This document shows, piece by piece, positions 1 through 64,000 of a stretch of 64,000 nucleotides of DNA. The stretch covers positions 1,426,001 through 1,490,000 of the forward strand of contig NC_014220.1 of the NCBI RefSeq assembly GCF_000092405.1, in the 5' to 3' direction. Numbering within the stretch: the first letter of the stretch is position 1; each line of letters opens with the position of its first letter. Under the pieces are notes generated by a model, which was not told the DNA's origin, searched no databases, and saw only the letters and a program-made list of their open reading frames with translations. The position numbers and the translations under genes were made by a program. The stretch is from Syntrophothermus lipocalidus DSM 12680. Lineage in GTDB: Bacteria; Bacillota; Syntrophomonadia; Syntrophomonadales; Syntrophothermaceae.

Positions 1-1449
1 TCGCGGGTGGTGCTCTTCAAGCACTTGTCCGTTTCGGTCCAACACCTTGATGATGGCTACCGGTTCAGCCCTAACGCCGCCGTTGGCAAAAGCGGTGAGA
101 GCCGACGCCATCTCCAAAGGGGTTACTTCAGATGTGCCGAGAGCCAGCGAAAGCACGGGTCTGATCTTACCGCTGAAACCGAATTTCTTCGCCCATTCTG
201 CAAATCGTTTCGGGCCAACGCTGTTGTTCAGTTTGACCGATACCACGTTATCCGACACCATTATGGCTTCTTTTAGAGTGAAGTCCCGGTAGTGGTAGGG
301 CTGGTCGCCATAGTCAGTTGGCCGGTATACCGTACCGTCAGGCTGTGGAAATTCGACCCAATCGCAGGTAAAGGTAGAGGCCGCAGTGTACCCCTCTTCT
401 ATGGCCAGCGAATACAAAAATGGCTTGAAAGCGGAACCGGGCTGTCGGTAAGCGTTGATGGCCCGGTTAAACTGGCTCTGAGCAAAATCCCTCCCCCCTA
501 TCATGGCCTTTATATACCCTGACCTGGCGTCAACCGCCACCAAAGCCGCCTGTAGGTCCTTGTCTTTATCTTTCATGGTGTCGTCATAGGCTTCTTGCGC
601 CGCTTCCTGCATATCCAGGTCTAAACCAGTGTATATCTTCAGCCCGCCCTGGTAAACCATGCGGGCCCCGTACTTCTTGACCAGGTAATCTATAACCATG
701 TCGGCAAAATAAGGGGCATCCCCTTTGATGAACCTGGCCCTGCGGTACTGAAGTGGTTGGCGTAGAGCTCGTTTCGCCTCCTCCTCGCTTATCTTTCCTT
801 CTTCAACCATGCGCTCGAGAACGACCGATTGCCTGGATTTAGCGGCTTCAGGGTTTACAAACGGGTTGAAACGGCTGGGACGAGCAGGTATCCCTGCTAA
901 AAGTGCGCTTTCAGCCAGGGTCAGGTCCGACGCCGATTTCGCAAAATAGGTACGGGCGGCGGCCTCCACCCCGTACGCCCCGTTGCCGAAATAAATGGTG
1001 TTGAGGTACATTTCCAGTATCTCATCCTTCGTGTACTGCTTCTCCAGTAAAAAAGTGTAATAGAGCTCCTTTATCTTCCGGGTTAAGGTCCTCTCCTGGG
1101 TCAAGAAGAGGTTCTTCGCGGTCTGCTGGGTTATGGTGCTACCTCCTTCTACCACCCGCAATTCACGCAAATCAACGAGCAAAGCACGCAGGACCCCCCC
1201 TAGATCAATACCGTGGTGCCGGTAAAAGTTCTTGTCCTCGACCGCGATAAACGCGTCAATCAGGTAGGGGGACACCTGATTCAACCCCACGCTGATGCGG
1301 TTTTGTTGGTATATCCCTTTTACTTCTCTCCCATTAATGTCATAGATTATAGACATCTGAGGAACGTTAAGCTCAGGCAGTTTCCATGTAAAACCGGCAC
1401 TCAGCACCACACTCAGAACCATCACGAGCCATAGCGTAATCTTCCGCAC
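1..1449 (-). CDS. Class A penicillin-binding protein (PBP1A type), 3' end cut by window edge
   Basis: Bifunctional peptidoglycan synthase: a GT51 transglycosylase polymerises glycan strands and a transpeptidase cross-links them outside the membrane. A short N-terminal membrane anchor (residues about 5-20) is followed by glycosyltransferase motifs EDKNFYRHHG (about 71-80) and GGSTITQQ (about 102-109), then EMYLNTIYFGNGAYGVE. The transpeptidase SxxK motif is in PGSAFKPF near residue 338 and an SDN motif near 397. The KTG box and C-terminus lie beyond base 1. I chose GTG at 1449, seven bases after GAGGTGG. It is the first gene of its strand here and faces away from corA. Confidence 0.93.
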   Translation of the reverse strand, partial: MRKITLWLVMVLSVVLSAGFTWKLPELNVPQMSIIYDINGREVKGIYQQNRISVGLNQVSPYLIDAFIAVEDKNFYRHHGIDLGGVLRALLVDLRELRVVEGGSTITQQTAKNLFLTQERTLTRKIKELYYTFLLEKQYTKDEILEMYLNTIYFGNGAYGVEAAARTYFAKSASDLTLAESALLAGIPARPSRFNPFVNPEAAKSRQSVVLERMVEEGKISEEEAKRALRQPLQYRRARFIKGDAPYFADMVIDYLVKKYGARMVYQGGLKIYTGLDLDMQEAAQEAYDDTMKDKDKDLQAALVAVDARSGYIKAMIGGRDFAQSQFNRAINAYRQPGSAFKPFLYSLAIEEGYTAASTFTCDWVEFPQPDGTVYRPTDYGDQPYHYRDFTLKEAIMVSDNVVSVKLNNSVGPKRFAEWAKKFGFSGKIRPVLSLALGTSEVTPLEMASALTAFANGGVRAEPVAIIKVLDRNGQVLEEHHPR

Positions 1450-1523
1450 CGTCAATCCACCTCATGCCTAATTTTCCCAGGAAGAAAAAACTCTATCCCT
1501 ACTGAATTAGCAGATGGGCCGTA

Positions 1524-1552
1524 TTGACAAGGCTACATGCCCGCCGTATATT
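1524..1552 (+). promoter_or_regulatory. Sigma-A type promoter for corA
   Basis: A consensus -35 TTGACA (1524-1529) is separated by 17 bases from -10 TATATT (1547-1552). It points at corA and implies a leader of about 160 bases before the TTG start at 1720. Confidence 0.7.
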
Positions 1553-1658
1553 GGTTATGGGCTAAGACTATTCTCGACAGCAAAGGGCGGTGGTAAGATG
1601 GATCCCATACCCTGGCGAAAATGTGCACAGCTTTATACCATCCTCAATCTACAAACCA

Positions 1659-1697
1659 GGAGGGTCGCGTTTTACCACCTCGTGAGCCGGACCCTCC
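1659..1697 (+). promoter_or_regulatory. Leader hairpin upstream of corA
   Basis: GGAGGGTC (1659-1666) pairs perfectly with GACCCTCC (1690-1697) in the long corA leader and ends just before the Shine-Dalgarno AGAAAGGAGG (1701-1710). There is no following T-run, so it is not a standard terminator. Control of translation or mRNA folding is inferred. I could not recognise the known M-box magnesium riboswitch consensus. Confidence 0.4.
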
Positions 1698-1719
1698 GAT
1701 AGAAAGGAGGGGTACCCCT

Positions 1720-2700
1720 TTGATCAAGACCTACTTTTATAACCACGCCGAGAATGCTATGTACCATGACGTCGACTTGGCAGATAAAGATGCCCTGCTC
1801 AGTTCCCCATGTAACCTGTTATGGATAGATATCTATGACTGCACCGAAGAAGAGCTTAAGTATGTGGGCCAGGTTTTTAACTTTCACCCCCTGGCCATTG
1901 AAGACTGCTTGCAGGAAAACCCTCGGGCCAAAATCGACCGCTACGACGATTACAGCTTTTTTGTTTTTCATGCCCTCCGCTACTATGAAGAAGCGAGTGA
2001 CGACGAAGAAGAAATAGCCAGCATCGAACTCGACGTCTTTTTAGGCCCGAACTATATAGTAACCATACATCCGGTAGCTCTATGGGCAGTTGGTAAGGTA
2101 GCGCGCGTTTCCCGGTACAGCGCTGAGTTCATGAATCGAGGTCCTGATTACCTTTTGTACAGCATAATTGACAACATCGTAGACGATTATTTTCCTATCA
2201 TCGAACGACTGGCCGACCGTATCGATGAATTGGAAGACGATATATTCACCAGTGCTCATCACGAAATAAACGAAGAAATGCTAGCATTGCGCCGTACCAT
2301 ACTCCTTATGCGCAAGGTTCTTCTGCCACAGAGAAGACTGTTCGCCAATATGCATGGACGTTACCCATTTATTATCCGCGAAGAGAACAAACCTTATTAT
2401 CTGGACGTAATAGACCACCTAGACCGTATTTTGGACTCGGTTGACACTTTCCGCGACCTGGTCACGAGCTCGATGGAAATTTATTACTCTATCGTCAACA
2501 CGCGTACCAACGAGGTCATGAGGGTCTTGACTATCGTATCTACAATCATGATCCCCTTGACTTTCATCACCGGCTTGTACGGGATGAACGTCCACATACC
2601 TCTTCAAGACAATCCCATGTATTTCTGGCACATCCTCGGAGGCATGGGGTTGCTGGCCGGGTTTATGTTGTTTATTTTCCGGCGGAATCGTTGGATATAA
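1720..2700 (+). CDS. corA: CorA family Mg2+/Co2+ transporter
   Basis: Membrane channel for divalent metal uptake, working as a pentamer. The soluble N-terminal domain is rich in acidic residues. The C-terminus has two membrane helices separated by the family signature YGMN (in GLYGMNVHIP), and ends in a basic tail FRRNRWI. Length 326 aa is normal for CorA. The reading frame is open further upstream, but the TTG at 1720 lies nine bases after AGAAAGGAGG and gives a normal N-terminus, so I prefer it. A long structured leader precedes it and a perfect hairpin terminator follows. Confidence 0.93.
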   Translation: MIKTYFYNHAENAMYHDVDLADKDALLSSPCNLLWIDIYDCTEEELKYVGQVFNFHPLAIEDCLQENPRAKIDRYDDYSFFVFHALRYYEEASDDEEEIASIELDVFLGPNYIVTIHPVALWAVGKVARVSRYSAEFMNRGPDYLLYSIIDNIVDDYFPIIERLADRIDELEDDIFTSAHHEINEEMLALRRTILLMRKVLLPQRRLFANMHGRYPFIIREENKPYYLDVIDHLDRILDSVDTFRDLVTSSMEIYYSIVNTRTNEVMRVLTIVSTIMIPLTFITGLYGMNVHIPLQDNPMYFWHILGGMGLLAGFMLFIFRRNRWI

Positions 2701-2703
2701 ACG

Positions 2704-2743
2704 AAAAAGGGTTCCGGAACGCGAGATGTCCAGAACCCTTTTT
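2704..2743. terminator. Bidirectional terminator between corA and the convergent reductase gene
   Basis: A perfect 11-bp stem AAAAAGGGTTC/GAACCCTTTTT with an 18-base loop starts four bases after the corA stop. The A-run and T-run at its two ends suit termination in both directions; the gene ending at 2791 converges on it. Confidence 0.85.
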
Positions 2744-2790
2744 CTTGCGCTTTATTCCTGGGCACTATCTGCCAAACCCGGCTCAGTCCG

Positions 2791-4722
2791 CTATAACCTT
2801 CTAGCCAGGGTCTCGGCTTCAAAGATGGCAGCAGCTATGTTTCGCGGCTTAACCGCATCCCCGATAACATAAACTTCGGGCACCGAAGTACGGAGCATGC
2901 TACTTAACGGGTTGTATGGTTCGAGCCCCACGGCTAGTACCACCAGTTCAGCCTCAATATCAAAGATCCTGCCGCAAGAATCCCGGGCTCTTACGATGTC
3001 TCCTTTCACTTCAACCACAACGCACCCGGTAACCTTCTCTACGCCCGCTGCATCCAGACCGTCCAGTAAATCCCGCCGGCTCATGGGATTAAGGCCTTGA
3101 GCCAGCTTTTCACCAGCTTCTAATACTATTACCCGGTTCTTGTGCCTGGCGAGGTACAAAGCGGTTTCGCACCCTATAGCCCCGCCGCCAACAACAGCCA
3201 CTCGCCTGTTTCTGACCAGTTCACCACTGGCCAAAACCTCCACAGCCTGGACCACATTCTCCCCTGGGGCCAACCCGGGGCACGGCCTTGGAACTGACCC
3301 CGTGGCTACCACCGCTATTTCGGGCTGAAGCTGGTTGAGCAGTTTGGGAGTAACCCTCTGCCCTAACCTGATGTCTATCCCGCGTCTCTTTAACTCGCCC
3401 ACCAAGTAGTCCCTAAACTCGGCCAATCGCCTTTTGTGAGGAACCCGCGAAGCCGGAGTCAACATCCCTCCCAATTCTTGCTTGGCTTCTATCAAAGTGA
3501 CCCGATGCCCCTTGGCCGCCAATAAGGCGGCAGCCGCCATGCCTGCGGGTCCGCCGCCGGCCACTACCACCCTTCTCGGGCATGAGGTTTGTGTTGGGCG
3601 GTTCAGCCATGTTTCTCGCCCTATGTAGGGGTTGACTGTACAGGTGACGGCAAGGTGATAGAAAGACTGGGCAATACAGGTGTTGCAGGACAGGCACGGC
3701 CTTATCCGGTCGCTTTGTTGTAACCTAGCCTTAGTCAACCACTCTCCGTCAGCCAGCTGGCCTCGCCCGATGAACACGTAGTCAACCCAGCCTTCTCGCA
3801 GGACCTGCTCGGCGTATTCAGGGTGACGTATCACACCCCCTCCCACCACCGGAACCGATACCGCCTTCTTTACCTTGGCCGCCAAGCGCATCCTCCAGCC
3901 TTCCGGAAAGGAGGCCGGTTCAACCGTGGTGAGCCCCGATTCGTGGGTACCCCCGGTGACGGAAAGGTAATCGGACCCCGCCGATTCCAAGAGTTGCGCC
4001 AAATAAACCCCTTCGTCCGGCTCGATGCCCCCGGGAACGAAATCCGCGACGTTAAAGCGAACCCCAACTACCAGTCCGGGGCATGCGGCCTTTATCCCAT
4101 CCACTATTTCCATAATCAAACGCGCCCTGCCGGTGGCATCCCTTCCGTACCGGTCCTGGCGACGGTTAGTGTGCGGTGAAAGAAACTGTCCCAGAAGATA
4201 CCCGTGCCCTGCATGGATCTCGACCCCGTCAAACCCCGCTTGTACCGCTAACCCGGCCGCTTTTATAAACTTGTCCTTTATGAGTTCAATATCTTCCAGG
4301 CTCATCTCCCTACAGATGTACCTTGATGACCGGTCAGGAACCGCGGACGGTGATAAGGGAGTCTGCCCTTCCGTCGCCAGCAGAGTGGTCTGCCGCCCGG
4401 CATGGTGCAATTGAATGAAAGCGCAAGGCCCCCAGCTCTTTATCCTTTCGGCCAGCCGCCTCAAACCCGGCAGAAATCGCGGATGATCGATACGAAGCTG
4501 GTTTAAGGCCGCTTTCCCAGTAGGAGCATCAACGCACGCAATCTCTACCACCACTACTCCAGGCTGGCTGCGGGCCCGAGCATTGTAATAAGCGAGCATC
4601 TCGGGGCTAACCTCCCCTGTTACACCAGCCAAACCGCTGATCATCGCCGGCAGAAATACCCGGTTGCTGACGGCCAGGCTACCGATTAACCCGGACCGGA
4701 ACAAATACTTTAACCCCGTCAT
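2791..4722 (-). CDS. Old Yellow Enzyme-type NADH:flavin oxidoreductase with Fe-S cluster (dienoyl-CoA/enoate reductase family)
   Basis: A 643-aa flavoprotein with the layout of 2,4-dienoyl-CoA reductase, enoate reductase and BaiCD proteins. The N-terminal FMN-binding TIM barrel (about 1-330) contains HHAGRQ and HAGHGYLLGQFLSP. A cysteine cluster follows (CLSCNTC, then a fourth Cys 12 residues later) for one [4Fe-4S] centre. Next come an FAD motif GGGPAGMAAAALLAAKG and an NAD motif VGGGAIGCETALYLARH. It reduces alkene or enone substrates with NADH; the actual substrate is unknown. ATG 4722 follows AGGTGAGG. The gene stands alone, convergent with corA. Cytoplasmic, no signal peptide. Confidence 0.9.
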   Translation of the reverse strand: MTGLKYLFRSGLIGSLAVSNRVFLPAMISGLAGVTGEVSPEMLAYYNARARSQPGVVVVEIACVDAPTGKAALNQLRIDHPRFLPGLRRLAERIKSWGPCAFIQLHHAGRQTTLLATEGQTPLSPSAVPDRSSRYICREMSLEDIELIKDKFIKAAGLAVQAGFDGVEIHAGHGYLLGQFLSPHTNRRQDRYGRDATGRARLIMEIVDGIKAACPGLVVGVRFNVADFVPGGIEPDEGVYLAQLLESAGSDYLSVTGGTHESGLTTVEPASFPEGWRMRLAAKVKKAVSVPVVGGGVIRHPEYAEQVLREGWVDYVFIGRGQLADGEWLTKARLQQSDRIRPCLSCNTCIAQSFYHLAVTCTVNPYIGRETWLNRPTQTSCPRRVVVAGGGPAGMAAAALLAAKGHRVTLIEAKQELGGMLTPASRVPHKRRLAEFRDYLVGELKRRGIDIRLGQRVTPKLLNQLQPEIAVVATGSVPRPCPGLAPGENVVQAVEVLASGELVRNRRVAVVGGGAIGCETALYLARHKNRVIVLEAGEKLAQGLNPMSRRDLLDGLDAAGVEKVTGCVVVEVKGDIVRARDSCGRIFDIEAELVVLAVGLEPYNPLSSMLRTSVPEVYVIGDAVKPRNIAAAIFEAETLARRL

Positions 4723-4786
4723 ATCCTCACCTGCCCTAGACTTTACCCTACCCCCCTCAATACCTTCGAAACAGTTGGCATTAATG

Positions 4787-4922
4787 TGGTATAATCAAAC
4801 CATGACATCGGCTCTCGGTCGTCTTCCGGAGCCTGTCCTAAGCAGCTTGCACCGGCCTGTAGTTTAAAAACGGCGGGTATTGCAAGCAGCCCGTTTCTGG
4901 CCGGAAATGCCAGCGAGCGGGC
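4787..4922 (+). promoter_or_regulatory. Extended -10 promoter and structured leader of the small KOW-like gene
   Basis: TGGTATAAT (4787-4795) is an extended -10 element with no clear -35. The leader of about 150 bases contains a two-part hairpin: GCCCG (4889-4893) pairs with CGGGC (4918-4922) and TGGC pairs with GCCA inside it. The hairpin stops shortly before the Shine-Dalgarno GAAGGGAG. Pattern evidence only. Confidence 0.45.
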
Positions 4923-4948
4923 TTTCATGAAAGAAGGGAGAATTAACC

Positions 4949-5173
4949 ATGGATCTAGGTGACCTGGTGGTGGTCAGCAAATCCGGACACCCTTTCAACG
5001 GCCTGAGCGGAAAGATCGTTGGCAGAAGGGGCAATTACACCCCTGACGACCCTATATTTTTAGTATTCATCAAGAACCGGGCCCGCAGCTTCCTCATACC
5101 CCAATCCATGCTGCGCTTGATGGAGCCATCAGAAATCGAGGTTACCAAAAACATCGCCGACTGGCCATTCTAG
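4949..5173 (+). CDS. Small KOW/SH3-like protein of unknown function
   Basis: A 74-aa protein with no signal peptide or membrane segment. The opening LGDLVVVSKSGHPFNGLSGK followed by IVGRRGNY resembles the loop and strand pattern of KOW or SH3-like barrels that bind RNA or proteins, but I do not recognise a named family. ATG 4949 has GAAGGGAG about nine bases upstream. It is transcribed alone, after a long structured leader and away from its upstream neighbour. Function unassigned. Confidence 0.6.
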   Translation: MDLGDLVVVSKSGHPFNGLSGKIVGRRGNYTPDDPIFLVFIKNRARSFLIPQSMLRLMEPSEIEVTKNIADWPF

Positions 5174-5252
5174 AAATCAGCCGCCGATTAACGCAGGTTT
5201 ATGCTTTGATCAATGTCTCTGTGTTTTTCAACCGGTTACAGTATATCGACGT

Positions 5253-6620
5253 CTATGGCAATGATTCCTCAATCAAGCACACGTGGGTTTTATCCTTGAT
5301 CGCCAGGTAGCGAAACCGCGTGGGGGAATCGAACACGATACCACGTCCCTTTGTGGTAAACCCCACTGCATACTCTGGACCAGGTGCCCCGTCAACCGCA
5401 ACATACTGCCTGTGCCCGTCTTGGGCTGCCCATACCAGGTGGCTGCTGTCAGGGCTGAAAACCAGGCTCTCTCCAGTAACCGCATCATACCCGGCTATTT
5501 CGTCGTGATCCACTACTATCACGATTTTCTCTCCCTTTTGCGCGGCGTAGGCTAAATGTTTACTGTCAGGGCTAAAGATCAAGCTTCCCCTCAGTATACC
5601 GTCATAAGCAGGTCCTTCCTTACCATCGAGGATTACCAGCCATTTATCTTGTTTTTTGACCGCAAAAGCGAGGTGTCGGCTGTCGGCACTGAAGACCATG
5701 GTCTCTCCGCCTATGCCCTGATACCTTCCTATCTCCGCACCATCGACGACCGTTACTATTTCGAATCCTTCCTGGGCTGCATAAGCGAGATGTTGGCTAT
5801 CGGGACTAAAAGTCAAGCTGTCACCTGCTACCGCGTCATAATACTTTTGTTCCACCCCGTCCAGGACAACCAGCTGTTTGTTGCCGGGCCAGGGAGCATA
5901 CCTGCCATCCAACATGACCCGTTTACTGCCGATCAGAGCCGCGTAGGCCAGGTGCTGGCTGTCGGGGCTGAAAACGAGCGAACTCCCGCCGATGGCGTTG
6001 TATAGAGACTGCGACCTCCCATCTACCCACACTGACCACTTGTTGTCAAACTGGGCAGCGCAAGCAATCCGAGCGCTGTTGGGACTAAAAAGGACCGTGC
6101 CCATCGCGACCCCGTCACAGACCAGTTTTTCTCGGCCATCGACTACCAACCGCCATTCTTCATCAACGGCAGCGGCATACGCTATCTTTTTACTGTCGGG
6201 ACTAAACACCAGGCTCCCCTGGAGAATCCCCTCATAATACTTTCTCGCTTTACCATCCACTACTATAAACTGTCCTTCATCTGCCTGAGCCGCAAAAGCA
6301 AGCCTGCGGCTGTCAGGGCTGAAAACCAGGCTGTTTTCCAGAATACCCTGGTAAACCTTTTTCTCCTTGCCGTCCACAACTACCGCCTGGCCATCTCCCC
6401 TTCTGACAACAAAGGCAGTTCTCTGGCTATCAGGGCTGAAAACAAGGCTACCCGAAATCACTTTTTCGGTAGTCTTGAGCTCCCTTTGATTAAGCATAAC
6501 CGTTTCCCGCCCGCTTCCTCCTGCAACAAAAGCTACACTTCTCCGATCTGGACTAATACATAATGAATGCAGCGGGTATCTGAGGCTGCACAAAAGCTTT
6601 TCCTCGTAGTTTCTATTCAC
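5253..6620 (-). CDS. Repeat beta-propeller (WD40/TolB-like) protein
   Basis: A 455-aa protein built almost wholly from about ten copies of a 35-45 residue unit. Each unit holds a core like SLVFSPDSQHLAYAA, then a variable strand, then a VVDG...YDGI element. An eleventh C-terminal copy is degenerate (GIVFDSPTRFRYLAI). Such repeats form TolB/WD40-type propellers used as binding platforms. There is no signal peptide or membrane helix, so it should be cytoplasmic. Start is GTG 6620 after GAGAGGGG. It is convergent with the KOW-like gene and diverges from the spore-coat pair. Ligand or partner unknown. Confidence 0.8.
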   Translation of the reverse strand: MNRNYEEKLLCSLRYPLHSLCISPDRRSVAFVAGGSGRETVMLNQRELKTTEKVISGSLVFSPDSQRTAFVVRRGDGQAVVVDGKEKKVYQGILENSLVFSPDSRRLAFAAQADEGQFIVVDGKARKYYEGILQGSLVFSPDSKKIAYAAAVDEEWRLVVDGREKLVCDGVAMGTVLFSPNSARIACAAQFDNKWSVWVDGRSQSLYNAIGGSSLVFSPDSQHLAYAALIGSKRVMLDGRYAPWPGNKQLVVLDGVEQKYYDAVAGDSLTFSPDSQHLAYAAQEGFEIVTVVDGAEIGRYQGIGGETMVFSADSRHLAFAVKKQDKWLVILDGKEGPAYDGILRGSLIFSPDSKHLAYAAQKGEKIVIVVDHDEIAGYDAVTGESLVFSPDSSHLVWAAQDGHRQYVAVDGAPGPEYAVGFTTKGRGIVFDSPTRFRYLAIKDKTHVCLIEESLP

Positions 6621-6741
6621 AGCAGTTCCCCTCTCTCCCTCACCGTTGCCGATACATTACCAAGCTTAAAGCAGACGAATATTTTCTATCTCAATGGAAA
6701 AACTACTGATGGTCAAAAAACGAAAGGAGGAATAAAAGTCG

Positions 6742-6930
6742 ATGACTCACCACCTTAATCAGATGGAACTACAAAACCTGCGAGAGCTCATCAGTGCCCA
6801 CGATACCGCATGTAAGAAACTAGAAACCTATGCCCAGCAATGCACTGATCCCGAGTTCAAGCAGATGTTCCAACAATCGTCCCAGTCGGCCCGCAATACC
6901 AAGCAAAAACTAGCTTCATTCTTGCAATAA
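6742..6930 (+). CDS. Small helical protein, probable spore coat-associated
   Basis: A 62-aa, Gln-rich, predicted all-helical protein (QMELQNLRELISAHDTACKK). It is 13 bases upstream of a coat-F protein and has a strong Shine-Dalgarno AAAGGAGG. Small proteins of this kind often accompany CotF-domain genes in spore formers. The role in the spore surface is inferred from that neighbour, not from a motif of its own. Confidence 0.65.
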   Translation: MTHHLNQMELQNLRELISAHDTACKKLETYAQQCTDPEFKQMFQQSSQSARNTKQKLASFLQ

Positions 6931-6943
6931 AGGAGATGAAACG

Positions 6944-7189
6944 ATGAAAGACAAAGACATGGTGAATGACGTTCTTTCTATGGTTAAGAGCAGCCTGTTA
7001 AACTATGAACGTGTCATCTCAGAAACCTCCAACCCCCAACTGAGGCAGACTATCCAGCAGATACGCAACTCTGACGAAGACTTTCAATACCGGCTGTACC
7101 AAGCAGCTGCCCAAAAAGGGTTCTACACCCCCGCCCAACCCGCCAGCATGCAGGATATCCAGCAGATACGCTCTCAAATCATGGTCTAG
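6944..7189 (+). CDS. Spore coat protein, CotF domain
   Basis: An 81-aa protein matching the coat-F pattern: a helix DVLSMVKSSLLNYERVISET, a second helix with NPQLRQTIQQIRN, and the motif YRLYQAAAQKGFY followed by Pro/Gln-rich residues. CotF-family proteins are deposited on the spore coat. Start ATG 6944 has AAAGGAGATG just upstream. It forms an operon with the preceding 62-aa gene and ends before a hairpin. Confidence 0.82.
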   Translation: MKDKDMVNDVLSMVKSSLLNYERVISETSNPQLRQTIQQIRNSDEDFQYRLYQAAAQKGFYTPAQPASMQDIQQIRSQIMV

Positions 7190-7220
7190 CCAACCGCAAA
7201 CAAATACATCCGTGAGGATA

Positions 7221-7245
7221 AAGGCTGACGATCACCGTCAGCCTT
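7221..7245. terminator. Hairpin between convergent coat and yyaC genes
   Basis: A perfect 10-bp stem AAGGCTGACG/CGTCAGCCTT with a 5-base loop. It overlaps the stop codon of the minus-strand gene ending at 7238. T-runs are weak on both sides, so termination may be partial. Confidence 0.55.
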
Positions 7246-7810
7246 CTTCACATCCTTCTTCGGGTGCGGCCCGCGCCAGCAACACTTCTTTCACGGCAAA
7301 TACAGACCTGCTTATGGTACGTGCTATGTAATACACGGGGGCAATGCTCCCTGACACCGTCTTTACGTAGCCTATTTCTTCGTCGTTGGCTGCGGCCACT
7401 ACGCCGGTTACAGCTACGCTACCTACAGCTGGCAAGCGTTTGTTTACCGCCTTGCCCGGGGTCAAGCTACCCAACCTAACTTGAATCACCCCGACTTCCT
7501 CCGGCTTTCCCAAAGAAGCATCGATGGCCACCTCAACCGCTCCCCGGTGACGATTGCGGATACTTCGCAAAGCTGTTATCATGTTCAGAGCGTGTATCGG
7601 CTCGTCCAAAGTGCCGTAAACCGCGAGTTCGGGTACTTTATCCTTAATCATGGTCCCTGCCATAGGTCCCAAACAATCGAGGATGTTCCTATTGGTACCT
7701 ATACATATGAACACGACTTCGCCTTCTTTCGGAAGACAGGTATCTAGAGCCTTCGCCAACTCCGAAACCGCCTCGGGTTCGAAGTACTTCTTCTTGAAGA
7801 CGACCGTCAT
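7238..7810 (-). CDS. yyaC: YyaC family spore protease (DUF1256)
   Basis: A 190-aa protein of the YyaC family, which resembles the germination protease GPR and is found in spore formers. Family features seen are VFICIGTNRNILDCLGPMAG, a GTLDEPIHALNM segment, and a later IDASLGKPEEVG. The acidic residues in these segments are candidate catalytic positions. ATG 7810 lies after GGAGGG that overlaps the end of hisC, six bases upstream. Expected to act in the forespore; no target is known from the sequence. Confidence 0.85.
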   Translation of the reverse strand: MTVVFKKKYFEPEAVSELAKALDTCLPKEGEVVFICIGTNRNILDCLGPMAGTMIKDKVPELAVYGTLDEPIHALNMITALRSIRNRHRGAVEVAIDASLGKPEEVGVIQVRLGSLTPGKAVNKRLPAVGSVAVTGVVAAANDEEIGYVKTVSGSIAPVYYIARTISRSVFAVKEVLLARAAPEEGCEEG

Positions 7811-7816
7811 GCAAGC

Positions 7817-8920
7817 CTAACCCTCCAGAACCCGCTTCAAACTGGAGATGAACCGGAGATTTTGTTCATCGGTACCTATAGTTACCCTAATGTAAGTAGG
7901 ATAGCCGAAAATATCCCCGGTCCGGGTTATTACCCCTTGCATCAACAGCCCTTGGAAAACCCGCCGGCAGTCCAGCCCCGTATCTAAAAAAATGAAATTG
8001 GCCTGCGTTGGGACATAACGTAAGCCTATTGCCTGCAACTCTCGGTACAAGTATTCCTTGCCTTGCCGGTTTATCTCCCGGCTTCTTGTCAGGTGCTCCT
8101 CGTCCTCCAAGGCCGCCACAGCTGCCTTCTGGGCCACCAGATTCACGTTGAAGGGCTCCCGGACCCTATTCACGGCAGCGACAATCTCCGGCGTAGAAAT
8201 CCCGTATCCGATCCTCAAGCCAGCCAACCCGTATATTTTTGAAAACGTCCGCAAAACGATGACGTTGTAGCCGCGGTCGAGGTATTCGAGCCCACTCTGA
8301 AACCCGGGGTCATCCACATACTCGTAGTAAGCCTCATCGAAAATCACCAGGATATCCTCATCCAGACCATCCATGAACCTCTCCAGTTGCTGACGGGTAA
8401 CCACGGTACCCGTAGGGTTGTTAGGGTTACACACGTAGATTATCTTAGTATTTTCGGTCACAGCCGCCTTCATGGCCTGCAAGTCGTAGGTGAAATCCTG
8501 CAGAGGAACCGGCTTCACCATGCCTCCCATGATGCGGGTCATGAATTCGTACTCCGAAAAGGAAGGATCCCCGTAAATCACTTCATCTGACGGCTGCACA
8601 AAAGTTTCCGTTATCAATCGCAAAAGTTCATCCGATCCATTGCCTATCATAAAGCAATCCTGCGAGCAGCCGAATTTTTCCGCTAGTTTCTTTTTCAGGT
8701 AAAAACAATTACTGTCGGGATAAATATTCAGGTCCTCGACCACATTGATAACCGCCTCCTTAGCCCGGGGAGACGGTCCGAGCGGGTTTTCGTTGGAAGC
8801 CATTTTTACGATGTCTTTGAGGCCTAGTTCCCTCTCCACTTCTTCGATGGGCTTTCCCGGAACATAAGGTTTTAATGAAAATACTTCCTTGCGTGCGTTT
8901 CTCTCGACAAATCCTGCCAT
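7817..8920 (-). CDS. hisC: Histidinol-phosphate/aromatic aminotransferase, HisC family
   Basis: A PLP aminotransferase, 367 aa, the usual HisC length. Features are the N-terminal SNENPLGPSP, the NPNNPTG motif, DEAYYEYV with the cofactor Asp, and the PLP lysine in RTFSKIYGLAGLRIGYG. HisC converts imidazole-acetol phosphate to histidinol phosphate. No other his gene is nearby; directly downstream of iorA-iorB on the same strand, it may instead transaminate aromatic amino acids to feed the aryl-pyruvate oxidoreductase. The sequence alone cannot separate these. ATG 8920 follows AGGGGGAAGG. Confidence 0.88.
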   Translation of the reverse strand: MAGFVERNARKEVFSLKPYVPGKPIEEVERELGLKDIVKMASNENPLGPSPRAKEAVINVVEDLNIYPDSNCFYLKKKLAEKFGCSQDCFMIGNGSDELLRLITETFVQPSDEVIYGDPSFSEYEFMTRIMGGMVKPVPLQDFTYDLQAMKAAVTENTKIIYVCNPNNPTGTVVTRQQLERFMDGLDEDILVIFDEAYYEYVDDPGFQSGLEYLDRGYNVIVLRTFSKIYGLAGLRIGYGISTPEIVAAVNRVREPFNVNLVAQKAAVAALEDEEHLTRSREINRQGKEYLYRELQAIGLRYVPTQANFIFLDTGLDCRRVFQGLLMQGVITRTGDIFGYPTYIRVTIGTDEQNLRFISSLKRVLEG

Positions 8921-8936
8921 CTAGCCTTCCCCCTAA

Positions 8937-9551
8937 TCAACCGATATAGGCCGTCGAAGCCCTGTTACCCCAAAAAGCCCTGCCCTCATGGAAAGCGCGC
9001 AGGTTCAGGTCCAAAACAGCTGGCGAAACCAACTCGCGAATAGCCTCTTCTACCAATTCGGGGTCTATATCCATAACCGAGCTCAACAGGCCCACTAAGA
9101 CCATGTTGGCCGCTTTGGCACTACCGCAATCCACGGCAATCCCAGTAGCATCGACCAGCACGCTGTTGGGAACAACCTGACACAACTTTTGAGCAATGTC
9201 CTCGGGGTACTTAGCCTCTCCACTCATGACCGGGAGAGGATCCACCCTCTCATCGTTTATTATCAGCAACCCGCCCTGTTTGAGGTATCCCAACCAGCGG
9301 GCCGCCTCCAGCTTCTCAAACGCTAAAACGATGTCGGCATCTCCCCGTTTTATGATCGGGGAATAAACCTTAGGCCCGAACCGGACCTGGCTGACCACAC
9401 TCCCTCCTCGCTGGGCCATTCCGTGAACCTCCGACACTTTGACGTCATGTCCCAATTTTACGGCCACCCGGGCCAAAACCCGACTGGTCAGCAAGGTGCC
9501 CTGCCCACCGACCCCAACTATCATGACACTGGTAACCGCTTGCCCTGCCAT
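8937..9551 (-). CDS. iorB: Indolepyruvate:ferredoxin oxidoreductase, beta subunit
   Basis: The smaller subunit (204 aa) of the oxygen-sensitive enzyme that oxidises aryl pyruvates to aryl-acetyl-CoA and reduces ferredoxin. It is the gamma-type pyruvate ferredoxin oxidoreductase domain: MIVGVGGQGTLLTSRVLA at the start, then KVSEVHGMAQRGGSVVSQVR. The start codon overlaps the iorA stop in TAATG, showing translational coupling. Cytoplasmic. Its role is in fermentation of Phe, Tyr and Trp. Confidence 0.93.
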   Translation of the reverse strand: MAGQAVTSVMIVGVGGQGTLLTSRVLARVAVKLGHDVKVSEVHGMAQRGGSVVSQVRFGPKVYSPIIKRGDADIVLAFEKLEAARWLGYLKQGGLLIINDERVDPLPVMSGEAKYPEDIAQKLCQVVPNSVLVDATGIAVDCGSAKAANMVLVGLLSSVMDIDPELVEEAIRELVSPAVLDLNLRAFHEGRAFWGNRASTAYIG

Positions 9552-11299
9552 TACCGCCCACCCCCTTCCAGGATGGCATCCAGCTTACATATCTGAGCGC
9601 AAAGGCCACACCCAACGCAGAGGTTGGGATTAATCCTGGCTATTCTTTCTTCTTCTATCCAATAAATACCAGTGCACCCTATCTTGATGCACAGCCGGCA
9701 TCCTTTGCAAGCCTCCTCGTCCACGTAGTACATCTTTTTTCCCAGACCGGCATCAGGGAGAAGGGCACAAGGTCGCCTGGCGATGATAACCGAAGGCTGT
9801 CCAGAAATGAGCTCTTCTTTCAAGGCTGCTTCCAGTTGGTTCAAGTCCAGTGGGTCCACGGTCCTTACCCTCTGTACCCCGACTGCCCGGCAAACCGCCT
9901 CCAGGTCCAACCTTGCCGTCTCTACCCCGTCGATGGTGCGGCCAGTCGCCGGGTGATGCTGGTGACCGGTCATGGCCGTGGTCCCGTTGTCTAGAATCAA
10001 CACAGTAGAAATTCCCCGATTGTACACGACATCGATGAGCCCGGTGATACCTGAATGCACGAATGTAGAATCGCCGATCACCGCCACTGTTTTCTGGGCA
10101 TACTCGGGTCCCCGGGCCTTTTCCATACCCAGGGCTGCGCCTATGCTCGCTCCCATACAGATGGTGGTATCCATGGCAGCCAAGGGTTTGAGTGCCCCCA
10201 AAGTATAACAACCGATATCCCCGCAAACAGTCAATCTCATCCGGCCCAGGGTATAAAAGACTCCCCGATGCGGGCATCCCGGACAAAACAGGGGTGGCCT
10301 GGCGGGCACCGTCGTATCCAGCGTGTAAGCAGTGTTCGTAGTTCTCCCCAGTAATCTCTCTTCCAAGAGTTCTGGGCTGTACTCACCGGTACGCGGGAGG
10401 AAATTCTTGCCTTCTGCCTTGATCCCCCATGCTTTCAATTGCTCCTCCATCACAGGCTCCAATTCTTCCACCACGATTAAACGGTCAACCTCGGCTGCAA
10501 ACCGACGTACCAGTTGCTCGGGCAAAGGGTTGACCGTACCCAGTTTAAGAACCGATACCTCGGGCATAACCTCTTTCACGTACTGGTAAGCCACCCCGCT
10601 GGTAACGATACCGAGGGCTCGATCTCCCCACTCTATCCGGTTTAGAGGGCTCTCCTCCACGTATTCACGCAAGGCAGCCATCCGCTTTTCAACCTCGAGG
10701 TGGCGCAACCGGGCGTGCCCCGGCAACATGACGTATTTGGCAGCGTCTTTGGTATAAGGTTTCAGATCAACCTGTTGCCGCTCGCCCTCCTCCACCATGC
10801 TTTGAGAATGGGCCAGGCGTGTAGTAATCCTCAACATAACCGGGGTGTCAAACCGCTCGCTCAGCTCAAAAGCCGAAAAAACAAAGTCTTTAGCTTCTTG
10901 GCTGTCTGAAGGTTCAACAACCAACAGCTTGGCAAACTTACCGTATCCCCGGTTGTCTTGCTCGTTCTGCGAGGAATGCATCCCCGGATCGTCCGCAGAC
11001 ACCAAGACCAAACCGCCGTTTACCCCTGTATAAGCAAAAGTGAAAAGCGGGTCAGCCGCGACGTTTACTCCGACGTGTTTCATAGCCACCAAGGTACGGG
11101 CCCCGGCAATGGAGGCTCCACAACCTACCTCGAAAGCCACTTTCTCGTTGGGAGCCCATTCCGCGTACACCCCATCGTACCTGCTGAAAAACTCCAGTAT
11201 CTCGGTGCTGGGCGTACCCGGATAAGCGGTAGCCACTGTGGCCCCGGCCTCATATGCTCCTCTAGCAATAGCTTCGTTGCCGATCATCAATCTTCTCAT
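9551..11299 (-). CDS. iorA: Indolepyruvate:ferredoxin oxidoreductase, alpha subunit
   Basis: The large TPP- and Fe-S-binding subunit, 582 aa. N-terminal pyrimidine-binding domain (MIGNEAIARGAYEAGATVAT), then FCPGCPHRG, a TPP region with GDSTFVHSGITGLIDVVYN and ILDNGTTAMTG, and a C-terminal ferredoxin domain with CKGCRLCIKIGC and CVGCGLCAQIC. The frame stays open to 11371, but ATG 11299 has AGGGGG six bases upstream and gives the family N-terminus MRRLMIGNEA. Pairs with iorB through TAATG overlap; speE ends 68 bases upstream. Confidence 0.93.
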   Translation of the reverse strand: MRRLMIGNEAIARGAYEAGATVATAYPGTPSTEILEFFSRYDGVYAEWAPNEKVAFEVGCGASIAGARTLVAMKHVGVNVAADPLFTFAYTGVNGGLVLVSADDPGMHSSQNEQDNRGYGKFAKLLVVEPSDSQEAKDFVFSAFELSERFDTPVMLRITTRLAHSQSMVEEGERQQVDLKPYTKDAAKYVMLPGHARLRHLEVEKRMAALREYVEESPLNRIEWGDRALGIVTSGVAYQYVKEVMPEVSVLKLGTVNPLPEQLVRRFAAEVDRLIVVEELEPVMEEQLKAWGIKAEGKNFLPRTGEYSPELLEERLLGRTTNTAYTLDTTVPARPPLFCPGCPHRGVFYTLGRMRLTVCGDIGCYTLGALKPLAAMDTTICMGASIGAALGMEKARGPEYAQKTVAVIGDSTFVHSGITGLIDVVYNRGISTVLILDNGTTAMTGHQHHPATGRTIDGVETARLDLEAVCRAVGVQRVRTVDPLDLNQLEAALKEELISGQPSVIIARRPCALLPDAGLGKKMYYVDEEACKGCRLCIKIGCTGIYWIEEERIARINPNLCVGCGLCAQICKLDAILEGGGR

Positions 11300-11367
11300 C
11301 GTGCTCCCCCTAATCCTCATCTTATACTTCTTCGCCGACCTTCTCCAACCAATTCGATAATCTGTCC

Positions 11368-12213
11368 TCATCTAGCCTCAGCCGCGGTTTCAAGGCTTTC
11401 CTTGACAGAGCGGGGCAGAACAAAGGCTGCACGGTGAAGATCGGGTGTGTACCACTTTAATCCGCCCACCGTACGGCGCCCTTCTGCAACTTCCTCTGGC
11501 CGGTACTTCTTGGAGCCCACGCCGAACGCCCAGTAACCGCTAACGTACGTGGGTACAGAGGTCAGATAAACACGCGCGATGGGAAATACCTGGCGCATAT
11601 TCAAAAATACCTGTACGAACGTGTCTCTAAAAAAAAGCGGAGATTCTGCTTGGGCCACCATGATCCCGTCTTCTTCCATGATGGCGCATACATCCTGATA
11701 AAAGGCAGCCCCAAATAACTCTACCGCTGGACCTACGGGGTCTGACGAATCCACGATGACTACATCGTACTTCCTTTCTGGTTTCTTAACGTATTGTAAA
11801 CCATCTTCTATGATGATGTTAGCCCGGGGATCCGAAAAGCCACAGGCAATTTCAGGCAAATAAATTTGGCAATTCTCGACAACCCGTGCGTCTATTTCCA
11901 CCAAGTCCGCCGCTACAACCGAATCATACCTGAGAACCTCTCTCAATACCCCTCCGTCTCCACCACCTATTATCAACACTCTCTTGGGTTCGGGATGGGC
12001 CATCATTGCCACGTGAGTGATCATCTCGTGGTATATGAACTCGTCTACCTCGGTGGTTTGAATACACCCGTCTAGCACCAAAGCCTTGCCCCATTCATAG
12101 GTGTCCACAATGGCTAGCTCCTGGTAAGGCGTTTTCTCTACATGAATCACGTCGCGCAGGCGCCAGCTCACCGTGTACCCTTTAGTATGCCCCTCGTGCA
12201 ACCAAGCGTCCAT
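11368..12213 (-). CDS. speE: Spermidine synthase (polyamine aminopropyltransferase)
   Basis: Transfers an aminopropyl group from decarboxylated SAM to putrescine to make spermidine in the cytoplasm. Motifs are YQELAIVDTYEWGKALVLDG, the SAM-binding GGGDGGVLREVL, and the catalytic VDSSDPVGPA. Length 281 aa is standard. ATG 12213 follows AAAGGGGTGATGGC; the longer in-frame start lacks a ribosome site. No SAM decarboxylase gene is in the window. It is the first gene of a minus-strand run leading to iorA. Confidence 0.93.
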   Translation of the reverse strand: MDAWLHEGHTKGYTVSWRLRDVIHVEKTPYQELAIVDTYEWGKALVLDGCIQTTEVDEFIYHEMITHVAMMAHPEPKRVLIIGGGDGGVLREVLRYDSVVAADLVEIDARVVENCQIYLPEIACGFSDPRANIIIEDGLQYVKKPERKYDVVIVDSSDPVGPAVELFGAAFYQDVCAIMEEDGIMVAQAESPLFFRDTFVQVFLNMRQVFPIARVYLTSVPTYVSGYWAFGVGSKKYRPEEVAEGRRTVGGLKWYTPDLHRAAFVLPRSVKESLETAAEAR

Positions 12214-12234
12214 GCCATCACCCCTTTCCCTATG

Positions 12235-12264
12235 AATACAAGCCCGCGACGGTTTCTCTTGCAA
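12235..12264 (-). promoter_or_regulatory. Possible promoter for speE
   Basis: On the minus strand TTGCAA (12264-12259) is 18 bases from TGTATT (12240-12235), just upstream of the speE Shine-Dalgarno. The match is moderate. Confidence 0.35.
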
Positions 12265-12341
12265 TTACTCTGTCGCTGGTGAATTCGATCCACCGTTTGT
12301 CGATATCAAAAGACTATCCCGCCTGTTGCCCCTGCCCACGC

Positions 12342-12368
12342 AAGAGCGCGACGCAGCCCGCTCTTTTT
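12342..12368 (+). terminator. Hairpin with T-run upstream of hsp20
   Basis: AAGAGCG (12342-12348) pairs with CGCTCTT (12359-12365) and is followed by TTT. It has terminator form on the plus strand, 130 bases before hsp20. No plus-strand gene ends there, so it may be an attenuator in the hsp20 leader. I found no CIRCE operator in the 288 bases between speE and hsp20. Confidence 0.35.
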
Positions 12369-12501
12369 ACAGTAATTGTTGGTAGAATTTCTTAGACATT
12401 CACCGGTGTTAATCCTGCAACTTACCTCCGATTTTAGCGAATATTTTAGTCTTTCGCCAGCAAAACTAATCACAAGCTCAAGACTCAAAGGAGGTGATAA
12501 C

Positions 12502-12927
12502 GTGTCGTTAATGCGCTGGAGTCCCTTCAGGGAAAACCTACCCTGGCGCAACTTGGCTATGGAACTGGAAAACATGTTCGATTTCCCGCGAACGACCCAG
12601 CTTCCCCGAATTGATATGTACGAGACCGACAACGAGATCGTTGTCTCCGCCGAGATACCAGGCGTTGAATCCAAAGACGATATCGACGTCTCCATAACCG
12701 ACAACCAGCTGAGCCTTTCAGGGGAAATAAAACGAACAAGAGACATATCGGATCACGGCATCCACAGGTCGGAACGCTATTTTGGCAGGTTCTACCGAAC
12801 CGTGCCTTTGCCCCATTATATCAGCACCGAAGGCAGCACTGCCTCCTATCGCAACGGTATCCTGGAGGTGAGGATCCCGAAAACTAAAGAGTACCGCAGC
12901 CGGGCTAAGAAACTGCAAATCCAGTAA
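12502..12927 (+). CDS. hsp20: Small heat shock protein, Hsp20/alpha-crystallin
   Basis: An ATP-independent holdase chaperone, 141 aa. The short N-terminal arm (RWSPFRENLPW) is followed by an alpha-crystallin domain with PRIDMYETDNEIVVSAEIPG, the strand ending in LSLSGEIK, and the C-terminal consensus YRNGILEVRIPK. GTG 12502 is chosen because AAAGGAGGTGAT sits seven bases upstream; the upstream in-frame extension has no ribosome site. Heat regulation is expected for the family, but the regulator is not evident here. Confidence 0.94.
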   Translation: MSLMRWSPFRENLPWRNLAMELENMFDFPRTTQLPRIDMYETDNEIVVSAEIPGVESKDDIDVSITDNQLSLSGEIKRTRDISDHGIHRSERYFGRFYRTVPLPHYISTEGSTASYRNGILEVRIPKTKEYRSRAKKLQIQ

Positions 12928-13043
12928 CCGTAGCCAAAGTTAGCCGATAAACAAACACGCCTTTTCGGGGTCTTGGCGACAACACGCGGACGTTTTATAC
13001 GAAAGTCGTCAAGAGAGTCTTCGGTCACCAGGCTCTTGTGAAC

Positions 13044-13080
13044 AAAAAAGGGATAGGGCTTGCTTACCCTACCCCTTTTC
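13044..13080. terminator. Bidirectional terminator after hsp20
   Basis: A 14-bp stem with one mismatch (AAAAAGGGATAGGG against CCCTACCCCTTTTT) around a short loop, overlapping the stop of the minus-strand gene ending at 13069. A- and T-rich ends suit termination on both strands. Confidence 0.7.
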
Positions 13081-13407
13081 CTTTTCCTTTTCCAGCTCTG
13101 ACACCAAATCTCGAATCAATTCCAATCCTTTAGCACGTGCAAACGCGTCCTTCCAGTCGGTATTGACCAAAGTCACTCTGATGATCTCGTTTATGTCGAG
13201 CGCGTCCTTCTCCCCCATTCCGCTGCTTGCCCACCTCCGTAAAAGGTTAGCCAGTTCCGTGTCACCCTGATCCAAAAGCGCCGCCAAGATATCCAAGAGA
13301 CACATCATCTCTTCGGGCGACAATCGCCCCTGGGTGTGACACTCGTATATAAGAGTTGCCAATTCGGCCTGAATCTGTTTCCTCCGGTTCGTTAATCCCC
13401 AGGTCAC
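13069..13407 (-). CDS. Small helical protein, downstream partner of DnaB-like gene (unknown)
   Basis: A 112-aa, highly charged, predicted helical protein (LSPEEMMCLLDILAALLDQG; C-terminus rich in Glu and Lys). I do not recognise the family. Its GTG start overlaps the stop of the DnaB-like gene in GTGA, so the two are translationally coupled. This links it to the DnaD-like/DnaB-like pair upstream. No signal peptide or membrane segment. Confidence 0.65.
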   Translation of the reverse strand: MTWGLTNRRKQIQAELATLIYECHTQGRLSPEEMMCLLDILAALLDQGDTELANLLRRWASSGMGEKDALDINEIIRVTLVNTDWKDAFARAKGLELIRDLVSELEKEKEKG

Positions 13408-14765
13408 AGGGAAACCCTCTCCGCATCGTGCATGGTCTGCCTGGCCTTATCAAAGTAGATCGGAATATACACCCCGCCGATGCCGTCCCTATTCTTGTCG
13501 ATGTAGAGGTAATAGTTAGCCCGTTTATATTTTTTGAGCTCTTCGTTTTCCTCCATCTCCTCCCTGGAAATGGGAAGGAGCTTCAGCATGAGGTCACATT
13601 CGTTCTTCATCCGTCTAGCCCCCTGAAGTGTACCATCCTCATTTAACTGAACCAGACACATTACGGCAATATTGAGGTTCTGGGCTAACATCTTCTGGGC
13701 TTTGACAATTTGTTCCAAAACCTGCCATTCTGCTAAGTTGTTGGTTATCTTGTCCATCCTGCCCACATAGTCAAGGATCATCAGCTTTATGTCGTGTTGC
13801 ACCTTGAATTTACGGGCTATAGATATGGTTTTTTCGGGGGTCAAATTGGGGCATGGATACGAGTAGAACCCACTTTCCCGTAAAAGGGAATATCCCTGCA
13901 GAACCCTCGACAGCTGGCTCTCCGTCAGGTCGCCGCGACGGATAAGGTCTTGCTCGATGTTAGAAAGGATAGAACCCCAACGCAAGGCTATCTGTACCCG
14001 GCTCATTTCGGTATTCAGGTACAAAATGTTGTGGTGCTGCCTTACCGCCACTGCCAGGGCAGTGTGGAGAGCAAAAGCCGTTTTCCCGTGACCGGTTTGG
14101 GCTCCTACTATGATCAAATCTCCGGGCTTGTATCCTAAAGTAATGTGATTCAGCGTGTCAAACCCGGTAGTGAGCCCGTCCAACGGTATGACCCCGCGGT
14201 GTTTTTCCTGAATTTCCTTATACCTCAGAAACCGCCTTTCTACCTCTTGGTAACTGAGGCTAGCCAGGTCGTAAGGCGTATCCACCTTGTCGTCGACTTC
14301 AAGTGCCGTAATATTAGTCAGATCTCCTTCGGCTTCCATGAGCAATTGCTCGACATCGTCGACTTCCCGCTCTATCAGTACCTGGTAGTAATGGCGCAGA
14401 AAAGCTTCAAATTTACGGAGCCGTGACTTATCCCTTACCCGTTTAATCCAGTAGCGGACGTTTTCATCATCGATAAAGTGTTCGACTATGTATTTCAGCT
14501 CTTCAATATCACGGGGATCACGAAAAAGGTTCAGTTTATGGGCTTCTTTAAGCAGCTCGACATAGGTCGGCCGTATTTCCTGTTCATACAGGCTACATAC
14601 CAGCTCAAATACCACCTGGTGTTTAGGGTGGTAAAAGTCTTGCATCTTCAGCGAGTCATAAGCCTCAATACACGCTTCCTCGGAGTGCAACATGGCAGAT
14701 ATAACCCGGCGTTCGCTCTCCAGGTCGGAGAGCCTTTCTTCCGGCACAAATCGTCTTACCGCCAT
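13404..14765 (-). CDS. DnaB-family replicative helicase paralogue
   Basis: A 453-aa protein with the DnaB layout: an N-terminal helical domain (SERRVISAMLHSEEACIEAY) and a RecA-like ATPase with Walker A GAQTGHGKTAF, a TEMS element, Walker B-like LMILDYVGRM, and a C-terminal loop DKNRDGIGG. These differ from the housekeeping DnaB consensus, which typically has SMGKTAF, SLEMS and IDYLQLM, so I read it as a divergent paralogue. It is 178 bases downstream of a DnaD-like gene, with a terminator and a tag repeat between, and is coupled to a small gene. It may load at a special site or element. Confidence 0.8.
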   Translation of the reverse strand: MAVRRFVPEERLSDLESERRVISAMLHSEEACIEAYDSLKMQDFYHPKHQVVFELVCSLYEQEIRPTYVELLKEAHKLNLFRDPRDIEELKYIVEHFIDDENVRYWIKRVRDKSRLRKFEAFLRHYYQVLIEREVDDVEQLLMEAEGDLTNITALEVDDKVDTPYDLASLSYQEVERRFLRYKEIQEKHRGVIPLDGLTTGFDTLNHITLGYKPGDLIIVGAQTGHGKTAFALHTALAVAVRQHHNILYLNTEMSRVQIALRWGSILSNIEQDLIRRGDLTESQLSRVLQGYSLLRESGFYSYPCPNLTPEKTISIARKFKVQHDIKLMILDYVGRMDKITNNLAEWQVLEQIVKAQKMLAQNLNIAVMCLVQLNEDGTLQGARRMKNECDLMLKLLPISREEMEENEELKKYKRANYYLYIDKNRDGIGGVYIPIYFDKARQTMHDAERVSL

Positions 14766-14800
14766 CTCCCGTATCCCCTTCTAAAAACGGCAACTTTGAA

Positions 14801-14845
14801 TAGCCACAGACGAACACAGATTTTCGCTGATGGTCACTGATTTCA
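14801..14845. repeat. Dispersed CACAGA-type intergenic tag (copy 1)
   Basis: The segment begins TAGCCACAGACGAACACAGA and continues with GCTGATGGTCACTGATT. Spaced CACAGA/CACTGAT units recur at 21764, 22043 (inverted) and 53189. It sits in the gap between the DnaD-like and DnaB-like genes. Confidence 0.6.
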
Positions 14846-14871
14846 AGACGTAGAAGTAGAGCAACAATGAT

Positions 14872-14894
14872 AAAAACGTCCCGCTGGGCGGGAC
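14872..14894 (-). terminator. Terminator after the DnaD-like gene
   Basis: Perfect 7-bp stem GTCCCGC/GCGGGAC with a 3-base loop; on the minus strand it is followed by GTTTTTA. It would end or attenuate transcription between the DnaD-like and DnaB-like genes. Confidence 0.75.
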
Positions 14895-14943
14895 TCTCTT
14901 TCTATCCATATCGTCCTTGCTTTTCATCCCCGATAGATGCAGG

Positions 14944-16119
14944 CTATCCTGGAACTTTGCTCTTCAATTCCTCCAGCACCTGCGGAACTACGAATATCTC
15001 GACCTCATCCTTGTCTTTAGCAGTCCTCATCGTCTTGGGTGCACTGGCATGAGAATCCCGTTTCTGCTTGCGGTTTTTAAACTCACTGGTTTCTCTTTCT
15101 GCCTCTTCCGGCGTGGTAATGCCCTTCTCCCTCCAGTTGGCCAGTACCCGGTCCATGTATTCGAGACCACCGCTTCTGGTTCGCTGGCACATGATCTCTC
15201 CGGCCTTCATGATCACCTCGTGGGAAAAGCCCCACTGCACTCTCCATTTTTCGTACATGTTTCTCCTGGCCTCGGCCTGCATATCAATTCCGGTAAAGCT
15301 GCCGAGCTCGGCCATCTCGACCGCAAAGTCTTGCCAGCGCGACCGCGAATAACCAGGCTTGTCTACTATCCGCCGGAAATAGTCCTCCATCCCGCCCAAG
15401 TTAGAGATAGAAGCCTCCCTTAGCCCCCTAGCAATGGCCGTGATTTCGCGTGGATTGTATATCTTTCTCTCAAAGCACAGTTCCAGCATCATGATAACGT
15501 ATTCTGGACGACACTTTAGCTCATCCAGCCATCGGTTTGCTTCTTTATACATCTCCGGACTAACCAGATTCCCGGTTTTCTGTTCGATGAAATCGATAAC
15601 CACTCTAAGTTCTTTGTTCGCCGTGCTTGAAATCTGGTCCAGCCCAGCCCTTCCTCTTTCCAGCAACCTTTCCAATTCATGAACCCGCTGGTTCTTGGCT
15701 TGCAGTTCCTGCCGCAACAACTCTTTTTCTCGCCATCCAAGGCTATCAAGTTCAGGATGATCCCTTATGACCATTTCCTCGAGCTTGCTCCAAAGAGGCT
15801 CAAGAAAAACCCGTCTCGTTCTAAACTCGCCACCTAATGTCGATTCTTCGACTTCGACCAATCCCAACCTAACCCATTTTGACAGCCTCCAAGCAAGTTT
15901 GCTCTTGCTCAGTGAAGGATAACACTGCATAACCTGCCCGATTTCAAGTCCTCTCTGCCACAGCGGCTTCGAACGGCAACAATACGTGTACAAGAATGCT
16001 CCTAAAATGCCGATGTCTTCGGCGTCCAAGTCCAATTCTCCTGCATAATAATAAAGCGCGGCAGGTATCTGTACAAACCCCCACCGCAGCAACTCCATTG
16101 TGGCGTCCGTAGCGCCCAT
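14944..16119 (-). CDS. DnaD-domain replication initiation protein
   Basis: A 391-aa protein. The N-terminal half has a winged-helix look (LSKSKLAWRLSKWVRLGLVE), then a coiled coil (about 130-165), then two DnaD/DnaB_2-type domains: VIDFIEQKTGNLVSP...EITAIARGL and a C-terminal EYMDRVLANWREKGITT. DnaD proteins help load the replicative helicase. It is longer than ordinary DnaD (about 230 aa). ATG 16119 has AGGAGGAT nearby; the longer GTG start would bury that site. A promoter with extended -10 lies upstream. The DnaB-like gene downstream is the natural partner. Confidence 0.8.
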   Translation of the reverse strand: MGATDATMELLRWGFVQIPAALYYYAGELDLDAEDIGILGAFLYTYCCRSKPLWQRGLEIGQVMQCYPSLSKSKLAWRLSKWVRLGLVEVEESTLGGEFRTRRVFLEPLWSKLEEMVIRDHPELDSLGWREKELLRQELQAKNQRVHELERLLERGRAGLDQISSTANKELRVVIDFIEQKTGNLVSPEMYKEANRWLDELKCRPEYVIMMLELCFERKIYNPREITAIARGLREASISNLGGMEDYFRRIVDKPGYSRSRWQDFAVEMAELGSFTGIDMQAEARRNMYEKWRVQWGFSHEVIMKAGEIMCQRTRSGGLEYMDRVLANWREKGITTPEEAERETSEFKNRKQKRDSHASAPKTMRTAKDKDEVEIFVVPQVLEELKSKVPG

Positions 16120-16183
16120 AATCCATCCTCCTGAAGGCACAACTCACACGTTACAGTTCCTCGTTTTATGTCTGGGTAGGTGC

Positions 16184-16212
16184 ATTATAGCACAGCAGAC
16201 ATGTACCAACAA
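16184..16212 (-). promoter_or_regulatory. Promoter for the DnaD-like gene
   Basis: On the minus strand TTGTTG (16212-16207), a 17-base spacer, then TGC-TATAAT (extended -10, TATAAT at 16189-16184), about 65 bases before the start codon. I saw nothing else in the 270-base gap up to 16390. Confidence 0.65.
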
Positions 16213-16389
16213 CCGCAGAATAGCTACAAAAAAAGACAAAATTCAGCTGTGTGATTGGTTCCTAATCGCCCATTGTCTGCCATGACTTTCGTTAAATTTA
16301 TTCGCCTAATGACCAGTCCCCCTTCGCCCGAGCCAATAATCACCGGCAACATCGAAGACACCGAGAAAACATGCCCGTACCCGGAGGAC

Positions 16390-17988
16390 TCAGGTGGAAA
16401 AGGTGTTATCTATCTTGCTGAGATACTCGATTATGCTCTGGTAATCTCCTCTTTGCCAGTGTTGCTGGAACATTTCGTTTAGTTTTAACCTGACCTTGAG
16501 GTACATTTCCTCTGCCTGTAGAGCCTCGCTTAGATGCTCTTTCTGGTCCGCCAGTCCTGCCTCAACCCCCATTGCCTTGCTTTCCACCCGAGGAACAAGT
16601 TCCACTTCGTCAAGCCAGTTGGGTATTGCAGCCCGAAGACCTAATTCTTTCCGAACCGCTTCAGCTAGAGATAGCAGTGCATCCTCCTCGCCATGTACCA
16701 GGAAAACACCGCTTGGCATGTTCTTGAAATGCTTGAGCCACGAAAGGAGGCCTATGCGGTCAGCATGCGCAGAATAACCCTCTATCACCCTGATGTCGGC
16801 TTTCACCACTATTTCTTCTCCATGAATGCGAACCAGCTTTTCGCCATCAAGAATCCGGCGACCCAGAGTGCCCTCAGCCTGGTACCCCACGAACAGTACA
16901 GTGGCCTCCGGCCGCCATAGGTTGTGCTTGAGGTGATGCTTTATTCGTCCGGCATCGCACATCCCGCTAGCGGAAATAATGACTGTCCCCCCCGACGTCT
17001 CGTTTAACCTGGCTGACTCCTGGGCGGTACGGGAAAACTTGAGATTCGGCAGATCCAGGGGGTCCTTACCCTGGTAAAGCATAAGCCTGGTTTCATCGTC
17101 CCAACTTGCCACCATTTTTCTAAATATTTCCGTAGCAGCAATGGCTAAAGGACTGTCTATGTAGATCGGGATATCAGGTGAGAGTTCCCCTTTCTGGTAG
17201 AGAACGCTTAAATCGAAAAGGAGGTCCTGAGTCCGCTCGACGGCAAAAGACGGGATTATGAGATTTCCTCCTTTAGCCATCGTGTACTGTATGACCTCTC
17301 TCAGCATATCCTGCCGGTCAAAGTTTTGCTGGTGCAAACGGTTCCCGTAAGTAGACTCCATAACCAGGTAGTCCGCGTTTTCGATGGGAGTTGGATCCTT
17401 TACGAAAGGCTGATTTACCCTGCCTATATCCCCGGTAAAGACCACCTTAATAGTCCCTTGTGGTTCTGTTACCCACAACTCAACCAATGCCGACCCCAGA
17501 ATATGTCCGGCATCCCGCAGCCGGAATTGAATGTCTTTGACCGGAGAAATCATTTCGTCGTAGTTGACAGGTCTAAACTGGGATAAGCACTTCTCAGCTT
17601 CCTCCACGGTATATATAGGACGCAGAACCGGTTTCCCTGCCCTTGTCAAACCACGATTCTTTCGCTCGACTTCCATCTCTTGAATATGCCCCGAGTCGGG
17701 CAGCATGATACTTGCCAGTTCTGCAGTCGCGTACGTGCAATAAATGGGACCCTTGAACCCTAAGTTGCACAATTTGGGAATAAGACCGGAATGATCGATG
17801 TGAGCGTGAGTAAGGATCAAAAATTCTAGATCTCTGGGATTTATTACGAAGTTCTGATAATTCCTTTCTCTTACCTCTTTGCCTCCCTGAAACATGCCGC
17901 AATCTATGGCAAATCTTATGCCGTTCACTTCCATAAAGAAAAAAGAACCGGTTACAGTTCGCGCCGCTCCCAAAAACCTCAGCTTCAT
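16390..17988 (-). CDS. MBL-fold/beta-CASP RNA-processing nuclease (Ysh1/CPSF73-like)
   Basis: A 532-aa metallo-beta-lactamase fold protein of the beta-CASP group that cleaves RNA in the cytoplasm. Metal site THAHIDHSGLIP (about 60-71), a later DAGHILGSA and FTGDIG; beta-CASP residues in MESTYGNRLH, PSFAVERTQDLL and ISASGMCDAGRIKHHL; C-terminal GYSAHADR. About 70 C-terminal residues form a charged helical extension. Start ATG 17988 follows GGAGAGAAG. It stands 88 bases downstream of an unknown helical gene. Confidence 0.9.
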   Translation of the reverse strand: MKLRFLGAARTVTGSFFFMEVNGIRFAIDCGMFQGGKEVRERNYQNFVINPRDLEFLILTHAHIDHSGLIPKLCNLGFKGPIYCTYATAELASIMLPDSGHIQEMEVERKNRGLTRAGKPVLRPIYTVEEAEKCLSQFRPVNYDEMISPVKDIQFRLRDAGHILGSALVELWVTEPQGTIKVVFTGDIGRVNQPFVKDPTPIENADYLVMESTYGNRLHQQNFDRQDMLREVIQYTMAKGGNLIIPSFAVERTQDLLFDLSVLYQKGELSPDIPIYIDSPLAIAATEIFRKMVASWDDETRLMLYQGKDPLDLPNLKFSRTAQESARLNETSGGTVIISASGMCDAGRIKHHLKHNLWRPEATVLFVGYQAEGTLGRRILDGEKLVRIHGEEIVVKADIRVIEGYSAHADRIGLLSWLKHFKNMPSGVFLVHGEEDALLSLAEAVRKELGLRAAIPNWLDEVELVPRVESKAMGVEAGLADQKEHLSEALQAEEMYLKVRLKLNEMFQQHWQRGDYQSIIEYLSKIDNTFST

Positions 17989-18076
17989 CCGCTTCTCTCC
18001 TTCTGCTAGGTAGGCAGTATTCTCATCTGCTAAGCATTCAACCTGCCTGTTTGGTTTTCTTATAGTGTTTTCAACG

Positions 18077-18553
18077 TCAAACGGCTACTATCCTTCTTTT
18101 GTCACCGCGGTTGGCCAGTTTTCTCAACATTCCTATAAACTCTTCGGTCTCTCTTCTCACCTGTTGCTTGTCGTTAGAGTATATGGCTTCCAAAATATTT
18201 TCAAATCCAATCCTCCCCAAATCAAGCAGGCTGTCTTCAGCATGTATGGCCACGAGTACTCCTTCATATTTAGTCTTTACTCTTTCGTATGTTTGATAAA
18301 AATAGAACTTCACCTGTTTTAGCTTGGTTAAAATCTCTTCGGCATCGGTTTCTTCGCGCTCACACATGCGCACGATCTGATTCAGCCCGTTGCTGATAGC
18401 AGCGCTGGCAAGCAACGCATTGTAAAGCTCACGCTGGTACTGTCTGAAAAGGGTGTAATTCATGTACTCCTGAATCTCCTGCTTGGTCTGAGGGTGAAGG
18501 AGATTGAACTTCGAAAGAAGAGCTATTTCTTGGGCACTCATTTCTAAGAACAT
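18077..18553 (-). CDS. Helical protein of unknown function
   Basis: A 158-aa predicted all-alpha protein beginning MFLEMSAQEIALLSKFNLLH, with repeated aromatic and charged residues (QVKFYFYQTYERVKTKYEG). I do not recognise a family, and there is no signal peptide. ATG 18553 has AGGGGG eight bases upstream, and that ribosome site lies inside one arm of a perfect inverted repeat. It lies between an aminotransferase and a beta-CASP nuclease gene on the same strand. Confidence 0.65.
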   Translation of the reverse strand: MFLEMSAQEIALLSKFNLLHPQTKQEIQEYMNYTLFRQYQRELYNALLASAAISNGLNQIVRMCEREETDAEEILTKLKQVKFYFYQTYERVKTKYEGVLVAIHAEDSLLDLGRIGFENILEAIYSNDKQQVRRETEEFIGMLRKLANRGDKRRIVAV

Positions 18554-18555
18554 AA

Positions 18556-18595
18556 ATAGAACCCCCTTTGCTTTTTACACTAAGAGGGGTTCTAT
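18556..18595 (-). promoter_or_regulatory. Inverted repeat covering the ribosome-binding site
   Basis: ATAGAACCCC (18556-18565) and GGGGTTCTAT (18586-18595) are a perfect 10-bp inverted repeat with a 20-base loop. In the minus-strand mRNA the second arm contains the GGGG Shine-Dalgarno of the gene starting at 18553, so folding would hide it. A protein operator is the alternative reading. No T-run follows. Confidence 0.55.
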
Positions 18596-18660
18596 CTGTT
18601 TAGCCGGTAATCCTCCTGTCTAATATCACATTTATCTCGCACTATTCAAGGTCATTCGAC

Positions 18661-19857
18661 TTATCTCCGCCCCGATTCGGCTGCCCTTATCCTGTTCCTT
18701 TCCACGAACCTGCCCATCCGTTCAATGGCCTCCTCGATGTTATTCAAGCTCGCAGCATAACAACAACGGACAAAGCCCTCTCCCGACTCGCCAAAAGCGT
18801 TTCCCGGAACTACCGCTACCTTTTCTTCCATCAGCAGCCTCTCGGCAAATTCTTCGCTTTTCATGCCGGTTCCCCGAATCGAGGGGAAAATATAAAAGGC
18901 GCCCCGCGGCTCAAAACAGTCCAGGCCGATGTCGCGCATACCTTTCACTATCACTCTGCGCCGGTAGTCATACTCTTGAATCATTTCCCTCATTTGATGT
19001 TCACCGTGACGCAGAGCTTCGATAGCTGCCATCTGCGACATGATAGGAGCACACAGCATGCTGTACTGGTGAATCCTGTTCATGGCCGCTATCAGGTCAC
19101 CGTCTCCGCAAGCGTAACCTATTCTCCACCCGGTCATGGCAAAAGCCTTGGAAAAACCATTCAACACGATGGTCCTTTCTCTCATACCGGGTAACGAGGC
19201 TATGGATACATGCCTGCCGTTGTACGTCAGTTCGCCGTAAATCTCGTCCGACACCACTATGAGATCATTGTCTACGATCACGTCTACCAGATCAGCCAGG
19301 TCTTGCCATCCCATGATGCCCCCGGTGGGGTTGTTGGGATACGGGAGTACCAAAACCTTGCTCCGCGGGCTCAGGCCAGCCACCAACTGTTCGCGCGTAA
19401 GCCTGAATTCGTTTTCGGCCGTAGTCTTTAGCATTACTGGCTTGCCGTGAACCAGAGAGGTAATCGGACCATAACACACGTAAGAAGGCTCCGGTATCAA
19501 GACCTCGTCCCCCGGGTTAATCAAGGCTCTTAACGCCAGGTCCACCGCTTCGCTAACCCCGACGGTCACCAGTATTTCTTCTTCAGGATCGTACCTGACA
19601 CCTATGGTCCGATACATATAGGCTGCAATCTCTTCCCGCAACTCCAACAGTCCCTGGTTAGATGTGTACATGGTATAACCTTTTTCTAAAGAGTAACAGC
19701 AAGCTTCTCTGATATGCCAAGGGGTGACGAAATCGGGCTCTCCTACCCCTAATGAAATAACCCCCTGTGACTGCGAAACCAGGTCGAAGAACCGCCTGAT
19801 ACCTGAAGGCGGAATCGAACTTACAGTGTCGGCAACATACTTTTTCATGCTCTTCAT
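18661..19857 (-). CDS. PLP-dependent class I/II aminotransferase
   Basis: A 398-aa fold-type I aminotransferase of the AspC/YugH group. Motifs are SLGVGEPDFVTP at the start, LPYPNNPTGGI, VSDEIYGELTY, and the PLP lysine in LNGFSKAFAMTGWRIGY; the C-terminal Arg is in VRCCYAAS. It transfers amino groups between an amino acid and 2-oxoglutarate or pyruvate. Its start overlaps the stop of the upstream Lrp-family gene in ATGA, so the pair is one operon, under a T-box leader. The T-box hints at alanine or another single amino acid as substrate. Confidence 0.9.
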   Translation of the reverse strand: MKSMKKYVADTVSSIPPSGIRRFFDLVSQSQGVISLGVGEPDFVTPWHIREACCYSLEKGYTMYTSNQGLLELREEIAAYMYRTIGVRYDPEEEILVTVGVSEAVDLALRALINPGDEVLIPEPSYVCYGPITSLVHGKPVMLKTTAENEFRLTREQLVAGLSPRSKVLVLPYPNNPTGGIMGWQDLADLVDVIVDNDLIVVSDEIYGELTYNGRHVSIASLPGMRERTIVLNGFSKAFAMTGWRIGYACGDGDLIAAMNRIHQYSMLCAPIMSQMAAIEALRHGEHQMREMIQEYDYRRRVIVKGMRDIGLDCFEPRGAFYIFPSIRGTGMKSEEFAERLLMEEKVAVVPGNAFGESGEGFVRCCYAASLNNIEEAIERMGRFVERNRIRAAESGRR

Positions 19858-20360
19858 GGGCTCACCACCAATCTCCGGTCTTCTTCTTCATCACTCAGCA
19901 AGAAATCGTCCTGTTTATAGCGTTTGAGAACAAAGTGAGTTACGGTACTCTGGACTCCGTCTAAAGGAGCCAGCTTATCGGAAATAAACATAGCGATGTC
20001 TTTTAAGTTTTCGCCGTGCACTACCACCGAAAGGTCATAAGTCCCACTCATCAAATACACGCATCTCACTTCCGGAAATCGAGAAATCCTCTCCGCGATG
20101 CTGTCAAAACCAACCCCCCGTTCCGGGGTGACTTTAACATCGATCATGGCTGTTACCCCGTTGTCTCCCCATTTGTCCCAATTTATGACTGCGTTGTACC
20201 CGAGAATGATTTTTTCCTTCTTCAACCGTGCAACAGTCTCGCTTACCTCTTCCTCGGACACACCTAACATGGTCGCGATCCGCTGATGGCTGGCAGTTGC
20301 GTCCTTCTCGTACAGTTTCAGTATCTTACGTTCGATCTCCCTGTCGCGCTCAACGCTCAT
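19854..20360 (-). CDS. Lrp/AsnC family transcriptional regulator
   Basis: A 168-aa regulator with an N-terminal winged helix-turn-helix (HQRIATMLGVSEEEVSETVARL) and a C-terminal RAM ligand-binding domain (GVTAMIDVKVTPERG...VRCVYLMSGTYDLSVVVHG). Such proteins sense amino acids and control their metabolism. It is the first gene after a T-box leader and is coupled to the aminotransferase. ATG 20360 follows AGGAGG. A regulator placed behind a T-box is unusual; it may tune the aminotransferase or distant genes. Confidence 0.92.
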   Translation of the reverse strand: MSVERDREIERKILKLYEKDATASHQRIATMLGVSEEEVSETVARLKKEKIILGYNAVINWDKWGDNGVTAMIDVKVTPERGVGFDSIAERISRFPEVRCVYLMSGTYDLSVVVHGENLKDIAMFISDKLAPLDGVQSTVTHFVLKRYKQDDFLLSDEEEDRRLVVSP

Positions 20361-20402
20361 CTTACTTGTTACCTCCTTGATCGATGCGTCTCGACCCCTC
20401 TA

Positions 20403-20645
20403 TAAAAAATAAAACTCTCATCCGGACAAGGGACGAGAGTTGTTCCCGCGGTACCACCCTGATTGGCATACAAGCCCGCTCTTACCCTTTAACGGTGGGC
20501 TGCCGTCCGGCTTGACCTTGACCCCGGTTTCACCGGCACTCCTGGGGGGCTTTCATCTGCAACCTCATACCGGCTCTCACCTGGCCCGGCTCTCTGGGAT
20601 GAAGGTTTGCCGACTACTCTCCCATTCATCGTGATAGCTGTATTC
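20403..20645 (-). promoter_or_regulatory. T-box riboswitch leader
   Basis: On the minus strand the leader carries the T-box core AGGGTGGTACCGCGGGA (20460-20444), then terminator stem AACTCTC...GAGAGTT followed by TTATTTTTTA. Stem I features are AGTAGTCGG (loop E side), AGAGAGCCGGG and GGTGAGAGCCGG, then GATGAAAGCC and GGAGTG. The antiterminator pairs AGGG with CCCT. The candidate specifier after GAA-A is GCC (20550-20548), an alanine codon; AGC (Ser) in the adjacent register cannot be excluded. It should raise expression of the Lrp/aminotransferase operon when the cognate tRNA is uncharged. Confidence 0.9.
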
Positions 20646-20664
20646 TGCTCTAATGTTAAAATTA

Positions 20665-20694
20665 ATACTAACACTTGGCCGCTTGTACCGTCAA
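20665..20694 (-). promoter_or_regulatory. Promoter of the T-box operon
   Basis: Minus-strand TTGACG (20694-20689), 18-base spacer, TAGTAT (20670-20665). It places the transcript start just before Stem I of the T-box. Confidence 0.6.
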
Positions 20695-20734
20695 CAGGTA
20701 AAAAAACTTTTTCCCCGGGCCTAAATTTTCTCAG

Positions 20735-21745
20735 TCATCTCTGTCGCCTCAGCTCGGAAGCCATCTTTCCGGCAGCAGCGCGACCGCTAGCAATGCTTTC
20801 TATTATGGACATGGGACCCGTGCACGCACCGGCAGCCAAGACCCGGTCTCGGTTAGTAGTACCTCCCGCTCCAACCTGCAAAAACCCGCCCCGGCCGGTT
20901 CCAAGTTCTAACAACGACGCTAAGCTTGGGAGGTCTTTCCCAGGAACCAGGGCCGGACACAATACTACCCAATCATACCTTCTTGCTGTCGGTTTTCTGG
21001 TCTCGGGGTCATCATAGATAACCTCCAATTCCTTACTACCCATGAGGTGAACCTTAGACGGCATAGCCCGAATATGGGTGCAAAATGAGGTCTTCGGCCG
21101 ATACAAAGCCTCATACCTTTGCCGGTCCATGAAATATATATCGACGCGGCTCCCAGGTAGCTCCCCCTTCACGAGCCCCGCCAGCTTGGGTACATATAAA
21201 CAACATACTCGCGAACAGTACGGAACACCGGCTCCTACTTCTCTCGACCCAAAGCACTGAATAAAGGCCAAGCGAGGGCTTTCCCCCAGAATTTCCGGGG
21301 ATTCGCGGATAATGCCCTCTATTTCCAGAGCGGTAACCACCCCTGGCAGGTGGGAATAACCGAACTCGGCCCGCAGTGCTGGGGAAAAAGTGTCAATTCC
21401 TGCCGCAACGATGATGCCTCGTACCTGAAAGGTCAAACGTCCGTTTGGAGTCTCCACGTCTACTTCAAGGCCGTCCTGTAAATTTCTCATCCCGGCCACT
21501 CTTGCAGCGACTAGAGCCTTGACCAGTTCTTGTTCCTCCACTGCCCGAACCCTCTGCCCGGCAAGACAGGCCCCACAGGCCTGACACACACCATCAACCG
21601 CCTTGCAGTTGTATAAAGAAGCCTTGCCCCCCAAGCGGAGTTCTTTCTCAATTATAACCGATTCGATTTCATGCTCGGCCAGGGTAAGAGCAGCCTCCAA
21701 CCCGGCCACTCCCCCTCCTATGATGAGCACTTCCGGCATACGCAA
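20735..21745 (-). CDS. HdrA-like FAD protein (ferredoxin domains absent)
   Basis: A 336-aa flavoprotein related to the FAD part of heterodisulfide reductase subunit A. FAD motif LIIGGGVAGLEAALTLAEHE near the start, a Cys cluster NCKAVDGVCQACGAC (about 47-61), the HdrA signature CFGSREVGAGVPYCSRVCC, and a closing GACTGPMSIIESIASG. It lacks the two C-terminal ferredoxin domains of full HdrA. It lies after metF on the same strand, beyond a 320-base gap, so it is likely the electron-transfer partner of the MetV/MetF block. Cytoplasmic. Confidence 0.82.
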   Translation of the reverse strand: MRMPEVLIIGGGVAGLEAALTLAEHEIESVIIEKELRLGGKASLYNCKAVDGVCQACGACLAGQRVRAVEEQELVKALVAARVAGMRNLQDGLEVDVETPNGRLTFQVRGIIVAAGIDTFSPALRAEFGYSHLPGVVTALEIEGIIRESPEILGESPRLAFIQCFGSREVGAGVPYCSRVCCLYVPKLAGLVKGELPGSRVDIYFMDRQRYEALYRPKTSFCTHIRAMPSKVHLMGSKELEVIYDDPETRKPTARRYDWVVLCPALVPGKDLPSLASLLELGTGRGGFLQVGAGGTTNRDRVLAAGACTGPMSIIESIASGRAAAGKMASELRRQR

Positions 21746-21763
21746 TCACCTAAAACCTTTTTC

Positions 21764-22063
21764 TAGCCACAGATAAACACAGATAGCCACAGATTAACAC
21801 TGATTTATTATTATTTTTCGCTATTCCTTTGACCGATCTGTACGGGTAGCCTGCTTCAAACAGAAAACTCTCAGGACGCCCTTCGCTGTGTCACACTACA
21901 AGAATAAACAACCAGAAATGTTTTTGTGAGCGTAAGCCCATCTGTGCATATCAGCCCGGCACTCAGCTGGCCGAAATTGTGCAACGTGCCAGCTTCTCTC
22001 GATAACGATATTCATCTATCAAAGCTTGAGCTGAGTGCCGGGTCTGTGTCCATCTGTGGTTCT
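21764..22063. repeat. Structured intergenic element bounded by inverted CACAGAT tags
   Basis: The left end is a tandem tag (TAGCCACAGATAAACACAGA, then AGCCACAGATTAACACTGAT, 21764-21804). The right end is an inverted, diverged copy (TCTGTGTCCATCTGTGGTTC, from about 22044). Inside lies a perfect 14-bp inverted repeat CCCGGCACTCAGCT (21955-21968) / AGCTGAGTGCCGGG (22029-22042), with a smaller AGCTGGC/GCCAGCT nested in it. No coding sequence is seen. It fills the gap between metF and the HdrA-like gene and resembles a MITE or REP-like element. Confidence 0.6.
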
Positions 22064-22065
22064 AC

Positions 22066-22974
22066 TTACGGACGCGGGTAGAGCCCCGCTCTGCTGACTA
22101 TTTCCGGTATAACCTCTTCCCACGCCACAGCCATGAGGTGTACACCCCTGACCCCGGGAATCTCACGGACCTCTTGGACCTGCTCCACCGCAATTCTTAT
22201 AGCCTCTTCTTCCACATCTTTCGCCTCTTCCAATCGCCGGCAGATCTCTTCCGAAACCATCATGCCGGCCACGTTCTTTTGCATGTATCTGGCCATTTTC
22301 GCGGATTTTATCGGCATGATCCCGGCCAGTATCGCGACCCGTTCATGAAGCCCCTGTTCAACCACCATCTTCATGAACTCGCGAAACCGCCCCATCTCTA
22401 AAACGCACTGGGTCTGCACAAACTCGGCCCCTGCCTCCACCTTCTTCTTTAGCCGGATGACCCGGAACTTGAAAGGGTCGGCAAAAGGGTTCTCTACGCA
22501 TCCTATGAACATATCCGGGCGCACCTTCATTTCTTCCCCGCAAATGAACCGTCCGTGATCTCGCATGTTCCTTACCGCATACAACAACTGGATGGAATCG
22601 AGGTCAAAAACGTTCTTGGCTTCCGGGTGGTTGCCAAAACTCTGGTGATCCCCGGTTAAGCAAAGGATATTCTTTATCCCCAAGGCAGCGGCTCCCAACA
22701 CGTCTGACTGAAGGGCAATACGGTTACGGTCGCGACAGGTCATCTGGATAACGGCTTCCAGCCCCTCGCTCTGGATTATTACTCCGGCAGCGATGCTCGA
22801 CATCCTCACGATGGCAGTCTGGTTGTCGGTAACGTTAAAAGCATCCGCATACCCTTTCAGAGCCCTGGCCTTTTTGCGAACGAAATCCGCGTTACAGCTT
22901 TTGGGAGGGCCGATCTCGGCTGTTACTGCGAAATGGCCGCCAATTATGACTCTTTCCAAGTTACTCCTCGCCAT
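22066..22974 (-). CDS. metF: Methylenetetrahydrofolate reductase, MetF subunit
   Basis: Reduces 5,10-methylene-THF to 5-methyl-THF, in the methyl branch of the Wood-Ljungdahl pathway or in methionine synthesis. A TIM-barrel flavoprotein of 302 aa. Seen are FAVTAEIGPPKSCNADFVRK with the catalytic Glu, FNVTDNQTAIVRMS, ILCLTGDHQ, and GAEFVQTQCVLEMGRF. The start overlaps the end of metV by 14 bases. Pairing with metV marks the Fe-S-linked acetogen/syntroph type rather than stand-alone NADH-dependent MetF. Confidence 0.92.
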   Translation of the reverse strand: MARSNLERVIIGGHFAVTAEIGPPKSCNADFVRKKARALKGYADAFNVTDNQTAIVRMSSIAAGVIIQSEGLEAVIQMTCRDRNRIALQSDVLGAAALGIKNILCLTGDHQSFGNHPEAKNVFDLDSIQLLYAVRNMRDHGRFICGEEMKVRPDMFIGCVENPFADPFKFRVIRLKKKVEAGAEFVQTQCVLEMGRFREFMKMVVEQGLHERVAILAGIMPIKSAKMARYMQKNVAGMMVSEEICRRLEEAKDVEEEAIRIAVEQVQEVREIPGVRGVHLMAVAWEEVIPEIVSRAGLYPRP

Positions 22975-23632
22975 GCGGCTCCACCCCCTCCCTCATCATC
23001 CGGCGCGGGCCTCCATCCCGACTCCTAGACCAGTTTTTAGGCAATACCAGTTTTTCCAAGACCTCCAGTCGTCCCTGCCGCTCTAACCGATCGTATATCA
23101 ATTGCCAGGCGCAATCTACCGTATCCGATATTTCGCATTTCCCGTTTTGGGAACCACCACAGGGACCATTGAGCAGACTCTTGGAGCACCGAGCTACCGG
23201 ACAGATGCCTCCGGTTAGGTCGAGGATACAGTCACCGCAAGCCTGGCATCGCTCCTCCCACACCCCGTCGGCCACCGGCATCCCGGCAAAAACCGTGTTT
23301 AACCCAGGTATGACCGGTACCACAGGTAGGACTTCTGCCAATGCCTGCACCCCAACCCCACAGGCGAGAGACAAAACGGCATCAAACGATTCCTGCCTTT
23401 CTCGCACCGGATCCAAAAATTCATACTCGCACTGGCGAGCGACACTGTCCCACTCTATCTCGATGTCTGGGCCCAATGCCATCCGCAAAAGGTGGGCCAT
23501 TTTTTCCGCTTCCCTGGCCCCTCCGGTTTGACAAACAGTTACGCACCCGCCACATCCCAAGACCAGTATCCTGTGATAGCCTTGCAGTTTTGCGATTAAA
23601 TCCTCCACCGGTTTTTGTTGCCCGACAATCAT
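22961..23632 (-). CDS. metV: MetV, zinc/Fe-S partner of MetF
   Basis: A 223-aa protein with the MTHFR C-terminal-type domain. N-terminal cysteines in VLGCGGCVTVCQTGG, then a Cys-rich stretch CQACGDCILDLTGG, ICPVARCSKSLLNGPCGG, and NGKCEI. MetV is known as the small subunit of the MetFV reductase in acetogens, where it delivers electrons to MetF. ATG 23632 overlaps the upstream stop in ATGA. The order fusion-metV-metF shows they act as one complex. Confidence 0.9.
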   Translation of the reverse strand: MIVGQQKPVEDLIAKLQGYHRILVLGCGGCVTVCQTGGAREAEKMAHLLRMALGPDIEIEWDSVARQCEYEFLDPVRERQESFDAVLSLACGVGVQALAEVLPVVPVIPGLNTVFAGMPVADGVWEERCQACGDCILDLTGGICPVARCSKSLLNGPCGGSQNGKCEISDTVDCAWQLIYDRLERQGRLEVLEKLVLPKNWSRSRDGGPRRMMREGVEPHGEE

Positions 23633-25026
23633 GTTCTCTCCCCCGTTACCCCAAACCTAGACAGGCTGTTCGCGGCCGACATTCGCATCAGGTTTACCCG
23701 GGCCTCAATCCCCAGTCTCGCCAGCAGTTTATTCAGCCTTTCTACTCTGCCTCGGAGTTTCATGTCTTGATGCCCGTGCTCACACTTGTCCTTAATGCAA
23801 GTCACTATCCAAAGGTCCCTTTTCCCGCCGTTGGCCGCCAGAACTCGCAGCATCTCGTTCTCGCCGATAGCGCCGGCACAAGGGAACAGCTGGTATTCGT
23901 ACTTTGTCCCCGCTTGTTTCAAAACTAGCCCCGCCGCGTTTTCACAAGCCAGTATCGCCGGCTTCGCTTTTGGCAGGGATTCCGTACCAATCTCAGTTAT
24001 CGCCTGGGCCGGGCATAAGGCGTAACAGAGCCCGCAACCCCGACAAGACAAATCATCTATGAAACAAGCTTCTCCATAAAGATTTGCGTACCGGTCATCC
24101 CGCCGAAACTCTATGGCCATATGCGGGCAGTTCCGGTAGCAGGTGAGGCAATATGCACACCGCTCTGCATTTATCTCGAACCGTTTCTCCCCCCGCATAC
24201 GCCCCCGGGCCAGTACTGCTACTTTCGCAGCCAGGGCTTGGATAACGGTCTCTTCCTCCGCCTCAGTCATGAACCCCTCCGGGTCTGGAAAGATATATAT
24301 TCCTTCCCGGTTGGTTCCTCCTGGGTAATCGCCCCAGTCAAAATCCATCAAACCCAACCGACTGAAGTATACCGACATGTCATCGCCCAGTACCCAAACC
24401 GGAGCTACCAAAAAGTCGGCCTCCAGACACACTTCACGCCCTAAATCCCGGTCAAAAACCGTAGCTTCAATCCTTCTCCCCAGCCCTGGTATCGGAATTG
24501 TTGACGGAACCCGATCTGTGCGTACGAAAACGACTCCCCTGCGACGAGCTTCCGTATACAGGTCTTCTCCTCCGTCGAAACTTGTCTGAATATCATCGGT
24601 TACCACCCATACCCGGCTTCTCTCGGCCAGTTTCAGCACTTCAGGCAACGCTTCCGAATATGTTCTCCTGGATACCCCCATAAGGGCAACCAAGACCGAG
24701 TAGCCCGCTGCTTCATGACAGCTTGGAAAATTCAACACCGGTCGGGATGGATCCGGAACTAATATCACCGCTCCTACCTCTACCCCTTCAACCTCCGTCC
24801 CTTTCAAGCCCACAGTAAAGCGGCCTATTTTCCCCTTGAGATAGGCCAAATCCTTGTCCCATATTGTCTGAATCCCGACAGTTCTCCCTGAAAAGGGCAC
24901 AGGCTTTCGATAAGCCCAAACCACGGGCTGCTGATTGGCTATGGCCCGGGCGAGCTTTTCCGCCCGCTGGCTGCCACCCCAAACCAACACTCTTGGGTTC
25001 ACTTTGTGTTCTTCATAGTAACCCAA
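23629..25026 (-). CDS. HdrA-like/ferredoxin/MvhD fusion protein
   Basis: A 465-aa protein with three parts. Residues about 1-275 resemble an HdrA Rossmann core, but the usual GxGxxG is replaced by VLVWGGSQRAEKLARAIA, so FAD may not bind. Residues about 288-345 carry two [4Fe-4S] motifs, CAYCLTCYRNCPH and CRGCGLCYALCP. Residues about 355-455 match the MvhD electron carrier (ILACENAAGLVL, FPCAGAIGENEML, TCIKDKCEHGHQDMKL). Likely passes electrons toward MetV/MetF. TTG 25026 is eight bases after GAGG. Heads the metV-metF operon. HdrB and HdrC are not nearby. Confidence 0.82.
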   Translation of the reverse strand: MGYYEEHKVNPRVLVWGGSQRAEKLARAIANQQPVVWAYRKPVPFSGRTVGIQTIWDKDLAYLKGKIGRFTVGLKGTEVEGVEVGAVILVPDPSRPVLNFPSCHEAAGYSVLVALMGVSRRTYSEALPEVLKLAERSRVWVVTDDIQTSFDGGEDLYTEARRRGVVFVRTDRVPSTIPIPGLGRRIEATVFDRDLGREVCLEADFLVAPVWVLGDDMSVYFSRLGLMDFDWGDYPGGTNREGIYIFPDPEGFMTEAEEETVIQALAAKVAVLARGRMRGEKRFEINAERCAYCLTCYRNCPHMAIEFRRDDRYANLYGEACFIDDLSCRGCGLCYALCPAQAITEIGTESLPKAKPAILACENAAGLVLKQAGTKYEYQLFPCAGAIGENEMLRVLAANGGKRDLWIVTCIKDKCEHGHQDMKLRGRVERLNKLLARLGIEARVNLMRMSAANSLSRFGVTGERT

Positions 25027-25115
25027 TGGTATCGCCTCACCTGGATGTTAGCTTATATAATCATAAAACAAGCGTTCCTAGCGGGCAAGCAATATGAGAA
25101 TATTCACAAACTGGC

Positions 25116-25145
25116 TTTTCAACCCTTGTCATCAACCTTTATAAT
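25116..25145 (+). promoter_or_regulatory. Promoter for dacF
   Basis: TTTTCA (25116-25121), 18-base spacer, consensus TATAAT (25140-25145), in the gap between the divergent metV operon and dacF. Confidence 0.5.
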
Positions 25146-25202
25146 TAAACGAGCCGCGCACCGGCATGACACCAGTTATCAGAAAGGAGTCCGTAACGGG
25201 AA

Positions 25203-26486
25203 ATGTTGGGCCGGATTCGATTTCTCTTCAAGTATGAAACTGTTTTCAGGGTCGAACAACCATGCAAAGTGAGAACCATCCCTTTTGGCGTTTTATTGAT
25301 TTGCTTGGTTCTGAGTTTGGGCTTCGATCCCAAACTCGCGTTGGCCAGCGAGAATCCTCAGGTTCAGGCTCCTTCTTGCGTGCTGATGGAAGCTACTACC
25401 GGTAAGATCGTATGGGCCAAGAATCCTGATCAGCGCATGGCTCCAGCAAGTCTGACCAAGGTATTGACTGCTTTAATCGCTCTCGAAAGAGGGGACTTGA
25501 ACGATAAGATAAAGGTGGGCCCTAACCCGCCCCGGGTAGAAGGCACCAGGGTATACCTGGTAGAAGGTGAAGAGGCAACCCTCGAGAACCTCCTATATGC
25601 AATGCTTTTGAATTCCGGCAACGATGCTGCATTGGCTATAGCAGAACACTTTGGCGGTTCACAGCAAGGCTTTGCCCGCCTCATGAACGAGAAAGCGGCT
25701 GCTCTCGGGGCCAGAAATTCTCATTTTGTAAGCCCTAACGGGTTGTCTGACCCCAATCACTACACTACCAGTCGGGACTTGGCCGTGATTGCCCGCGCTG
25801 CATTGCAAAACCCGGACTTCCGAAAAATAGTGGCCACCAAGACCCGTCCCTGGAACGGTCAAGACTGGCAAACTACCTTGATTAATCAAAACAAGTTGTT
25901 GTGGAAATACCCGGGAGCAGACGGGGTGAAAACCGGGTACACGACTGAAGCCCGCAACACTCTCATCGCTTCAGCTACCCGCAATGGCCAGTCTTTTATA
26001 GCGGTTGTCCTAGACGAACCGCGCGGATCCGTAGCCGAACAAGATGCCATAGCTCTGCTGGATTACGGGTTCAGCCATTTTCAATGCCTCCGACTCGCCA
26101 AAAAGAACCAGTTGGTTTCGGTGCTACAAGTCGAGAAAAATAAGAAGATTGACCTCGTGGCTGCCAGAGACTTGACCATAGTCGTGAGTACAGGAACCAA
26201 GTCGAACCCGGTGGGAGAGCTGCACCTGAATTCAGTTCACGGTCCTTTCCCCTCAGGAACTCAGGTTGGAGAAATGATATTCAAAGAAAAGGGCAAGGTG
26301 GTTGGCAAGGTGCCGGTAGTCAACCGTCAGGCCTGGCCCGCTCCTCCCCCGGGGCTGGCCGGCTGGTGGTTGCGCCTGAGCCTGGCCTTTGCCGTCCTGT
26401 GGGTTCTTGTAACCGTGGCTAAAAACCGTCAAAGGGCAAGAGGTAGATCTGTCAGTAGCAGGTCAAGGACCGCGCGTATCAGATGA
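25203..26486 (+). CDS. dacF: D-alanyl-D-alanine carboxypeptidase (DacF/PBP5 family)
   Basis: Trims the terminal D-Ala from peptidoglycan pentapeptides outside the membrane. A signal peptide (about 1-50, hydrophobic FGVLLICLVLSLG ending ALAS) is followed by the serine hydrolase motifs SLTK (in APASLTKVLTA), SGN (LNSGNDAAL) and KTG (GVKTGYTTEA). A PBP5 C-terminal domain and a C-terminal helix (SLAFAVLWVLVTVA) for membrane attachment come last. Length 427 aa. AAAGGAG lies about eleven bases before ATG 25203. Members act in vegetative or spore cortex metabolism. Confidence 0.93.
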   Translation: MLGRIRFLFKYETVFRVEQPCKVRTIPFGVLLICLVLSLGFDPKLALASENPQVQAPSCVLMEATTGKIVWAKNPDQRMAPASLTKVLTALIALERGDLNDKIKVGPNPPRVEGTRVYLVEGEEATLENLLYAMLLNSGNDAALAIAEHFGGSQQGFARLMNEKAAALGARNSHFVSPNGLSDPNHYTTSRDLAVIARAALQNPDFRKIVATKTRPWNGQDWQTTLINQNKLLWKYPGADGVKTGYTTEARNTLIASATRNGQSFIAVVLDEPRGSVAEQDAIALLDYGFSHFQCLRLAKKNQLVSVLQVEKNKKIDLVAARDLTIVVSTGTKSNPVGELHLNSVHGPFPSGTQVGEMIFKEKGKVVGKVPVVNRQAWPAPPPGLAGWWLRLSLAFAVLWVLVTVAKNRQRARGRSVSSRSRTARIR

Positions 26487-26585
26487 CGCCCGTTATCGAC
26501 TGCCCTCTGCCACGGTTGAAACAGTTCACGTTATCAAATACGCTAGTTTTACTTCCACTCTCCTGTATAAGTGCTGCTTCTCTCC

Positions 26586-27131
26586 TTATCCTTCTCGGCC
26601 TGACATTAAATGATGTAGCACCTCGCGGTGAACCTCGAAATCCGGTTTGCTGAAAAGGACCATGCGAACCTTAAGCCCGGCGGAACAGGTCCGAAGAAAC
26701 TCGGCAATGCAGTTCAAGGCTACCTCTGCAGCTTCCCGTATCGGGTACCCGAAAATTCCGGTACTGATGGCAGGAAAGGATATGCTGGCAAGACCCATTT
26801 CCACGGCTTTTTTCAAACTCTCCCGGTAGCAGGAAGCCAAGAGCTCGGCATCTTCAGGTGCTCCCCGGTAAACCGGACCTACGGCATGAAAAACATACTT
26901 GGCTTTCAGATTGAAGCCCTCAGTCACCCTCACTTCCCCGGTGGGACAGCCGCCGATCTGAGCACAAGCCATGGCCAGCTTTGGACCTGCGGCCCGGTGA
27001 ATCGCACCGCAGACTCCTCCCCCCGGTGCGAGCCGGGAATTAGCAGCATTTACAATCGCATCCGTATCTTGTTCGGTGATATCCCCTTGTACGATTTCCA
27101 GCACGTTATTTCCAATCTGCCAAGAAACCAC
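26586..27131 (-). CDS. Macro domain protein (ADP-ribose/O-acetyl-ADP-ribose hydrolase type)
   Basis: A 181-aa single macro domain. Signature residues are VQGDITEQDTDAIVNAANS, GGGVCGAIHRAAG, and SFPAISTGIFGYP. Such proteins remove ADP-ribose from proteins or hydrolyse O-acetyl-ADP-ribose. Start is uncertain: GTG 27131 gives the full domain but its Shine-Dalgarno is very close. The next gene on the strand is a Nudix hydrolase 32 bases upstream, so both may act in ADP-ribose or nucleotide clearance. Confidence 0.9.
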   Translation of the reverse strand: MVSWQIGNNVLEIVQGDITEQDTDAIVNAANSRLAPGGGVCGAIHRAAGPKLAMACAQIGGCPTGEVRVTEGFNLKAKYVFHAVGPVYRGAPEDAELLASCYRESLKKAVEMGLASISFPAISTGIFGYPIREAAEVALNCIAEFLRTCSAGLKVRMVLFSKPDFEVHREVLHHLMSGREG

Positions 27132-27163
27132 CCTTTACCACCCTTCCCTCAGTAGAATTTACG

Positions 27164-27607
27164 TCACTTCAGCATACGGCCTGGTATCCCACCCCTGTCT
27201 ATAAACCCCGCTTTTTCAAGTATGACGCGGGTGTCGGGATGCAACTCCTGATAGTAGTAACTCAGCTCTTGAACCGGAACCCATATCGCTTCCTTGACAT
27301 CATCCCCAGGAACCAAGTCACGGGAAGAAGTATAAGCCCAAAAATCGATGTAAACGACATGTAGACGGACGCCGTCTTTATCCTTAACCACGCGCTCGAA
27401 GGTTATGAGGTGGTCCCCTATTTCAGCCTCCAGTCCAGTCTCTTCTCTCACCTCCCTCCGGGCACACTCGACCAAGGTTTCGCCCGGCTCAAGCATCCCT
27501 CCCGGAAGAATCCACCTCCCGTACCAGTAACTCCTGTAGCCGTGCTTAACCAGAACCACTCGCCTGTTTTCATCTAACACCAAGGCTCCTACCCCTATCT
27601 TAATCAA
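27164..27607 (-). CDS. Nudix hydrolase
   Basis: A 147-aa hydrolase of nucleoside diphosphate-linked compounds. The Nudix box is complete: GGMLEPGETLVECARREV followed by REETGLEA, with catalytic Glu residues. The opening IKIGVGALVLDENRRVVLVK is typical. The substrate cannot be told from sequence. TTG 27607 is the only plausible start; GAGGGGG lies about a dozen bases upstream. Same strand as, and just ahead of, the macro-domain gene. Confidence 0.9.
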   Translation of the reverse strand: MIKIGVGALVLDENRRVVLVKHGYRSYWYGRWILPGGMLEPGETLVECARREVREETGLEAEIGDHLITFERVVKDKDGVRLHVVYIDFWAYTSSRDLVPGDDVKEAIWVPVQELSYYYQELHPDTRVILEKAGFIDRGGIPGRMLK

Positions 27608-27701
27608 AGCAACCGCATCCCCCTCGTAAAGTCCCTCAATTTTTATGATACACCCTCAAACTATCCCGGAGCTACCGTCGAAAATCCACACGTGTCTCCA
27701 T

Positions 27702-27728
27702 AAAAAAGGGCTCGCATTAAGCTTGCCC
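27702..27728 (-). terminator. Probable terminator after the UbiB-type gene
   Basis: On the minus strand GGGC and GCCC arms with an inner GC/GC pair flank a short loop, followed by TTTTTT. The stem is imperfect, with an internal loop. Confidence 0.4.
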
Positions 27729-27830
27729 ACAACAAAAGCACCAGGTTCGATAACGCTCTCCCCTGTCCCGCCTGTTACTGATTAAGGCCCTTTCCGAGGG
27801 AAAATGTAATGCTTAACAACAAGCCCTGAC

Positions 27831-29474
27831 TCAGTACCTGCCACTTTTCAATATCGAGTACGCCAAAAACAAACCTAACACAACAGCAGTCGCAAAACCG
27901 ATCTCCACCAATGGCACTCCGGGGATAAAGCCTTCTCGGTTGCCCGCAACTATCAGCGAGCTCCCGACTATGATCGAGGCGATAATAATTGAAAGGGAAA
28001 TACGGTTCGATATGATATCGAGCACCGTCTGTACCCTGTTCAGATTAGTGTGTTCCAACTTCAGCTTCAGTTCCCCTTCTTCCAACATGTTCATAATCGA
28101 CTCTATTTCTCGGGGCAAGTTGCGGGCAGCCATATAATGATCCAGTAAGACTTCTGAAGCCTCTTGCCTGATACGGTCCAAAGAAAACCTTTTTTTAAGA
28201 ATAGCCTTCCCGTAAGGCTCAGCGATTTCAACAACGCTGAGACCGGGATCCAGGCGGCTCAACAACCCTTCGATGGTCATCATCATCTTAACCATCAAAG
28301 AAAGCTCGGGCGGAACCCTTACCTGGTATTTGAAAGACAGTTGCACCAACTCCCCCAGGGCTTCTCCCACGTGAATCTGGGAAAAGGGCATTCCGTAATA
28401 CTTCTGTTGCAGGCGAGACACGTCCCGTCGTAATTCCTCCCGGTTAACGTGACGGGTAGCAATACCTACCTGAAGCAAAGCCCGTGTAACCCCGTTTACA
28501 TCGTAACGGACCATGGCCATGACCAGGTCCATGCACCTTTCGATCAACACCTCGTCCACAGTCCCTACCTGACCGAAGTCATAGAATATGACCTTCTCTC
28601 CTGGAGCAATGGCAATGTTTCCAGGATGCGGGTCAGCGTGAAAGAACCCGTGCTCGTATATCTGCTGGAAAAGAGCCTCCACAATGTGGTTTGCAACTCG
28701 CTTCAGATCAAAACCAGCCCGTATCAGCTGCTCAAACTCCGATACTTTAACCCCGCCGATGTACTCCAATACCAACACCCGGCGGCTAGTGTACTCCCAA
28801 TACACCTTGGGAATAAGCACGTTTGCATTCTGACGGAAGTTCTCCCTGAACTTATCAGCGTTGCGACCTTCCTGGGCAAAGTCTATTTCCTTGCGCAGGG
28901 CATTGGCAAACTCGTCCAGTATGTCGGTAAGCTGATACAGTCGCCCCCACTTGGTGTGCTTCTCCAACATCCCGACCAGTTCATAGAGGATTTCCAGGTC
29001 GTTCTCAATGATTTTGCCGATCCCCGGGCGTTGTACTTTGACCACCACTTTTTCTCCGGTTTTTAGAATCGCTTCGTGGACTTGTCCTATCGAGGCAGAA
29101 GCCAGTGGCTCCTCGGAAAAAGAGGCAAAAACATCCTCCGTCCTCAACCCCTCTTCGTCCAAGACCTGTTGCACCTGCTTAAACGGAAAAGGAGGCACGC
29201 TGTCCTGCAGTTTTTCCAGCTCCCTTATGTATTCTGCCGGTATCAGATCAGGCCTGGTACTGAGGAGTTGCCCAAGCTTCACATAAGTAGGACCTAGTTG
29301 TTCTAGAACCGAACGTAATCTTTCTGGGCCTGTGAGGTACGTGTCTTTCCGCGTTTCTTTAGACTTTCTATTCCTGACAGGCAGGCGGTCAAACACAAAC
29401 CCGAAACCGTGGCGACCCAGTATGTTCAACACTTGTCGGTAACGCTGCATGTGATTCAAATGCTTGATTCTCAA
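27831..29474 (-). CDS. ABC1/UbiB/AarF family protein kinase-like
   Basis: A 547-aa atypical kinase-like protein tied to quinone and lipid metabolism. Motifs are YVKLGQLLSTRPDLIP (KxGQ, about 64-79), PLASASIGQVHEA, VVVKVQRPGI with the Lys of the fold, and FFHADPHPGNIAI. Two C-terminal membrane helices (SLSIIIASIIVGSSLIVAG; IGFATAVVLGLFLAYSIL) anchor it. TTG 29474 has GGGAGG seven bases before. A phasin-like gene lies upstream, separated by a terminator. A role with menaquinone is plausible in view of the quinone-linked enzymes nearby. Confidence 0.9.
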   Translation of the reverse strand: MRIKHLNHMQRYRQVLNILGRHGFGFVFDRLPVRNRKSKETRKDTYLTGPERLRSVLEQLGPTYVKLGQLLSTRPDLIPAEYIRELEKLQDSVPPFPFKQVQQVLDEEGLRTEDVFASFSEEPLASASIGQVHEAILKTGEKVVVKVQRPGIGKIIENDLEILYELVGMLEKHTKWGRLYQLTDILDEFANALRKEIDFAQEGRNADKFRENFRQNANVLIPKVYWEYTSRRVLVLEYIGGVKVSEFEQLIRAGFDLKRVANHIVEALFQQIYEHGFFHADPHPGNIAIAPGEKVIFYDFGQVGTVDEVLIERCMDLVMAMVRYDVNGVTRALLQVGIATRHVNREELRRDVSRLQQKYYGMPFSQIHVGEALGELVQLSFKYQVRVPPELSLMVKMMMTIEGLLSRLDPGLSVVEIAEPYGKAILKKRFSLDRIRQEASEVLLDHYMAARNLPREIESIMNMLEEGELKLKLEHTNLNRVQTVLDIISNRISLSIIIASIIVGSSLIVAGNREGFIPGVPLVEIGFATAVVLGLFLAYSILKSGRY

Positions 29475-29510
29475 CTACTTACCTCCCTACCGCATCGACC
29501 GATAAAAGAA

Positions 29511-29541
29511 TAGAAAAGAGACGGACAGATAGCTGTCCGTC
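29511..29541 (-). terminator. Terminator between the phasin-like and UbiB-type genes
   Basis: Perfect 9-bp stem GACGGACAG/CTGTCCGTC with a 4-base loop; minus-strand tail TCTTTTC. It starts right after the stop of the phasin-like gene. Confidence 0.75.
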
Positions 29542-29542
29542 C

Positions 29543-29839
29543 TCACTGGCTCTCAACTTTTCTCTCGAGAGTATCTAATCGCTCCCTAATCTCGTCGATC
29601 TCAGACTTGGTCACCAATCCCAGCTCACCCCTGAGCTTCTCAACCTCCTGGCGAATGAACCCCTTGACCTCCTGGCGGTATTCTTCTCCTTTCTGCAAAA
29701 GCTCGTCCACAAACTTCTTAGCTTCCTCTTCACTGACCTCGCCCTTGGCTACCAGTTCGTTGATAATCCTTTCACTTGTCTCCTTAGCAACGCACAGCAT
29801 TCCCAGCCCTAAAAACATAGCCTTACGCAACCAATTCAC
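29543..29839 (-). CDS. Phasin-like coiled-coil protein
   Basis: A 98-aa protein with a short hydrophobic N-terminus (LRKAMFLGLGMLCVA) and a long charged helix (EEEAKKFVDELLQKGEEYRQ...EIRERLDTLERKVES). It resembles the small phasin/PHA-granule regulator proteins often encoded beside UbiB-type kinases. GTG 29839 is preferred: AGAGGGG lies seven bases upstream, and it avoids overlap with degV. No PHA synthase is in the window, so the name describes similarity rather than function. Confidence 0.75.
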   Translation of the reverse strand: MNWLRKAMFLGLGMLCVAKETSERIINELVAKGEVSEEEAKKFVDELLQKGEEYRQEVKGFIRQEVEKLRGELGLVTKSEIDEIRERLDTLERKVESQ

Positions 29840-29861
29840 AGTGCCACCCCTCTCTAAAATA

Positions 29862-30701
29862 CTAGTAATAACATATTCCCATCGCACCCGGCCCTACGTG
29901 TGACCCTATAACCGGCCCTACTTCGTATACCGGTACGGGTGCCCCCCACAAAGCCTCTATTCGCGCTTGCAGGTGGGCCGCGTCCTCTGGACAGTCGACA
30001 TGGCAAACACCCACTTTTTCAATCAACCCTTTTTCGAGTCTCCGCCGGAAATCCTCTACTATCCTTTCCAAAGCCCGGATCTTGGTCCTAACCTTGTCGT
30101 AAACTTGAATGGCCCCTTGAGTAGCAAGAGAAATGAACAGTATTGGCTTTATCTGCAGTATATTGCCGACCAGCTTCCCAACCCTGCTCAGTCTACCGCC
30201 TCGAAAAAGATATTCCAAATCATCGACTATAAAGTATATGCCGAAACGGCTCTGTATCCTCTTCAATTCATCCAGGATGTCCTCTATCGCAAAGCCTGTC
30301 TTCACCATCTCGCATGCCCTCAATACCTGAAACGCCATGGCCAGGACAGTGCATCGTGAGTCCACCACAAAAATCCTACGGTCAGGAAATATCCCCTTGA
30401 CCATTTCCGCCGTGTGAGCAGTGCCCGAAAGCTTACTCGTAATAAAAATACCCAGTATAGTATCCCCTGGATCAGTCTGGGAAAACGCCTCGTAAAAATC
30501 ACCGGTAGAAGGCTGAGACGTTGTAGGAAAGATTTTTTCCGATCGGAGACGCCGGTAATACTCGCGGTTGGAGTAAACTGTTCCCTCCTTAAAAACCTCC
30601 ATCCCCAGCGTAACGTTCAGCGGAACCACTTTAATTCGGTAACTATCTATTACTGCCTGAGGAAGATAAGCGGTGCTATCGGTAACCACGACAATAGCCA
30701 C
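29862..30701 (-). CDS. DegV family fatty-acid-binding protein
   Basis: A 279-aa two-domain EDD-fold protein. N-terminal VVTDSTAYLPQAVIDSYRIK, the binding-site TTSQPSTGDFYEAF, ITSKLSGTAHTAEM with the fatty-acid-contact Ser, and FIVDDLEYLFRGGRLSR. DegV/FakB proteins bind fatty acids and in FakAB systems present them for phosphorylation. No FakA kinase is nearby. GTG 30701 is preferred over 30755 because GAGGAGAGGGG lies seven bases upstream. Confidence 0.9.
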   Translation of the reverse strand: MAIVVVTDSTAYLPQAVIDSYRIKVVPLNVTLGMEVFKEGTVYSNREYYRRLRSEKIFPTTSQPSTGDFYEAFSQTDPGDTILGIFITSKLSGTAHTAEMVKGIFPDRRIFVVDSRCTVLAMAFQVLRACEMVKTGFAIEDILDELKRIQSRFGIYFIVDDLEYLFRGGRLSRVGKLVGNILQIKPILFISLATQGAIQVYDKVRTKIRALERIVEDFRRRLEKGLIEKVGVCHVDCPEDAAHLQARIEALWGAPVPVYEVGPVIGSHVGPGAMGICYY

Positions 30702-31032
30702 ATCTCTACCCCTCTCCTCTCCCGTAACCACGGCAGAACCGGGAGTCACTGACACTACTAAAAATTATTCGCCAATACCCATAGTCTGTCAATTACAATG
30801 TGTAATCGGTAGATCGTTATAATTCCCACCAAAGAACAAGCAACCCCTCCCATGATAACCTGGGATCAGCTTCTCAGTATACGGTTTGTATATTAGACAT
30901 TAGACCCCCGGGGTATAAATACCTTCTTCTCCGGTGCCTTCTCCGATTTTCCAGCAAGTTCTGTTCTGGTAGTGAAGGAATCGCCCTTTGCCGCGGCGAA
31001 GCACTATATAAACTCACGATAGGAGGCAAGCA
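30702..31032. other. Intergenic region between divergent degV and a secreted-protein gene
   Basis: About 330 bases holding both promoters by position. I see only a weak 5-bp inverted repeat TCCCA...TGGGA (30848-30865) and a TAGGAGGC ribosome site at its end. No gene, RNA or repeat recognised. Confidence 0.4.
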
Positions 31033-31569
31033 ATGAACACCCGGAAACGAGAAGGCTGGTTGGTTGTCGGTTTGCTGCTCATAGCAGTGATAGCGGGGCT
31101 ATGCATCACTTTGTCCAGCCCGACAGCCCACGTAGAATACGCCCAAGAAGCTCTACAGCTACACGAAAACGATTTTTCGATCAGAAACGGGACAGCGGTT
31201 ATTCGAGTCGGAACCGATACCCTGACCAGGGTAGAAAGGGACTTTGGAAAAGGTCGGTTCTTGGGAATGAGCACCGTGTATGAGCCGCCAAGCAGAGATT
31301 TCCGCCTCAGATTCCCTAAAAAGCAGGATACGGTGTGGATTTTCGATACTACCCGTCCCGGTTTTTATACTGCCCGGGGAATCCAAATAGGTGATGGAAT
31401 TGATAAAGTTATTCAGGCCTATGGGGAGCACTATTCAAAGGTTATGCTGGAAGGAAACGATGTCGACTACGACTTGGTTTACGGGTCATATGGCCAAGGA
31501 ACCATAACCTTTCATTGCCAGGACGGCGTGGTGACCAGAATAGTGGTTAGCCGGGATCCAGGACACTAA
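31033..31569 (+). CDS. Secreted or membrane-anchored protein of unknown function
   Basis: A 178-aa protein with a clear N-terminal signal anchor (WLVVGLLLIAVIAGLCITL, about 9-27). The exported part is beta-rich, including GTAVIRVGTDTLTRVERDFG and GIQIGDGIDKVIQAYGEHY, which looks like small exported proteins with repeated beta hairpins. I do not recognise a family. TAGGAGGC lies a few bases before ATG 31033. Confidence 0.7.
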   Translation: MNTRKREGWLVVGLLLIAVIAGLCITLSSPTAHVEYAQEALQLHENDFSIRNGTAVIRVGTDTLTRVERDFGKGRFLGMSTVYEPPSRDFRLRFPKKQDTVWIFDTTRPGFYTARGIQIGDGIDKVIQAYGEHYSKVMLEGNDVDYDLVYGSYGQGTITFHCQDGVVTRIVVSRDPGH

Positions 31570-31696
31570 ACCGCTACTAACCCGTAGTGATTTGGCGCAA
31601 CACCGAGGCAGTCCACGTTCCGAAAAACGCTTTGATTGAACTGTAGCAAGGTGCCGGCAACACATATTAGTAAAACACAAAGTTAGGTACACGGTC

Positions 31697-31726
31697 TTGC
31701 GCAGAATTATCCCTTTATGATATACT
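31697..31726 (+). promoter_or_regulatory. Promoter of tRNA-Lys
   Basis: TTGCGC (31697-31702), 18-base spacer, TATACT (31721-31726), 21 bases before the tRNA. Confidence 0.55.
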
Positions 31727-31747
31727 GTCTCTGCAGCTTAGTGGTGT

Positions 31748-31823
31748 GGGCCATTAGCTCAATTGGCAGAGCAGGTGACTCTTAATCACAAGGTTGGGGG
31801 TTCGACTCCCTCATGGCCCACCA
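31748..31823 (+). tRNA. tRNA-Lys (anticodon CTT)
   Basis: A 76-base cloverleaf: acceptor GGGCCAT pairs with ATGGCCC, discriminator A, CCA encoded at the 3' end. The anticodon stem GTGA/TCAC holds loop CTCTTAA with anticodon CTT, reading AAG. T-arm GGGGGTTCGACTCCC is canonical. A single isolated tRNA gene. Confidence 0.96.
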
Positions 31824-31884
31824 ATTCCAACAATAGGCTTTGTGTGTTTAACACGGAGTTAAGATATGTATAGTAACCTGTTAT

Positions 31885-31925
31885 CAAAAAAGTCGCCTTC
31901 ATGGGAAAATGGAGGCGATTTTTTA
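31885..31925 (+). terminator. Terminator downstream of tRNA-Lys
   Basis: AAAAAAGTCGCCT pairs with AGGCGATTTTTT around a loop of about 14 bases, 60 bases after the tRNA. From 31926 to 32148 I see no gene or further signal. Confidence 0.75.
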
Positions 31926-32164
31926 TGAGGACAATTAAGCCTCGTCACCGGCAACACCTCCCTTCAAGGAAATAGTCGAAGAATTCCTCTATTGACACCT
32001 TTTCACGCGATGCTTTCAACTTCCCCAAAACAAGTTGCCGGCAGATTGACTGGGAATAACAGCTACTTTCTCGAAAAGCCGATTTAAAAATAACCTCGGA
32101 TCTGCTGGACTCACAGGGTAAAAAATAATAGTTATAGTACTTACTTCTAAAGGGGCTGATTGAA

Positions 32165-33094
32165 ATTAGCAAGAAAGAGCTGTTTACTGCCGGATACCTA
32201 AACCTATACCGTACCGGCGAGTTGCGGGCCAGGGTTGAGGAGCTTAAAAGCCGCCTTCGCTGCTGCAATACCTGCCCCCACCATTGCGAAGTGGACCGCG
32301 TGGCGGGAGAACGGGGCTTTTGCCGTACAGGCTCTAACCCCGTTGTGGCCAGCTACGGTCCCCATTTCGGCGAAGAGAGCGTTCTCGTAGGATCTAAAGG
32401 TTCTGGAACCATATTCTTCACTTACTGCGTAATGAGGTGCGTCTTTTGTCAAAACTTTGAAATAAGCCAGTTGGGAGAAGGAGAAGAAATAACAACCGAA
32501 GCCCTGGCAGACATAATGATTTCCCTGCAGCGTCGGGGATGCCATAATATCAATTTAGTGTCACCCACCCACGTTATTCCCATGATCGTGGAGGCAGTTT
32601 GTCTGGCAGTGCCCAAAGGATTGGCGGTTCCTCTGGTTTACAACACAGGTGGGTATGAAGATGTAGCCACCTTGAAACTATTGGACGGCATCATCGACAT
32701 CTACATGCCAGACGTCAAATTCGCCGACAATCAAAAAGCTCGAAAATACACAGGGTGCCGCTCGTACTTCGATGTCGCTAAGGCCGCGATCAGGGAAATG
32801 CACCGCCAAGTTGGAGATCTTAGATTCGATTCCCAAGGATTGGCGGTAAAAGGACTCTTGGTACGGCACCTGGTCCTTCCAAACAACCTGGCCGATTCGG
32901 AAGCTGTCCTTAAGTTCTTGGCTGAAGATATATCTCCTAACACCGTCGTCAATATCATGGCTCAGTACCACCCAGCGTATAGGACCTCGCACTATCCGGA
33001 GCTCGCCCGCAGGATCCGCCGTGAAGAATACGCCCACGTAGTCGAGTTCGCCCGTGCCCTCCGAATGGATCGGGCGATGTTTTCGCTCTGGTAA
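32165..33094 (+). CDS. Radical SAM protein, PflA-like activating enzyme family
   Basis: Radical SAM iron-sulfur enzyme, about 309 aa. N-terminal cysteines CCNTCPHHCEVDR and GFCRTG, then the SAM cluster CVMRCVFCQN (CxxxCxxC), SPTHVIP, and YMPDVKFADNQ. Relatives are annotated as pyruvate-formate-lyase-activating-enzyme-like, but no glycyl-radical partner is nearby. The family N-terminus (KKELFTAGYLNLYRTGEL) is encoded in frame upstream of the only standard start (TTG 32222). No ATG, GTG or TTG exists there, so I propose ATT 32165, nine bases after AAAGGGG. Start is provisional. Confidence 0.8.
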   Translation: MSKKELFTAGYLNLYRTGELRARVEELKSRLRCCNTCPHHCEVDRVAGERGFCRTGSNPVVASYGPHFGEESVLVGSKGSGTIFFTYCVMRCVFCQNFEISQLGEGEEITTEALADIMISLQRRGCHNINLVSPTHVIPMIVEAVCLAVPKGLAVPLVYNTGGYEDVATLKLLDGIIDIYMPDVKFADNQKARKYTGCRSYFDVAKAAIREMHRQVGDLRFDSQGLAVKGLLVRHLVLPNNLADSEAVLKFLAEDISPNTVVNIMAQYHPAYRTSHYPELARRIRREEYAHVVEFARALRMDRAMFSLW

Positions 33095-33172
33095 GGCCTC
33101 GGGAGACAGGATTTAGAGAAATTACCCAGAGTACATTTGGCAGCAAGTGCCCTGAAGCCCGAAAAAAGAATT

Positions 33173-33415
33173 TCATTTGGACGTCTCACCTATGGGGTAA
33201 ACAACGTCCGCCCGTAAGGCCTCAGCTGCAAAGGCCAGAGCGGCTCGGATCGCTTCCCTGGTAAGCCGAGGGTGGGCATCTAAGATTTGTTCCACCGTTT
33301 CGCCTGCGGCCAGCTTTTCTAGTATAAGCTCCACGGTAATGCGTGTCCCGGCAATCACCGGTTTGCCCATCATCACTCTTGGGTCCGAGACGACCAAACC
33401 GTGGTACTTGTCCAT
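33173..33415 (-). CDS. DUF433 family protein (antitoxin-like)
   Basis: An 80-aa protein with the DUF433 pattern VVSDPRVMMGKPVIAGTRIT, ILEKLAAGETVEQILDAHPR, and LTREAIRAALAFA, a winged-helix-like fold found in VapB45-type antitoxins. ATG 33415 follows GGAGGG. No adjacent DUF5615/PIN toxin gene is seen, so it is an orphan. It sits between a radical SAM gene (convergent) and a membrane protein gene. Confidence 0.82.
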   Translation of the reverse strand: MDKYHGLVVSDPRVMMGKPVIAGTRITVELILEKLAAGETVEQILDAHPRLTREAIRAALAFAAEALRADVVYPIGETSK

Positions 33416-33503
33416 TGCTTCCTATCCCTCCTTCGCGGTTCCATACTACCACGACCGTAAGCAATACACAAGACGTTGAGCATCTGGGAAGTAAATTCTC
33501 CCG

Positions 33504-34712
33504 TTACCCACTTACCGGAGGTCCGGAATCCCCTGGAGGAGTGGAGGTGGCCTTGTGCACGAGTTCCCTGAATCGACCGGATACGCTGTTGATAGTAGCC
33601 CGCAGATCATGAGATGGCACTTGCCCTTGAATAGCCCGATTGTAGGTAAGTACCATTCCAACAGTAGCTATAGGGTCAATCAAGGCCCATTTTATTACGT
33701 TTGCCAGAACGAACGCGGCCAATAGTCCAACAAAACCATAAAGAGCTTGCAACCCGGGTTCCGGAGTTAGGCCCTTAGCCACTCCCAGGAGGGGGAAAAG
33801 TATCAACAGGAAGCTCACCACCCAAATACAGGTCACAATCAGCACGCACCAGGTGGCTGTGCCCAGAAGCTGCCGCCAGCTCTGGGCATACAGCACGACC
33901 CCGTCGCAGGCCGCCTGGTATACGTTTTCGTCTTCGCGGCGTAGGATATAGCTCATCACGGCCTCGTCGATATAGGTAGCCGCCAGGTTCAGAATTCGGC
34001 GCAGGATCCCAATGATCAGGCCCAAACCCGGAATGTTCGCTAGACACCCGGCTGCCTGAGTCAGCCAGTTGAGAACCTGCCGCACCGTTCCTGCAACCAG
34101 TTGATCAACCACAAACAGGGCGCTCGCACTACCGAAATGCTTAAGCACCTTCTCTTTTCCGTAAGCGACTTGATTAGTGCCCTCTGGCAAACGACCTTTG
34201 GTAACAACTTCGGTGATGACGGCAACGTGAGCGATTCTTACTAAATACAAGACATACCTCTGGGCCAAAACAGCTAGTGCCCATGCGCCCATGAAGGCAA
34301 TCAACCCAACTACCGCGAGCGGTAGCCCTGCGCTCTGAAAGAAACGAGCTGTTAGTAACCCTACGGCACCCATCAAGCCCAAAAAGACCAGTAAAACCAG
34401 GGCAAATGCCAGGTACGCTATGATGCGTAGAAAAACATACGGCAATGTCTGAAAGAATAAGCCTACAGCTGAAACATTAGCCCTAGGAGGTGTCGTGCCC
34501 CCGCCGTCATGGCCTGAAGTTGTAACTTCAGGAGAACCAGAACTATCAAGTGTGCCAGAATTGATAGAGCCGTTGGAAGTAACAATCTCAGACCCGAGGG
34601 AAGTAGCCTCGTCAGCCAAGGTTTGCGCTTCCCCGGCCGGTAAAGGCGATCCGCAGTTCACACAGTAGCGCGCCCTTGTGTCAGCCTTGGCACCGCATTG
34701 TGGGCAGAACAT
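33504..34712 (-). CDS. Zinc-ribbon multipass membrane protein
   Basis: A 402-aa protein. An N-terminal zinc ribbon (MFCPQCG...YCVNCG, CxxC-x12-CxxC), a Ser/Thr/Gly-rich linker (about 25-80), then about five or six membrane helices (for example IAYLAFALVLLVFLGLMGAVG, shown in part; WCVLIVTCIWVVSFLLILFP). No enzyme motif is seen. ATG 34712 has GGGGG nine bases upstream and starts at the zinc ribbon. A second zinc-ribbon membrane gene lies 500 bases away. Confidence 0.72.
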   Translation of the reverse strand: MFCPQCGAKADTRARYCVNCGSPLPAGEAQTLADEATSLGSEIVTSNGSINSGTLDSSGSPEVTTSGHDGGGTTPPRANVSAVGLFFQTLPYVFLRIIAYLAFALVLLVFLGLMGAVGLLTARFFQSAGLPLAVVGLIAFMGAWALAVLAQRYVLYLVRIAHVAVITEVVTKGRLPEGTNQVAYGKEKVLKHFGSASALFVVDQLVAGTVRQVLNWLTQAAGCLANIPGLGLIIGILRRILNLAATYIDEAVMSYILRREDENVYQAACDGVVLYAQSWRQLLGTATWCVLIVTCIWVVSFLLILFPLLGVAKGLTPEPGLQALYGFVGLLAAFVLANVIKWALIDPIATVGMVLTYNRAIQGQVPSHDLRATINSVSGRFRELVHKATSTPPGDSGPPVSG

Positions 34713-34801
34713 ATGAAAATACCCCCTATCCAAAATCACTCACGATTGTTCTTACTCTCGCTCTATTTATATGTTTCAATGGGCTCTTAGGTCCTCTCCA
34801 A

Positions 34802-35183
34802 CTAAGGCATGATAGAAATAGTCCGCGTAGCAGCATTCCAGTTGACCTCGGCCCCCAGAGCTTCGCTGACAAAGCGCAGGGGGACCAGAGTGCGGCCATT
34901 AAGCACAACGGCTGGCTGTTATCGAACGAGAAATGCGAAACCTCTACCGGCCAGGCCCGGTCGTTGGCCTTCACCTGGAGGTTATAGGTGATGTCTGGCT
35001 GCCCTGATGGATTCGATATGGCGGTGAGCATTACAAATGACGGATCGTTAATCAGTACCTGCCGTTTAACCGGAGACTGGGCGATAGCCATGGGTGAATA
35101 CCCGATTGGAAAGATAGTAATGGCAAGCACTGTTAAAATAACTATCCAACAAAACCTCGCCCGTGATGTGGGAAAGAAACCAA
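34802..35183 (-). pseudogene. Frameshifted gene for a secreted copper-amine-oxidase-N-like domain protein
   Basis: The reading frame breaks at least twice. TTG 35183, with AGGAGGG upstream, stops after about 14 codons, while a signal peptide (FCWIVILTVLAITIFP) is read in another frame. Near 34912 the frame shifts again, because the C-terminal family motif NGRTLVPLRFVSEALGAEV plus NWNAATRTISIM is in a third register and ends at a stop (34804-34802). The motif is that of the copper amine oxidase N-terminal-like domain common in Firmicute surface proteins. Either a decaying gene or sequencing errors. Confidence 0.75.
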
Positions 35184-35232
35184 CTTTGGATCCCTCCTAA
35201 CGCAGTGCAGTTGTACCAACTTGCTTCCCTGT

Positions 35233-35838
35233 TCACCGTTTTTCTGCATACTGCTCTGCCAAATCACCGATATACGGTAGCTTATACCGTTCTCCCTGGT
35301 AAGCCTTCACCATAAGAAGCACCCACAGGATAACGGACAATAGCGAGAGCAAGCTTGTAAAGACGTGAACGATGCCCCATATCCTCCACAACCCTAATGG
35401 AAACAAGATGGAAACAATGACGTATATCCCTGTAATGCCTCCGAAAACGAGAATGGACTGCATGGCGTGAAATCTAACAAAGGAATCTTTTTCGATAAAG
35501 TAGAACACTAGTCCGGTGAGCCAGCCCAGAACGTAAGATAAGAGTGCCGCCAGGTTTCTCGGAAGGCCGGTATCGGTTCCGGCTCCCCCTACCGGCGGTT
35601 GAGTCCCCGTTTCCTGTTCGGACCCGAGAGGACCGGTCGGTGCCTCCTCATCAGATAATCCGGCGTTACTTGGTTCCGGCGCTGCCGAAACCGGGTGCCG
35701 CGGTCCTTCCCTTTGAGAAGTGTTTTCCCCCAAAACCGACGAATACGAAGTCGTTGAGGGCTGATCCAATGGCGCTCCGCACTCGGCGCAGAACCGTGCA
35801 CCTGGCGTCACTTCTTTACCGCATTGACCGCAGAACAT
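35233..35838 (-). CDS. Zinc-ribbon DUF4870-like membrane protein
   Basis: A 201-aa protein: an N-terminal zinc ribbon (MFCGQCGKEVTPGARFCAEC), a long Pro/Gly/Thr-rich linker (about 25-95), and three membrane helices in a DUF4870/Tic20-like layout (LAALLSYVLGWLTGLVFYFI, IEKDSFVRFHAMQSILVFG, YVIVSILFPLGLW, SLLSVILWVLLMVKAYQGER). ATG 35838 follows GGAGGGGGA. Function unknown. Its domain order matches the 402-aa neighbour, though the membrane part differs. Confidence 0.78.
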   Translation of the reverse strand: MFCGQCGKEVTPGARFCAECGAPLDQPSTTSYSSVLGENTSQREGPRHPVSAAPEPSNAGLSDEEAPTGPLGSEQETGTQPPVGGAGTDTGLPRNLAALLSYVLGWLTGLVFYFIEKDSFVRFHAMQSILVFGGITGIYVIVSILFPLGLWRIWGIVHVFTSLLSLLSVILWVLLMVKAYQGERYKLPYIGDLAEQYAEKR

Positions 35839-36030
35839 CTTCCCCCTCCTCTTAAAAACCCGCTATCCAACTAACGGTTTTTTTAGTCTTCGGGAAACGG
35901 TAACAACCATACAGCAATGAACCCCGAGCCTTAGGGAGCACATATAAACCCATACATTTTCAGAATAAATGAATGATCGTCAAAAAAACGTCAAAAACGA
36001 GGATTATCCATCCACCTGATTGGCTTACAA

Positions 36031-36074
36031 AAACAAGAAAGCAGGTTTCCTGACTCTACCGCAACGAAACCTGC
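36031..36074 (-). terminator. Terminator after the BTAD regulator gene
   Basis: Perfect 9-bp stem GCAGGTTTC/GAAACCTGC with a 15-base loop; minus-strand tail TTTCTTGTTTTTG. The rest of 35839-36110 shows nothing else. Confidence 0.75.
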
Positions 36075-36110
36075 CGTTTTCACCGTTAATTGTTTGGCCA
36101 CAATACCGTA

Positions 36111-38255
36111 CTAGAACTCGTCTGAAAAAGTAGAGGTGACATCGACACTTTTTGATATGTTCCTCAGGTCGTTTTGGACCTGGCGCGCATCGTATCGACT
36201 ACCGATTCTCAGGAAAAGACGTTTGGCTTCTCCTAAGTACAGTCTGGCCCCTGCGGGTTGGCCCTGCGCCCAGGAGAGCAAGCCATCAACCCGGGCGAGC
36301 CAGGCTCGAGTCCAGCGGTCAAACGGATCGGCCAATTGTTCGACCCGCTTCCGGCAAACCGCCGCTGCTGCGTGCTGCCCCTGCTTGAGCAAAGCTACCG
36401 ATCTGTGGCAGTAAAACAATGCCTCAAAAGCCCCCCATTCTCGAATGCGAGCCAATCTTATTCCCACCCCGGCCCAGCGAGCTGCTTCCCTGAATAGCCC
36501 CGCAGCGAGCATTTCTTCCACAACCGAACGGATGGTACAAGCGATCATTGGGCTAGGAAGGTTAAGTAGCCGCGCCCGCAGCCATCCCTCTACACCTGGC
36601 AAGAGAGAACGGCGTGCCTCGCTCGCTGCAAACAGCGTGTTCAGATATACGAAAGGCTCCGGGTTGTATTTGTCCATTTCCGGTTTTAGAAACCCGTCCA
36701 TCTCCGAGGGTTTGTCCTGGTAATGTAAGACCACAATCATCATCGACCTGGTCATGCATTCCCCCACCTTCACCATTAAGGACGGGAAGGTAGTGGCTCG
36801 GATTATAGTCAGCGCTTCCTGCAGAAAGCGTTCTGCTTCAGCTAAATCGCCGATGATGTATGAAAGTATCCCTCGTTGGAAAATCATCCAAAGTATCTCC
36901 CAAGGGGTGCCCATATAAGGTATGCTTTGAAGCGCCCGATCGAAAACCGCTACCGCTTCGGCCAAGCGATGTTTCTCCCGAAGACATATGGCCAGCACAG
37001 CTGCCAAGCGGCCTTCGGCTTCCCGATCTCCTAGTTTTACGGCCAGACTTAACCCCTCCTGGGCCAGTTCCACCGCCCGGCTGTTCAGGCCTGCTAGCCA
37101 GCAGGCCTGCGCCCCTAGCTGCAAGGCCCGCTCCAGGTCCGCAGGCGGTCCGTTAGCCCTGTAATACTGCAGGGCCTCTTCTATGTAACGTAATCCTTTA
37201 TCACGCAACGAATTGTCCAATTTAGGGGTCAGGGGGATTGAAAGCCATATCAGAGCTTCTCCCAGCATCAGGCGAGCCCTGGCCGCCAGGATACTAAAAC
37301 GGTCGAAAAAGGTCAAAGCTTTTTCCAGCGATTTGATGCCTTCTTTCGTTTCTCCCATCAGGGCCATTGCCTCGCCGGAAACTAGAAGCAACCGGGCATT
37401 CCGTAAAGGATCGGTAGAAAGCCTTTCCCCGATGGGTAACTCTTCCAACTCTCGGCTACCGATGCCGGAATTTGTTGGCCTTCGGCTGGAAGCGCTTTTC
37501 TGCGAGCGCGTAGTGGAACTCTCTTCGCCGTTTGGTACCAGCTTGTGTACGAGATCCACAGTAACGTCACTGGGCGAGACGCCCAGTTCCTTTTTGAGCA
37601 CCTCTCGACATTGCTCGAACTGTTCTAATACTCGTCTGGGTTGACCTAAGGTCGCGTAGAGGCGCATCAGGGTCTGGTGAGCAGCTTCGTCAAGGGGATC
37701 CGCAGTCAACCACTGGGTAGCATAAGAAACGGCTGCTTCGTGGAAACTCAAAGCAGATAGGCGATGCACCAGAGCCCGGAGGACGGCTAAGTACAGGTCG
37801 GCCAAACGTCGGCGCTCAGGAAGGCTCCATTCCGCATCCAGATCCTCGAGAAACGGTCCCCGGTAAAGGGAAGCGGCTTCCATCAACAGTTCTACTTCCC
37901 AGTCATTTTCCCGCAATCCCGCTAAGGCCTTGTGCTCGAAAAGCCGTGCGTCCACCATGCAGTCCGGCCGGGCCACCACACGCACCGCGTCTCGCCTAAC
38001 TTCCAAGAGGTTATCCGGGGTACCCGTTGTGGCCAAGGCTCGTCGCATCAGATACAAGGCCGTGCGGAGGTTCCTCGCTGCCCGATCCTCGTCAACGTCA
38101 CCCCAAAGCATGCCGCGTAAGAGTTCCCGTCTGGCCCATGAACCCTGTTGCCAGAAAAGGTACGCCGCTAGCATGCGTACCTTGATAGTGGGAAGGGAAA
38201 CCTCTCCATCCGGAGCAAGAATACTAAAACGGCCCAGCATTTCTACCCGGATCAT
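36111..38255 (-). CDS. BTAD (SARP-like) transcriptional regulator with TPR domain
   Basis: A 714-aa regulator. Residues about 1-95 form an OmpR-like winged helix (MIRVEMLGRFSILAPDGEVS; NLRTALYLMRRAL), about 100-230 the bacterial transcriptional activation domain (DEAAHQTLMRLYATLGQP, RVLEQFEQCREVLKKELG), then a linker and a long TPR array. There is no NB-ARC or AAA ATPase between them, unlike many large SARPs. ATG 38255 follows GAGGTGG. It probably controls a distant or neighbouring set; it is transcribed divergently from the 137-aa membrane gene. Confidence 0.88.
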   Translation of the reverse strand: MIRVEMLGRFSILAPDGEVSLPTIKVRMLAAYLFWQQGSWARRELLRGMLWGDVDEDRAARNLRTALYLMRRALATTGTPDNLLEVRRDAVRVVARPDCMVDARLFEHKALAGLRENDWEVELLMEAASLYRGPFLEDLDAEWSLPERRRLADLYLAVLRALVHRLSALSFHEAAVSYATQWLTADPLDEAAHQTLMRLYATLGQPRRVLEQFEQCREVLKKELGVSPSDVTVDLVHKLVPNGEESSTTRSQKSASSRRPTNSGIGSRELEELPIGERLSTDPLRNARLLLVSGEAMALMGETKEGIKSLEKALTFFDRFSILAARARLMLGEALIWLSIPLTPKLDNSLRDKGLRYIEEALQYYRANGPPADLERALQLGAQACWLAGLNSRAVELAQEGLSLAVKLGDREAEGRLAAVLAICLREKHRLAEAVAVFDRALQSIPYMGTPWEILWMIFQRGILSYIIGDLAEAERFLQEALTIIRATTFPSLMVKVGECMTRSMMIVVLHYQDKPSEMDGFLKPEMDKYNPEPFVYLNTLFAASEARRSLLPGVEGWLRARLLNLPSPMIACTIRSVVEEMLAAGLFREAARWAGVGIRLARIREWGAFEALFYCHRSVALLKQGQHAAAAVCRKRVEQLADPFDRWTRAWLARVDGLLSWAQGQPAGARLYLGEAKRLFLRIGSRYDARQVQNDLRNISKSVDVTSTFSDEF

Positions 38256-38512
38256 CCCGCCACCTCTCAGAATCTATCTGGAATTCCTTTTGCCAAAATT
38301 ATTCGAGAAAGACCAGCTCTTTCCTTTTTGCTCTTGCGACTTTGCGGTGGCACGTTTGGGCAGGTAAGGCCCCCATCTGTCTCTGTATCGTCGGTTTCGC
38401 GAAAGAAGTGAGTGCGCTTCTTTTTGATGGTAAGAGATGGCGGAATAGGAGAACAGAAAAAGGACCAACCTAGATACAAGGATACCGATTAAGCTCAAGG
38501 AGAACTCGAATC

Positions 38513-38926
38513 GTGAATAGACGCTGGGATTCCCCTTATAGCCACGACAACATTTTGCCTCATGCATACCTTTGGAACCTGGTGGCCCAAGATATACATT
38601 TAAAGCTGGGTTTAACGGGCTTGGTGTTTGTTGTTTTCATGTGGTTTCAACTAGACTTCAGCTTTATTTTCATGACCATGAACCTATTAGGAATGACCTG
38701 GCTGTTTATTCTATACTGCCATGTTGGTGGAGACTGTCCTCGGTGGAGAGGAGCCGCGTTCCAATTCGGGTTTGGTGCCTGCGCCGCCTGCACCCTTACC
38801 GTACTCGGATTCCTGTGCTTCGGCAAGCCGTTTGCTATTCAGGTCGGATGCCTGGCCTATAGTTTCTTTGCCGCCCACTATCTGTTAGGATGTTTCCGAA
38901 CACTGGAAACCCGGTTTCGATTATAA
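38513..38926 (+). CDS. Small integral membrane protein of unknown function
   Basis: A 137-aa protein with about four membrane helices (LTGLVFVVFMWFQLDFSFIF, MTMNLLGMTWLFILY, ACAACTLTVLGFLCFG, VGCLAYSFFAAHYLLGCF). It is Cys- and aromatic-rich (six Cys). No family recognised. GTG 38513 is preceded by AAGGAG about 11 bases upstream. It lies between the divergent BTAD regulator and the ECF sigma operon. Confidence 0.65.
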   Translation: MNRRWDSPYSHDNILPHAYLWNLVAQDIHLKLGLTGLVFVVFMWFQLDFSFIFMTMNLLGMTWLFILYCHVGGDCPRWRGAAFQFGFGACAACTLTVLGFLCFGKPFAIQVGCLAYSFFAAHYLLGCFRTLETRFRL

Positions 38927-38973
38927 GGACTCCATTGGAATTCAGCCACCAAACAATTGACGTTATATGGTAA

Positions 38974-39000
38974 ACTGCCTGTACAGGCAGTATTTTTATT
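38974..39000 (+). terminator. Palindrome with T-run upstream of the sigma factor gene
   Basis: ACTGCCTGTACAGGCAGT (38974-38991) is a perfect 18-bp palindrome followed by ATTTTTATT. It may terminate the 137-aa gene. Because it sits just downstream of a TTGACG hexamer (38957-38962) it could also be an operator for the sigma operon. Confidence 0.55.
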
Positions 39001-39066
39001 CCGGTGTAAGCTTTGACTGTTCGTTCCCGTAATCATTAATGAACGGGTTGTGAGGAGGCAAGAAGA

Positions 39067-39666
39067 GTGGCTCCTAGCGATGAAAGGCTGGTCCACGAAA
39101 CTGTGCAAGGAAACCTACAGGCTTTCGAAGAGTTAGTACATAGATATCAGCGGCAGGTGTTCACCATCGCCTACCGCATGACCAACCAGCGGGAAGAAGC
39201 CGAAGACATTGCTCAGGAAGTTTTCATTACCGTTTACCAAAAGCTTTACCAGTTCGATACTTCCCGGCGCTTTGCTCCTTGGATTCAGCGGATCACTGTC
39301 AATACCTGTATTACCCGTTTGCGCAAAAAGAAGAAGGTGGTTTTGGTAAATTTCGAGGATAATATTAGCAATCGGGCAGACCCGTTCCTCAACATCGATT
39401 ATAACGACCCGGCTGTGGTTTACGACCGCGAGGAACTGAAACTAGACCTCAAAGAAGCACTGCTTCAGTTGCCGGAAAGTTACAGAGCAATGCTGATTCT
39501 TCGCTATCAACTGGATATGTCTAACCAGGAGATAGCTGACGCCTTAGGTATCACGCGGGAAAACGTAGAGGTTAAAATGCATCGGGCTCGCAAATCCCTT
39601 CGCAAGGTGCTGCTGGAACGTCGGGATGAAAGGAGACAGCGCGATGAATTGTCAGCAAGTAGATAA
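39067..39666 (+). CDS. ECF-type sigma-70 family factor
   Basis: A 199-aa RNA polymerase sigma factor with region 2 (AFEELVHRYQRQVFTIAYRM, EEAEDIAQEVFITVYQKL) and region 4 (LPESYRAMLILRYQLD, NQEIADALGITRENVEVK). SigW-like in size. GTG 39067 has AGGAGG about nine bases upstream. Its end overlaps the anti-sigma gene by 23 bases, so the two are coupled. The regulator pair likely answers an envelope signal. Confidence 0.93.
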   Translation: MAPSDERLVHETVQGNLQAFEELVHRYQRQVFTIAYRMTNQREEAEDIAQEVFITVYQKLYQFDTSRRFAPWIQRITVNTCITRLRKKKKVVLVNFEDNISNRADPFLNIDYNDPAVVYDREELKLDLKEALLQLPESYRAMLILRYQLDMSNQEIADALGITRENVEVKMHRARKSLRKVLLERRDERRQRDELSASR

Positions 39667-40675
39667 AATGCTGTACCTATTCTGCGATGGGCGGCTTCAC
39701 CCTTACCTACGTTCACAGATTGAAAAACACCTAGAGAACTGTCCGAGCTGCCGCAATAACTTCGCTATAACTAGCATGGAAACCGAGGTTCTTCGCCTCA
39801 GCGACGATATCCCGCCTGTTGGCAGCGACTTTTACCAAAAAGTCATGCTCCGTGTCACCGAGCATTGCGGCAAAGCGGCGTACGGCTCGCGCACGGTAAG
39901 GGACAGATTTTCAAAACTGTTAGGCCTTTTCAATCCGCGGATGGTGGGTGGAATAGTGGCTGTCCTTATGTTGTTGGCGTTGATAGTTAAATCGCCGGTT
40001 CCGTCAGTATTCAAATCCAGACAAAGTCCCTCCCATCTCAAGCAGTCGGCAACTCAGTCAATCTCGGTAGGATCCGGACAGTCTCCAGAGGCTCAACAAC
40101 TAACCGCTGGTGTTCGAGAACGAAAGGCCGTGCCTGGCGAAGCCGAAACAACTGCGAATCCAGAGCCCCAGCTCAATACCCCGGACTACGGCCGGACACC
40201 AACCGATCTGCGCACCAATGGTCGGAGCGCACCTTCGTTCGCCTCTCAGGCGTTACCGACAAATATGGCGAGTCGCTTTACCGTCGTGCATCCCTATTAC
40301 ATTCCCGCGGGGTACTCTTTGGCCAAGGCAGAAAGTGACACCACCGGTACCCTCAGCCTTACTTACGCAACTGAGGACGGATCCCAAATCCACGTGCTGG
40401 TCCGTCCAACAGGAGGTGATAAGGAAACACCCCCCCTCGTTCCGAGCGAAATAAATACTTTGTCCGACAGCGGTTCAGAACCGGTGCCGGAAACGACAAC
40501 GAAGAGCAGCATTGCCGAGACCAAGCAACAAAACAGGTCTGAAGCAGCTGGAGTGCAAAACAATGAGTCTGTGGTAAGCTGTACCGTGTGTGTCGATGAC
40601 CAGTGCTATCGGGTAGAAGTAAGCGGCACGTTGCCTGTAGAAGAGCTGGCCCACATCGCCGGTAGCTGCAAATGA
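39644..40675 (+). CDS. Anti-sigma factor with zinc finger and extracytoplasmic domain
   Basis: A 343-aa membrane protein. The cytoplasmic ZAS motif HLENCPSC (H29-x3-C33-x2-C36) would bind the sigma factor. One membrane helix (about 100-117, MVGGIVAVLMLLALIVK) is followed by a low-complexity Ser/Gln/Pro linker and an outer domain (RFTVVHPYYIPAGYSLAKAE, GTLSLTYATEDGSQIHV) like DUF4367 sensors, ending in a short Cys-containing module. ATG 39644 follows AAAGGAGA; a nearer in-frame start at 39626 lacks a ribosome site. Operon with sigma and SIMPL genes. Confidence 0.85.
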   Translation: MNCQQVDKMLYLFCDGRLHPYLRSQIEKHLENCPSCRNNFAITSMETEVLRLSDDIPPVGSDFYQKVMLRVTEHCGKAAYGSRTVRDRFSKLLGLFNPRMVGGIVAVLMLLALIVKSPVPSVFKSRQSPSHLKQSATQSISVGSGQSPEAQQLTAGVRERKAVPGEAETTANPEPQLNTPDYGRTPTDLRTNGRSAPSFASQALPTNMASRFTVVHPYYIPAGYSLAKAESDTTGTLSLTYATEDGSQIHVLVRPTGGDKETPPLVPSEINTLSDSGSEPVPETTTKSSIAETKQQNRSEAAGVQNNESVVSCTVCVDDQCYRVEVSGTLPVEELAHIAGSCK

Positions 40676-40695
40676 GAAAAGGAGGTCGGGTATCG

Positions 40696-41448
40696 ATGAG
40701 AAAGTTTCATAGGCTGACGGTCACTACGCTATTGTTGACTGCGTTGTTAGTGTTCATCGGTTTATGTCAACCCCAGCTTGCACCAGCCACCGCCGAGACC
40801 ACCCCGCCCACTCCGACCTTGGTCGTTTCGGGTCTTGGAACTGTTTCTGTAGCCCCCGATGAAGGCAAAGTAGTTTTGGCAGTTGTCACTACGGATAAAC
40901 TGCTGGCTGAAGCTCTAGATCGGAACACAGCTGCTACCAATAAAGTCGTCGCCGCCCTGACCGATGACGGCATCAAATCCGACCAGATCGAAACCAGCAA
41001 TTTCTCGGTCTGGCCGCAATATTCCTATCCCGGGGAAAATGACAAAGACAGACCCCCGGTCATCGTCGGATATCAGGTACGTAATGAAATCACCGTGACC
41101 GTGCAGGATCTCGCCCGTTTGGGAAAAATTGTAGACAGCGCGTTAAAGACGGGAGCCAACGAAGTAGTTAGCATCTCATACGAGAAGCAAGACTCGTCAC
41201 AAGCAGTCAACCTGGCACTTAAGAAGGCGTGCCAGCAGGCAAACGCTAAAGCCCAGGCCATAGCTGCGGCTTTGGGAGTGCAGTTGGGACGCGTTGTTTC
41301 TGTGACTGAAAGCACCAGCAGTTATAACCCCTCGCCGCCATTCCAGGCATTGAAAGCGACGAGCGGTTACGGCGCCGGTGATGTTCCTATCCAGCCTGGC
41401 AAGCTGCAAGTTACCGCAACTGTAAACATAACCTTCGAACTCAAGTAG
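40696..41448 (+). CDS. Secreted SIMPL (DUF541/YggE-like) domain protein
   Basis: A 250-aa exported protein. Signal peptide about 1-33 (VTTLLLTALLVFIGLCQ...ATAE), then the SIMPL domain: LVVSGLGTVSVAPDEGKVVL, NFSVWPQYSYPGE, GYQVRNEITVTVQDL, and a C-terminal KLQVTATVNITFEL. These proteins belong to an oxidative or envelope stress family of unclear action. ATG 40696 is ten bases after AAAGGAGG. It is the third gene of the sigma/anti-sigma operon, which makes it a likely target of that system. Confidence 0.88.
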   Translation: MRKFHRLTVTTLLLTALLVFIGLCQPQLAPATAETTPPTPTLVVSGLGTVSVAPDEGKVVLAVVTTDKLLAEALDRNTAATNKVVAALTDDGIKSDQIETSNFSVWPQYSYPGENDKDRPPVIVGYQVRNEITVTVQDLARLGKIVDSALKTGANEVVSISYEKQDSSQAVNLALKKACQQANAKAQAIAAALGVQLGRVVSVTESTSSYNPSPPFQALKATSGYGAGDVPIQPGKLQVTATVNITFELK

Positions 41449-41486
41449 CCTTGTTGTGCCGCTACTACAGGGCCAACTACAACAGC

Positions 41487-41516
41487 TTGACAAAGGTTTT
41501 GGGTGTATACTAGAAT
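41487..41516 (+). promoter_or_regulatory. Promoter of tRNA-Leu
   Basis: Consensus TTGACA (41487-41492), 18-base spacer, TAGAAT (41511-41516), about 45 bases before the tRNA. Confidence 0.65.
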
Positions 41517-41561
41517 TATGTTTGCAGGCAGAGCTCAGCCTTGCCTAAAAACCGACGACAG

Positions 41562-41648
41562 GCGGCAGTGGCGGAATTGGCAGACGCGCTAGATTCAGGA
41601 TCTAGTGGTTGCAAGGCCGTGGGGGTTCAAGTCCCTTCTGCCGCACCA
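41562..41648 (+). tRNA. tRNA-Leu (anticodon CAG)
   Basis: An 87-base class II tRNA. Acceptor GCGGCAG pairs with CTGCCGC, with CCA encoded. Anticodon stem CTAGA/TCTAG holds TTCAGGA, anticodon CAG, reading CTG. A long variable arm (TGGTTGCAAGGCCGT) and T-arm GGGGGTTCAAGTCCC are present. Isolated gene. Confidence 0.96.
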
Positions 41649-41658
41649 AGAAAATCGG

Positions 41659-41690
41659 GACTTCCGGACAATTATTCCGGAAGTCTTTTT
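41659..41690 (+). terminator. Terminator of tRNA-Leu
   Basis: Perfect 10-bp stem GACTTCCGGA/TCCGGAAGTC with T5, right after the tRNA. Confidence 0.85.
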
Positions 41691-41984
41691 ATTGTATTTC
41701 GCTCACAAATTCTATTTATTGTAATTCATGCTGCAATCCATAGCCTTTTAACGTTTTGTGTTTTCATCACGCTTCATAATAATTCCACCCTTTGATGAAT
41801 ACGTCTCAGTGAACATCTCACGCCAAATCTGGTCCAAGAGAGCTCACCATTACCCGCCTGCTTTGTATTGTAGCTCACAGGCTATGATACCAAGGTTGTC
41901 CGCTCTAATCGACTTAAGGTAGACTTACAATACCGATTGTGGTTTTACACATAGGAAAACATGCGGGTGAGAGGAGGAACCCTG
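41691..41984. other. Intergenic region before the 3D-domain gene
   Basis: About 290 bases. It ends with a GAGAGGAGG ribosome site. I see no confident promoter, repeat or RNA, and no coding potential beyond short spurious frames. Confidence 0.35.
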
Positions 41985-42857
41985 ATGAAGACAAGACAGG
42001 TTGACCGTTACATAGGTTGGCTTTTAGGCTTATGTTTGGCATCGTTTTTGTTTGTGGGGTTTTTTTTGACGGGACAAGCACTGGCTCAGACTCAGCAACG
42101 TAATTTATACGTAGGTTGCGAGGGAGAGGATGTCGCTCGTCTGCAGAACACCCTTAATCTGAAAGGATATTACTGCGGTCCTGCCGACCAAAAATTTGGT
42201 GTGAAAACCCAGAAAGCCGTGCTCGCCTTACAACAGGAAAACGCGTGCAGGGTGGACGGCATTGTCGGACCCGAGACTCGCAGGGCCTTAGACGCTTATC
42301 AGCCTCGTTTGTTATTCGAAGGGTGCACCGGTGCCGATGTTACTCGACTTCAGGAGACCCTGAAAGAGCGAGGATACTTGACTGGCGACGCTGACGGCAA
42401 ATTCGGTCCCGAAACTCGCAAGGCAGTTCTGGCCTTTCAAAAAGCAAATAGCCTTGAAGCAGACGCCATTGTCGGGCCTCTGACCAGGCAGGCCTTAGCG
42501 CAATATAAAGAAACCCATTCTTCGGTTGTATCCAGTCGTGGAGGAAGTGAGCCTATGAGGTATATCCAAGTACTTGACATGAAGGCTACCGGTTACTGCC
42601 CCTGTAACCAGTGTAACTACCCTTGGGGCGGGCGCCCCTCGGCTTTAGGCTTGCCTCTCGGGCGCGGTATAGCAGCCGTTGATCCTACCGTAATCAAGTT
42701 AGGAACGAGATTGTACGTTGAAGGATACGGCGAGGCTATTGCCGCGGACACGGGTGGCGCAATCAAGGGAAATAGAATCGATCTGTGTTTCGACACTCAT
42801 AGCGAAGCACTCGATTGGGGAATACAGAACGTCAAAGTCTACGTATTGCCTGATTAA
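41985..42857 (+). CDS. Secreted peptidoglycan-binding 3D-domain protein
   Basis: A 290-aa exported protein. Signal peptide about 1-36 (WLLGLCLASFLFVGFFLTGQ), two peptidoglycan_binding_1 repeats (EDVARLQNTLNLKGYYCGPA and ADVTRLQETLKERGYLTG), and a C-terminal 3D domain with MKATGYCP, GRGIAAVDPTVIKLGTRLYV, ADTGGAIKG and IDLCFD: the three Asp residues of lytic (MltA-like) 3D proteins. Such proteins cut glycan in spore or vegetative wall. ATG 41985 follows AGAGGAGG at seven bases. No clear operon partner. Confidence 0.92.
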   Translation: MKTRQVDRYIGWLLGLCLASFLFVGFFLTGQALAQTQQRNLYVGCEGEDVARLQNTLNLKGYYCGPADQKFGVKTQKAVLALQQENACRVDGIVGPETRRALDAYQPRLLFEGCTGADVTRLQETLKERGYLTGDADGKFGPETRKAVLAFQKANSLEADAIVGPLTRQALAQYKETHSSVVSSRGGSEPMRYIQVLDMKATGYCPCNQCNYPWGGRPSALGLPLGRGIAAVDPTVIKLGTRLYVEGYGEAIAADTGGAIKGNRIDLCFDTHSEALDWGIQNVKVYVLPD

Positions 42858-42876
42858 GAAAGTCAACCGAAGCCAG

Positions 42877-43374
42877 TCATCTTGCTTCTTTTCGCAGTTC
42901 GGTTAATTTTTCTTTCAATCTTTGTTCTACGTTGGGAGGGACCAAGCCGCTGACTGGGCCACCTAAAAGCGCGGCTTCTTTCACTCCCGATGAGCTTATG
43001 TAGTAATAATCGCTGCTTGACATAATAAAAACGGTATCGACCTCCGGCAAAAGATATCGATTCATCATGGCCATCTGCATTTCATACTCGAAATCGGCTA
43101 CAGTACGTAGTCCCCTGATAATCGCACAGGCTCCTTTTTCCTTCACATAGTTGACAACCAGTCCGCTGAACCAGTCAACCTCAACGTTGGGGACGTGTCT
43201 GGTCGCTTCCTGGATCATGTCCACCCTCTCTTCCAGGGTAAACAGGCTCTTCTTGTGGACGTTAGAAACAACAGCAACTATTATGCGGTCGAACAGCTTA
43301 CTGCTTCGTTCAAGGATATCTACATGGCCTTTAGTAAAGGGATCAAAACTGCCTGGATATACTGCAATCCTCAC
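42877..43374 (-). CDS. coaD: Phosphopantetheine adenylyltransferase
   Basis: Adds AMP to 4'-phosphopantetheine in coenzyme A synthesis, in the cytoplasm. Nucleotidyltransferase motif GSFDPFTKGHVD with the TxGH active site, IIRGLR, and YISSSGVKEAALLGG. 165 aa, the usual CoaD size. GTG 43374 is six bases after GGGAGG. It converges with the 3D-domain gene and is separated from hbd by a terminator. Supplies CoA for the beta-oxidation genes, by inference only. Confidence 0.96.
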   Translation of the reverse strand: MRIAVYPGSFDPFTKGHVDILERSSKLFDRIIVAVVSNVHKKSLFTLEERVDMIQEATRHVPNVEVDWFSGLVVNYVKEKGACAIIRGLRTVADFEYEMQMAMMNRYLLPEVDTVFIMSSSDYYYISSSGVKEAALLGGPVSGLVPPNVEQRLKEKLTELRKEAR

Positions 43375-43440
43375 CGCGATCCTCCCCCAAATCTGTTCCC
43401 TACAAATAGTCTATCCACTGAGCACGTGCTGATAACGATA

Positions 43441-43474
43441 AAAAAAGGGCCTGGTGACACACGCAGGCCCTTTT
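43441..43474. terminator. Terminator after hbd
   Basis: Perfect 10-bp stem AAAAGGGCCT/AGGCCCTTTT with a 12-base loop, with A6 and T4 flanks, beside the hbd stop at 43485. Confidence 0.85.
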
Positions 43475-43484
43475 AGTTTCGTTC

Positions 43485-44324
43485 CTAATACTTAAAGAAA
43501 CCTTCTCCGGTCTTACGCCCCAGCTTCCCTGCACGGACCATCTTAACCAAGAGCGGGCAAGGACGATACTTGTCATCGCCAAACTCGCGATGCAAAGTCT
43601 GCATGATAGCCAAACATATATCTAGCCCAATCATGTCTGCTAAAGCGAGGGGACCCATAGGATGCCCTGCTCCGAGCTTCATGGAGGTATCCACGTCCTC
43701 GGGGCTTGCAACCCCCTCCATGACGGCATACATACCTTCGTTCAGCATTGGAATAAGCAGGCGGTTGACAACAAAGCCAGGAGCTTCGTTGATCTCAACC
43801 GGGGTCTTGCCCAGCTTAATTGAAAGATCCTTGATGGTATTAAAAGTTTCCTGGCTAGTAGAAGCCCCTTTGATAATCTCGATAAGCTTCATTGCCGGTA
43901 CCGGGTTGAAGAAATGCATGCCTATTACCCTGTCTGCCCGCTTGGTTGCTGCTCCTATCTCGGTTATGCTCAGAGCTGATGTGTTAGAAGCCAGGATACA
44001 TTCAGGCTTGCAGATCTCGTCCAGTTCCTTGAAAATCGCTTTTTTGATGTCCATATTCTCGATAGCAGCTTCAATTACCACATCCACATCTTTGGCCGCA
44101 GCCATGTCGACCGTACCGCTAATCCTGGCCATCACCGCGTTCTTGTCATCTGCGCTCATCTTGCCCTTTTCGACCATTTTGCTGAGACCCTTGTCGATGC
44201 CTTTTATACCATTGTCAACAAACTCTTGTTTAATATCACGTACGATTACTTCGAACCCAGCTTGAGCAGCGACTTGAACAATCCCAGCTCCCATAGTACC
44301 TGCGCCTAAAACCATTATTTTCAT
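43485..44324 (-). CDS. hbd: 3-hydroxybutyryl-CoA dehydrogenase
   Basis: Interconverts 3-hydroxybutyryl-CoA and acetoacetyl-CoA with NAD(H), in butyrate or crotonyl-CoA metabolism. NAD motif [20 protein letters not shown] at the start, [12 protein letters not shown], the catalytic His in [17 protein letters not shown], then [15 protein letters not shown] and [18 protein letters not shown]. 279 aa, normal. ATG 44324 follows GGGAGG. Close to ETF genes, so it fits the beta-oxidation module. Confidence 0.95.
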
Positions 44325-44651
44325 TTCTCGTTACCTCCCTACCCCAAATTAACTATGATATCTCTACCTAGCCCCGGTTCTACCTTAGTGTCTGCTTTCC
44401 TCACTCCCCTCCTTTCCTGCAGAATATCGCCACAGTCCGACAACCGTCGGTGTATGTGCAGAGCAGTTGGCCCGACCTTGCTGGCCGCTGTTATCTATCA
44501 TCTCGATGGCAGCCTCTGCCTTAAGTTCCCCGAAATCCGGAACCGTACCTGCTCCGCATTTCTGCAGTCACAATAACTCAAATTCTACGCTGCTTTGTGA
44601 ATTCCTTCTTTAGACTCCACAATTTTTTCCCGCCGGTTCTCCCAAAGCCCC

Positions 44652-44691
44652 AAAAAACGGCAGAGGGATCCACCCGAAAGCGGATCCCTCT
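44652..44691 (-). terminator. Terminator after the ETF:quinone-type oxidoreductase gene
   Basis: Perfect 10-bp stem AGAGGGATCC/GGATCCCTCT with a 10-base loop; minus-strand tail GCCGTTTTTT. The remaining 44325-44651 shows no gene or other clear signal. Confidence 0.8.
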
Positions 44692-44713
44692 TTTTACCTT
44701 TCCACCTTACCTT

Positions 44714-46843
44714 CTATTGCATTGCCTGCCAGACTAATTCAGGAAGATCCAGTACCTTGGCTTCGGATTCTACTCCTTTTACCCCGTCGTTAATCATCGT
44801 CAGGCAGAAAGGACAGTTAGTGATGACCATCTCCGGATTCGGTTCAAGCAGTTGATCAGTCCTGGTATCGTTGATACGTTTGTACCCTTCAACTGCATGC
44901 TCTTCAAGCCACATCCGGCCTCCACCGGCGCCACAGCAGAAACCGTATTCCCGGGACCTTTCAATTTCGACCAGGTTGCACCCGGTTGCTTTAATAACGG
45001 CCCTGGGCTCATCGTAAACCTTGTTGTGACGGCCTAAGAAGCAAGAATCATGGTAAGTCAACTTAGCCCCGATGGACTTATTCAGCTTGATCTTCCCTTC
45101 AGCTATAAGCTTGGCAAGGAACTCGGAAGAATGATACACTTCATAGTTGCCGTTAAGCTGCGGGTACTCGTTCTTCAGCGCATTGTAGCAGTGAGGACAC
45201 GGAGTAATAATCTTTTTGACCCCGTAATTATTGAATGACTCGATATTAGAATTGACCAAGGTCTGATACAGATACTCATTGCCCAAACGGCGCGCCGAAT
45301 CGCCGCAGCAGTATTCTTCAGTACCCAGGTAACCAAGCTTGATCCCGGCTTGAGCCGCTACTCGAACTAGAGCTTCCCCGACCCTCTTGTAACGGTCGTC
45401 AAATGCAACCGCGCAGCCGCCGAAGAGAAGATATTCGAATTCCTCTCCGTCCTCAGGCACCAGGTTGACCAGTTCTCTGACGTTGCGCTCGTTCAACCAG
45501 TTGGCCCGGTTGGCAAAGCCTACGCCCCACGGGTTGTAGTTACGCTCCATGTTAGTGAACGCCATCTGGGCTTCACCCGGCATGTCACCCTGCCACATTA
45601 CCAGGTTACGCCGCATCTCGATTATTTTAGGAATATGCTCGATGAACATCGGGCAGTGTTCCATACAAGCACGGCAGTTGGTGCAGTCCCAAATAACATC
45701 TGTGGTGACGACATCATAGATAAGGTTCTGCTCCATGACCGGTTTTACCTCATCCGCCTCTGCCGTCATGGCCATTTCCGCTGCCTCATCAGCATGATGC
45801 CCGGCATCTTTAGCGGCTATGAGGTAAGGAGCCTTGGCATCCCAGTGCTGCTTCATAGCTTGAATCAAGGTCAGTTTAGGATTGAGGTGCTTGCCGGTTA
45901 GATAAGCAGGACAGTTCTCTTGACAACGCCCGCAGCGGATACAGGCATCAAGGTCTATGATGTCTTTCCAAGTGAAGTCTTCGATCTTTTCTACGCCGAA
46001 GCTCTCAGCTTCTTCAATGTTGTAAACCATACGGCAGGCACTTGGCCCCATATCCCTGGTAAAGTAATTTACCATGCTAACAAAGATGTGCCACAGCTTG
46101 GTGAACGGAACCAGAGCTATGAATAGGAAGGCCAAGGTCATGTGGAACCACCACAGCAAGCGGTGCCATACCAGTGCTCCGTCCAGTGACATACCGGAGA
46201 ACAGGTGAGCGAACATCCAGCCGAACGGTGAGGCTTTGGCCTCGTAAAGGATCTCGTCGATCCTGGTAGCCAGCTTAATCTGAGCCGCGATGCGCAATCC
46301 TTCAATCAGAAACCCGGTAAACAGGATAGCGAAAATGAGGAAAATGACCCACCCATCTGACGATTTAGTATCGTTCAAACGGTCAGGCTTCTGAACATAG
46401 CGGATAAAGGCCAGAACAATAATACCTATCATCGCCAGAAAACCTAGAACGTCAACTATCCATGAAAAACCGATATAGGCGCCACCTTCAACTTTAGGCC
46501 AATGCAGCCAGAAGTGCATAGCGTCGACTCCTGCTGCCAGGAACAGTACAAGGAACCCCCAGAACAGGAAGAAGTGCATCCAACCGGCCAACGGTTTCTT
46601 GACTACCTTAGCCTGGCCAAAGCTGTACTTGATCAACGACCATAACCTGCTCCAGAAGTTGTCGGCCCGGTTGATCCTGCCGTTAGCCAGCAGCCAAACC
46701 CTGATCCTCTTGTAGAGTCCATAACAAAACACTGCTAAGGGGATAAACATGAAGATATAAATCAACCATTCGTAGGGAACATTGGCCCCGACTACCCGCA
46801 TAGGTACTTCGTAGACCTCTAATGGTTCGTAACCGAAAATCAT
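44714..46843 (-). CDS. Membrane Fe-S oxidoreductase, EMO type (ETF:menaquinone oxidoreductase-like)
   Basis: A 709-aa protein. The N-terminal NarI-like heme-b membrane part has about six helices with His pairs (GWMHFFLFWGFLVLFLAAG, VWHRLLWWFHMTLAFLFIA). Two [4Fe-4S] motifs follow (CIRCGRCQENCPA and CTNCRACMEHCP), then two CCG domains (EYCCGDSARRLGNE, FCCGAGGGRMW) for non-cubane clusters. Homologues in syntrophic bacteria move electrons from ETF to menaquinone, letting uphill butyryl-CoA oxidation be driven by reverse electron transport. It follows etfA on the same strand, with a hairpin between. Confidence 0.9.
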   Translation of the reverse strand: MIFGYEPLEVYEVPMRVVGANVPYEWLIYIFMFIPLAVFCYGLYKRIRVWLLANGRINRADNFWSRLWSLIKYSFGQAKVVKKPLAGWMHFFLFWGFLVLFLAAGVDAMHFWLHWPKVEGGAYIGFSWIVDVLGFLAMIGIIVLAFIRYVQKPDRLNDTKSSDGWVIFLIFAILFTGFLIEGLRIAAQIKLATRIDEILYEAKASPFGWMFAHLFSGMSLDGALVWHRLLWWFHMTLAFLFIALVPFTKLWHIFVSMVNYFTRDMGPSACRMVYNIEEAESFGVEKIEDFTWKDIIDLDACIRCGRCQENCPAYLTGKHLNPKLTLIQAMKQHWDAKAPYLIAAKDAGHHADEAAEMAMTAEADEVKPVMEQNLIYDVVTTDVIWDCTNCRACMEHCPMFIEHIPKIIEMRRNLVMWQGDMPGEAQMAFTNMERNYNPWGVGFANRANWLNERNVRELVNLVPEDGEEFEYLLFGGCAVAFDDRYKRVGEALVRVAAQAGIKLGYLGTEEYCCGDSARRLGNEYLYQTLVNSNIESFNNYGVKKIITPCPHCYNALKNEYPQLNGNYEVYHSSEFLAKLIAEGKIKLNKSIGAKLTYHDSCFLGRHNKVYDEPRAVIKATGCNLVEIERSREYGFCCGAGGGRMWLEEHAVEGYKRINDTRTDQLLEPNPEMVITNCPFCLTMINDGVKGVESEAKVLDLPELVWQAMQ

Positions 46844-46873
46844 GCAAATATTCCCTCCCCAGTTTTATCAATA

Positions 46874-46919
46874 TGAATGCTGGATATGGGGACTTAAGCC
46901 ACGCATATCCAGCCATTCA
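46874..46919 (-). promoter_or_regulatory. Long hairpin between etfA and emo
   Basis: TGAATGCTGGATATG (46874-46888) pairs with CATATCCAGCCATTCA (46904-46919) over 15 bases with one bulge. No T-run, so it is more likely an mRNA processing or stability element than a terminator. Confidence 0.5.
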
Positions 46920-46947
46920 TTTCCTCGCCGCTCAAGATGATAGACGA

Positions 46948-47901
46948 CTACTTCTTGAGCTCATCGATCAAAGCGGGGATAACCTTGAACAGGTCGCCGA
47001 CTGCTCCCAGATCGGAAATACCGAAGATAGGAGCTTCCTCGTCGGTATTGATGCAAACCACGTACTTGGAAGACGACATTCCGGCCAAGTGCTGAATGGC
47101 ACCAGAAATACCCGCTGCCACGTACAGTGTGGGGTTGACTACCTTACCGGTTTGCCCGACTTGCAGTTCATGGGGCAACCATCCGGAGTCGATGGCAGCA
47201 CGAGACCCGCCGACCGCCGCTCCCATGAGGTCAGCCAGTTGTTCGACCAGGGCGATACCTTCCGGTCCTTTACAGCCGCGGCCGCCCGATACCACGACAT
47301 CAGCTTCGGTGAGCTCCGGTCTAGCCGACACGCTGGGGATGAACTCTTTCACGTTCTGGTATACGTCCCCAGCACCCGCAGCCACTGCTACATTGACGAC
47401 TTCTCCTGCAGCAGCCTTCTCAGCCGGTGACCAAACGCCAGGACGAATCGTCGCCAATACTGGAGACCCGGCCACTTCGACCTTGGCCAAAGCCTTACCG
47501 GCATAGATAGCTCTTGTGAAAACACCCTTGCCCGCGCTGATGTCAGCCGCTATACAGTCAGTAGCCAGACCTAATTCCAGCTTCTGGGCCAGCCTTGAAG
47601 CCATGTCTCTGCCATTGAAGCTGTGGGCAAACAGAACCGCGTTGGGTTTGTACTCAGCAATCATCGCTGCCATCTGTGCTACGAAAGCTCCGGTATTGTA
47701 CTGAGCAAAAACATCCGCATCAGCAACATAAACCTTGGCCGCACCGTACTTGGCAAACTCAGGAGCCAGCCCGGCCACGTTTTTGCCAAAAACTACTGCT
47801 GAAACCTCATCGCCCCACTTCTGGGCTTCGCTGAGCATTTCATACGTGACTTTACGAACGTTCCCATCCCTTTGTTCGACAAATACCCATGTTCCAGCCA
47901 T
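46948..47901 (-). CDS. etfA: Electron transfer flavoprotein, alpha subunit
   Basis: FAD-binding half of ETF, 317 aa. N-terminal WVFVEQRDGNVRKVTYEML, C-terminal FAD domain with VVSGGRGCKGPEGIALVEQL, AIDSGWLPHELQVGQTGKVV, YVAAGISGAIQHLAG, and the signature INTDEEAPIFGISDLGAVGD. It accepts electrons from acyl-CoA dehydrogenases and passes them on. ATG 47901 follows AAGGAGGG at seven bases. 19 bases after etfB. The EMO gene follows 104 bases later. Confidence 0.96.
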   Translation of the reverse strand: MAGTWVFVEQRDGNVRKVTYEMLSEAQKWGDEVSAVVFGKNVAGLAPEFAKYGAAKVYVADADVFAQYNTGAFVAQMAAMIAEYKPNAVLFAHSFNGRDMASRLAQKLELGLATDCIAADISAGKGVFTRAIYAGKALAKVEVAGSPVLATIRPGVWSPAEKAAAGEVVNVAVAAGAGDVYQNVKEFIPSVSARPELTEADVVVSGGRGCKGPEGIALVEQLADLMGAAVGGSRAAIDSGWLPHELQVGQTGKVVNPTLYVAAGISGAIQHLAGMSSSKYVVCINTDEEAPIFGISDLGAVGDLFKVIPALIDELKK

Positions 47902-47920
47902 TCAGTTACCCTCCTTTTAC

Positions 47921-48676
47921 CTACTTCTTGATTTCGACTTTAACATCGTTCTTGATGAAGTTAGCGATTTCTTTGGCCAGGTCAGCCGGCTCGCCGGTAA
48001 CCTTTTTGCCAGCTGCCTTAGCAGGAGGCAACGAGTACTCGACTACCTTGGTCTTGGATTCGACGGCTTCGGCAGCCACGGTGCTGACCGGTTTCTTCTT
48101 AGCTTGCATTATTCCTTTCATGGAAGGATAACGAGGCTCGTTCAAACTCACCTGGGTGCTGATGACAGCAGGGAGGGCTACCTCGATCACGGTAGTTCCG
48201 CCATCTGCTTCACACTTACACGTAGCTTTTCCGTCAGCTATGTCCAGAGTAGTCGCGACATTGATGTGCGGCCAGCCAAGAATCTCAGCGATTCTGGTCG
48301 GTACCTGAGAAGACCCATCGTCTGCGGCCACGTGTCCGGCCAAAACCAGGTTTGCACCCTCGTCAGCAATGGCTTTCGCCAGAGCCTTGGCCCGTGCAAA
48401 TTCGTCAGCAGCCAGATCCTGCTGAATAAGAATTCCCCTGTCGGCTCCCATGGCAAGTGCAGTACGGATAGCCTCGATAGCCTTGTCTGCACCAGCCGAG
48501 ACTACTACTACCTCTTTAGCTATGCCTTTTTCTTTCAGCCTGATGCCCTCTTCAACAGCTACCTCGTCATAGGGATTGATTATCATGTTAATACCAGCAT
48601 CAGAAATCTTGCCATCCTTTAATTCGATCTTGGCTTCGGTGTCAAATGTCTGCTTTACACATACCAGAACTTTCAA
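47921..48676 (-). CDS. etfB: Electron transfer flavoprotein, beta subunit
   Basis: AMP-binding half of ETF, 251 aa. Begins MKVLVCVKQTFDTEAKIEL, then NPYDEVAVEEGIRLKEKG and DDGSSQVPTRIAE. The TTG at 48676 is chosen because AGGAGG lies seven bases before it and gives this family N-terminus; the ATG two codons upstream is only one base from the Shine-Dalgarno. Coupled with etfA. No acyl-CoA dehydrogenase lies beside it, so its partner is elsewhere. Confidence 0.95.
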   Translation of the reverse strand: MKVLVCVKQTFDTEAKIELKDGKISDAGINMIINPYDEVAVEEGIRLKEKGIAKEVVVVSAGADKAIEAIRTALAMGADRGILIQQDLAADEFARAKALAKAIADEGANLVLAGHVAADDGSSQVPTRIAEILGWPHINVATTLDIADGKATCKCEADGGTTVIEVALPAVISTQVSLNEPRYPSMKGIMQAKKKPVSTVAAEAVESKTKVVEYSLPPAKAAGKKVTGEPADLAKEIANFIKNDVKVEIKK

Positions 48677-48953
48677 GGTCATTCCTCCTTCTTTCTTTGT
48701 GAGATGTACTCTACTCGCGTTCCCTTTGTGCCCCCAGAATCCCTAAGCCAATGTGTAAAGGCATCACCCCCACAAGAGTTTATATATTCTTGCCTCAGCA
48801 TTGCCACCGGCACGAAGCCCGAAGCAGAAATCACCCATCACAAATACTTCTATAGATTTTTCATATTTCCTCTTTGTTCTCAGCCGGAAAGTGAAATTTT
48901 TTTCTAGGTATGCCCCAAACCTCAATCTAACTGAATGCCCATAGGTCCAGGAG

Positions 48954-49748
48954 TCAATCCGCTGCCTTTTCGTAGAAAAAAGTCGCCACGCTTTTCAAAC
49001 CTATCTCCCTAGCCTTGAATATCTGTTCAGTACTCCCTATAAACAGTACCCCTCCTGGGCGCAGTGCATCTACGAAGCGGCGGTATAATTTCTCTTTAGC
49101 CTCTTCTGTGAAATAGATAACTACATTGCGGCATAGAATAAGATCCATGTTAGAGGGATACCTGTCTTTCAATAAATCATGTCTTTCAAAGCGAACGCAG
49201 TTTTTTAATTCGTCTTTGATGCGAAAGTATCCATTAACCTCTTCAAAATACTTCTTAACCCAAGCCTGCGGAACCGCCTGCAGTGACTTCGGCAAGTACA
49301 ACCCGGTTTTAGCTTTTTCCAAAGCATCCTGATCTATATCCGTGGCCAATATCTTCTCGAATCTCTGCGGAAAGTGTTCTTGAAAAAGTAACGCCAAGGA
49401 ATAAGGTTCTTCACCAGTTGAACAACCGGCGCTCCAAGCGCGCACCTGAGCACGCTGCCGGATAAGTGCGGGCATGATGTCTTTCCGCAAAATATCCCAG
49501 TGGTTGCTGTTCCGGAAAAATTCCGACACGTTGATGGTAAGGTGATCCAAGAATTTTCGGTAAACAACAGGATCGTTTTCTAATACCTTTATAAAAGAAG
49601 CGTAATTGCGGGCATCCACCGACCGCATGAAGCTTCCTATCCGCCGCTCCATCTGCGGTCTTTTATATGCGGCGAGATCGATCCCGCTTTTTTCATGGAA
49701 CTTCTTAATAAACCAGTCCCATCCCAGGTTCTCCTCCATTAAGCTCAA
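48954..49748 (-). CDS. CheR-type protein glutamate methyltransferase
   Basis: A 264-aa SAM-dependent methyltransferase of chemoreceptor type. N-terminal helical domain (MERRIGSFMRSVDARNYASF), TINVSEFFRN, SAM motif AWSAGCSTGEEPYSLALLF, ILATDIDQDALEKAK, LILCRNVVIYF and VLFIGSTEQIF. No other che or mcp gene is in the window, and it lies at the end of the heme operon, 17 bases after hemL. It may serve a chemosensory or other signalling system elsewhere. TTG 49748 follows GAAGG. Confidence 0.9.
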   Translation of the reverse strand: MSLMEENLGWDWFIKKFHEKSGIDLAAYKRPQMERRIGSFMRSVDARNYASFIKVLENDPVVYRKFLDHLTINVSEFFRNSNHWDILRKDIMPALIRQRAQVRAWSAGCSTGEEPYSLALLFQEHFPQRFEKILATDIDQDALEKAKTGLYLPKSLQAVPQAWVKKYFEEVNGYFRIKDELKNCVRFERHDLLKDRYPSNMDLILCRNVVIYFTEEAKEKLYRRFVDALRPGGVLFIGSTEQIFKAREIGLKSVATFFYEKAAD

Positions 49749-49765
49749 ACTAGACCTTCCCCTTC

Positions 49766-51058
49766 CTAAACACCCGCTTCATCGATAGCCCTAACAAAAG
49801 CGTCCAAGGTAAATGCGATGTCCTGTCTGGTGTGAGCGGCTGAAATAAAGCAGACTTCGAACTGCGAAGGCGGCAAAGTTATGCCCTGTGAAAGCATGCT
49901 CGCGAAAAACCTGGCATAAAGAGCTGTATCAGAGGTCAGTGCGCTCGGGTAGTCACGAACTTCCTCTTCGGTAAAGAACCACGAAAACATCGAACCGAGT
50001 CGGTTCAGACCAACTTTTGCTCCTTTATCGGCTAGAATTGAGCGTACTCCTTCTTCCAGAACCCGGCCTAACTCATCCAGTTTCTTGTAAATACTCCCGT
50101 CCTGAAGTCGTTCAAGGGTTGCGATACCCGCTGCCATGGCCAAGGGGTTTCCTGACAACGTTCCTGCTTGGTACACCGGTCCCTCTGGGGCCACCAAATT
50201 CATTATGTCTTCCCTACCCCCATAGGCTCCTACCGGCAACCCGCCGCCGATTATCTTACCCAAACACGTCAAATCTGGCCTAACTCCGATTACATCTTGA
50301 AACCCGCCATAAGCAACCCTGAAGCCGGTTATGACTTCATCGAATATAAGCAAAGCCCCAAACCTTTGAGTAATCTCCCGCAAACCAGACAGAAACTGGG
50401 GCTGGGGCAAAACCAGGCCCATGTTGCCTGCCACCGGTTCTACTATGACAGCCGCAATCTCGAACGGGTTCTGATCAAACAACTCTTCTACTGAATCGAG
50501 ATGGTTGTATTCGGCTACCAGAGTATTCTGGGCAAAGTCCTCCGGTACCCCCGGACTTATAGGAATGCCAGCAGTCAGTAGCCCGGAGCCGGCCTTGATC
50601 AAGAAACTATCAGCATGCCCGTGATAGCAGCCTTCGAACTTTACTATTTTGCTGCGACCGGTGTACGCCCTTGCCAGCCTTATGGCGCTCATGGTTGCCT
50701 CCGTCCCCGAATTCACCATCCTTACCTTGTCGATAGAGGGAAAAGCCTGGCATATCATACCAGCCAGCTTCACTTCCTTCTCACAAGGGGCTCCATAACT
50801 GGTGCCGTCGGCAGCTGCTGCCGCAATTGCCTTCACCACCTCCGGATTGGCATGCCCGAGGATTAGGGGCCCCCAGGAACAAACATAGTCCAGGTACTCT
50901 CGCCCATCCACGTCGTAGACCCTGGCCCCATTGGCCCTGGCAATAAACAAGGGATCCTGCCCCACTGCCCGGAAAGCGCGAACAGGACTGTTCACCCCTC
51001 CCGGGATATACTTCTTGGCTTCCTCCCAAAGCAAAAGGGAATTCGGTCCAGCCGCCAT
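49766..51058 (-). CDS. hemL: Glutamate-1-semialdehyde 2,1-aminomutase
   Basis: Converts glutamate-1-semialdehyde to 5-aminolevulinate, the committed precursor of tetrapyrroles. PLP enzyme: [49 protein letters not shown], and the cofactor lysine in [20 protein letters not shown]. 430 aa. ATG 51058 has AGAGGGG upstream; GTG 51067 is an in-frame alternative. Lies after ahbB in the heme operon. Confidence 0.96.
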
Positions 51059-51083
51059 CCCCTGCACCCCTCTTTCTCAATTG

Positions 51084-51545
51084 TTAATAGTAGGTCATAC
51101 TTGTCTTCTTGAATTCTCTTACACTCCTGACCAGACGATAACGAGAAGGTTCAAACCTGGCAGCTATGTCCGCTACTACCTTGTTCACATCCTCTTCACT
51201 CCGGCCATGAATCATCGTATACATGTTATATGGCCAGTGGTCTGGAGTCTCCCGGAGATAACAATGACTGATCTCGCGAAAAGAAGCCATGTATTTCCCT
51301 GCTTCATCTACCATATTCTCCGGTATTTCCCACATAACCAAAACGTTGTGAGCAAACCCGGCTTGCCGATGGCCCAAAATAGCGCCAAAACGCCTGATAA
51401 CCCCATCCTGTTTGAGTCTGGTTATGATTCCTATTAATTCTTGTTGAGACCGTCCTGTTTCTTGCGCGATTTCGGCAAACGGTTCCGTAACCAGAGGAAT
51501 ATCTCCCTGAAGCCGCTTTATCAAGGTCTCTACCCAGCTATCCAT
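51084..51545 (-). CDS. ahbB: Siroheme decarboxylase, AhbB subunit
   Basis: One of two Lrp/AsnC-like proteins that together decarboxylate siroheme to 12,18-didecarboxysiroheme. Helix-turn-helix-like start (FAEIAQETGRSQQELIGIIT, RLKQDGVIRRFGAILGHR), then an RAM-like domain (NVLVMWEIPENMVDEAGKYM) and NMYTMIHG. 153 aa. ATG 51545 overlaps the end of ahbA; the in-frame extension upstream lacks a ribosome site. The GAILGH His is a candidate active-site residue. It works with ahbA, next in line. Confidence 0.9.
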   Translation of the reverse strand: MDSWVETLIKRLQGDIPLVTEPFAEIAQETGRSQQELIGIITRLKQDGVIRRFGAILGHRQAGFAHNVLVMWEIPENMVDEAGKYMASFREISHCYLRETPDHWPYNMYTMIHGRSEEDVNKVVADIAARFEPSRYRLVRSVREFKKTSMTYY

Positions 51546-52002
51546 TATCCTCCGCCCCATCCATGTTAAACACCACTTCAATCTTGTATACCTTGCGGGC
51601 GGGCAGACGCATGATCTTAATCCCGCAATTCTCTTCGATATCCCGTAATTGTCGCTCAGCTTCGGCTGAAGAACTGGCAGTCAGAGTAAACCACAAGTTG
51701 TACTCGTCGTCCCGCTCATAGTTGTGGGTAACCCCTGGAAACGTATTTATATAGGCTGCAACTTCCTCTAATTTTTTAGGATCTACTTTGGCTGCACAGA
51801 GCGTGGAGTAAAACCCGAGCTTACGCGAATCAAAAACCGCTCCGATCCTCCTTATCACCCCGAGTTCCTTCAACTTACGTATCCTGTCTAACAGCTCGGT
51901 TTCGCTGATTCCTATCTCAGCGGCTATTTCTGCCCAAGGCCTGACCTGTAAAGGAAACTCTTGCTGAGCAACCTCTAATATCTTCCTGTCAACCTTGTCC
52001 AT
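51538..52002 (-). CDS. ahbA: Siroheme decarboxylase, AhbA subunit
   Basis: Partner of AhbB. 154 aa, Lrp/AsnC-like: VDRKILEVAQQEFPLQVRPW, AEIAAEIGISETELLDRIRK, LGVIRRIGAVFDSRKLGFYS, then THNYERDDEYNLWFTLTAS with the aromatic/acid stretch of siroheme decarboxylases. The long in-frame extension upstream overlaps ahbD and is not used; ATG 52002 lies ten bases after AAGGAG. Overlaps ahbD by 14 bases and ahbB by 8. Confidence 0.91.
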   Translation of the reverse strand: MDKVDRKILEVAQQEFPLQVRPWAEIAAEIGISETELLDRIRKLKELGVIRRIGAVFDSRKLGFYSTLCAAKVDPKKLEEVAAYINTFPGVTHNYERDDEYNLWFTLTASSSAEAERQLRDIEENCGIKIMRLPARKVYKIEVVFNMDGAEDNG

Positions 52003-53008
52003 ACGCTTCTTGCTCCTTCGTCTCGCGCGGGCGGTACAGACACCACGAATCCTCAGCCATATAATCTCCACCGCTGTAGTAATATGCCCGAGCCCGGCAA
52101 CCGCCGCACCGAGCCTTGTAATCGCAGATACCGCACTTGCCCTTGTAATCCATGGTTCGGAGTTCCTGCAATACCGGGTTTTCGTTCCAGATATGGCTGA
52201 ACGGTGTTTCCCGCACATTGCCCAGTCGAAGATCCAGATAAGCACATGGCTGCACATCTCCACGAGGGCTTATTATGCAATAGGAAATACCCGCCAAACA
52301 TCCCTTGCTGAACCTCACGGGGATGCCTTTCTTGTCCGCAACCCTGATAAACTGGGGCGCACAGGTCGGTTTCAGTTCAATATCAACCGATTTCTGTTTC
52401 TCCATTATTCGAGCCAAGGTTTGCTCGTATTCCCTGACCCTTAGAGCCTCCTCTTCGATGTTCAACCCACGCCCCGTAGGTACCAAGAAAAAAATGTGAT
52501 GTGCAACCGCTCCCAGCTTGACCGCCATATCGGTCAGAGCTTCGAGCTCGCCCACGTTCCAGTCCATAACCGTGGTGTGTATCTGAAACGGAACCCCGGC
52601 TTCTCTCAGATTATCGATACCTTCCAATGTAAGGTTAAAAGCATTTTCCAGTTTCCTGAAAGAATCGTTCTTCGCCGCATCCAAACTATCAAGGCTCACT
52701 CCGCAGGCGGCAAATCCAGCTTCTTTCAGCTTCGTCGCCACCTCGCTGGTGATAAGTGTACCGTTCGTCCCCAAGACCGGCCTCAGCCCCTGCTGGCGTG
52801 CATAATCCCCTAATTCGAAAATATCATGCCTCATCAACGGTTCACCACCGCTAAAGATCATGATTTTGAAACCGGCTTTTTTTATCTCACGGATAAGCTC
52901 TTTGCCTTCCTCAGTATTTAGCTCTTCACTCAACTTGAGACCGGCATCCCGGTAACAGTGGTCGCAAAACATGTTACATTGATTGGTAGTGTTCCAGGAA
53001 ACTAACAT
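51989..53008 (-). CDS. ahbD: Radical SAM heme synthase AhbD (NirJ2-type)
   Basis: Oxidatively decarboxylates two propionates of Fe-coproporphyrin III to vinyls, giving heme. 339 aa. N-terminal SWNTTNQCNMFCDHCYRDAG with the CxxxCxxC SAM cluster, IFSGGEPLMRHDIFELGDYA, and a C-terminal Cys-rich end (CGICDYKARCGGCRARAYYY) for an auxiliary [4Fe-4S] cluster. The short N-terminus starting just before SWNTT is typical of NirJ2/AhbD. ATG 53008 is eight bases after GGGAGG. Coupled to ahbA. Confidence 0.88.
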   Translation of the reverse strand: MLVSWNTTNQCNMFCDHCYRDAGLKLSEELNTEEGKELIREIKKAGFKIMIFSGGEPLMRHDIFELGDYARQQGLRPVLGTNGTLITSEVATKLKEAGFAACGVSLDSLDAAKNDSFRKLENAFNLTLEGIDNLREAGVPFQIHTTVMDWNVGELEALTDMAVKLGAVAHHIFFLVPTGRGLNIEEEALRVREYEQTLARIMEKQKSVDIELKPTCAPQFIRVADKKGIPVRFSKGCLAGISYCIISPRGDVQPCAYLDLRLGNVRETPFSHIWNENPVLQELRTMDYKGKCGICDYKARCGGCRARAYYYSGGDYMAEDSWCLYRPRETKEQEAYGQG

Positions 53009-53188
53009 CAACTGTTCCTCCCAAGTCGGACTCTAAGACCACTAACAAGCGCTGATCCGCATAAAATCTGAAGATGAATCAGTTACCTTTCAACGTTGTT
53101 CGGGTTATCCCGGCATCTCCATTTGCAGTCGAAAACCTGAGGAAACCCTTGATTCACCCAATACAGTGATTTATCGAAGTCAACAAAC

Positions 53189-53225
53189 ATTTTCAGCGAA
53201 CATCTGCGTTACTCTGCGTCTATTA
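53189..53225. repeat. Dispersed tag (variant copy) between hemB and ahbD
   Basis: Minus-strand text AGACGCAGAGTAACGCAGAT then GTTCGCTGAAAA follows the same CAGA/CAGAT spacing as the copies at 14801 and 21764. It lies in the 227-base gap between hemB and ahbD. Nothing else is seen in 53009-53235. Confidence 0.5.
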
Positions 53226-53235
53226 AAAACGCTGT

Positions 53236-54210
53236 TCACCCTAGCAAGCGCGCCGCTTCTTTGGCAAAGTAGGTAATGATGATATCAGCCCCAGCCCGCT
53301 TGATCGCGGTCAACACCTCCATCATTATCCTTTCCTCGTCTAACCATCCGTTGGCCGCAGCCGCCTTCACCATAGCATACTCTCCGCTGACGTTATAGGC
53401 AGCCAGGGGATGATTGAACCGCTCTCTAACCCGAGCGATAACATCCAGGTATGCCAGGGCCGGCTTAACCATGATGATGTCCGCCCCTTCAGCTAGGTCT
53501 AGCTCGATTTCGCGCAAAGCCTCCCGGCTGTTAGCCGGATCCATTTGATAGGTCTTGCGGTCGCCGAATTGGGGGGCCGACTCTGCCGCTTCCCTAAAAG
53601 GCCCGTAAAAGCCCGAAGCATACTTAGCTGCGTATGCCATCACCGCGGTGTCGGCAAAACCGCTCGCATCCAAAGCTTCCCGAATATATCCTATGCGTCC
53701 GTCCATCATGTCCGAAGGCGCCACTATATCAGCTCCAGCCTTGGCATGAGACAGGGCTTCCTGGGCTAGTAGCTCAAGGGTGGCATCATTGTCGATCGTT
53801 CCTGTGCCTGTGACTACCCCGCAATGCCCGTGATCCGTGTATTCACACAAGCAAACGTCGGTAATAACCAGGAGTTCTGGCCAGCGGTCTTTGATGAGCC
53901 GCACCGCCTGCTGTACCACACCGTTGTCATCGTAAGCCGAACTCGCTGCCGCGTCCTTGTTTTCAGGTATCCCGAAGAGCAGGACAGCAGGGATGCCAAG
54001 GTCCACCGTCTCCTGAATCTCGCTCTCGAGCATGTCGCATGAAAGCTGGTAAACCCCGGGCATGGATGTGACGGGAATTTTTTTGTTCTCCCCGTAAACC
54101 ACGAACAACGGGTAGATAAAATCATCCACCGATAGACTGGTTTCACGTACCATACGTCTCAAAGCTTCGTTCTTGCGCAGTCTTCTCATCCGTGTGATTG
54201 GAAAAGCCAA
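53236..54210 (-). CDS. hemB: Delta-aminolevulinic acid dehydratase (porphobilinogen synthase)
   Basis: Condenses two 5-aminolevulinate to porphobilinogen. 324 aa. [20 protein letters not shown] at the start, [15 protein letters not shown] (metal-binding Cys), [30 protein letters not shown] with the active Lys, and [15 protein letters not shown] with the second Lys. TTG 54210 is chosen with GGGGGG seven bases before it. 12 bases after ahbC. Confidence 0.96.
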
Positions 54211-54222
54211 CCCTCATCCCCC

Positions 54223-55395
54223 CTAGCCATTTATCTCGTCTTCTTCGAGGTAACAAGCCGGATCTTCAGCCCACACGTCACCGTGGGCAGCCCTTGCTCT
54301 AATCCTGCACCCCCCGCAGACAGAATTATGCTGACAGCGTCCGCACTTGCCTTTCAGGTGAACCCTTTTGTTTCGCAGTTGTACGAGAAGCTGGTCATCT
54401 CCAGTCCATAACTGGCTGAAAGGCGTCTCACGGACATTACCCAGATTATAATCTTGCCAGAACTGGCACGGATGTACATTGCCCCGAGGGTCGACATTGG
54501 CAAACTTGGTCCCCGCCGAACAGCCTCCGTGCATATCGAGCAAGGTCAATACCTCTGGGGCACGTTGTGGATAATGTTTCTCTATATAGTTCTTGAGATA
54601 CACACCGTCAGCATGGTTGTCGGTCGTGAGTATCTCCACCTCCGCCCCCATGGCGTGTAACTCAAGGGTCTTTTCGACCAGCAGGTCTAGTATCCTTCTT
54701 TTTTCATCAGCTGAGGTGTCTGTTGCCATAATCTCGGCCCCTCGCCCCGCATAAACCAGGTGGTACATGCAGAAACGGGGGATGCCTTCCCGTGCCACTA
54801 TGTCAAGAATCTCCGGCAGGTCTTTCTGGTTCCACTTGTTTACCGTAAAACGAATACCGGTTTTAACCCCTTCGGCAAGGCAAGCGTGAATCCCCGCCAG
54901 AGCCTCAGCAAAAGCTCCTTCTCTGGCCCGAAAGTAGTCGTGCGTGCCAGGAGCACCGTCGATGCTAATACCCACGTATTGAAACCCGGCGTCTTTGATC
55001 CGTTTCGCCACTTTGCCGGTGATCAGGGTGCCGTTAGACGACAAAACTGGCCTCAGTCCCAACTCAGCTGCCAGGTGCCCTAACTCAAAGATGTCATGAC
55101 GTAGCAAAGGTTCTCCCCCCGAAAACAAGAGCACCGGCACCTTCATCTGTGCCAAATCCCGAATGAACTCCCGGGCTTCCCCACTAGTCAGCTCGTCGTC
55201 GAACCTGCGATCTTCGGCACTGATGTAGCAGTGACGACAGCGAAGGTTACAACGATTAGTCGTATTCCAGACCACCAACGGGCGCGAGCTGTCCGAAAAC
55301 TGAAGCAACTGGGGAGGAGCTGTACCCTCGGCCCGGCACTTAATCACTTCGGATACTGTCGCCGTGCCGCATAGGAGCTTAGTAAACCCTATCAT
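54223..55395 (-). CDS. ahbC: Radical SAM Fe-coproporphyrin III synthase AhbC (NirJ1-type)
   Basis: Removes two acetate side chains from didecarboxysiroheme to give Fe-coproporphyrin III. 390 aa. MIGFTKLLCGTATVSEVIK N-terminus matches NirJ1/AhbC; then VVWNTTNRCNLRCRHCYISA with the SAM cluster, FSGGEPLLRHDIFELGHLA, and the C-terminal cluster CGRCQHNSVCGGCRIRARAA. It is longer at the N-terminus than ahbD, which separates the two. ATG 55395 follows GGAGG. 17 bases after cobA/hemD. Confidence 0.88.
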   Translation of the reverse strand: MIGFTKLLCGTATVSEVIKCRAEGTAPPQLLQFSDSSRPLVVWNTTNRCNLRCRHCYISAEDRRFDDELTSGEAREFIRDLAQMKVPVLLFSGGEPLLRHDIFELGHLAAELGLRPVLSSNGTLITGKVAKRIKDAGFQYVGISIDGAPGTHDYFRAREGAFAEALAGIHACLAEGVKTGIRFTVNKWNQKDLPEILDIVAREGIPRFCMYHLVYAGRGAEIMATDTSADEKRRILDLLVEKTLELHAMGAEVEILTTDNHADGVYLKNYIEKHYPQRAPEVLTLLDMHGGCSAGTKFANVDPRGNVHPCQFWQDYNLGNVRETPFSQLWTGDDQLLVQLRNKRVHLKGKCGRCQHNSVCGGCRIRARAAHGDVWAEDPACYLEEDEING

Positions 55396-55412
55396 CGAAT
55401 CTTGAAACCTCC

Positions 55413-56936
55413 CTAACTTTCTTGAAACATCTCTACCAAGGCCTGCACCAGACCTGGAACAGTGTATTCTGATGCTACTTTATCTACCCTCATCCCCATC
55501 TCCTGGGCGGTAGCTGCGGTTACTGGTCCGATACAAACGACCCTGGCAGTCTGGGTTACCTCTTCTATGTTTTTGTCGCCCAATATCTTAACAAAATTCT
55601 TGACCGTAGACGAACTGGTAAAAGTTATCGCATCGACGTGTCCCGTAAGTAAGGCTTCCAGGTGCTCGGGTGCGACTTTTTCCGTAAGCGCTTGATAGAG
55701 ATGCACCTCCGTAACTTCTGCTCCCCAATCCCTCAGAACCTCGGGAAGCACATCTCTGGCCCCGCGCGCACGAGGTAACAACACTTTTGAACCAGGTCTG
55801 ATCCGGCCCTTCATATCCCTGACGATGCCTTCGGCTCGAAACTCTTCTGGAACAACATCAACTACCAAACCCTTTTCTTTCAGGGCTTGGGCTGTAGCCG
55901 GACCAATGGCCGCGATGTGCAAGCCTTTTAAGTCCCGAATATCTTTCCCGCACTTCAGCATCTCATCAAAGAATATCTGCACGCCGTTTACACTGGTAAA
56001 TATGAGCCAGTGATAGGTATTGATCACATCGAAGCAGCGGTAAAGAGGCGACATGTCTGCACTGGGAGTTATCTTGATGGTCGGAATCTCAACGACATGC
56101 CCGCCTAAAGCTTCAATCATAGACGACAACCGGCTGGCTTGTTCCCTTGATCTGGTAACCACAATGCGCTTCCCGAAGAGAGGCCTGTTCTCAAACCACA
56201 TAAGCTCCTGTCTCAGCTGCACCACCTCCCCCACCACTAAGATAGCAGGGGGTAGAAGGTTCGCCTCTTGCACCTTCTTTTCGATGTCAGCCAATGTTCC
56301 GGTTACGACCTCCTGCTCCGGCAGCGTCCCCCACCGGATGACGGCACAAGGCGTACCACTATCTCTACCATATGCCAGCAAATTTCGGACAATGTGAGCC
56401 AGATTCTCTACTCCCATAAGGAAGACCAAGGTACCTATCCCGGTCGCGATCCGGTCCCACTGTACAGAAGTAGCATCTTTGTCCGGCCGTTCGTGCCCGG
56501 TTACGATGGCTAAGGTCGATGTCATCTCGCGGTGAGTAACCGGGATACCCGCATAAGCCGGAACCGCCACTGCTGAAGTAACCCCAGGCACAATCTCGAA
56601 GGGAACCCCGTGCTTTCTCAAGTATAAAGCTTCTTCACCACCGCGTCCAAAAACGAACGGGTCTCCCCCCTTCAACCTGACTACCGTCTTTCCCTGCTGA
56701 GCTTTTTCAACCAGCAAACGGTTGATCTCGTCCTGGGTCAGCGTGTGCTCACTGGAAGCCTTGCCCACGTATATCATCTCGGCCTTTGCAGGCGCATACC
56801 CGAGTATCCTCATGCTTACCAGTCGGTCGTAGATTACGACATCCGCTCGCTCCAGGCACTGCTTTCCTCTTATAGTAAAAAGCCCAGGGTCACCCGGCCC
56901 TGCGCCTACTAAGTATACCATTCCTTCAGTTGACAT
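55413..56936 (-). CDS. cobA/hemD: Fused uroporphyrinogen-III methyltransferase/uroporphyrinogen-III synthase
   Basis: Two activities in one 507-aa chain. Residues about 1-245 are CobA-type SAM methyltransferase (VYLVGAGPGDPGLFTIRG, VVRLKGGDPFVFGRGGEEAL, VPGVTSAVAVPAYAGIP), making precorrin-2. About 255-507 are HemD (RIVVTRSREQASRLSSMIEA, HWLIFTSVNGVQIFF, AITFTSSSTVKNFVKILG), making uroporphyrinogen III. Fusion is common in Firmicutes. ATG 56936 is preferred; GTG 56957 would overlap hemC. Directs flux to siroheme. Confidence 0.94.
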   Translation of the reverse strand: MSTEGMVYLVGAGPGDPGLFTIRGKQCLERADVVIYDRLVSMRILGYAPAKAEMIYVGKASSEHTLTQDEINRLLVEKAQQGKTVVRLKGGDPFVFGRGGEEALYLRKHGVPFEIVPGVTSAVAVPAYAGIPVTHREMTSTLAIVTGHERPDKDATSVQWDRIATGIGTLVFLMGVENLAHIVRNLLAYGRDSGTPCAVIRWGTLPEQEVVTGTLADIEKKVQEANLLPPAILVVGEVVQLRQELMWFENRPLFGKRIVVTRSREQASRLSSMIEALGGHVVEIPTIKITPSADMSPLYRCFDVINTYHWLIFTSVNGVQIFFDEMLKCGKDIRDLKGLHIAAIGPATAQALKEKGLVVDVVPEEFRAEGIVRDMKGRIRPGSKVLLPRARGARDVLPEVLRDWGAEVTEVHLYQALTEKVAPEHLEALLTGHVDAITFTSSSTVKNFVKILGDKNIEEVTQTARVVCIGPVTAATAQEMGMRVDKVASEYTVPGLVQALVEMFQES

Positions 56937-56941
56937 AATCT

Positions 56942-57874
56942 CTAATCCCCCATACACCTCACTGTTTCCAGTAAAGAACCTCCGCCCATAGCTAGAATCC
57001 GCCTCGCCAATTCCTCTCCCAGTTGCTGGGCGAAAGCCTCCGAGCCGCTTACGCGGTCACGATACACGACCTGACCATCCAGCGATGCTACCAGGCCGTC
57101 TACCGTCAAATATCCTTCTTGATAAGACGCGTGACAACCGCAAGGAACCTGACAACCACCTTCTATAGCTTTCAAGAATGCCCTTTCAGCTGTTATTTCT
57201 GCCCAGGTGGGTTGATGATTTAAGGGCTTAACCAGTTCTTCCGCTACCTTTCCATCCTCCTTTATCTCAAGGGCGATGACTCCCTGTCCAACCGCTGGAA
57301 TCACTTGGTCCGGATGCAAGATCTCCGTTACCAGGTGTAAGAAACCCATTCGTTTAACCCCAGCATAAGCCAAGACAATCCCGTCTAACCCCTCGTCTTC
57401 CATTTTTCTGATTCTGGTCTCCACGTTACCCCGCAGGTTAACCGTTTCGATGTCCGGCCGCAGCCGTTTCAGCTGAGCTGTTCTCCTTAAACTGGAAGTG
57501 CCGATGCGAGCCCCCCGCGGCAACCCAGACAAGCTGTACCCCTTGAAGGAAAGCAAGACATCCAGAGGGTTTTCCCTTTCTAAAACCGCCGCTAACCTGA
57601 TTCCTTCCGGCAATGTGGTTGGGAGGTCTTTCAGACTGTGCACAGCAATGTCTATTTCCTCTCTCAATAAAGCCATTTCTATTTCTTTAGTAAAAAGGCC
57701 CTTGTCCCCGATCTTGGACAGAGCCACGTCGGTTATCTTGTCTCCTTTGGTCTTGATAACAGTAATCTCGAACTCATGCCCTGGAAAACAATCACGAAGC
57801 CTCTTTACCACGTAGTTGGCCTGCCACAAAGCCAGGCGGCTTCCTCTAGTCCCTATTCTTACCTTCACTGCCAT
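56942..57874 (-). CDS. hemC: Porphobilinogen deaminase
   Basis: Joins four porphobilinogens into hydroxymethylbilane. 310 aa: VRIGTRGSRLALWQANYVVK, VHSLKDLPTTLPEG, RIGTSSLRRTAQLK, LRGNVETRIRKM, and the dipyrromethane-cofactor Cys in AIEGGCQVPCGC. ATG 57874 overlaps the hemA end by 29 bases; a longer in-frame start has no ribosome site. Next step is hemD, just downstream. Confidence 0.96.
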   Translation of the reverse strand: MAVKVRIGTRGSRLALWQANYVVKRLRDCFPGHEFEITVIKTKGDKITDVALSKIGDKGLFTKEIEMALLREEIDIAVHSLKDLPTTLPEGIRLAAVLERENPLDVLLSFKGYSLSGLPRGARIGTSSLRRTAQLKRLRPDIETVNLRGNVETRIRKMEDEGLDGIVLAYAGVKRMGFLHLVTEILHPDQVIPAVGQGVIALEIKEDGKVAEELVKPLNHQPTWAEITAERAFLKAIEGGCQVPCGCHASYQEGYLTVDGLVASLDGQVVYRDRVSGSEAFAQQLGEELARRILAMGGGSLLETVRCMGD

Positions 57875-59159
57875 GAGCGTTGTTCCCTTCATCCTCAAGC
57901 TCAAGCTCGAATAGTTTCTTAGTTATCTCCGCATATAAATGCCCCTGATTGGTAAGACTGGCCTCCTTTAAGTTGATTATGGGAAAATGCAGCAATTGAT
58001 TAACTATGGAACTCGCCAAAGCGTTTATAACCTTCTCCTGGCGCGGGCTAACCTTACCCAAGCGGTTCAAAGCCCTGGCCACTTCAGCCCTTTTGATAGC
58101 TTCCCCTCTTTCCTTTAAAGCCTTGATCACTGGAATCACATACAGCGTGTCAAGCCAGTCGTTGAACTCTTTCAGTTCTTGCTCCAGCACCCGTTCAGCC
58201 TCACGGGCTGCTTTCTTACGCTGTAAAAGATTAGCGTCGACTACTTTCTCCAGGTCGTCTATGTCATACAGGTGCACCCCCTCGATGGTGCCAACTCGCG
58301 GGTCTATGTCGCGCGGAACCGCGATGTCGATCATGAACGTCTTTTTCCCGACCTTCTCCTGCAAAACCGGGGCAACAGCTTCGTACTTTATGACATAGTG
58401 GTTGGCAGCAGTGCAGCTTATAACTATATCAGCCAGTGCCAACCACTGGGGCAACTCATCGAAATGCACTGCTTTGCCTTGCATCTTCTCGGCCAAGCAA
58501 ACAGCCCGATCGTAAGACCGATTGGAAACAATTACCGTAGACACACCGTTATCTACCAGATACCTTGCCGTCAATTCGCTCATCTCCCCGGCCCCGATCA
58601 CGAGAACAGTCTTGCCCGCCAGTGTGCCGAAGATGTTCTTGGCAAGTTCAACCGCAGCATAGCTGACTGAAACCGCATGTCGATCAAGCCCCGTAACCGT
58701 CCGCACCTTCTTACCCGCGTGCAGCGCTTTTTGGAAAAGCGTGTTCAAAATCCCATCTGAGGCCCCGACTTCCACGGCTCGCACATAAGCATCTTTCACC
58801 TGGCCCAGTATTTGAGTCTCTCCGATCACCATGGAGTCAAGCCCAGCAGCTACCCGAAACAAGTGCCCGATTGCATCATAACAGTTGGGTTGATAAAGAT
58901 AGGGCCGAAGTTCTTCAACCGTCATTTTCGCCCTCTCGGCCAAAAACCTCTCCAGTACTTGAGCTCCTTCGCCTATGTCTTTGACCGTCGCATAAACCTC
59001 GGTACGGTTGCAGGTGGAAAGGACCACCATCCCGTGCAGTTCTTCGTTCCTTGCAAGGCTTTCGTAAACTTCCCTCGGAACCGGTTGGGCAAATGCCAAC
59101 CTTTCCCTGACCTCGACCGGAGCAGTCCGGTGGTTTAGCCCGGTAAGGAGAATATACAC
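57846..59159 (-). CDS. hemA: Glutamyl-tRNA reductase
   Basis: Reduces glutamyl-tRNA to glutamate-1-semialdehyde with NADPH. 437 aa. LLTGLNHRTAPVEVRERLAF, the catalytic-Cys motif VLSTCNRTEVYA, GLDSMVIGETQILGQVK, NADPH motif VLVIGAGEMSELTARYL, and IDIAVPRDIDP. GTG 59159 overlaps the sirC end by 25 bases. Start of the tetrapyrrole route in this operon; hemL completes the pair. Confidence 0.96.
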   Translation of the reverse strand: MYILLTGLNHRTAPVEVRERLAFAQPVPREVYESLARNEELHGMVVLSTCNRTEVYATVKDIGEGAQVLERFLAERAKMTVEELRPYLYQPNCYDAIGHLFRVAAGLDSMVIGETQILGQVKDAYVRAVEVGASDGILNTLFQKALHAGKKVRTVTGLDRHAVSVSYAAVELAKNIFGTLAGKTVLVIGAGEMSELTARYLVDNGVSTVIVSNRSYDRAVCLAEKMQGKAVHFDELPQWLALADIVISCTAANHYVIKYEAVAPVLQEKVGKKTFMIDIAVPRDIDPRVGTIEGVHLYDIDDLEKVVDANLLQRKKAAREAERVLEQELKEFNDWLDTLYVIPVIKALKERGEAIKRAEVARALNRLGKVSPRQEKVINALASSIVNQLLHFPIINLKEASLTNQGHLYAEITKKLFELELEDEGNNAHGSEGKNRD

Positions 59160-59818
59160 TGTTCCATCCGCTCCTTTGCTTTCTCTTTCTGACCGGACCG
59201 GAGTAATTGAAATATATCCGAATCAACAAGACTCTGAAAAACCTGCTGGCGCCGGGCAATATCATCGGGATACGTTTTTTTAACGAGGTCACGAGCAGCC
59301 CCTAACATTTCCGTAAACTCACCGTATTCATCGGTAATAACCGACTCCAGTAGCTCCCGCACCCTTCTTGCCCACAAGGGGCTATTACCCCCAGTTGATA
59401 CGGCTATGGATAAGGGTCCCCTCCTGAGCACTGATGGCACTATGAAGGTACATTCCTCTGGTTTGTCTACAACGTTTACGAGTATCCCCCGCCTTTCGCA
59501 AAGGCGGGCAATGGACGCGTTTACCTCGTCTTGGTCCGTGGCACAAAACACCATAAAAACCCCGTCGAGGTCTGTCTCCTCGAACCCCTTCCGGATCATG
59601 GTCAATCCGGGCTCACCAGCCAGCGTCTGAACCCCCGATGCCATTTCCGGGGCTACAACCTTGACCCTCGCTCCACATTGCAGAAGGCTCTTAACCTTAC
59701 GCAGAGCCACGTCCCCGCCGCCTACGACCAAACACTCGCGACCTTGAATATCTAGAAAGATTGGGAACAAATGTTTCGTGCCGTACACGTCCTCACCACG
59801 GAAAAGGGTCTTCCTCAA
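59135..59818 (-). CDS. Precorrin-2 dehydrogenase (SirC/Met8 type)
   Basis: NAD-dependent oxidation of precorrin-2 to sirohydrochlorin; Met8/CysG-N homologues may also insert iron. 227 aa: FPIFLDIQGRECLVVGGGDV with the NAD motif, KVVAPEMASGV, FCATDQDEVNASIARLCERR, VNVVDKPEECTFIVPS, and ISTGGNSPL-like SIAVSTGGNSPLWARRVREL. Start uncertain between TTG 59818 and GTG 59788. It lies between tatA and hemA. No separate CbiX/SirB chelatase is seen in the window. Confidence 0.88.
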   Translation of the reverse strand: MRKTLFRGEDVYGTKHLFPIFLDIQGRECLVVGGGDVALRKVKSLLQCGARVKVVAPEMASGVQTLAGEPGLTMIRKGFEETDLDGVFMVFCATDQDEVNASIARLCERRGILVNVVDKPEECTFIVPSVLRRGPLSIAVSTGGNSPLWARRVRELLESVITDEYGEFTEMLGAARDLVKKTYPDDIARRQQVFQSLVDSDIFQLLRSGQKEKAKERMEQCIFSLPG

Positions 59819-59829
59819 GACCCCGAATC

Positions 59830-60015
59830 CTATTTCTCGCTTTTATCTTGAAGTTGCTCTTCAAACTCTTGATCTTTTGCCTTCCGGAAATTTCCAAGGG
59901 CCTTGCCCACTGCTTGTCCGACCTGTGGGAGTTTCCCTGGTCCGACAATTATTAGGACTATGACCAGAACTAGTAGCAATTCCCATGGACCAATGTTGCC
60001 GATAAGCCCAAACAT
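59830..60015 (-). CDS. tatA: Twin-arginine translocase TatA-type subunit
   Basis: A 61-aa Tat pore subunit: one N-terminal membrane helix (IGPWELLLVLVIVLIIVGPG), the FGP-like VGPGKLPQVGQAVGKALGNF amphipathic helix, and a charged tail. It exports folded proteins such as formate dehydrogenase with cofactors. ATG 60015 is seven bases after GGAGG. Placed between fdhE and sirC, near the formate dehydrogenase. TatC is not in the window. Confidence 0.92.
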   Translation of the reverse strand: MFGLIGNIGPWELLLVLVIVLIIVGPGKLPQVGQAVGKALGNFRKAKDQEFEEQLQDKSEK

Positions 60016-60064
60016 CAAATGACCTCCTCCAAATCACTTGCCGATATCCCCGCTTCAGCTAATT

Positions 60065-60898
60065 TTAATTGAAGTCGGTTTCCCGGCGTCCATACCCTCT
60101 CTGCTCTGCCAGCAAGTCCAAATAAATGGTCTTAATGTTGGTAATAAACAAATCGGTGCGGGCTTTGCCCCTCCGTTCATCATAATTCTTCAGATAGCCT
60201 TTACACTTCTCGCAAACAAAGACCTGATTGGCGTCGTCACCATCTACCACAAAATACTTGATGGTAGAAGGCTCCGAGTTTCCACAGTAGACGCAAGCCA
60301 GGTAGCGGTGTTCCCACTCCGTAAAACATTCTTCACAGAAGAGGAAACGCCTGCCATCAGTAGCCCGAACCCGCGATATGCTCGGCATAGCTCCGCACAC
60401 AGGGCACACCCCTTTGCCCCACCCCAGCGATTCGTCTTCGCGTATCGATTGCTCGTAGGGAAGAGCAAATACCCGCAAGAATGGGCGTACTGCATGCTGG
60501 CTAATCATGGTCATGATACTTGCTGGAACCCCTGTTTCGTTCTCCAGCCCGGAAAAGTACTTCTTATCATTTTCTAATGCCCGCGTCAACAGTTCGCCAT
60601 AATCTAGTTCATCTTTGATATCCATAATTCGGTCCACAAAAAGTGATGCCTTTTCTCTTTTATCCTTAAGCAACTGAGCAAAACTTAGAAATGCCTCGCG
60701 GTATTCTGTAAGATCGACTTCAAAATCCAGAAATTCTAAAAGTGGGCGGTCCTCACGTTTCAGTAAAGGTATTGCATCGACTTTTTTCGAGTCTGTCTTT
60801 TTCTTAAGACGAAAAAATAACTCGTTCTGCCAGCTTTCCACATCCTCGTAAAACTCTACGAACCCTTCCGGTAAGGTTACCGGAACCGACTTATCCAT
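60065..60898 (-). CDS. fdhE: FdhE-type formate dehydrogenase accessory protein
   Basis: A 277-aa rubredoxin-like zinc/iron protein needed to make respiratory formate dehydrogenases active. Four CxxC knuckles are seen: CPVCGAMPS, CEECFTEWEHRYLACVYCG, and CEKCKGYLKNYDER. ATG 60898 is nine bases after AGGGG. It stands downstream of the fdn operon past a hairpin and upstream of tatA. Confidence 0.9.
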   Translation of the reverse strand: MDKSVPVTLPEGFVEFYEDVESWQNELFFRLKKKTDSKKVDAIPLLKREDRPLLEFLDFEVDLTEYREAFLSFAQLLKDKREKASLFVDRIMDIKDELDYGELLTRALENDKKYFSGLENETGVPASIMTMISQHAVRPFLRVFALPYEQSIREDESLGWGKGVCPVCGAMPSISRVRATDGRRFLFCEECFTEWEHRYLACVYCGNSEPSTIKYFVVDGDDANQVFVCEKCKGYLKNYDERRGKARTDLFITNIKTIYLDLLAEQRGYGRRETDFN

Positions 60899-60960
60899 AC
60901 TCACACTCCCCTAGCGGTACTGAACTTGATGATATTATCCCAGAAAGGCCCCGCTTTGTA

Positions 60961-60993
60961 AAGGAAGAAGGGGGGCTTCCCCCCCCATTCTTC
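60961..60993 (-). terminator. Strong GC hairpin after the formate dehydrogenase operon
   Basis: GAAGAAGGGGGG pairs with a C8 run plus TTCTTC with small bulges; the minus-strand tail CCTTTAC is poor in T. It may stop or dampen transcription between fdnI and fdhE. Confidence 0.5.
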
Positions 60994-61017
60994 TTTATCA
61001 AGGCTGGTAGTGATAAT

Positions 61018-61701
61018 TTAATTAGCTTTAGCTTTTTCCCCGTAGGTTTCGTCATACCAGATCTTATGATGATGTTCCGCCCAGTCGGCTCTGACCGTTC
61101 CTTTCCACATTCCCCAGAAAGACTCGCCCGAACCCGGGTGGAAGGAACCGAGGTAAGCGTGCATGCACACCATGAAGGCCGAGAATATCATGGCCAGGTC
61201 GTGAACCGGGTAGCATATGCTCACCAGCCAGGCCGGGAATATCTGCGGGAACCACATGATATACCCGCTCAGCATTAAGAGTAGAACACACGTAGGGGTG
61301 ATTATCGAGTTACCCTTCTCACCACCGTTGAACCTGGTCTGGGGCGGCATCTTCACCTTGAACCCGAAGAACTCTAACGGGAAGAGGACCAAGAAGATTA
61401 TATCATTTACCCCGAACCGGAACAGGTCCATAATCCATTTCCCTAAGCCCCTGATGCCGAACACCGCACCGTAAATCACGAATATGGTCATACCCACAGC
61501 CGCGATACGGTGCACCAACCCAGCTCCCCGGTAACCGCCAAATATAGCAGCCAGCCAGTCCGCCCCATCCACGAAGAGGATGAGACCGGTAAACAGGCAC
61601 AGAAGGTAGGTTACCGTATGGCCCCAGTGGGTTATACGGGCAGTCAGGTTAAAACGTTCTACCCGAGGTACGTCTTCTTTGTACGGTACCAACCACTGCA
61701 T
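61018..61701 (-). CDS. fdnI: Formate dehydrogenase, cytochrome b (gamma) subunit
   Basis: Membrane anchor that passes electrons between the Fe-S subunit and quinone by heme b. 227 aa with about four helices. Candidate heme His in ARITHWGHTVTYLL, GLVHRIAAVGM, and VHDLAMIFSAFMVCMHAYLG. ATG 61701 overlaps the fdnH stop in TGATG. Matches FdnI/cytochrome b556 proteins. Heme for it could come from the adjacent heme operon. Confidence 0.93.
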   Translation of the reverse strand: MQWLVPYKEDVPRVERFNLTARITHWGHTVTYLLCLFTGLILFVDGADWLAAIFGGYRGAGLVHRIAAVGMTIFVIYGAVFGIRGLGKWIMDLFRFGVNDIIFLVLFPLEFFGFKVKMPPQTRFNGGEKGNSIITPTCVLLLMLSGYIMWFPQIFPAWLVSICYPVHDLAMIFSAFMVCMHAYLGSFHPGSGESFWGMWKGTVRADWAEHHHKIWYDETYGEKAKAN

Positions 61702-62564
61702 CACTCATGCCCCCCTTCTTCGGCTTTGCCCTCATTGGCCGCTATGAACCGGGTGGTGAAGAAGCTGACCACCGAGGCCCCTAAGGCCAGCGGTATCAAC
61801 CAGCCTATATAAGGCTGTACTATCTTCTGCCAGAAACCAATCTGACCAGGTGTCTTCGGTTCTGCCGGTAATCCATAAACCTCCGGCTTGTAACCTAGAA
61901 CGTACACCACGTTAGCGTACCCGGCTCCGTAAAGGGTAGCCTCAGGATACCCGTTCTCCCGCAGGTACTTTACCCTCTCGTGAGCGTAGCTTAACAGCTC
62001 GGACTCTTCCCCAAACCGCAGGGCTCCCGAAGGGCAGGTCTTGACACATGCCGGTACGTAAGTCCCCAGTTCGGCTGCCTGTCCCTGCTCGGGCCAGTCG
62101 CTCAATGGATATGCCTTGAACTTCCCTGATTCCAACCCGGCCTGAACCCGGTTGGCGCACAGGGTACACTTGGTAACGATGTCCTCCCGCTTCAGGTATT
62201 TGGGAACGTTCCACGGGCACGCGTAGTGGCAGTACTGGCAACCGATACAGCGGCTGGGATCGTGAACCGTGGCTCCCCATTCGTTCTTGGAATAAGCTTG
62301 CCGCGGGCAAACTTCCATACACGCCGGCTCGTCGCAGTGCATGCACTGGTGTTTCCTGAACAGCCACTGGATACCTTTCGCCGGATCCACGTATTCGGTG
62401 AACTTTACCAGAGTGTAGGTTTCGGCGTTGGTGTCCTTGTGGCTCTGGTAACTGTTCGTGGGTTCGATGACTGCTGGATTCTGGTTCCAGTTCTTGCATG
62501 CAACCTGGCAGCCCCGGCAGGCGGTACATTTGGTAACGTCTATGACTTTTATCAGCTTCGCCAT
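61701..62564 (-). CDS. fdnH: Formate dehydrogenase, iron-sulfur (beta) subunit
   Basis: A 287-aa four-cluster ferredoxin subunit: CTACRGCQVACKNW, CMHCDEPACMEVCP, CIGCQYCHYACPWNVP, and CTLCANRVQAGLESGK with PACVKTCPSGAL. A C-terminal membrane helix (YIGWLIPLALGASVVSFF) ties it to FdnI. ATG 62564 is eight bases after AGGAGG, which lies in the end of fdnG. Two bases after the fdnG stop. Electron path from the Mo/W site to heme b. Confidence 0.95.
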   Translation of the reverse strand: MAKLIKVIDVTKCTACRGCQVACKNWNQNPAVIEPTNSYQSHKDTNAETYTLVKFTEYVDPAKGIQWLFRKHQCMHCDEPACMEVCPRQAYSKNEWGATVHDPSRCIGCQYCHYACPWNVPKYLKREDIVTKCTLCANRVQAGLESGKFKAYPLSDWPEQGQAAELGTYVPACVKTCPSGALRFGEESELLSYAHERVKYLRENGYPEATLYGAGYANVVYVLGYKPEVYGLPAEPKTPGQIGFWQKIVQPYIGWLIPLALGASVVSFFTTRFIAANEGKAEEGGHE

Positions 62565-62566
62565 CC

Positions 62567-64000
62567 TTACGCCCTCCTTACATCGCACAGCCAGGCTTTA
62601 TACTCGGGAATCATCGAGTTCGGGTCGCCCACATGCGGCGTGAGACGGTTGGCCGGGTCCCCTTTGGCATAACCCTTGAAGCCGTAGTGCCAGGTCATAC
62701 CGATCTGGTGAACTTCTTTGCCGTCGATAATAAACGGTTTTAACCGTTTGGTGACGAATGCCACGGCCTTGATGTCGCCTCTGGTAGTAGAGACGATGAC
62801 CTTATCCCCGTTCTTGATTCCCTTCAGCCTTGCCAGTTCTTCGCTGATCTCTACGAACATATTGGGCATAAGTTCTGCCAGCCACGGCAGGTTACGGGTA
62901 AGGGCTCCGGTCTGCCAGTGCTCGGTGACGCGATAAGTTGTACCTATGATCGGGAACTTGTCCGCTACACCTCGTTTGTCGGGATCCCAGGCCTTGGCCA
63001 CGGGGTTGAACTGGCTGCCGTTCAAAAGGTTCTTCGTTACCGGGCTTTCCCATGGCTCGTAGTGCTCGGGGAACGGGCCATCCTTCATGCCATTTGTTGA
63101 ATACAGGCATGCAACCCCTTCTGGCCGCATCAGGTACGGAATAGCAGCACACGGCTCGGTTGTAGGAGCAAGATACTTGTTGAAGTCGGGCACGTCATCT
63201 CCTACCCACATTCCCATGGTGCCAGGCTTCTTGGGATCGCCAGGCGCGTTCGGATCCCACTTGAACAACGCTCTTGCCTCATCGCCCGGCCATGGAGTTC
63301 CATCAGGCCGAATTGAACAACGGTTGTAAACTATGCGCCGGTTCAGCGGCCAAGACCAAGACCATTTGGAGAACAGACCTAGACCGGTCTTGGAGTTGTC
63401 GGTGTTGTTCCTCCACATCGGCTTGTAATCCAAGGAACCGTCTTCTTTAGTTGTCATGCAGCCAGAATAGACCCAACATCCGCAAGCCGTGCTGCCATCA
63501 TCAGCCAGCTTGGTGAAGTTCTCTACCGGTTTACCATCGGCCACAGTATAGCCGTTTAGCTCCAAACCAACCTTGATGGGCTCGGGCTCTTCGCCTTCAC
63601 CGTACGGACCCCATACGAGCTTGGTGATAGGCTCGTCCTGAGGCTTGGTACTGCCTTCGTAAAGTTTCTTAATTCTCTTGGCCAGCTCGTTGATTATCCA
63701 CAGGTCAGGCTTAGACTCGCCCAGCGGGTCAGCTGCCTTCCAGCGGTACTGCATCCACCGTCCAGTATTGGAAGCAGTTCCTTCCTTCTCGTAAACACCG
63801 GCTGCAGGTAAGAAGAAGACCTCGGTCTCAATATCAGAAGGCTTCAGCTTAGGAACCTTATCGTTTTCTACCGGCCTCTCCCATGCCGTGTAGGACCAAA
63901 ACTCTGCCGTTTCATGCAACCAAAGATCCAGTACAACCAGCCACTTCAGTTTGGTAAGTGCAATCTGTTCTTTGTTGGCATTAGGCCCGCCTACGATCGG
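62567..64000 (-). CDS. fdnG: Formate dehydrogenase catalytic (alpha) subunit, 5' end outside window
   Basis: The C-terminal 477 codons of a molybdopterin (Mo/W) oxidoreductase; the frame is open to the window edge. The upstream part reads KLKWLVVLDLWLHETAEFW, as in other FdhA proteins, then EVFFLPAAGVYEKEGTASNT and the C-terminal molybdopterin dinucleotide-binding domain (PNMFVEISEELARLKGIKNG, TTRGDIKAVAFVTKRLKPF). The Sec/Cys active site, N-terminal cluster and any twin-arginine signal lie beyond base 64000. First gene of the fdnG-H-I set. Neighbouring tatA and fdhE fit an outward-facing enzyme. Confidence 0.93.
   Translation of the reverse strand, partial: PIVGGPNANKEQIALTKLKWLVVLDLWLHETAEFWSYTAWERPVENDKVPKLKPSDIETEVFFLPAAGVYEKEGTASNTGRWMQYRWKAADPLGESKPDLWIINELAKRIKKLYEGSTKPQDEPITKLVWGPYGEGEEPEPIKVGLELNGYTVADGKPVENFTKLADDGSTACGCWVYSGCMTTKEDGSLDYKPMWRNNTDNSKTGLGLFSKWSWSWPLNRRIVYNRCSIRPDGTPWPGDEARALFKWDPNAPGDPKKPGTMGMWVGDDVPDFNKYLAPTTEPCAAIPYLMRPEGVACLYSTNGMKDGPFPEHYEPWESPVTKNLLNGSQFNPVAKAWDPDKRGVADKFPIIGTTYRVTEHWQTGALTRNLPWLAELMPNMFVEISEELARLKGIKNGDKVIVSTTRGDIKAVAFVTKRLKPFIIDGKEVHQIGMTWHYGFKGYAKGDPANRLTPHVGDPNSMIPEYKAWLCDVRRA

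Follow-up and report, generated by a model that had tools for sequence, protein, structure and literature searches.

The type IV methylene-THF reductases of Moorella thermoacetica and Sporomusa ovata (MetVF-HdrCBA-MvhD) comprise MetV, MetF, MvhD, and two HdrA (thioredoxin-reductase-like) modules, the latter published for both genera as a fused double HdrA; at least one HdrA module bears an E/K signature, and an inserted ferredoxin domain is lacking (PMC9430772). A methylene-THF reductase cluster without hdrBC is described for Thermacetogenium phaeum (Tph_c15090-15120; Keller et al. 2019, PMC6895022). Concerning HdrA itself, tandem or fused copies with complementary modules, proposed to form a heterodimer, are reported for ANME archaea, in which one copy has no N-terminal domain but possesses Cys197, and the partner supplies the missing parts (Chadwick et al. 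2022, PMC9012536). For acetogen energetics, the question attached to MetVF-type reductases is twofold: from where they draw their electrons, and whether bifurcation takes place in the associated Hdr proteins.

Syntrophothermus lipocalidus is a heat-loving butyrate syntroph. Its genome (2,405,559 bp) contains, on the minus strand, the gene order fusion–metV–metF–short hdrA. Both coordinates and Pfam matches agree with the sequence-only reading, according to which four open reading frames lie on one strand with metV and metF flanked by two Hdr proteins. The following positions refer to the window, i.e., the 64-kb stretch of DNA analysed:

20735..21739, minus strand: short HdrA, 334 aa (phmmer match to 5odc_A, 3e-38; Pfam Pyr_redox_2, 1e-9)
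21952..22062, no strand: dispersed repeat in the gap between metF and hdrA; its inverted arms, 21955-21968 and 22029-22042, match perfectly over 14 bp
22066..22974, minus strand: metF, catalytic subunit (Pfam MTHFR, E 9e-42)
22961..23632, minus strand: metV, Fe-S subunit of methylene-THF reductase (Pfam DUF5981, the MTHFR C-terminal family, E 1e-37)
23629..25026, minus strand: HdrA'-ferredoxin-MvhD fusion, 465 aa, TTG start (Pfam and NCBIfam; conserved in seven relatives)

This cluster is not unique, as the hdrBC-free arrangement has already been described for T. phaeum, with which it shares hdrA, metF, metV, the MvhD protein, and the position of hdrBC outside the cluster (PMC6895022), as well as the gene order. 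Like the type IV enzymes, it has metV and metF side by side and encodes HdrA and MvhD together with them, HdrA being divided into two modules on separate genes and MvhD being part of the fusion; since hdrBC is not encoded with metVF, however, it is classified here as a variant and not as a standard member of type IV. The description as a shortened Moorella-type enzyme is appropriate insofar as HdrA occupies two genes and local hdrBC is lacking, and the cluster represents a genuine variant, in reduced form, of the Hdr-type (type IV) reductase.

The first three genes overlap (fusion and metV by 4 nt, metV and metF by 14 nt), and a gap of 326 bp, around 111 bp of which belong to the dispersed repeat, separates metF from hdrA. 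Promoter-like and terminator-like sites are found at a frequency no different from chance, such that the claim of a single transcript is based on the overlaps and on synteny. Each of the seven relatives that were read in detail, from two families, keeps the order fusion–metV–metF–short hdrA, with identities of 32-53% for the fusion, 56-74% for metV, 77-82% for metF, and 38-53% for hdrA; judged by this conservation of order and sequence, chance is excluded as the source of the four-gene association. Elsewhere in the phylum, sampled with 398 genomes, related genes adjoin metVF at 26 of the 26 best profile hits, hdrBC-free clusters of like kind are found across the phylum, and a scan of genome contigs for the cluster yielded at least seven loci among the matches listed. 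It might be argued that the neighbourhood is nevertheless fortuitous, with MetVF working by itself on ferredoxin (type II) while the HdrA-like proteins take part in some other reaction: in vitro, the MetVF of other bacteria can use reduced ferredoxin by itself (PMC8760232), and Sporomusa MetVF was purified without Hdr subunits, their contact being found by pull-downs only (PMC9430772). Given the linkage across two families, the 26 hits beside metVF, and the start-stop overlaps, this seems very improbable.

Concerning the two Hdr proteins, the following elements are distinguished:

21566..21607, minus strand: four-Cys motif C45-X6-C52-X2-C55-X2-C58 in the short HdrA (no variation at any of the four Cys among 20 cluster-linked short HdrA)
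24217..25026, minus strand: N-terminal HdrA thioredoxin-reductase-like domain of the fusion, around aa 1-270 (best Foldseek matches: HdrA chains 5odh/7bkb/5odc, E 3e-19)
23992..24180, minus strand: two CxxCxxCxxxC [4Fe-4S] motifs, Cys290/293/296/300 and Cys328/331/334/338 (Pfam Fer4)
23662..23958, minus strand: divergent MvhD/FlpD domain with Cys361, 383, 410, and 415 (Pfam FlpD, E 1e-6)

The short HdrA, which probably starts at ATG 21739 and not at a TTG, retains one FAD fingerprint (GGGVAG) and the Cys set C175xxxC179C180. It is indeed devoid of ferredoxin domains, as initially proposed, but carries the invariant four-Cys motif, the C58 of which aligns with Cys197 of methanogen HdrA. Likewise, the fusion contains the expected ferredoxin (Fer4, E 5e-10) and MvhD parts, the eight motif Cys of the former and the four Cys of the latter being invariant in 15 sequences, and in addition around 270 N-terminal residues of HdrA-like fold (HdrA'). 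The idea of an HdrA distributed over two proteins proved essentially right: in the tree, the short HdrA groups with the N-halves and HdrA' with the C-halves of the fused double HdrA (100/99 each). An HdrA fold is predicted for both proteins by Foldseek on models (short HdrA, pLDDT 87, top match 6tjr_A with TM 0.87; fusion, AlphaFold2, pLDDT 81), and NCBIfam assigns both to HdrA2, with complementary parts of the model and below the full-length cut-off. QmoA and QmoB of sulfate reducers also consist of a short FAD-containing HdrA and an HdrA-ferredoxin-MvhD fusion. The likeness to them, as to sHdr, is one of architecture only: the S. lipocalidus pair is linked to metVF, and neither a QmoC membrane subunit nor sulfate-reduction genes were seen at this locus.

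HdrA' itself is reduced. In place of the FAD fingerprint GxGxx[GA] it has VLVWGGSQRA, and the fingerprint is missing in eight of eight proteins of two families, whereas all 13 checked HdrA' of other lineages keep it. The T. phaeum HdrA'-MvhD protein (675 aa) retains both the N-terminal domain and GxGxxG, both of which are lost in S. lipocalidus; the archaeal HdrAs of ANME are described as keeping the FAD-contacting residues, whereas HdrA' of S. lipocalidus lacks the fingerprint as well as the N-terminal domain.

The sequence-only reading had proposed a bifurcating or confurcating enzyme, to be assayed with ferredoxin and NADH. A mechanism of this kind is not supported, as Pfam detected in the cluster no NAD(P)H-binding module corresponding to GltD, a domain present in Moorella HdrA, the inserted ferredoxin domain of flavin-bifurcating HdrA occurs in neither the short HdrA nor the fusion, and the second FAD fingerprint is absent; NADH was put aside as an assay rationale because no NAD(P)H module could be recognised. 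What keeps the idea of bifurcation alive is that the short HdrA bears the E/K signature: its E141 and K185 correspond in the alignment to E356 and K409 of M. thermolithotrophicus HdrA, cited as the mark of bifurcating HdrA (PMC9430772), and in 6tjr, an HdrA-like protein from Hyphomicrobium, the K is replaced by N. In such a minimal bifurcating or confurcating enzyme, the short HdrA would use its FAD to split the electrons of a two-electron donor between methylene-THF, via MetV and MetF, and ferredoxin, via a cluster at C45/C52/C55/C58 that replaces the inserted ferredoxin domain, in agreement with the invariance of this motif and its position in the Cys197 region. However, besides the missing domains and the lost flavin fingerprint of HdrA', 5 of the 20 cluster-linked short HdrA carry R at the position equivalent to K409, and bifurcation is still to be demonstrated even for the full Moorella and Sporomusa enzymes (PMC9430772, PMC8760232), which renders this mechanism possible but doubtful. 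Distinctly improbable is its boldest form, the smallest HdrA-based flavin-bifurcating enzyme, which would get by with a single HdrA flavin, lacking both HdrBC and the inserted ferredoxin domain, and would tie methylene-THF reduction for biosynthesis to ferredoxin in a bacterium that has no acetyl-CoA synthase.

HdrB and HdrC, noted before as missing, are absent from the cluster in S. lipocalidus and the seven relatives read; genome-wide, they are present in other Hdr clusters, namely L012 (HdrCBA-MvhD-Flx) and L013, a further cluster with HdrA and HdrBC. None of the genomes tested lacks HdrB altogether, as 22 of 22 have it. The four proteins might be a docking module which relies on HdrBC, or on the complete HdrCBA-MvhD-Flx complex, encoded at 2.10-2.11 Mb, the working enzyme being the usual hexaheteromer with scattered genes, and an HdrABC link is proposed for T. 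phaeum with its hdrBC elsewhere (Keller et al., PMC6895022). In f2 genomes, however, the only HdrB lies inside an HdrCBA locus with its own HdrA, the same locus is also kept in f3 genomes without the MetVF-Hdr cluster, and dedicated hdrBC was not found elsewhere in the f2 relatives. As the loss of the N-terminal domain and FAD fingerprint in HdrA' moreover suggests simplification and not a retained Hdr interface, borrowing is considered unlikely.

Concerning host metabolism, metF is the only MTHFR gene in S. lipocalidus (single match, genome-wide). CdhC/acetyl-CoA synthase, expected alongside a catabolic Wood-Ljungdahl reductase, has no match in S. lipocalidus or the other f1 and f2 genomes, but T. 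phaeum has it, as do most of the other hosts; in T. phaeum, acs genes adjoin the cluster and the pathway is catabolic. The S. lipocalidus enzyme cannot, then, serve acetogenesis through acetyl-CoA synthase. Since acetyl-CoA synthase is lacking but formyl-THF synthetase and a MetH-type cobalamin methionine synthase (without reactivation domain) are present, the enzyme probably supplies methyl-THF for methionine synthesis; growth of S. lipocalidus is not significantly boosted by yeast extract or tryptone (PMC3035303). Hosts without acetyl-CoA synthase cluster together in the MetF tree at weak support (85/38), for which reason a single origin of an anabolic clade is not claimed.

Taken as a whole, a four-subunit, HdrBC-free reductase which relays electrons and makes methyl-THF for methionine is the explanation we favour, with restrained confidence. 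MetF would reduce methylene-THF and MetV would provide its Fe-S wiring, as known for both protein families, while the short HdrA and HdrA' may pair asymmetrically as a heterodimer, in line with proposals for tandem and fused HdrA elsewhere. Within the fusion, the MvhD and ferredoxin domains would take in electrons or pass them on, the only HdrA flavin left, that of the short subunit, would act as the two-electron/one-electron gate, and MetV would deliver electrons to the flavin of MetF. Tentatively, the likeliest donor would be a carrier of low potential, for instance reduced ferredoxin, bifurcation not being obligatory. A stable complex is not assured, as Sporomusa MetVF did not co-purify with Hdr (PMC9430772). 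Against the proposal stand also the HdrB encoded elsewhere in every genome tested, which could be borrowed, and the distance of hdrA from metF in S. lipocalidus, with the repeat in between.

The reduced HdrA' and the host without acetyl-CoA synthase appear to be the new points. That such a four-protein set exists in such a host suggests that local HdrBC and acetogenesis are both dispensable for the MetVF-HdrA-MvhD association. Comprising four proteins where six are usual, with a single HdrA flavin and without any NAD(P)H module that was found, the cluster is a cleaner system for co-expression and may be a simpler one for learning how the enzyme is supplied with electrons.

As to regulation, no RNA control of the cluster (SAM riboswitch or other) was found in the 64-kb window, in which the sole cis-regulatory element found is a T-box ahead of the downstream Lrp/aminotransferase genes. 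A further copy of the dispersed repeat, 80% identical, is situated at 10179-10288 of L013.

The S. lipocalidus genome forms a single contig of 2,405,559 bases (window at 1,426,001-1,490,000), and strain TGB-C1 is a thermophile that grows on crotonate in pure culture and oxidizes butyrate together with a methanogen (PMC3035303). The four genes linked to methylene-THF reductase (MTHFR) are arranged as follows:

25026-23629, minus strand: fusion protein (HdrA'-ferredoxin-MvhD), 465 aa
23632-22961, minus strand: metV
22974-22066, minus strand: metF, the only MTHFR gene of the genome
21739-20735, minus strand: short hdrA, 334 aa

The fusion gene and metV overlap by 4 nt, metV and metF by 14 nt. Between metF and the short hdrA lie 326 bp, around 111 bp of which belong to a dispersed repeat whose inverted arms are 14 bp long (an 80% identical copy is found at another locus); since this gap measures just 12 bp in the relatives' loci L032 and L034, its width is probably secondary. 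Short tandem TAGCCACAGATAAACACAGA-like repeats occupy 21764-21803, immediately upstream of the short hdrA start, and a similar stretch is situated near 14800. At 20426-20638 (minus strand) a T-box leader (RF00230, 113.6 bits) precedes an Lrp/AsnC regulator and a class I/II aminotransferase (18661-20360); several relatives likewise have genes of this sort after their MTHFR cluster.

Within the class, the fusion was found in 9 of the 63 genomes searched, exclusively in two families (f1 and f2), and each of the seven relatives examined closely has the identical gene order. Flanking genes were listed for five relatives; in four of these, the short hdrA is followed by the Lrp/AsnC-type and aminotransferase genes seen here, or by the aminotransferase. 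That the four genes are unrelated neighbours is very improbable. In the neighbouring family f3 (e.g., G014, G016, G044, G048), open frames of around 510-550 codons contain the MetV domain, which suggests a single MetV-MetF polypeptide without an Hdr fusion protein; in many other f3 genomes the class search detected no MetV.

Concerning the fusion, the sequence-only reading correctly named its ferredoxin and MvhD parts and was incomplete at the N-terminus, where residues 1 to around 270 are predicted to fold like HdrA (Foldseek match to HdrA at E 3e-19; pLDDT mostly 80-95). Two [4Fe-4S] motifs follow, then an MvhD domain with four invariant cysteines; the fusion has neither the CxxxCC motif nor the HdrA domain expected at the N-terminus. 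The dinucleotide fingerprint, GxGxx[GA] in 13 of 13 HdrA' modules checked from other lineages, is lost (VLVWGGSQRA in S. lipocalidus, VLVWGESELA-like in f2), and we infer from sequence that the fusion would bind no FAD.

The short HdrA retains the FAD fingerprint (GGGVAG) and matches M. thermolithotrophicus HdrA (5odc_A, 3e-38) and a 349-aa HdrA-like protein of Hyphomicrobium (6tjr_A), the latter being the best fold match of its model (TM 0.87; pLDDT 87). Its motif C45-X6-C52-X2-C55-X2-C58, with X5 as first spacer in most relatives, has invariant cysteines in 20 of 20 cluster-linked homologues; C58 aligns with Cys197 of methanogen HdrA, which completes a cluster in the partner HdrA of the dimer (PMC9012536).

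In a tree of 51 HdrA modules, from which the Sporomusa and Moorella sequences themselves were left out, short HdrAs group with the N-terminal and HdrA' modules with the C-terminal halves of fused double HdrAs from loci L037 and L077 (support 100/99 each), a form published for Sporomusa and Moorella (PMC9430772); the other S. lipocalidus HdrAs fall outside the cluster-linked short clade. An HdrA split over two proteins, as had been proposed, thus holds in the sense of two proteins matching two halves.

Gene content, predicted folds, motifs and linkage are directly supported. An HdrA/HdrA' heterodimer would link MetV to MvhD/ferredoxin and would contain a single flavin gate. A simple low-potential relay is our tentative preference, at somewhat under an even chance. 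A gate that bifurcates or confurcates, as the sequence-only reading had it, is a less likely alternative. In its favour, E141 and K185 of the short HdrA align with E356 and K409 of methanogen HdrA, used by Kremp et al. to tell bifurcating from non-bifurcating flavins (PMC9430772), and 6tjr has N at the K409 position, whereas S. lipocalidus keeps the lysine; however, the inserted ferredoxin domain is absent, an NAD(P)H module was not found, there is just one HdrA flavin, and bifurcation is undemonstrated even for six-subunit enzymes (PMC8760232, PMC9430772). Nor is the signature absolute, arginine replacing the lysine in 5 of 20 cluster-linked homologues. The cluster itself is confirmed and its interpretation borne out in part, for a split HdrA without local hdrBC; its value is chiefly as a tractable system.

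The cluster indeed lacks hdrB and hdrC, both of which are encoded elsewhere in the genome. Locus L012 (genome 2.10-2.11 Mb) holds an HdrCBA-MvhD-Flx set with one in-frame TGA each in HdrA (Cys197 position, LDCSA-TGA) and MvhD (GCHPGDC motif, codon 72), consistent with selenocysteine codons (L012 6160-8597; genome around 2,105,159-2,107,596). Locus L013 (genome 1.24 Mb) holds a second HdrA/HdrBC set; at 3966-7987 (genome around 1,237,965-1,241,986) another short HdrA (344 aa) lies between two HdrBC pairs, adjoining CoA-transferase-like genes. Borrowing of HdrBC/Flx from such loci is improbable. HdrB occurs in 22 of 22 genomes tested, so that genome-wide absence is unusable as proof. In f2, a dedicated HdrBC for MetVF is unlikely, because the sole HdrB is encoded beside an HdrC of its own, and also beside HdrA wherever the contig extends far enough, and f3 genomes without the cluster share this locus.

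Across the phylum, 37 of 398 sampled genomes gave a profile match with an E value no higher than 1e-25; outside f1 and f2, the 26 top matches all adjoin metV and metF. Among 18 loci with larger flanks read, HdrA' and MvhD accompany metV, metF and short HdrA without hdrBC in L072, L073, L076, L078, L081 and L083-L088; L037 and L077 carry the fused double HdrA, and L038, L041, L074, L079 and L080 have HdrC or HdrBC alongside. The compact form is therefore one end of a known graded spectrum. Gene order and acs linkage in genome G130 (2,939,057 bp) agree with Thermacetogenium phaeum, whose cluster with distant hdrBC was described by Keller et al. 2019 (PMC6895022), the activity being NAD-independent, viologen- and AQDS-linked and partly in the membrane fraction.

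Of the HdrA modules found in the series, that of S. lipocalidus is the most reduced, and its host has no acetyl-CoA synthase: CdhC/ACS had no match in this or the other f1 and f2 genomes (including G062) and is present in 27 of 33 other tested hosts of Hdr-linked MetVF (one of the six negatives is below 90% complete). S. lipocalidus encodes formyl-THF synthetase. Its MetH-type protein combines homocysteine, pterin and B12 domains and is missing the usual reactivation domain. Growth of the organism is not significantly stimulated by yeast extract or tryptone (PMC3035303). Judged by gene content, the simplest role would be methyl-THF supply for methionine.
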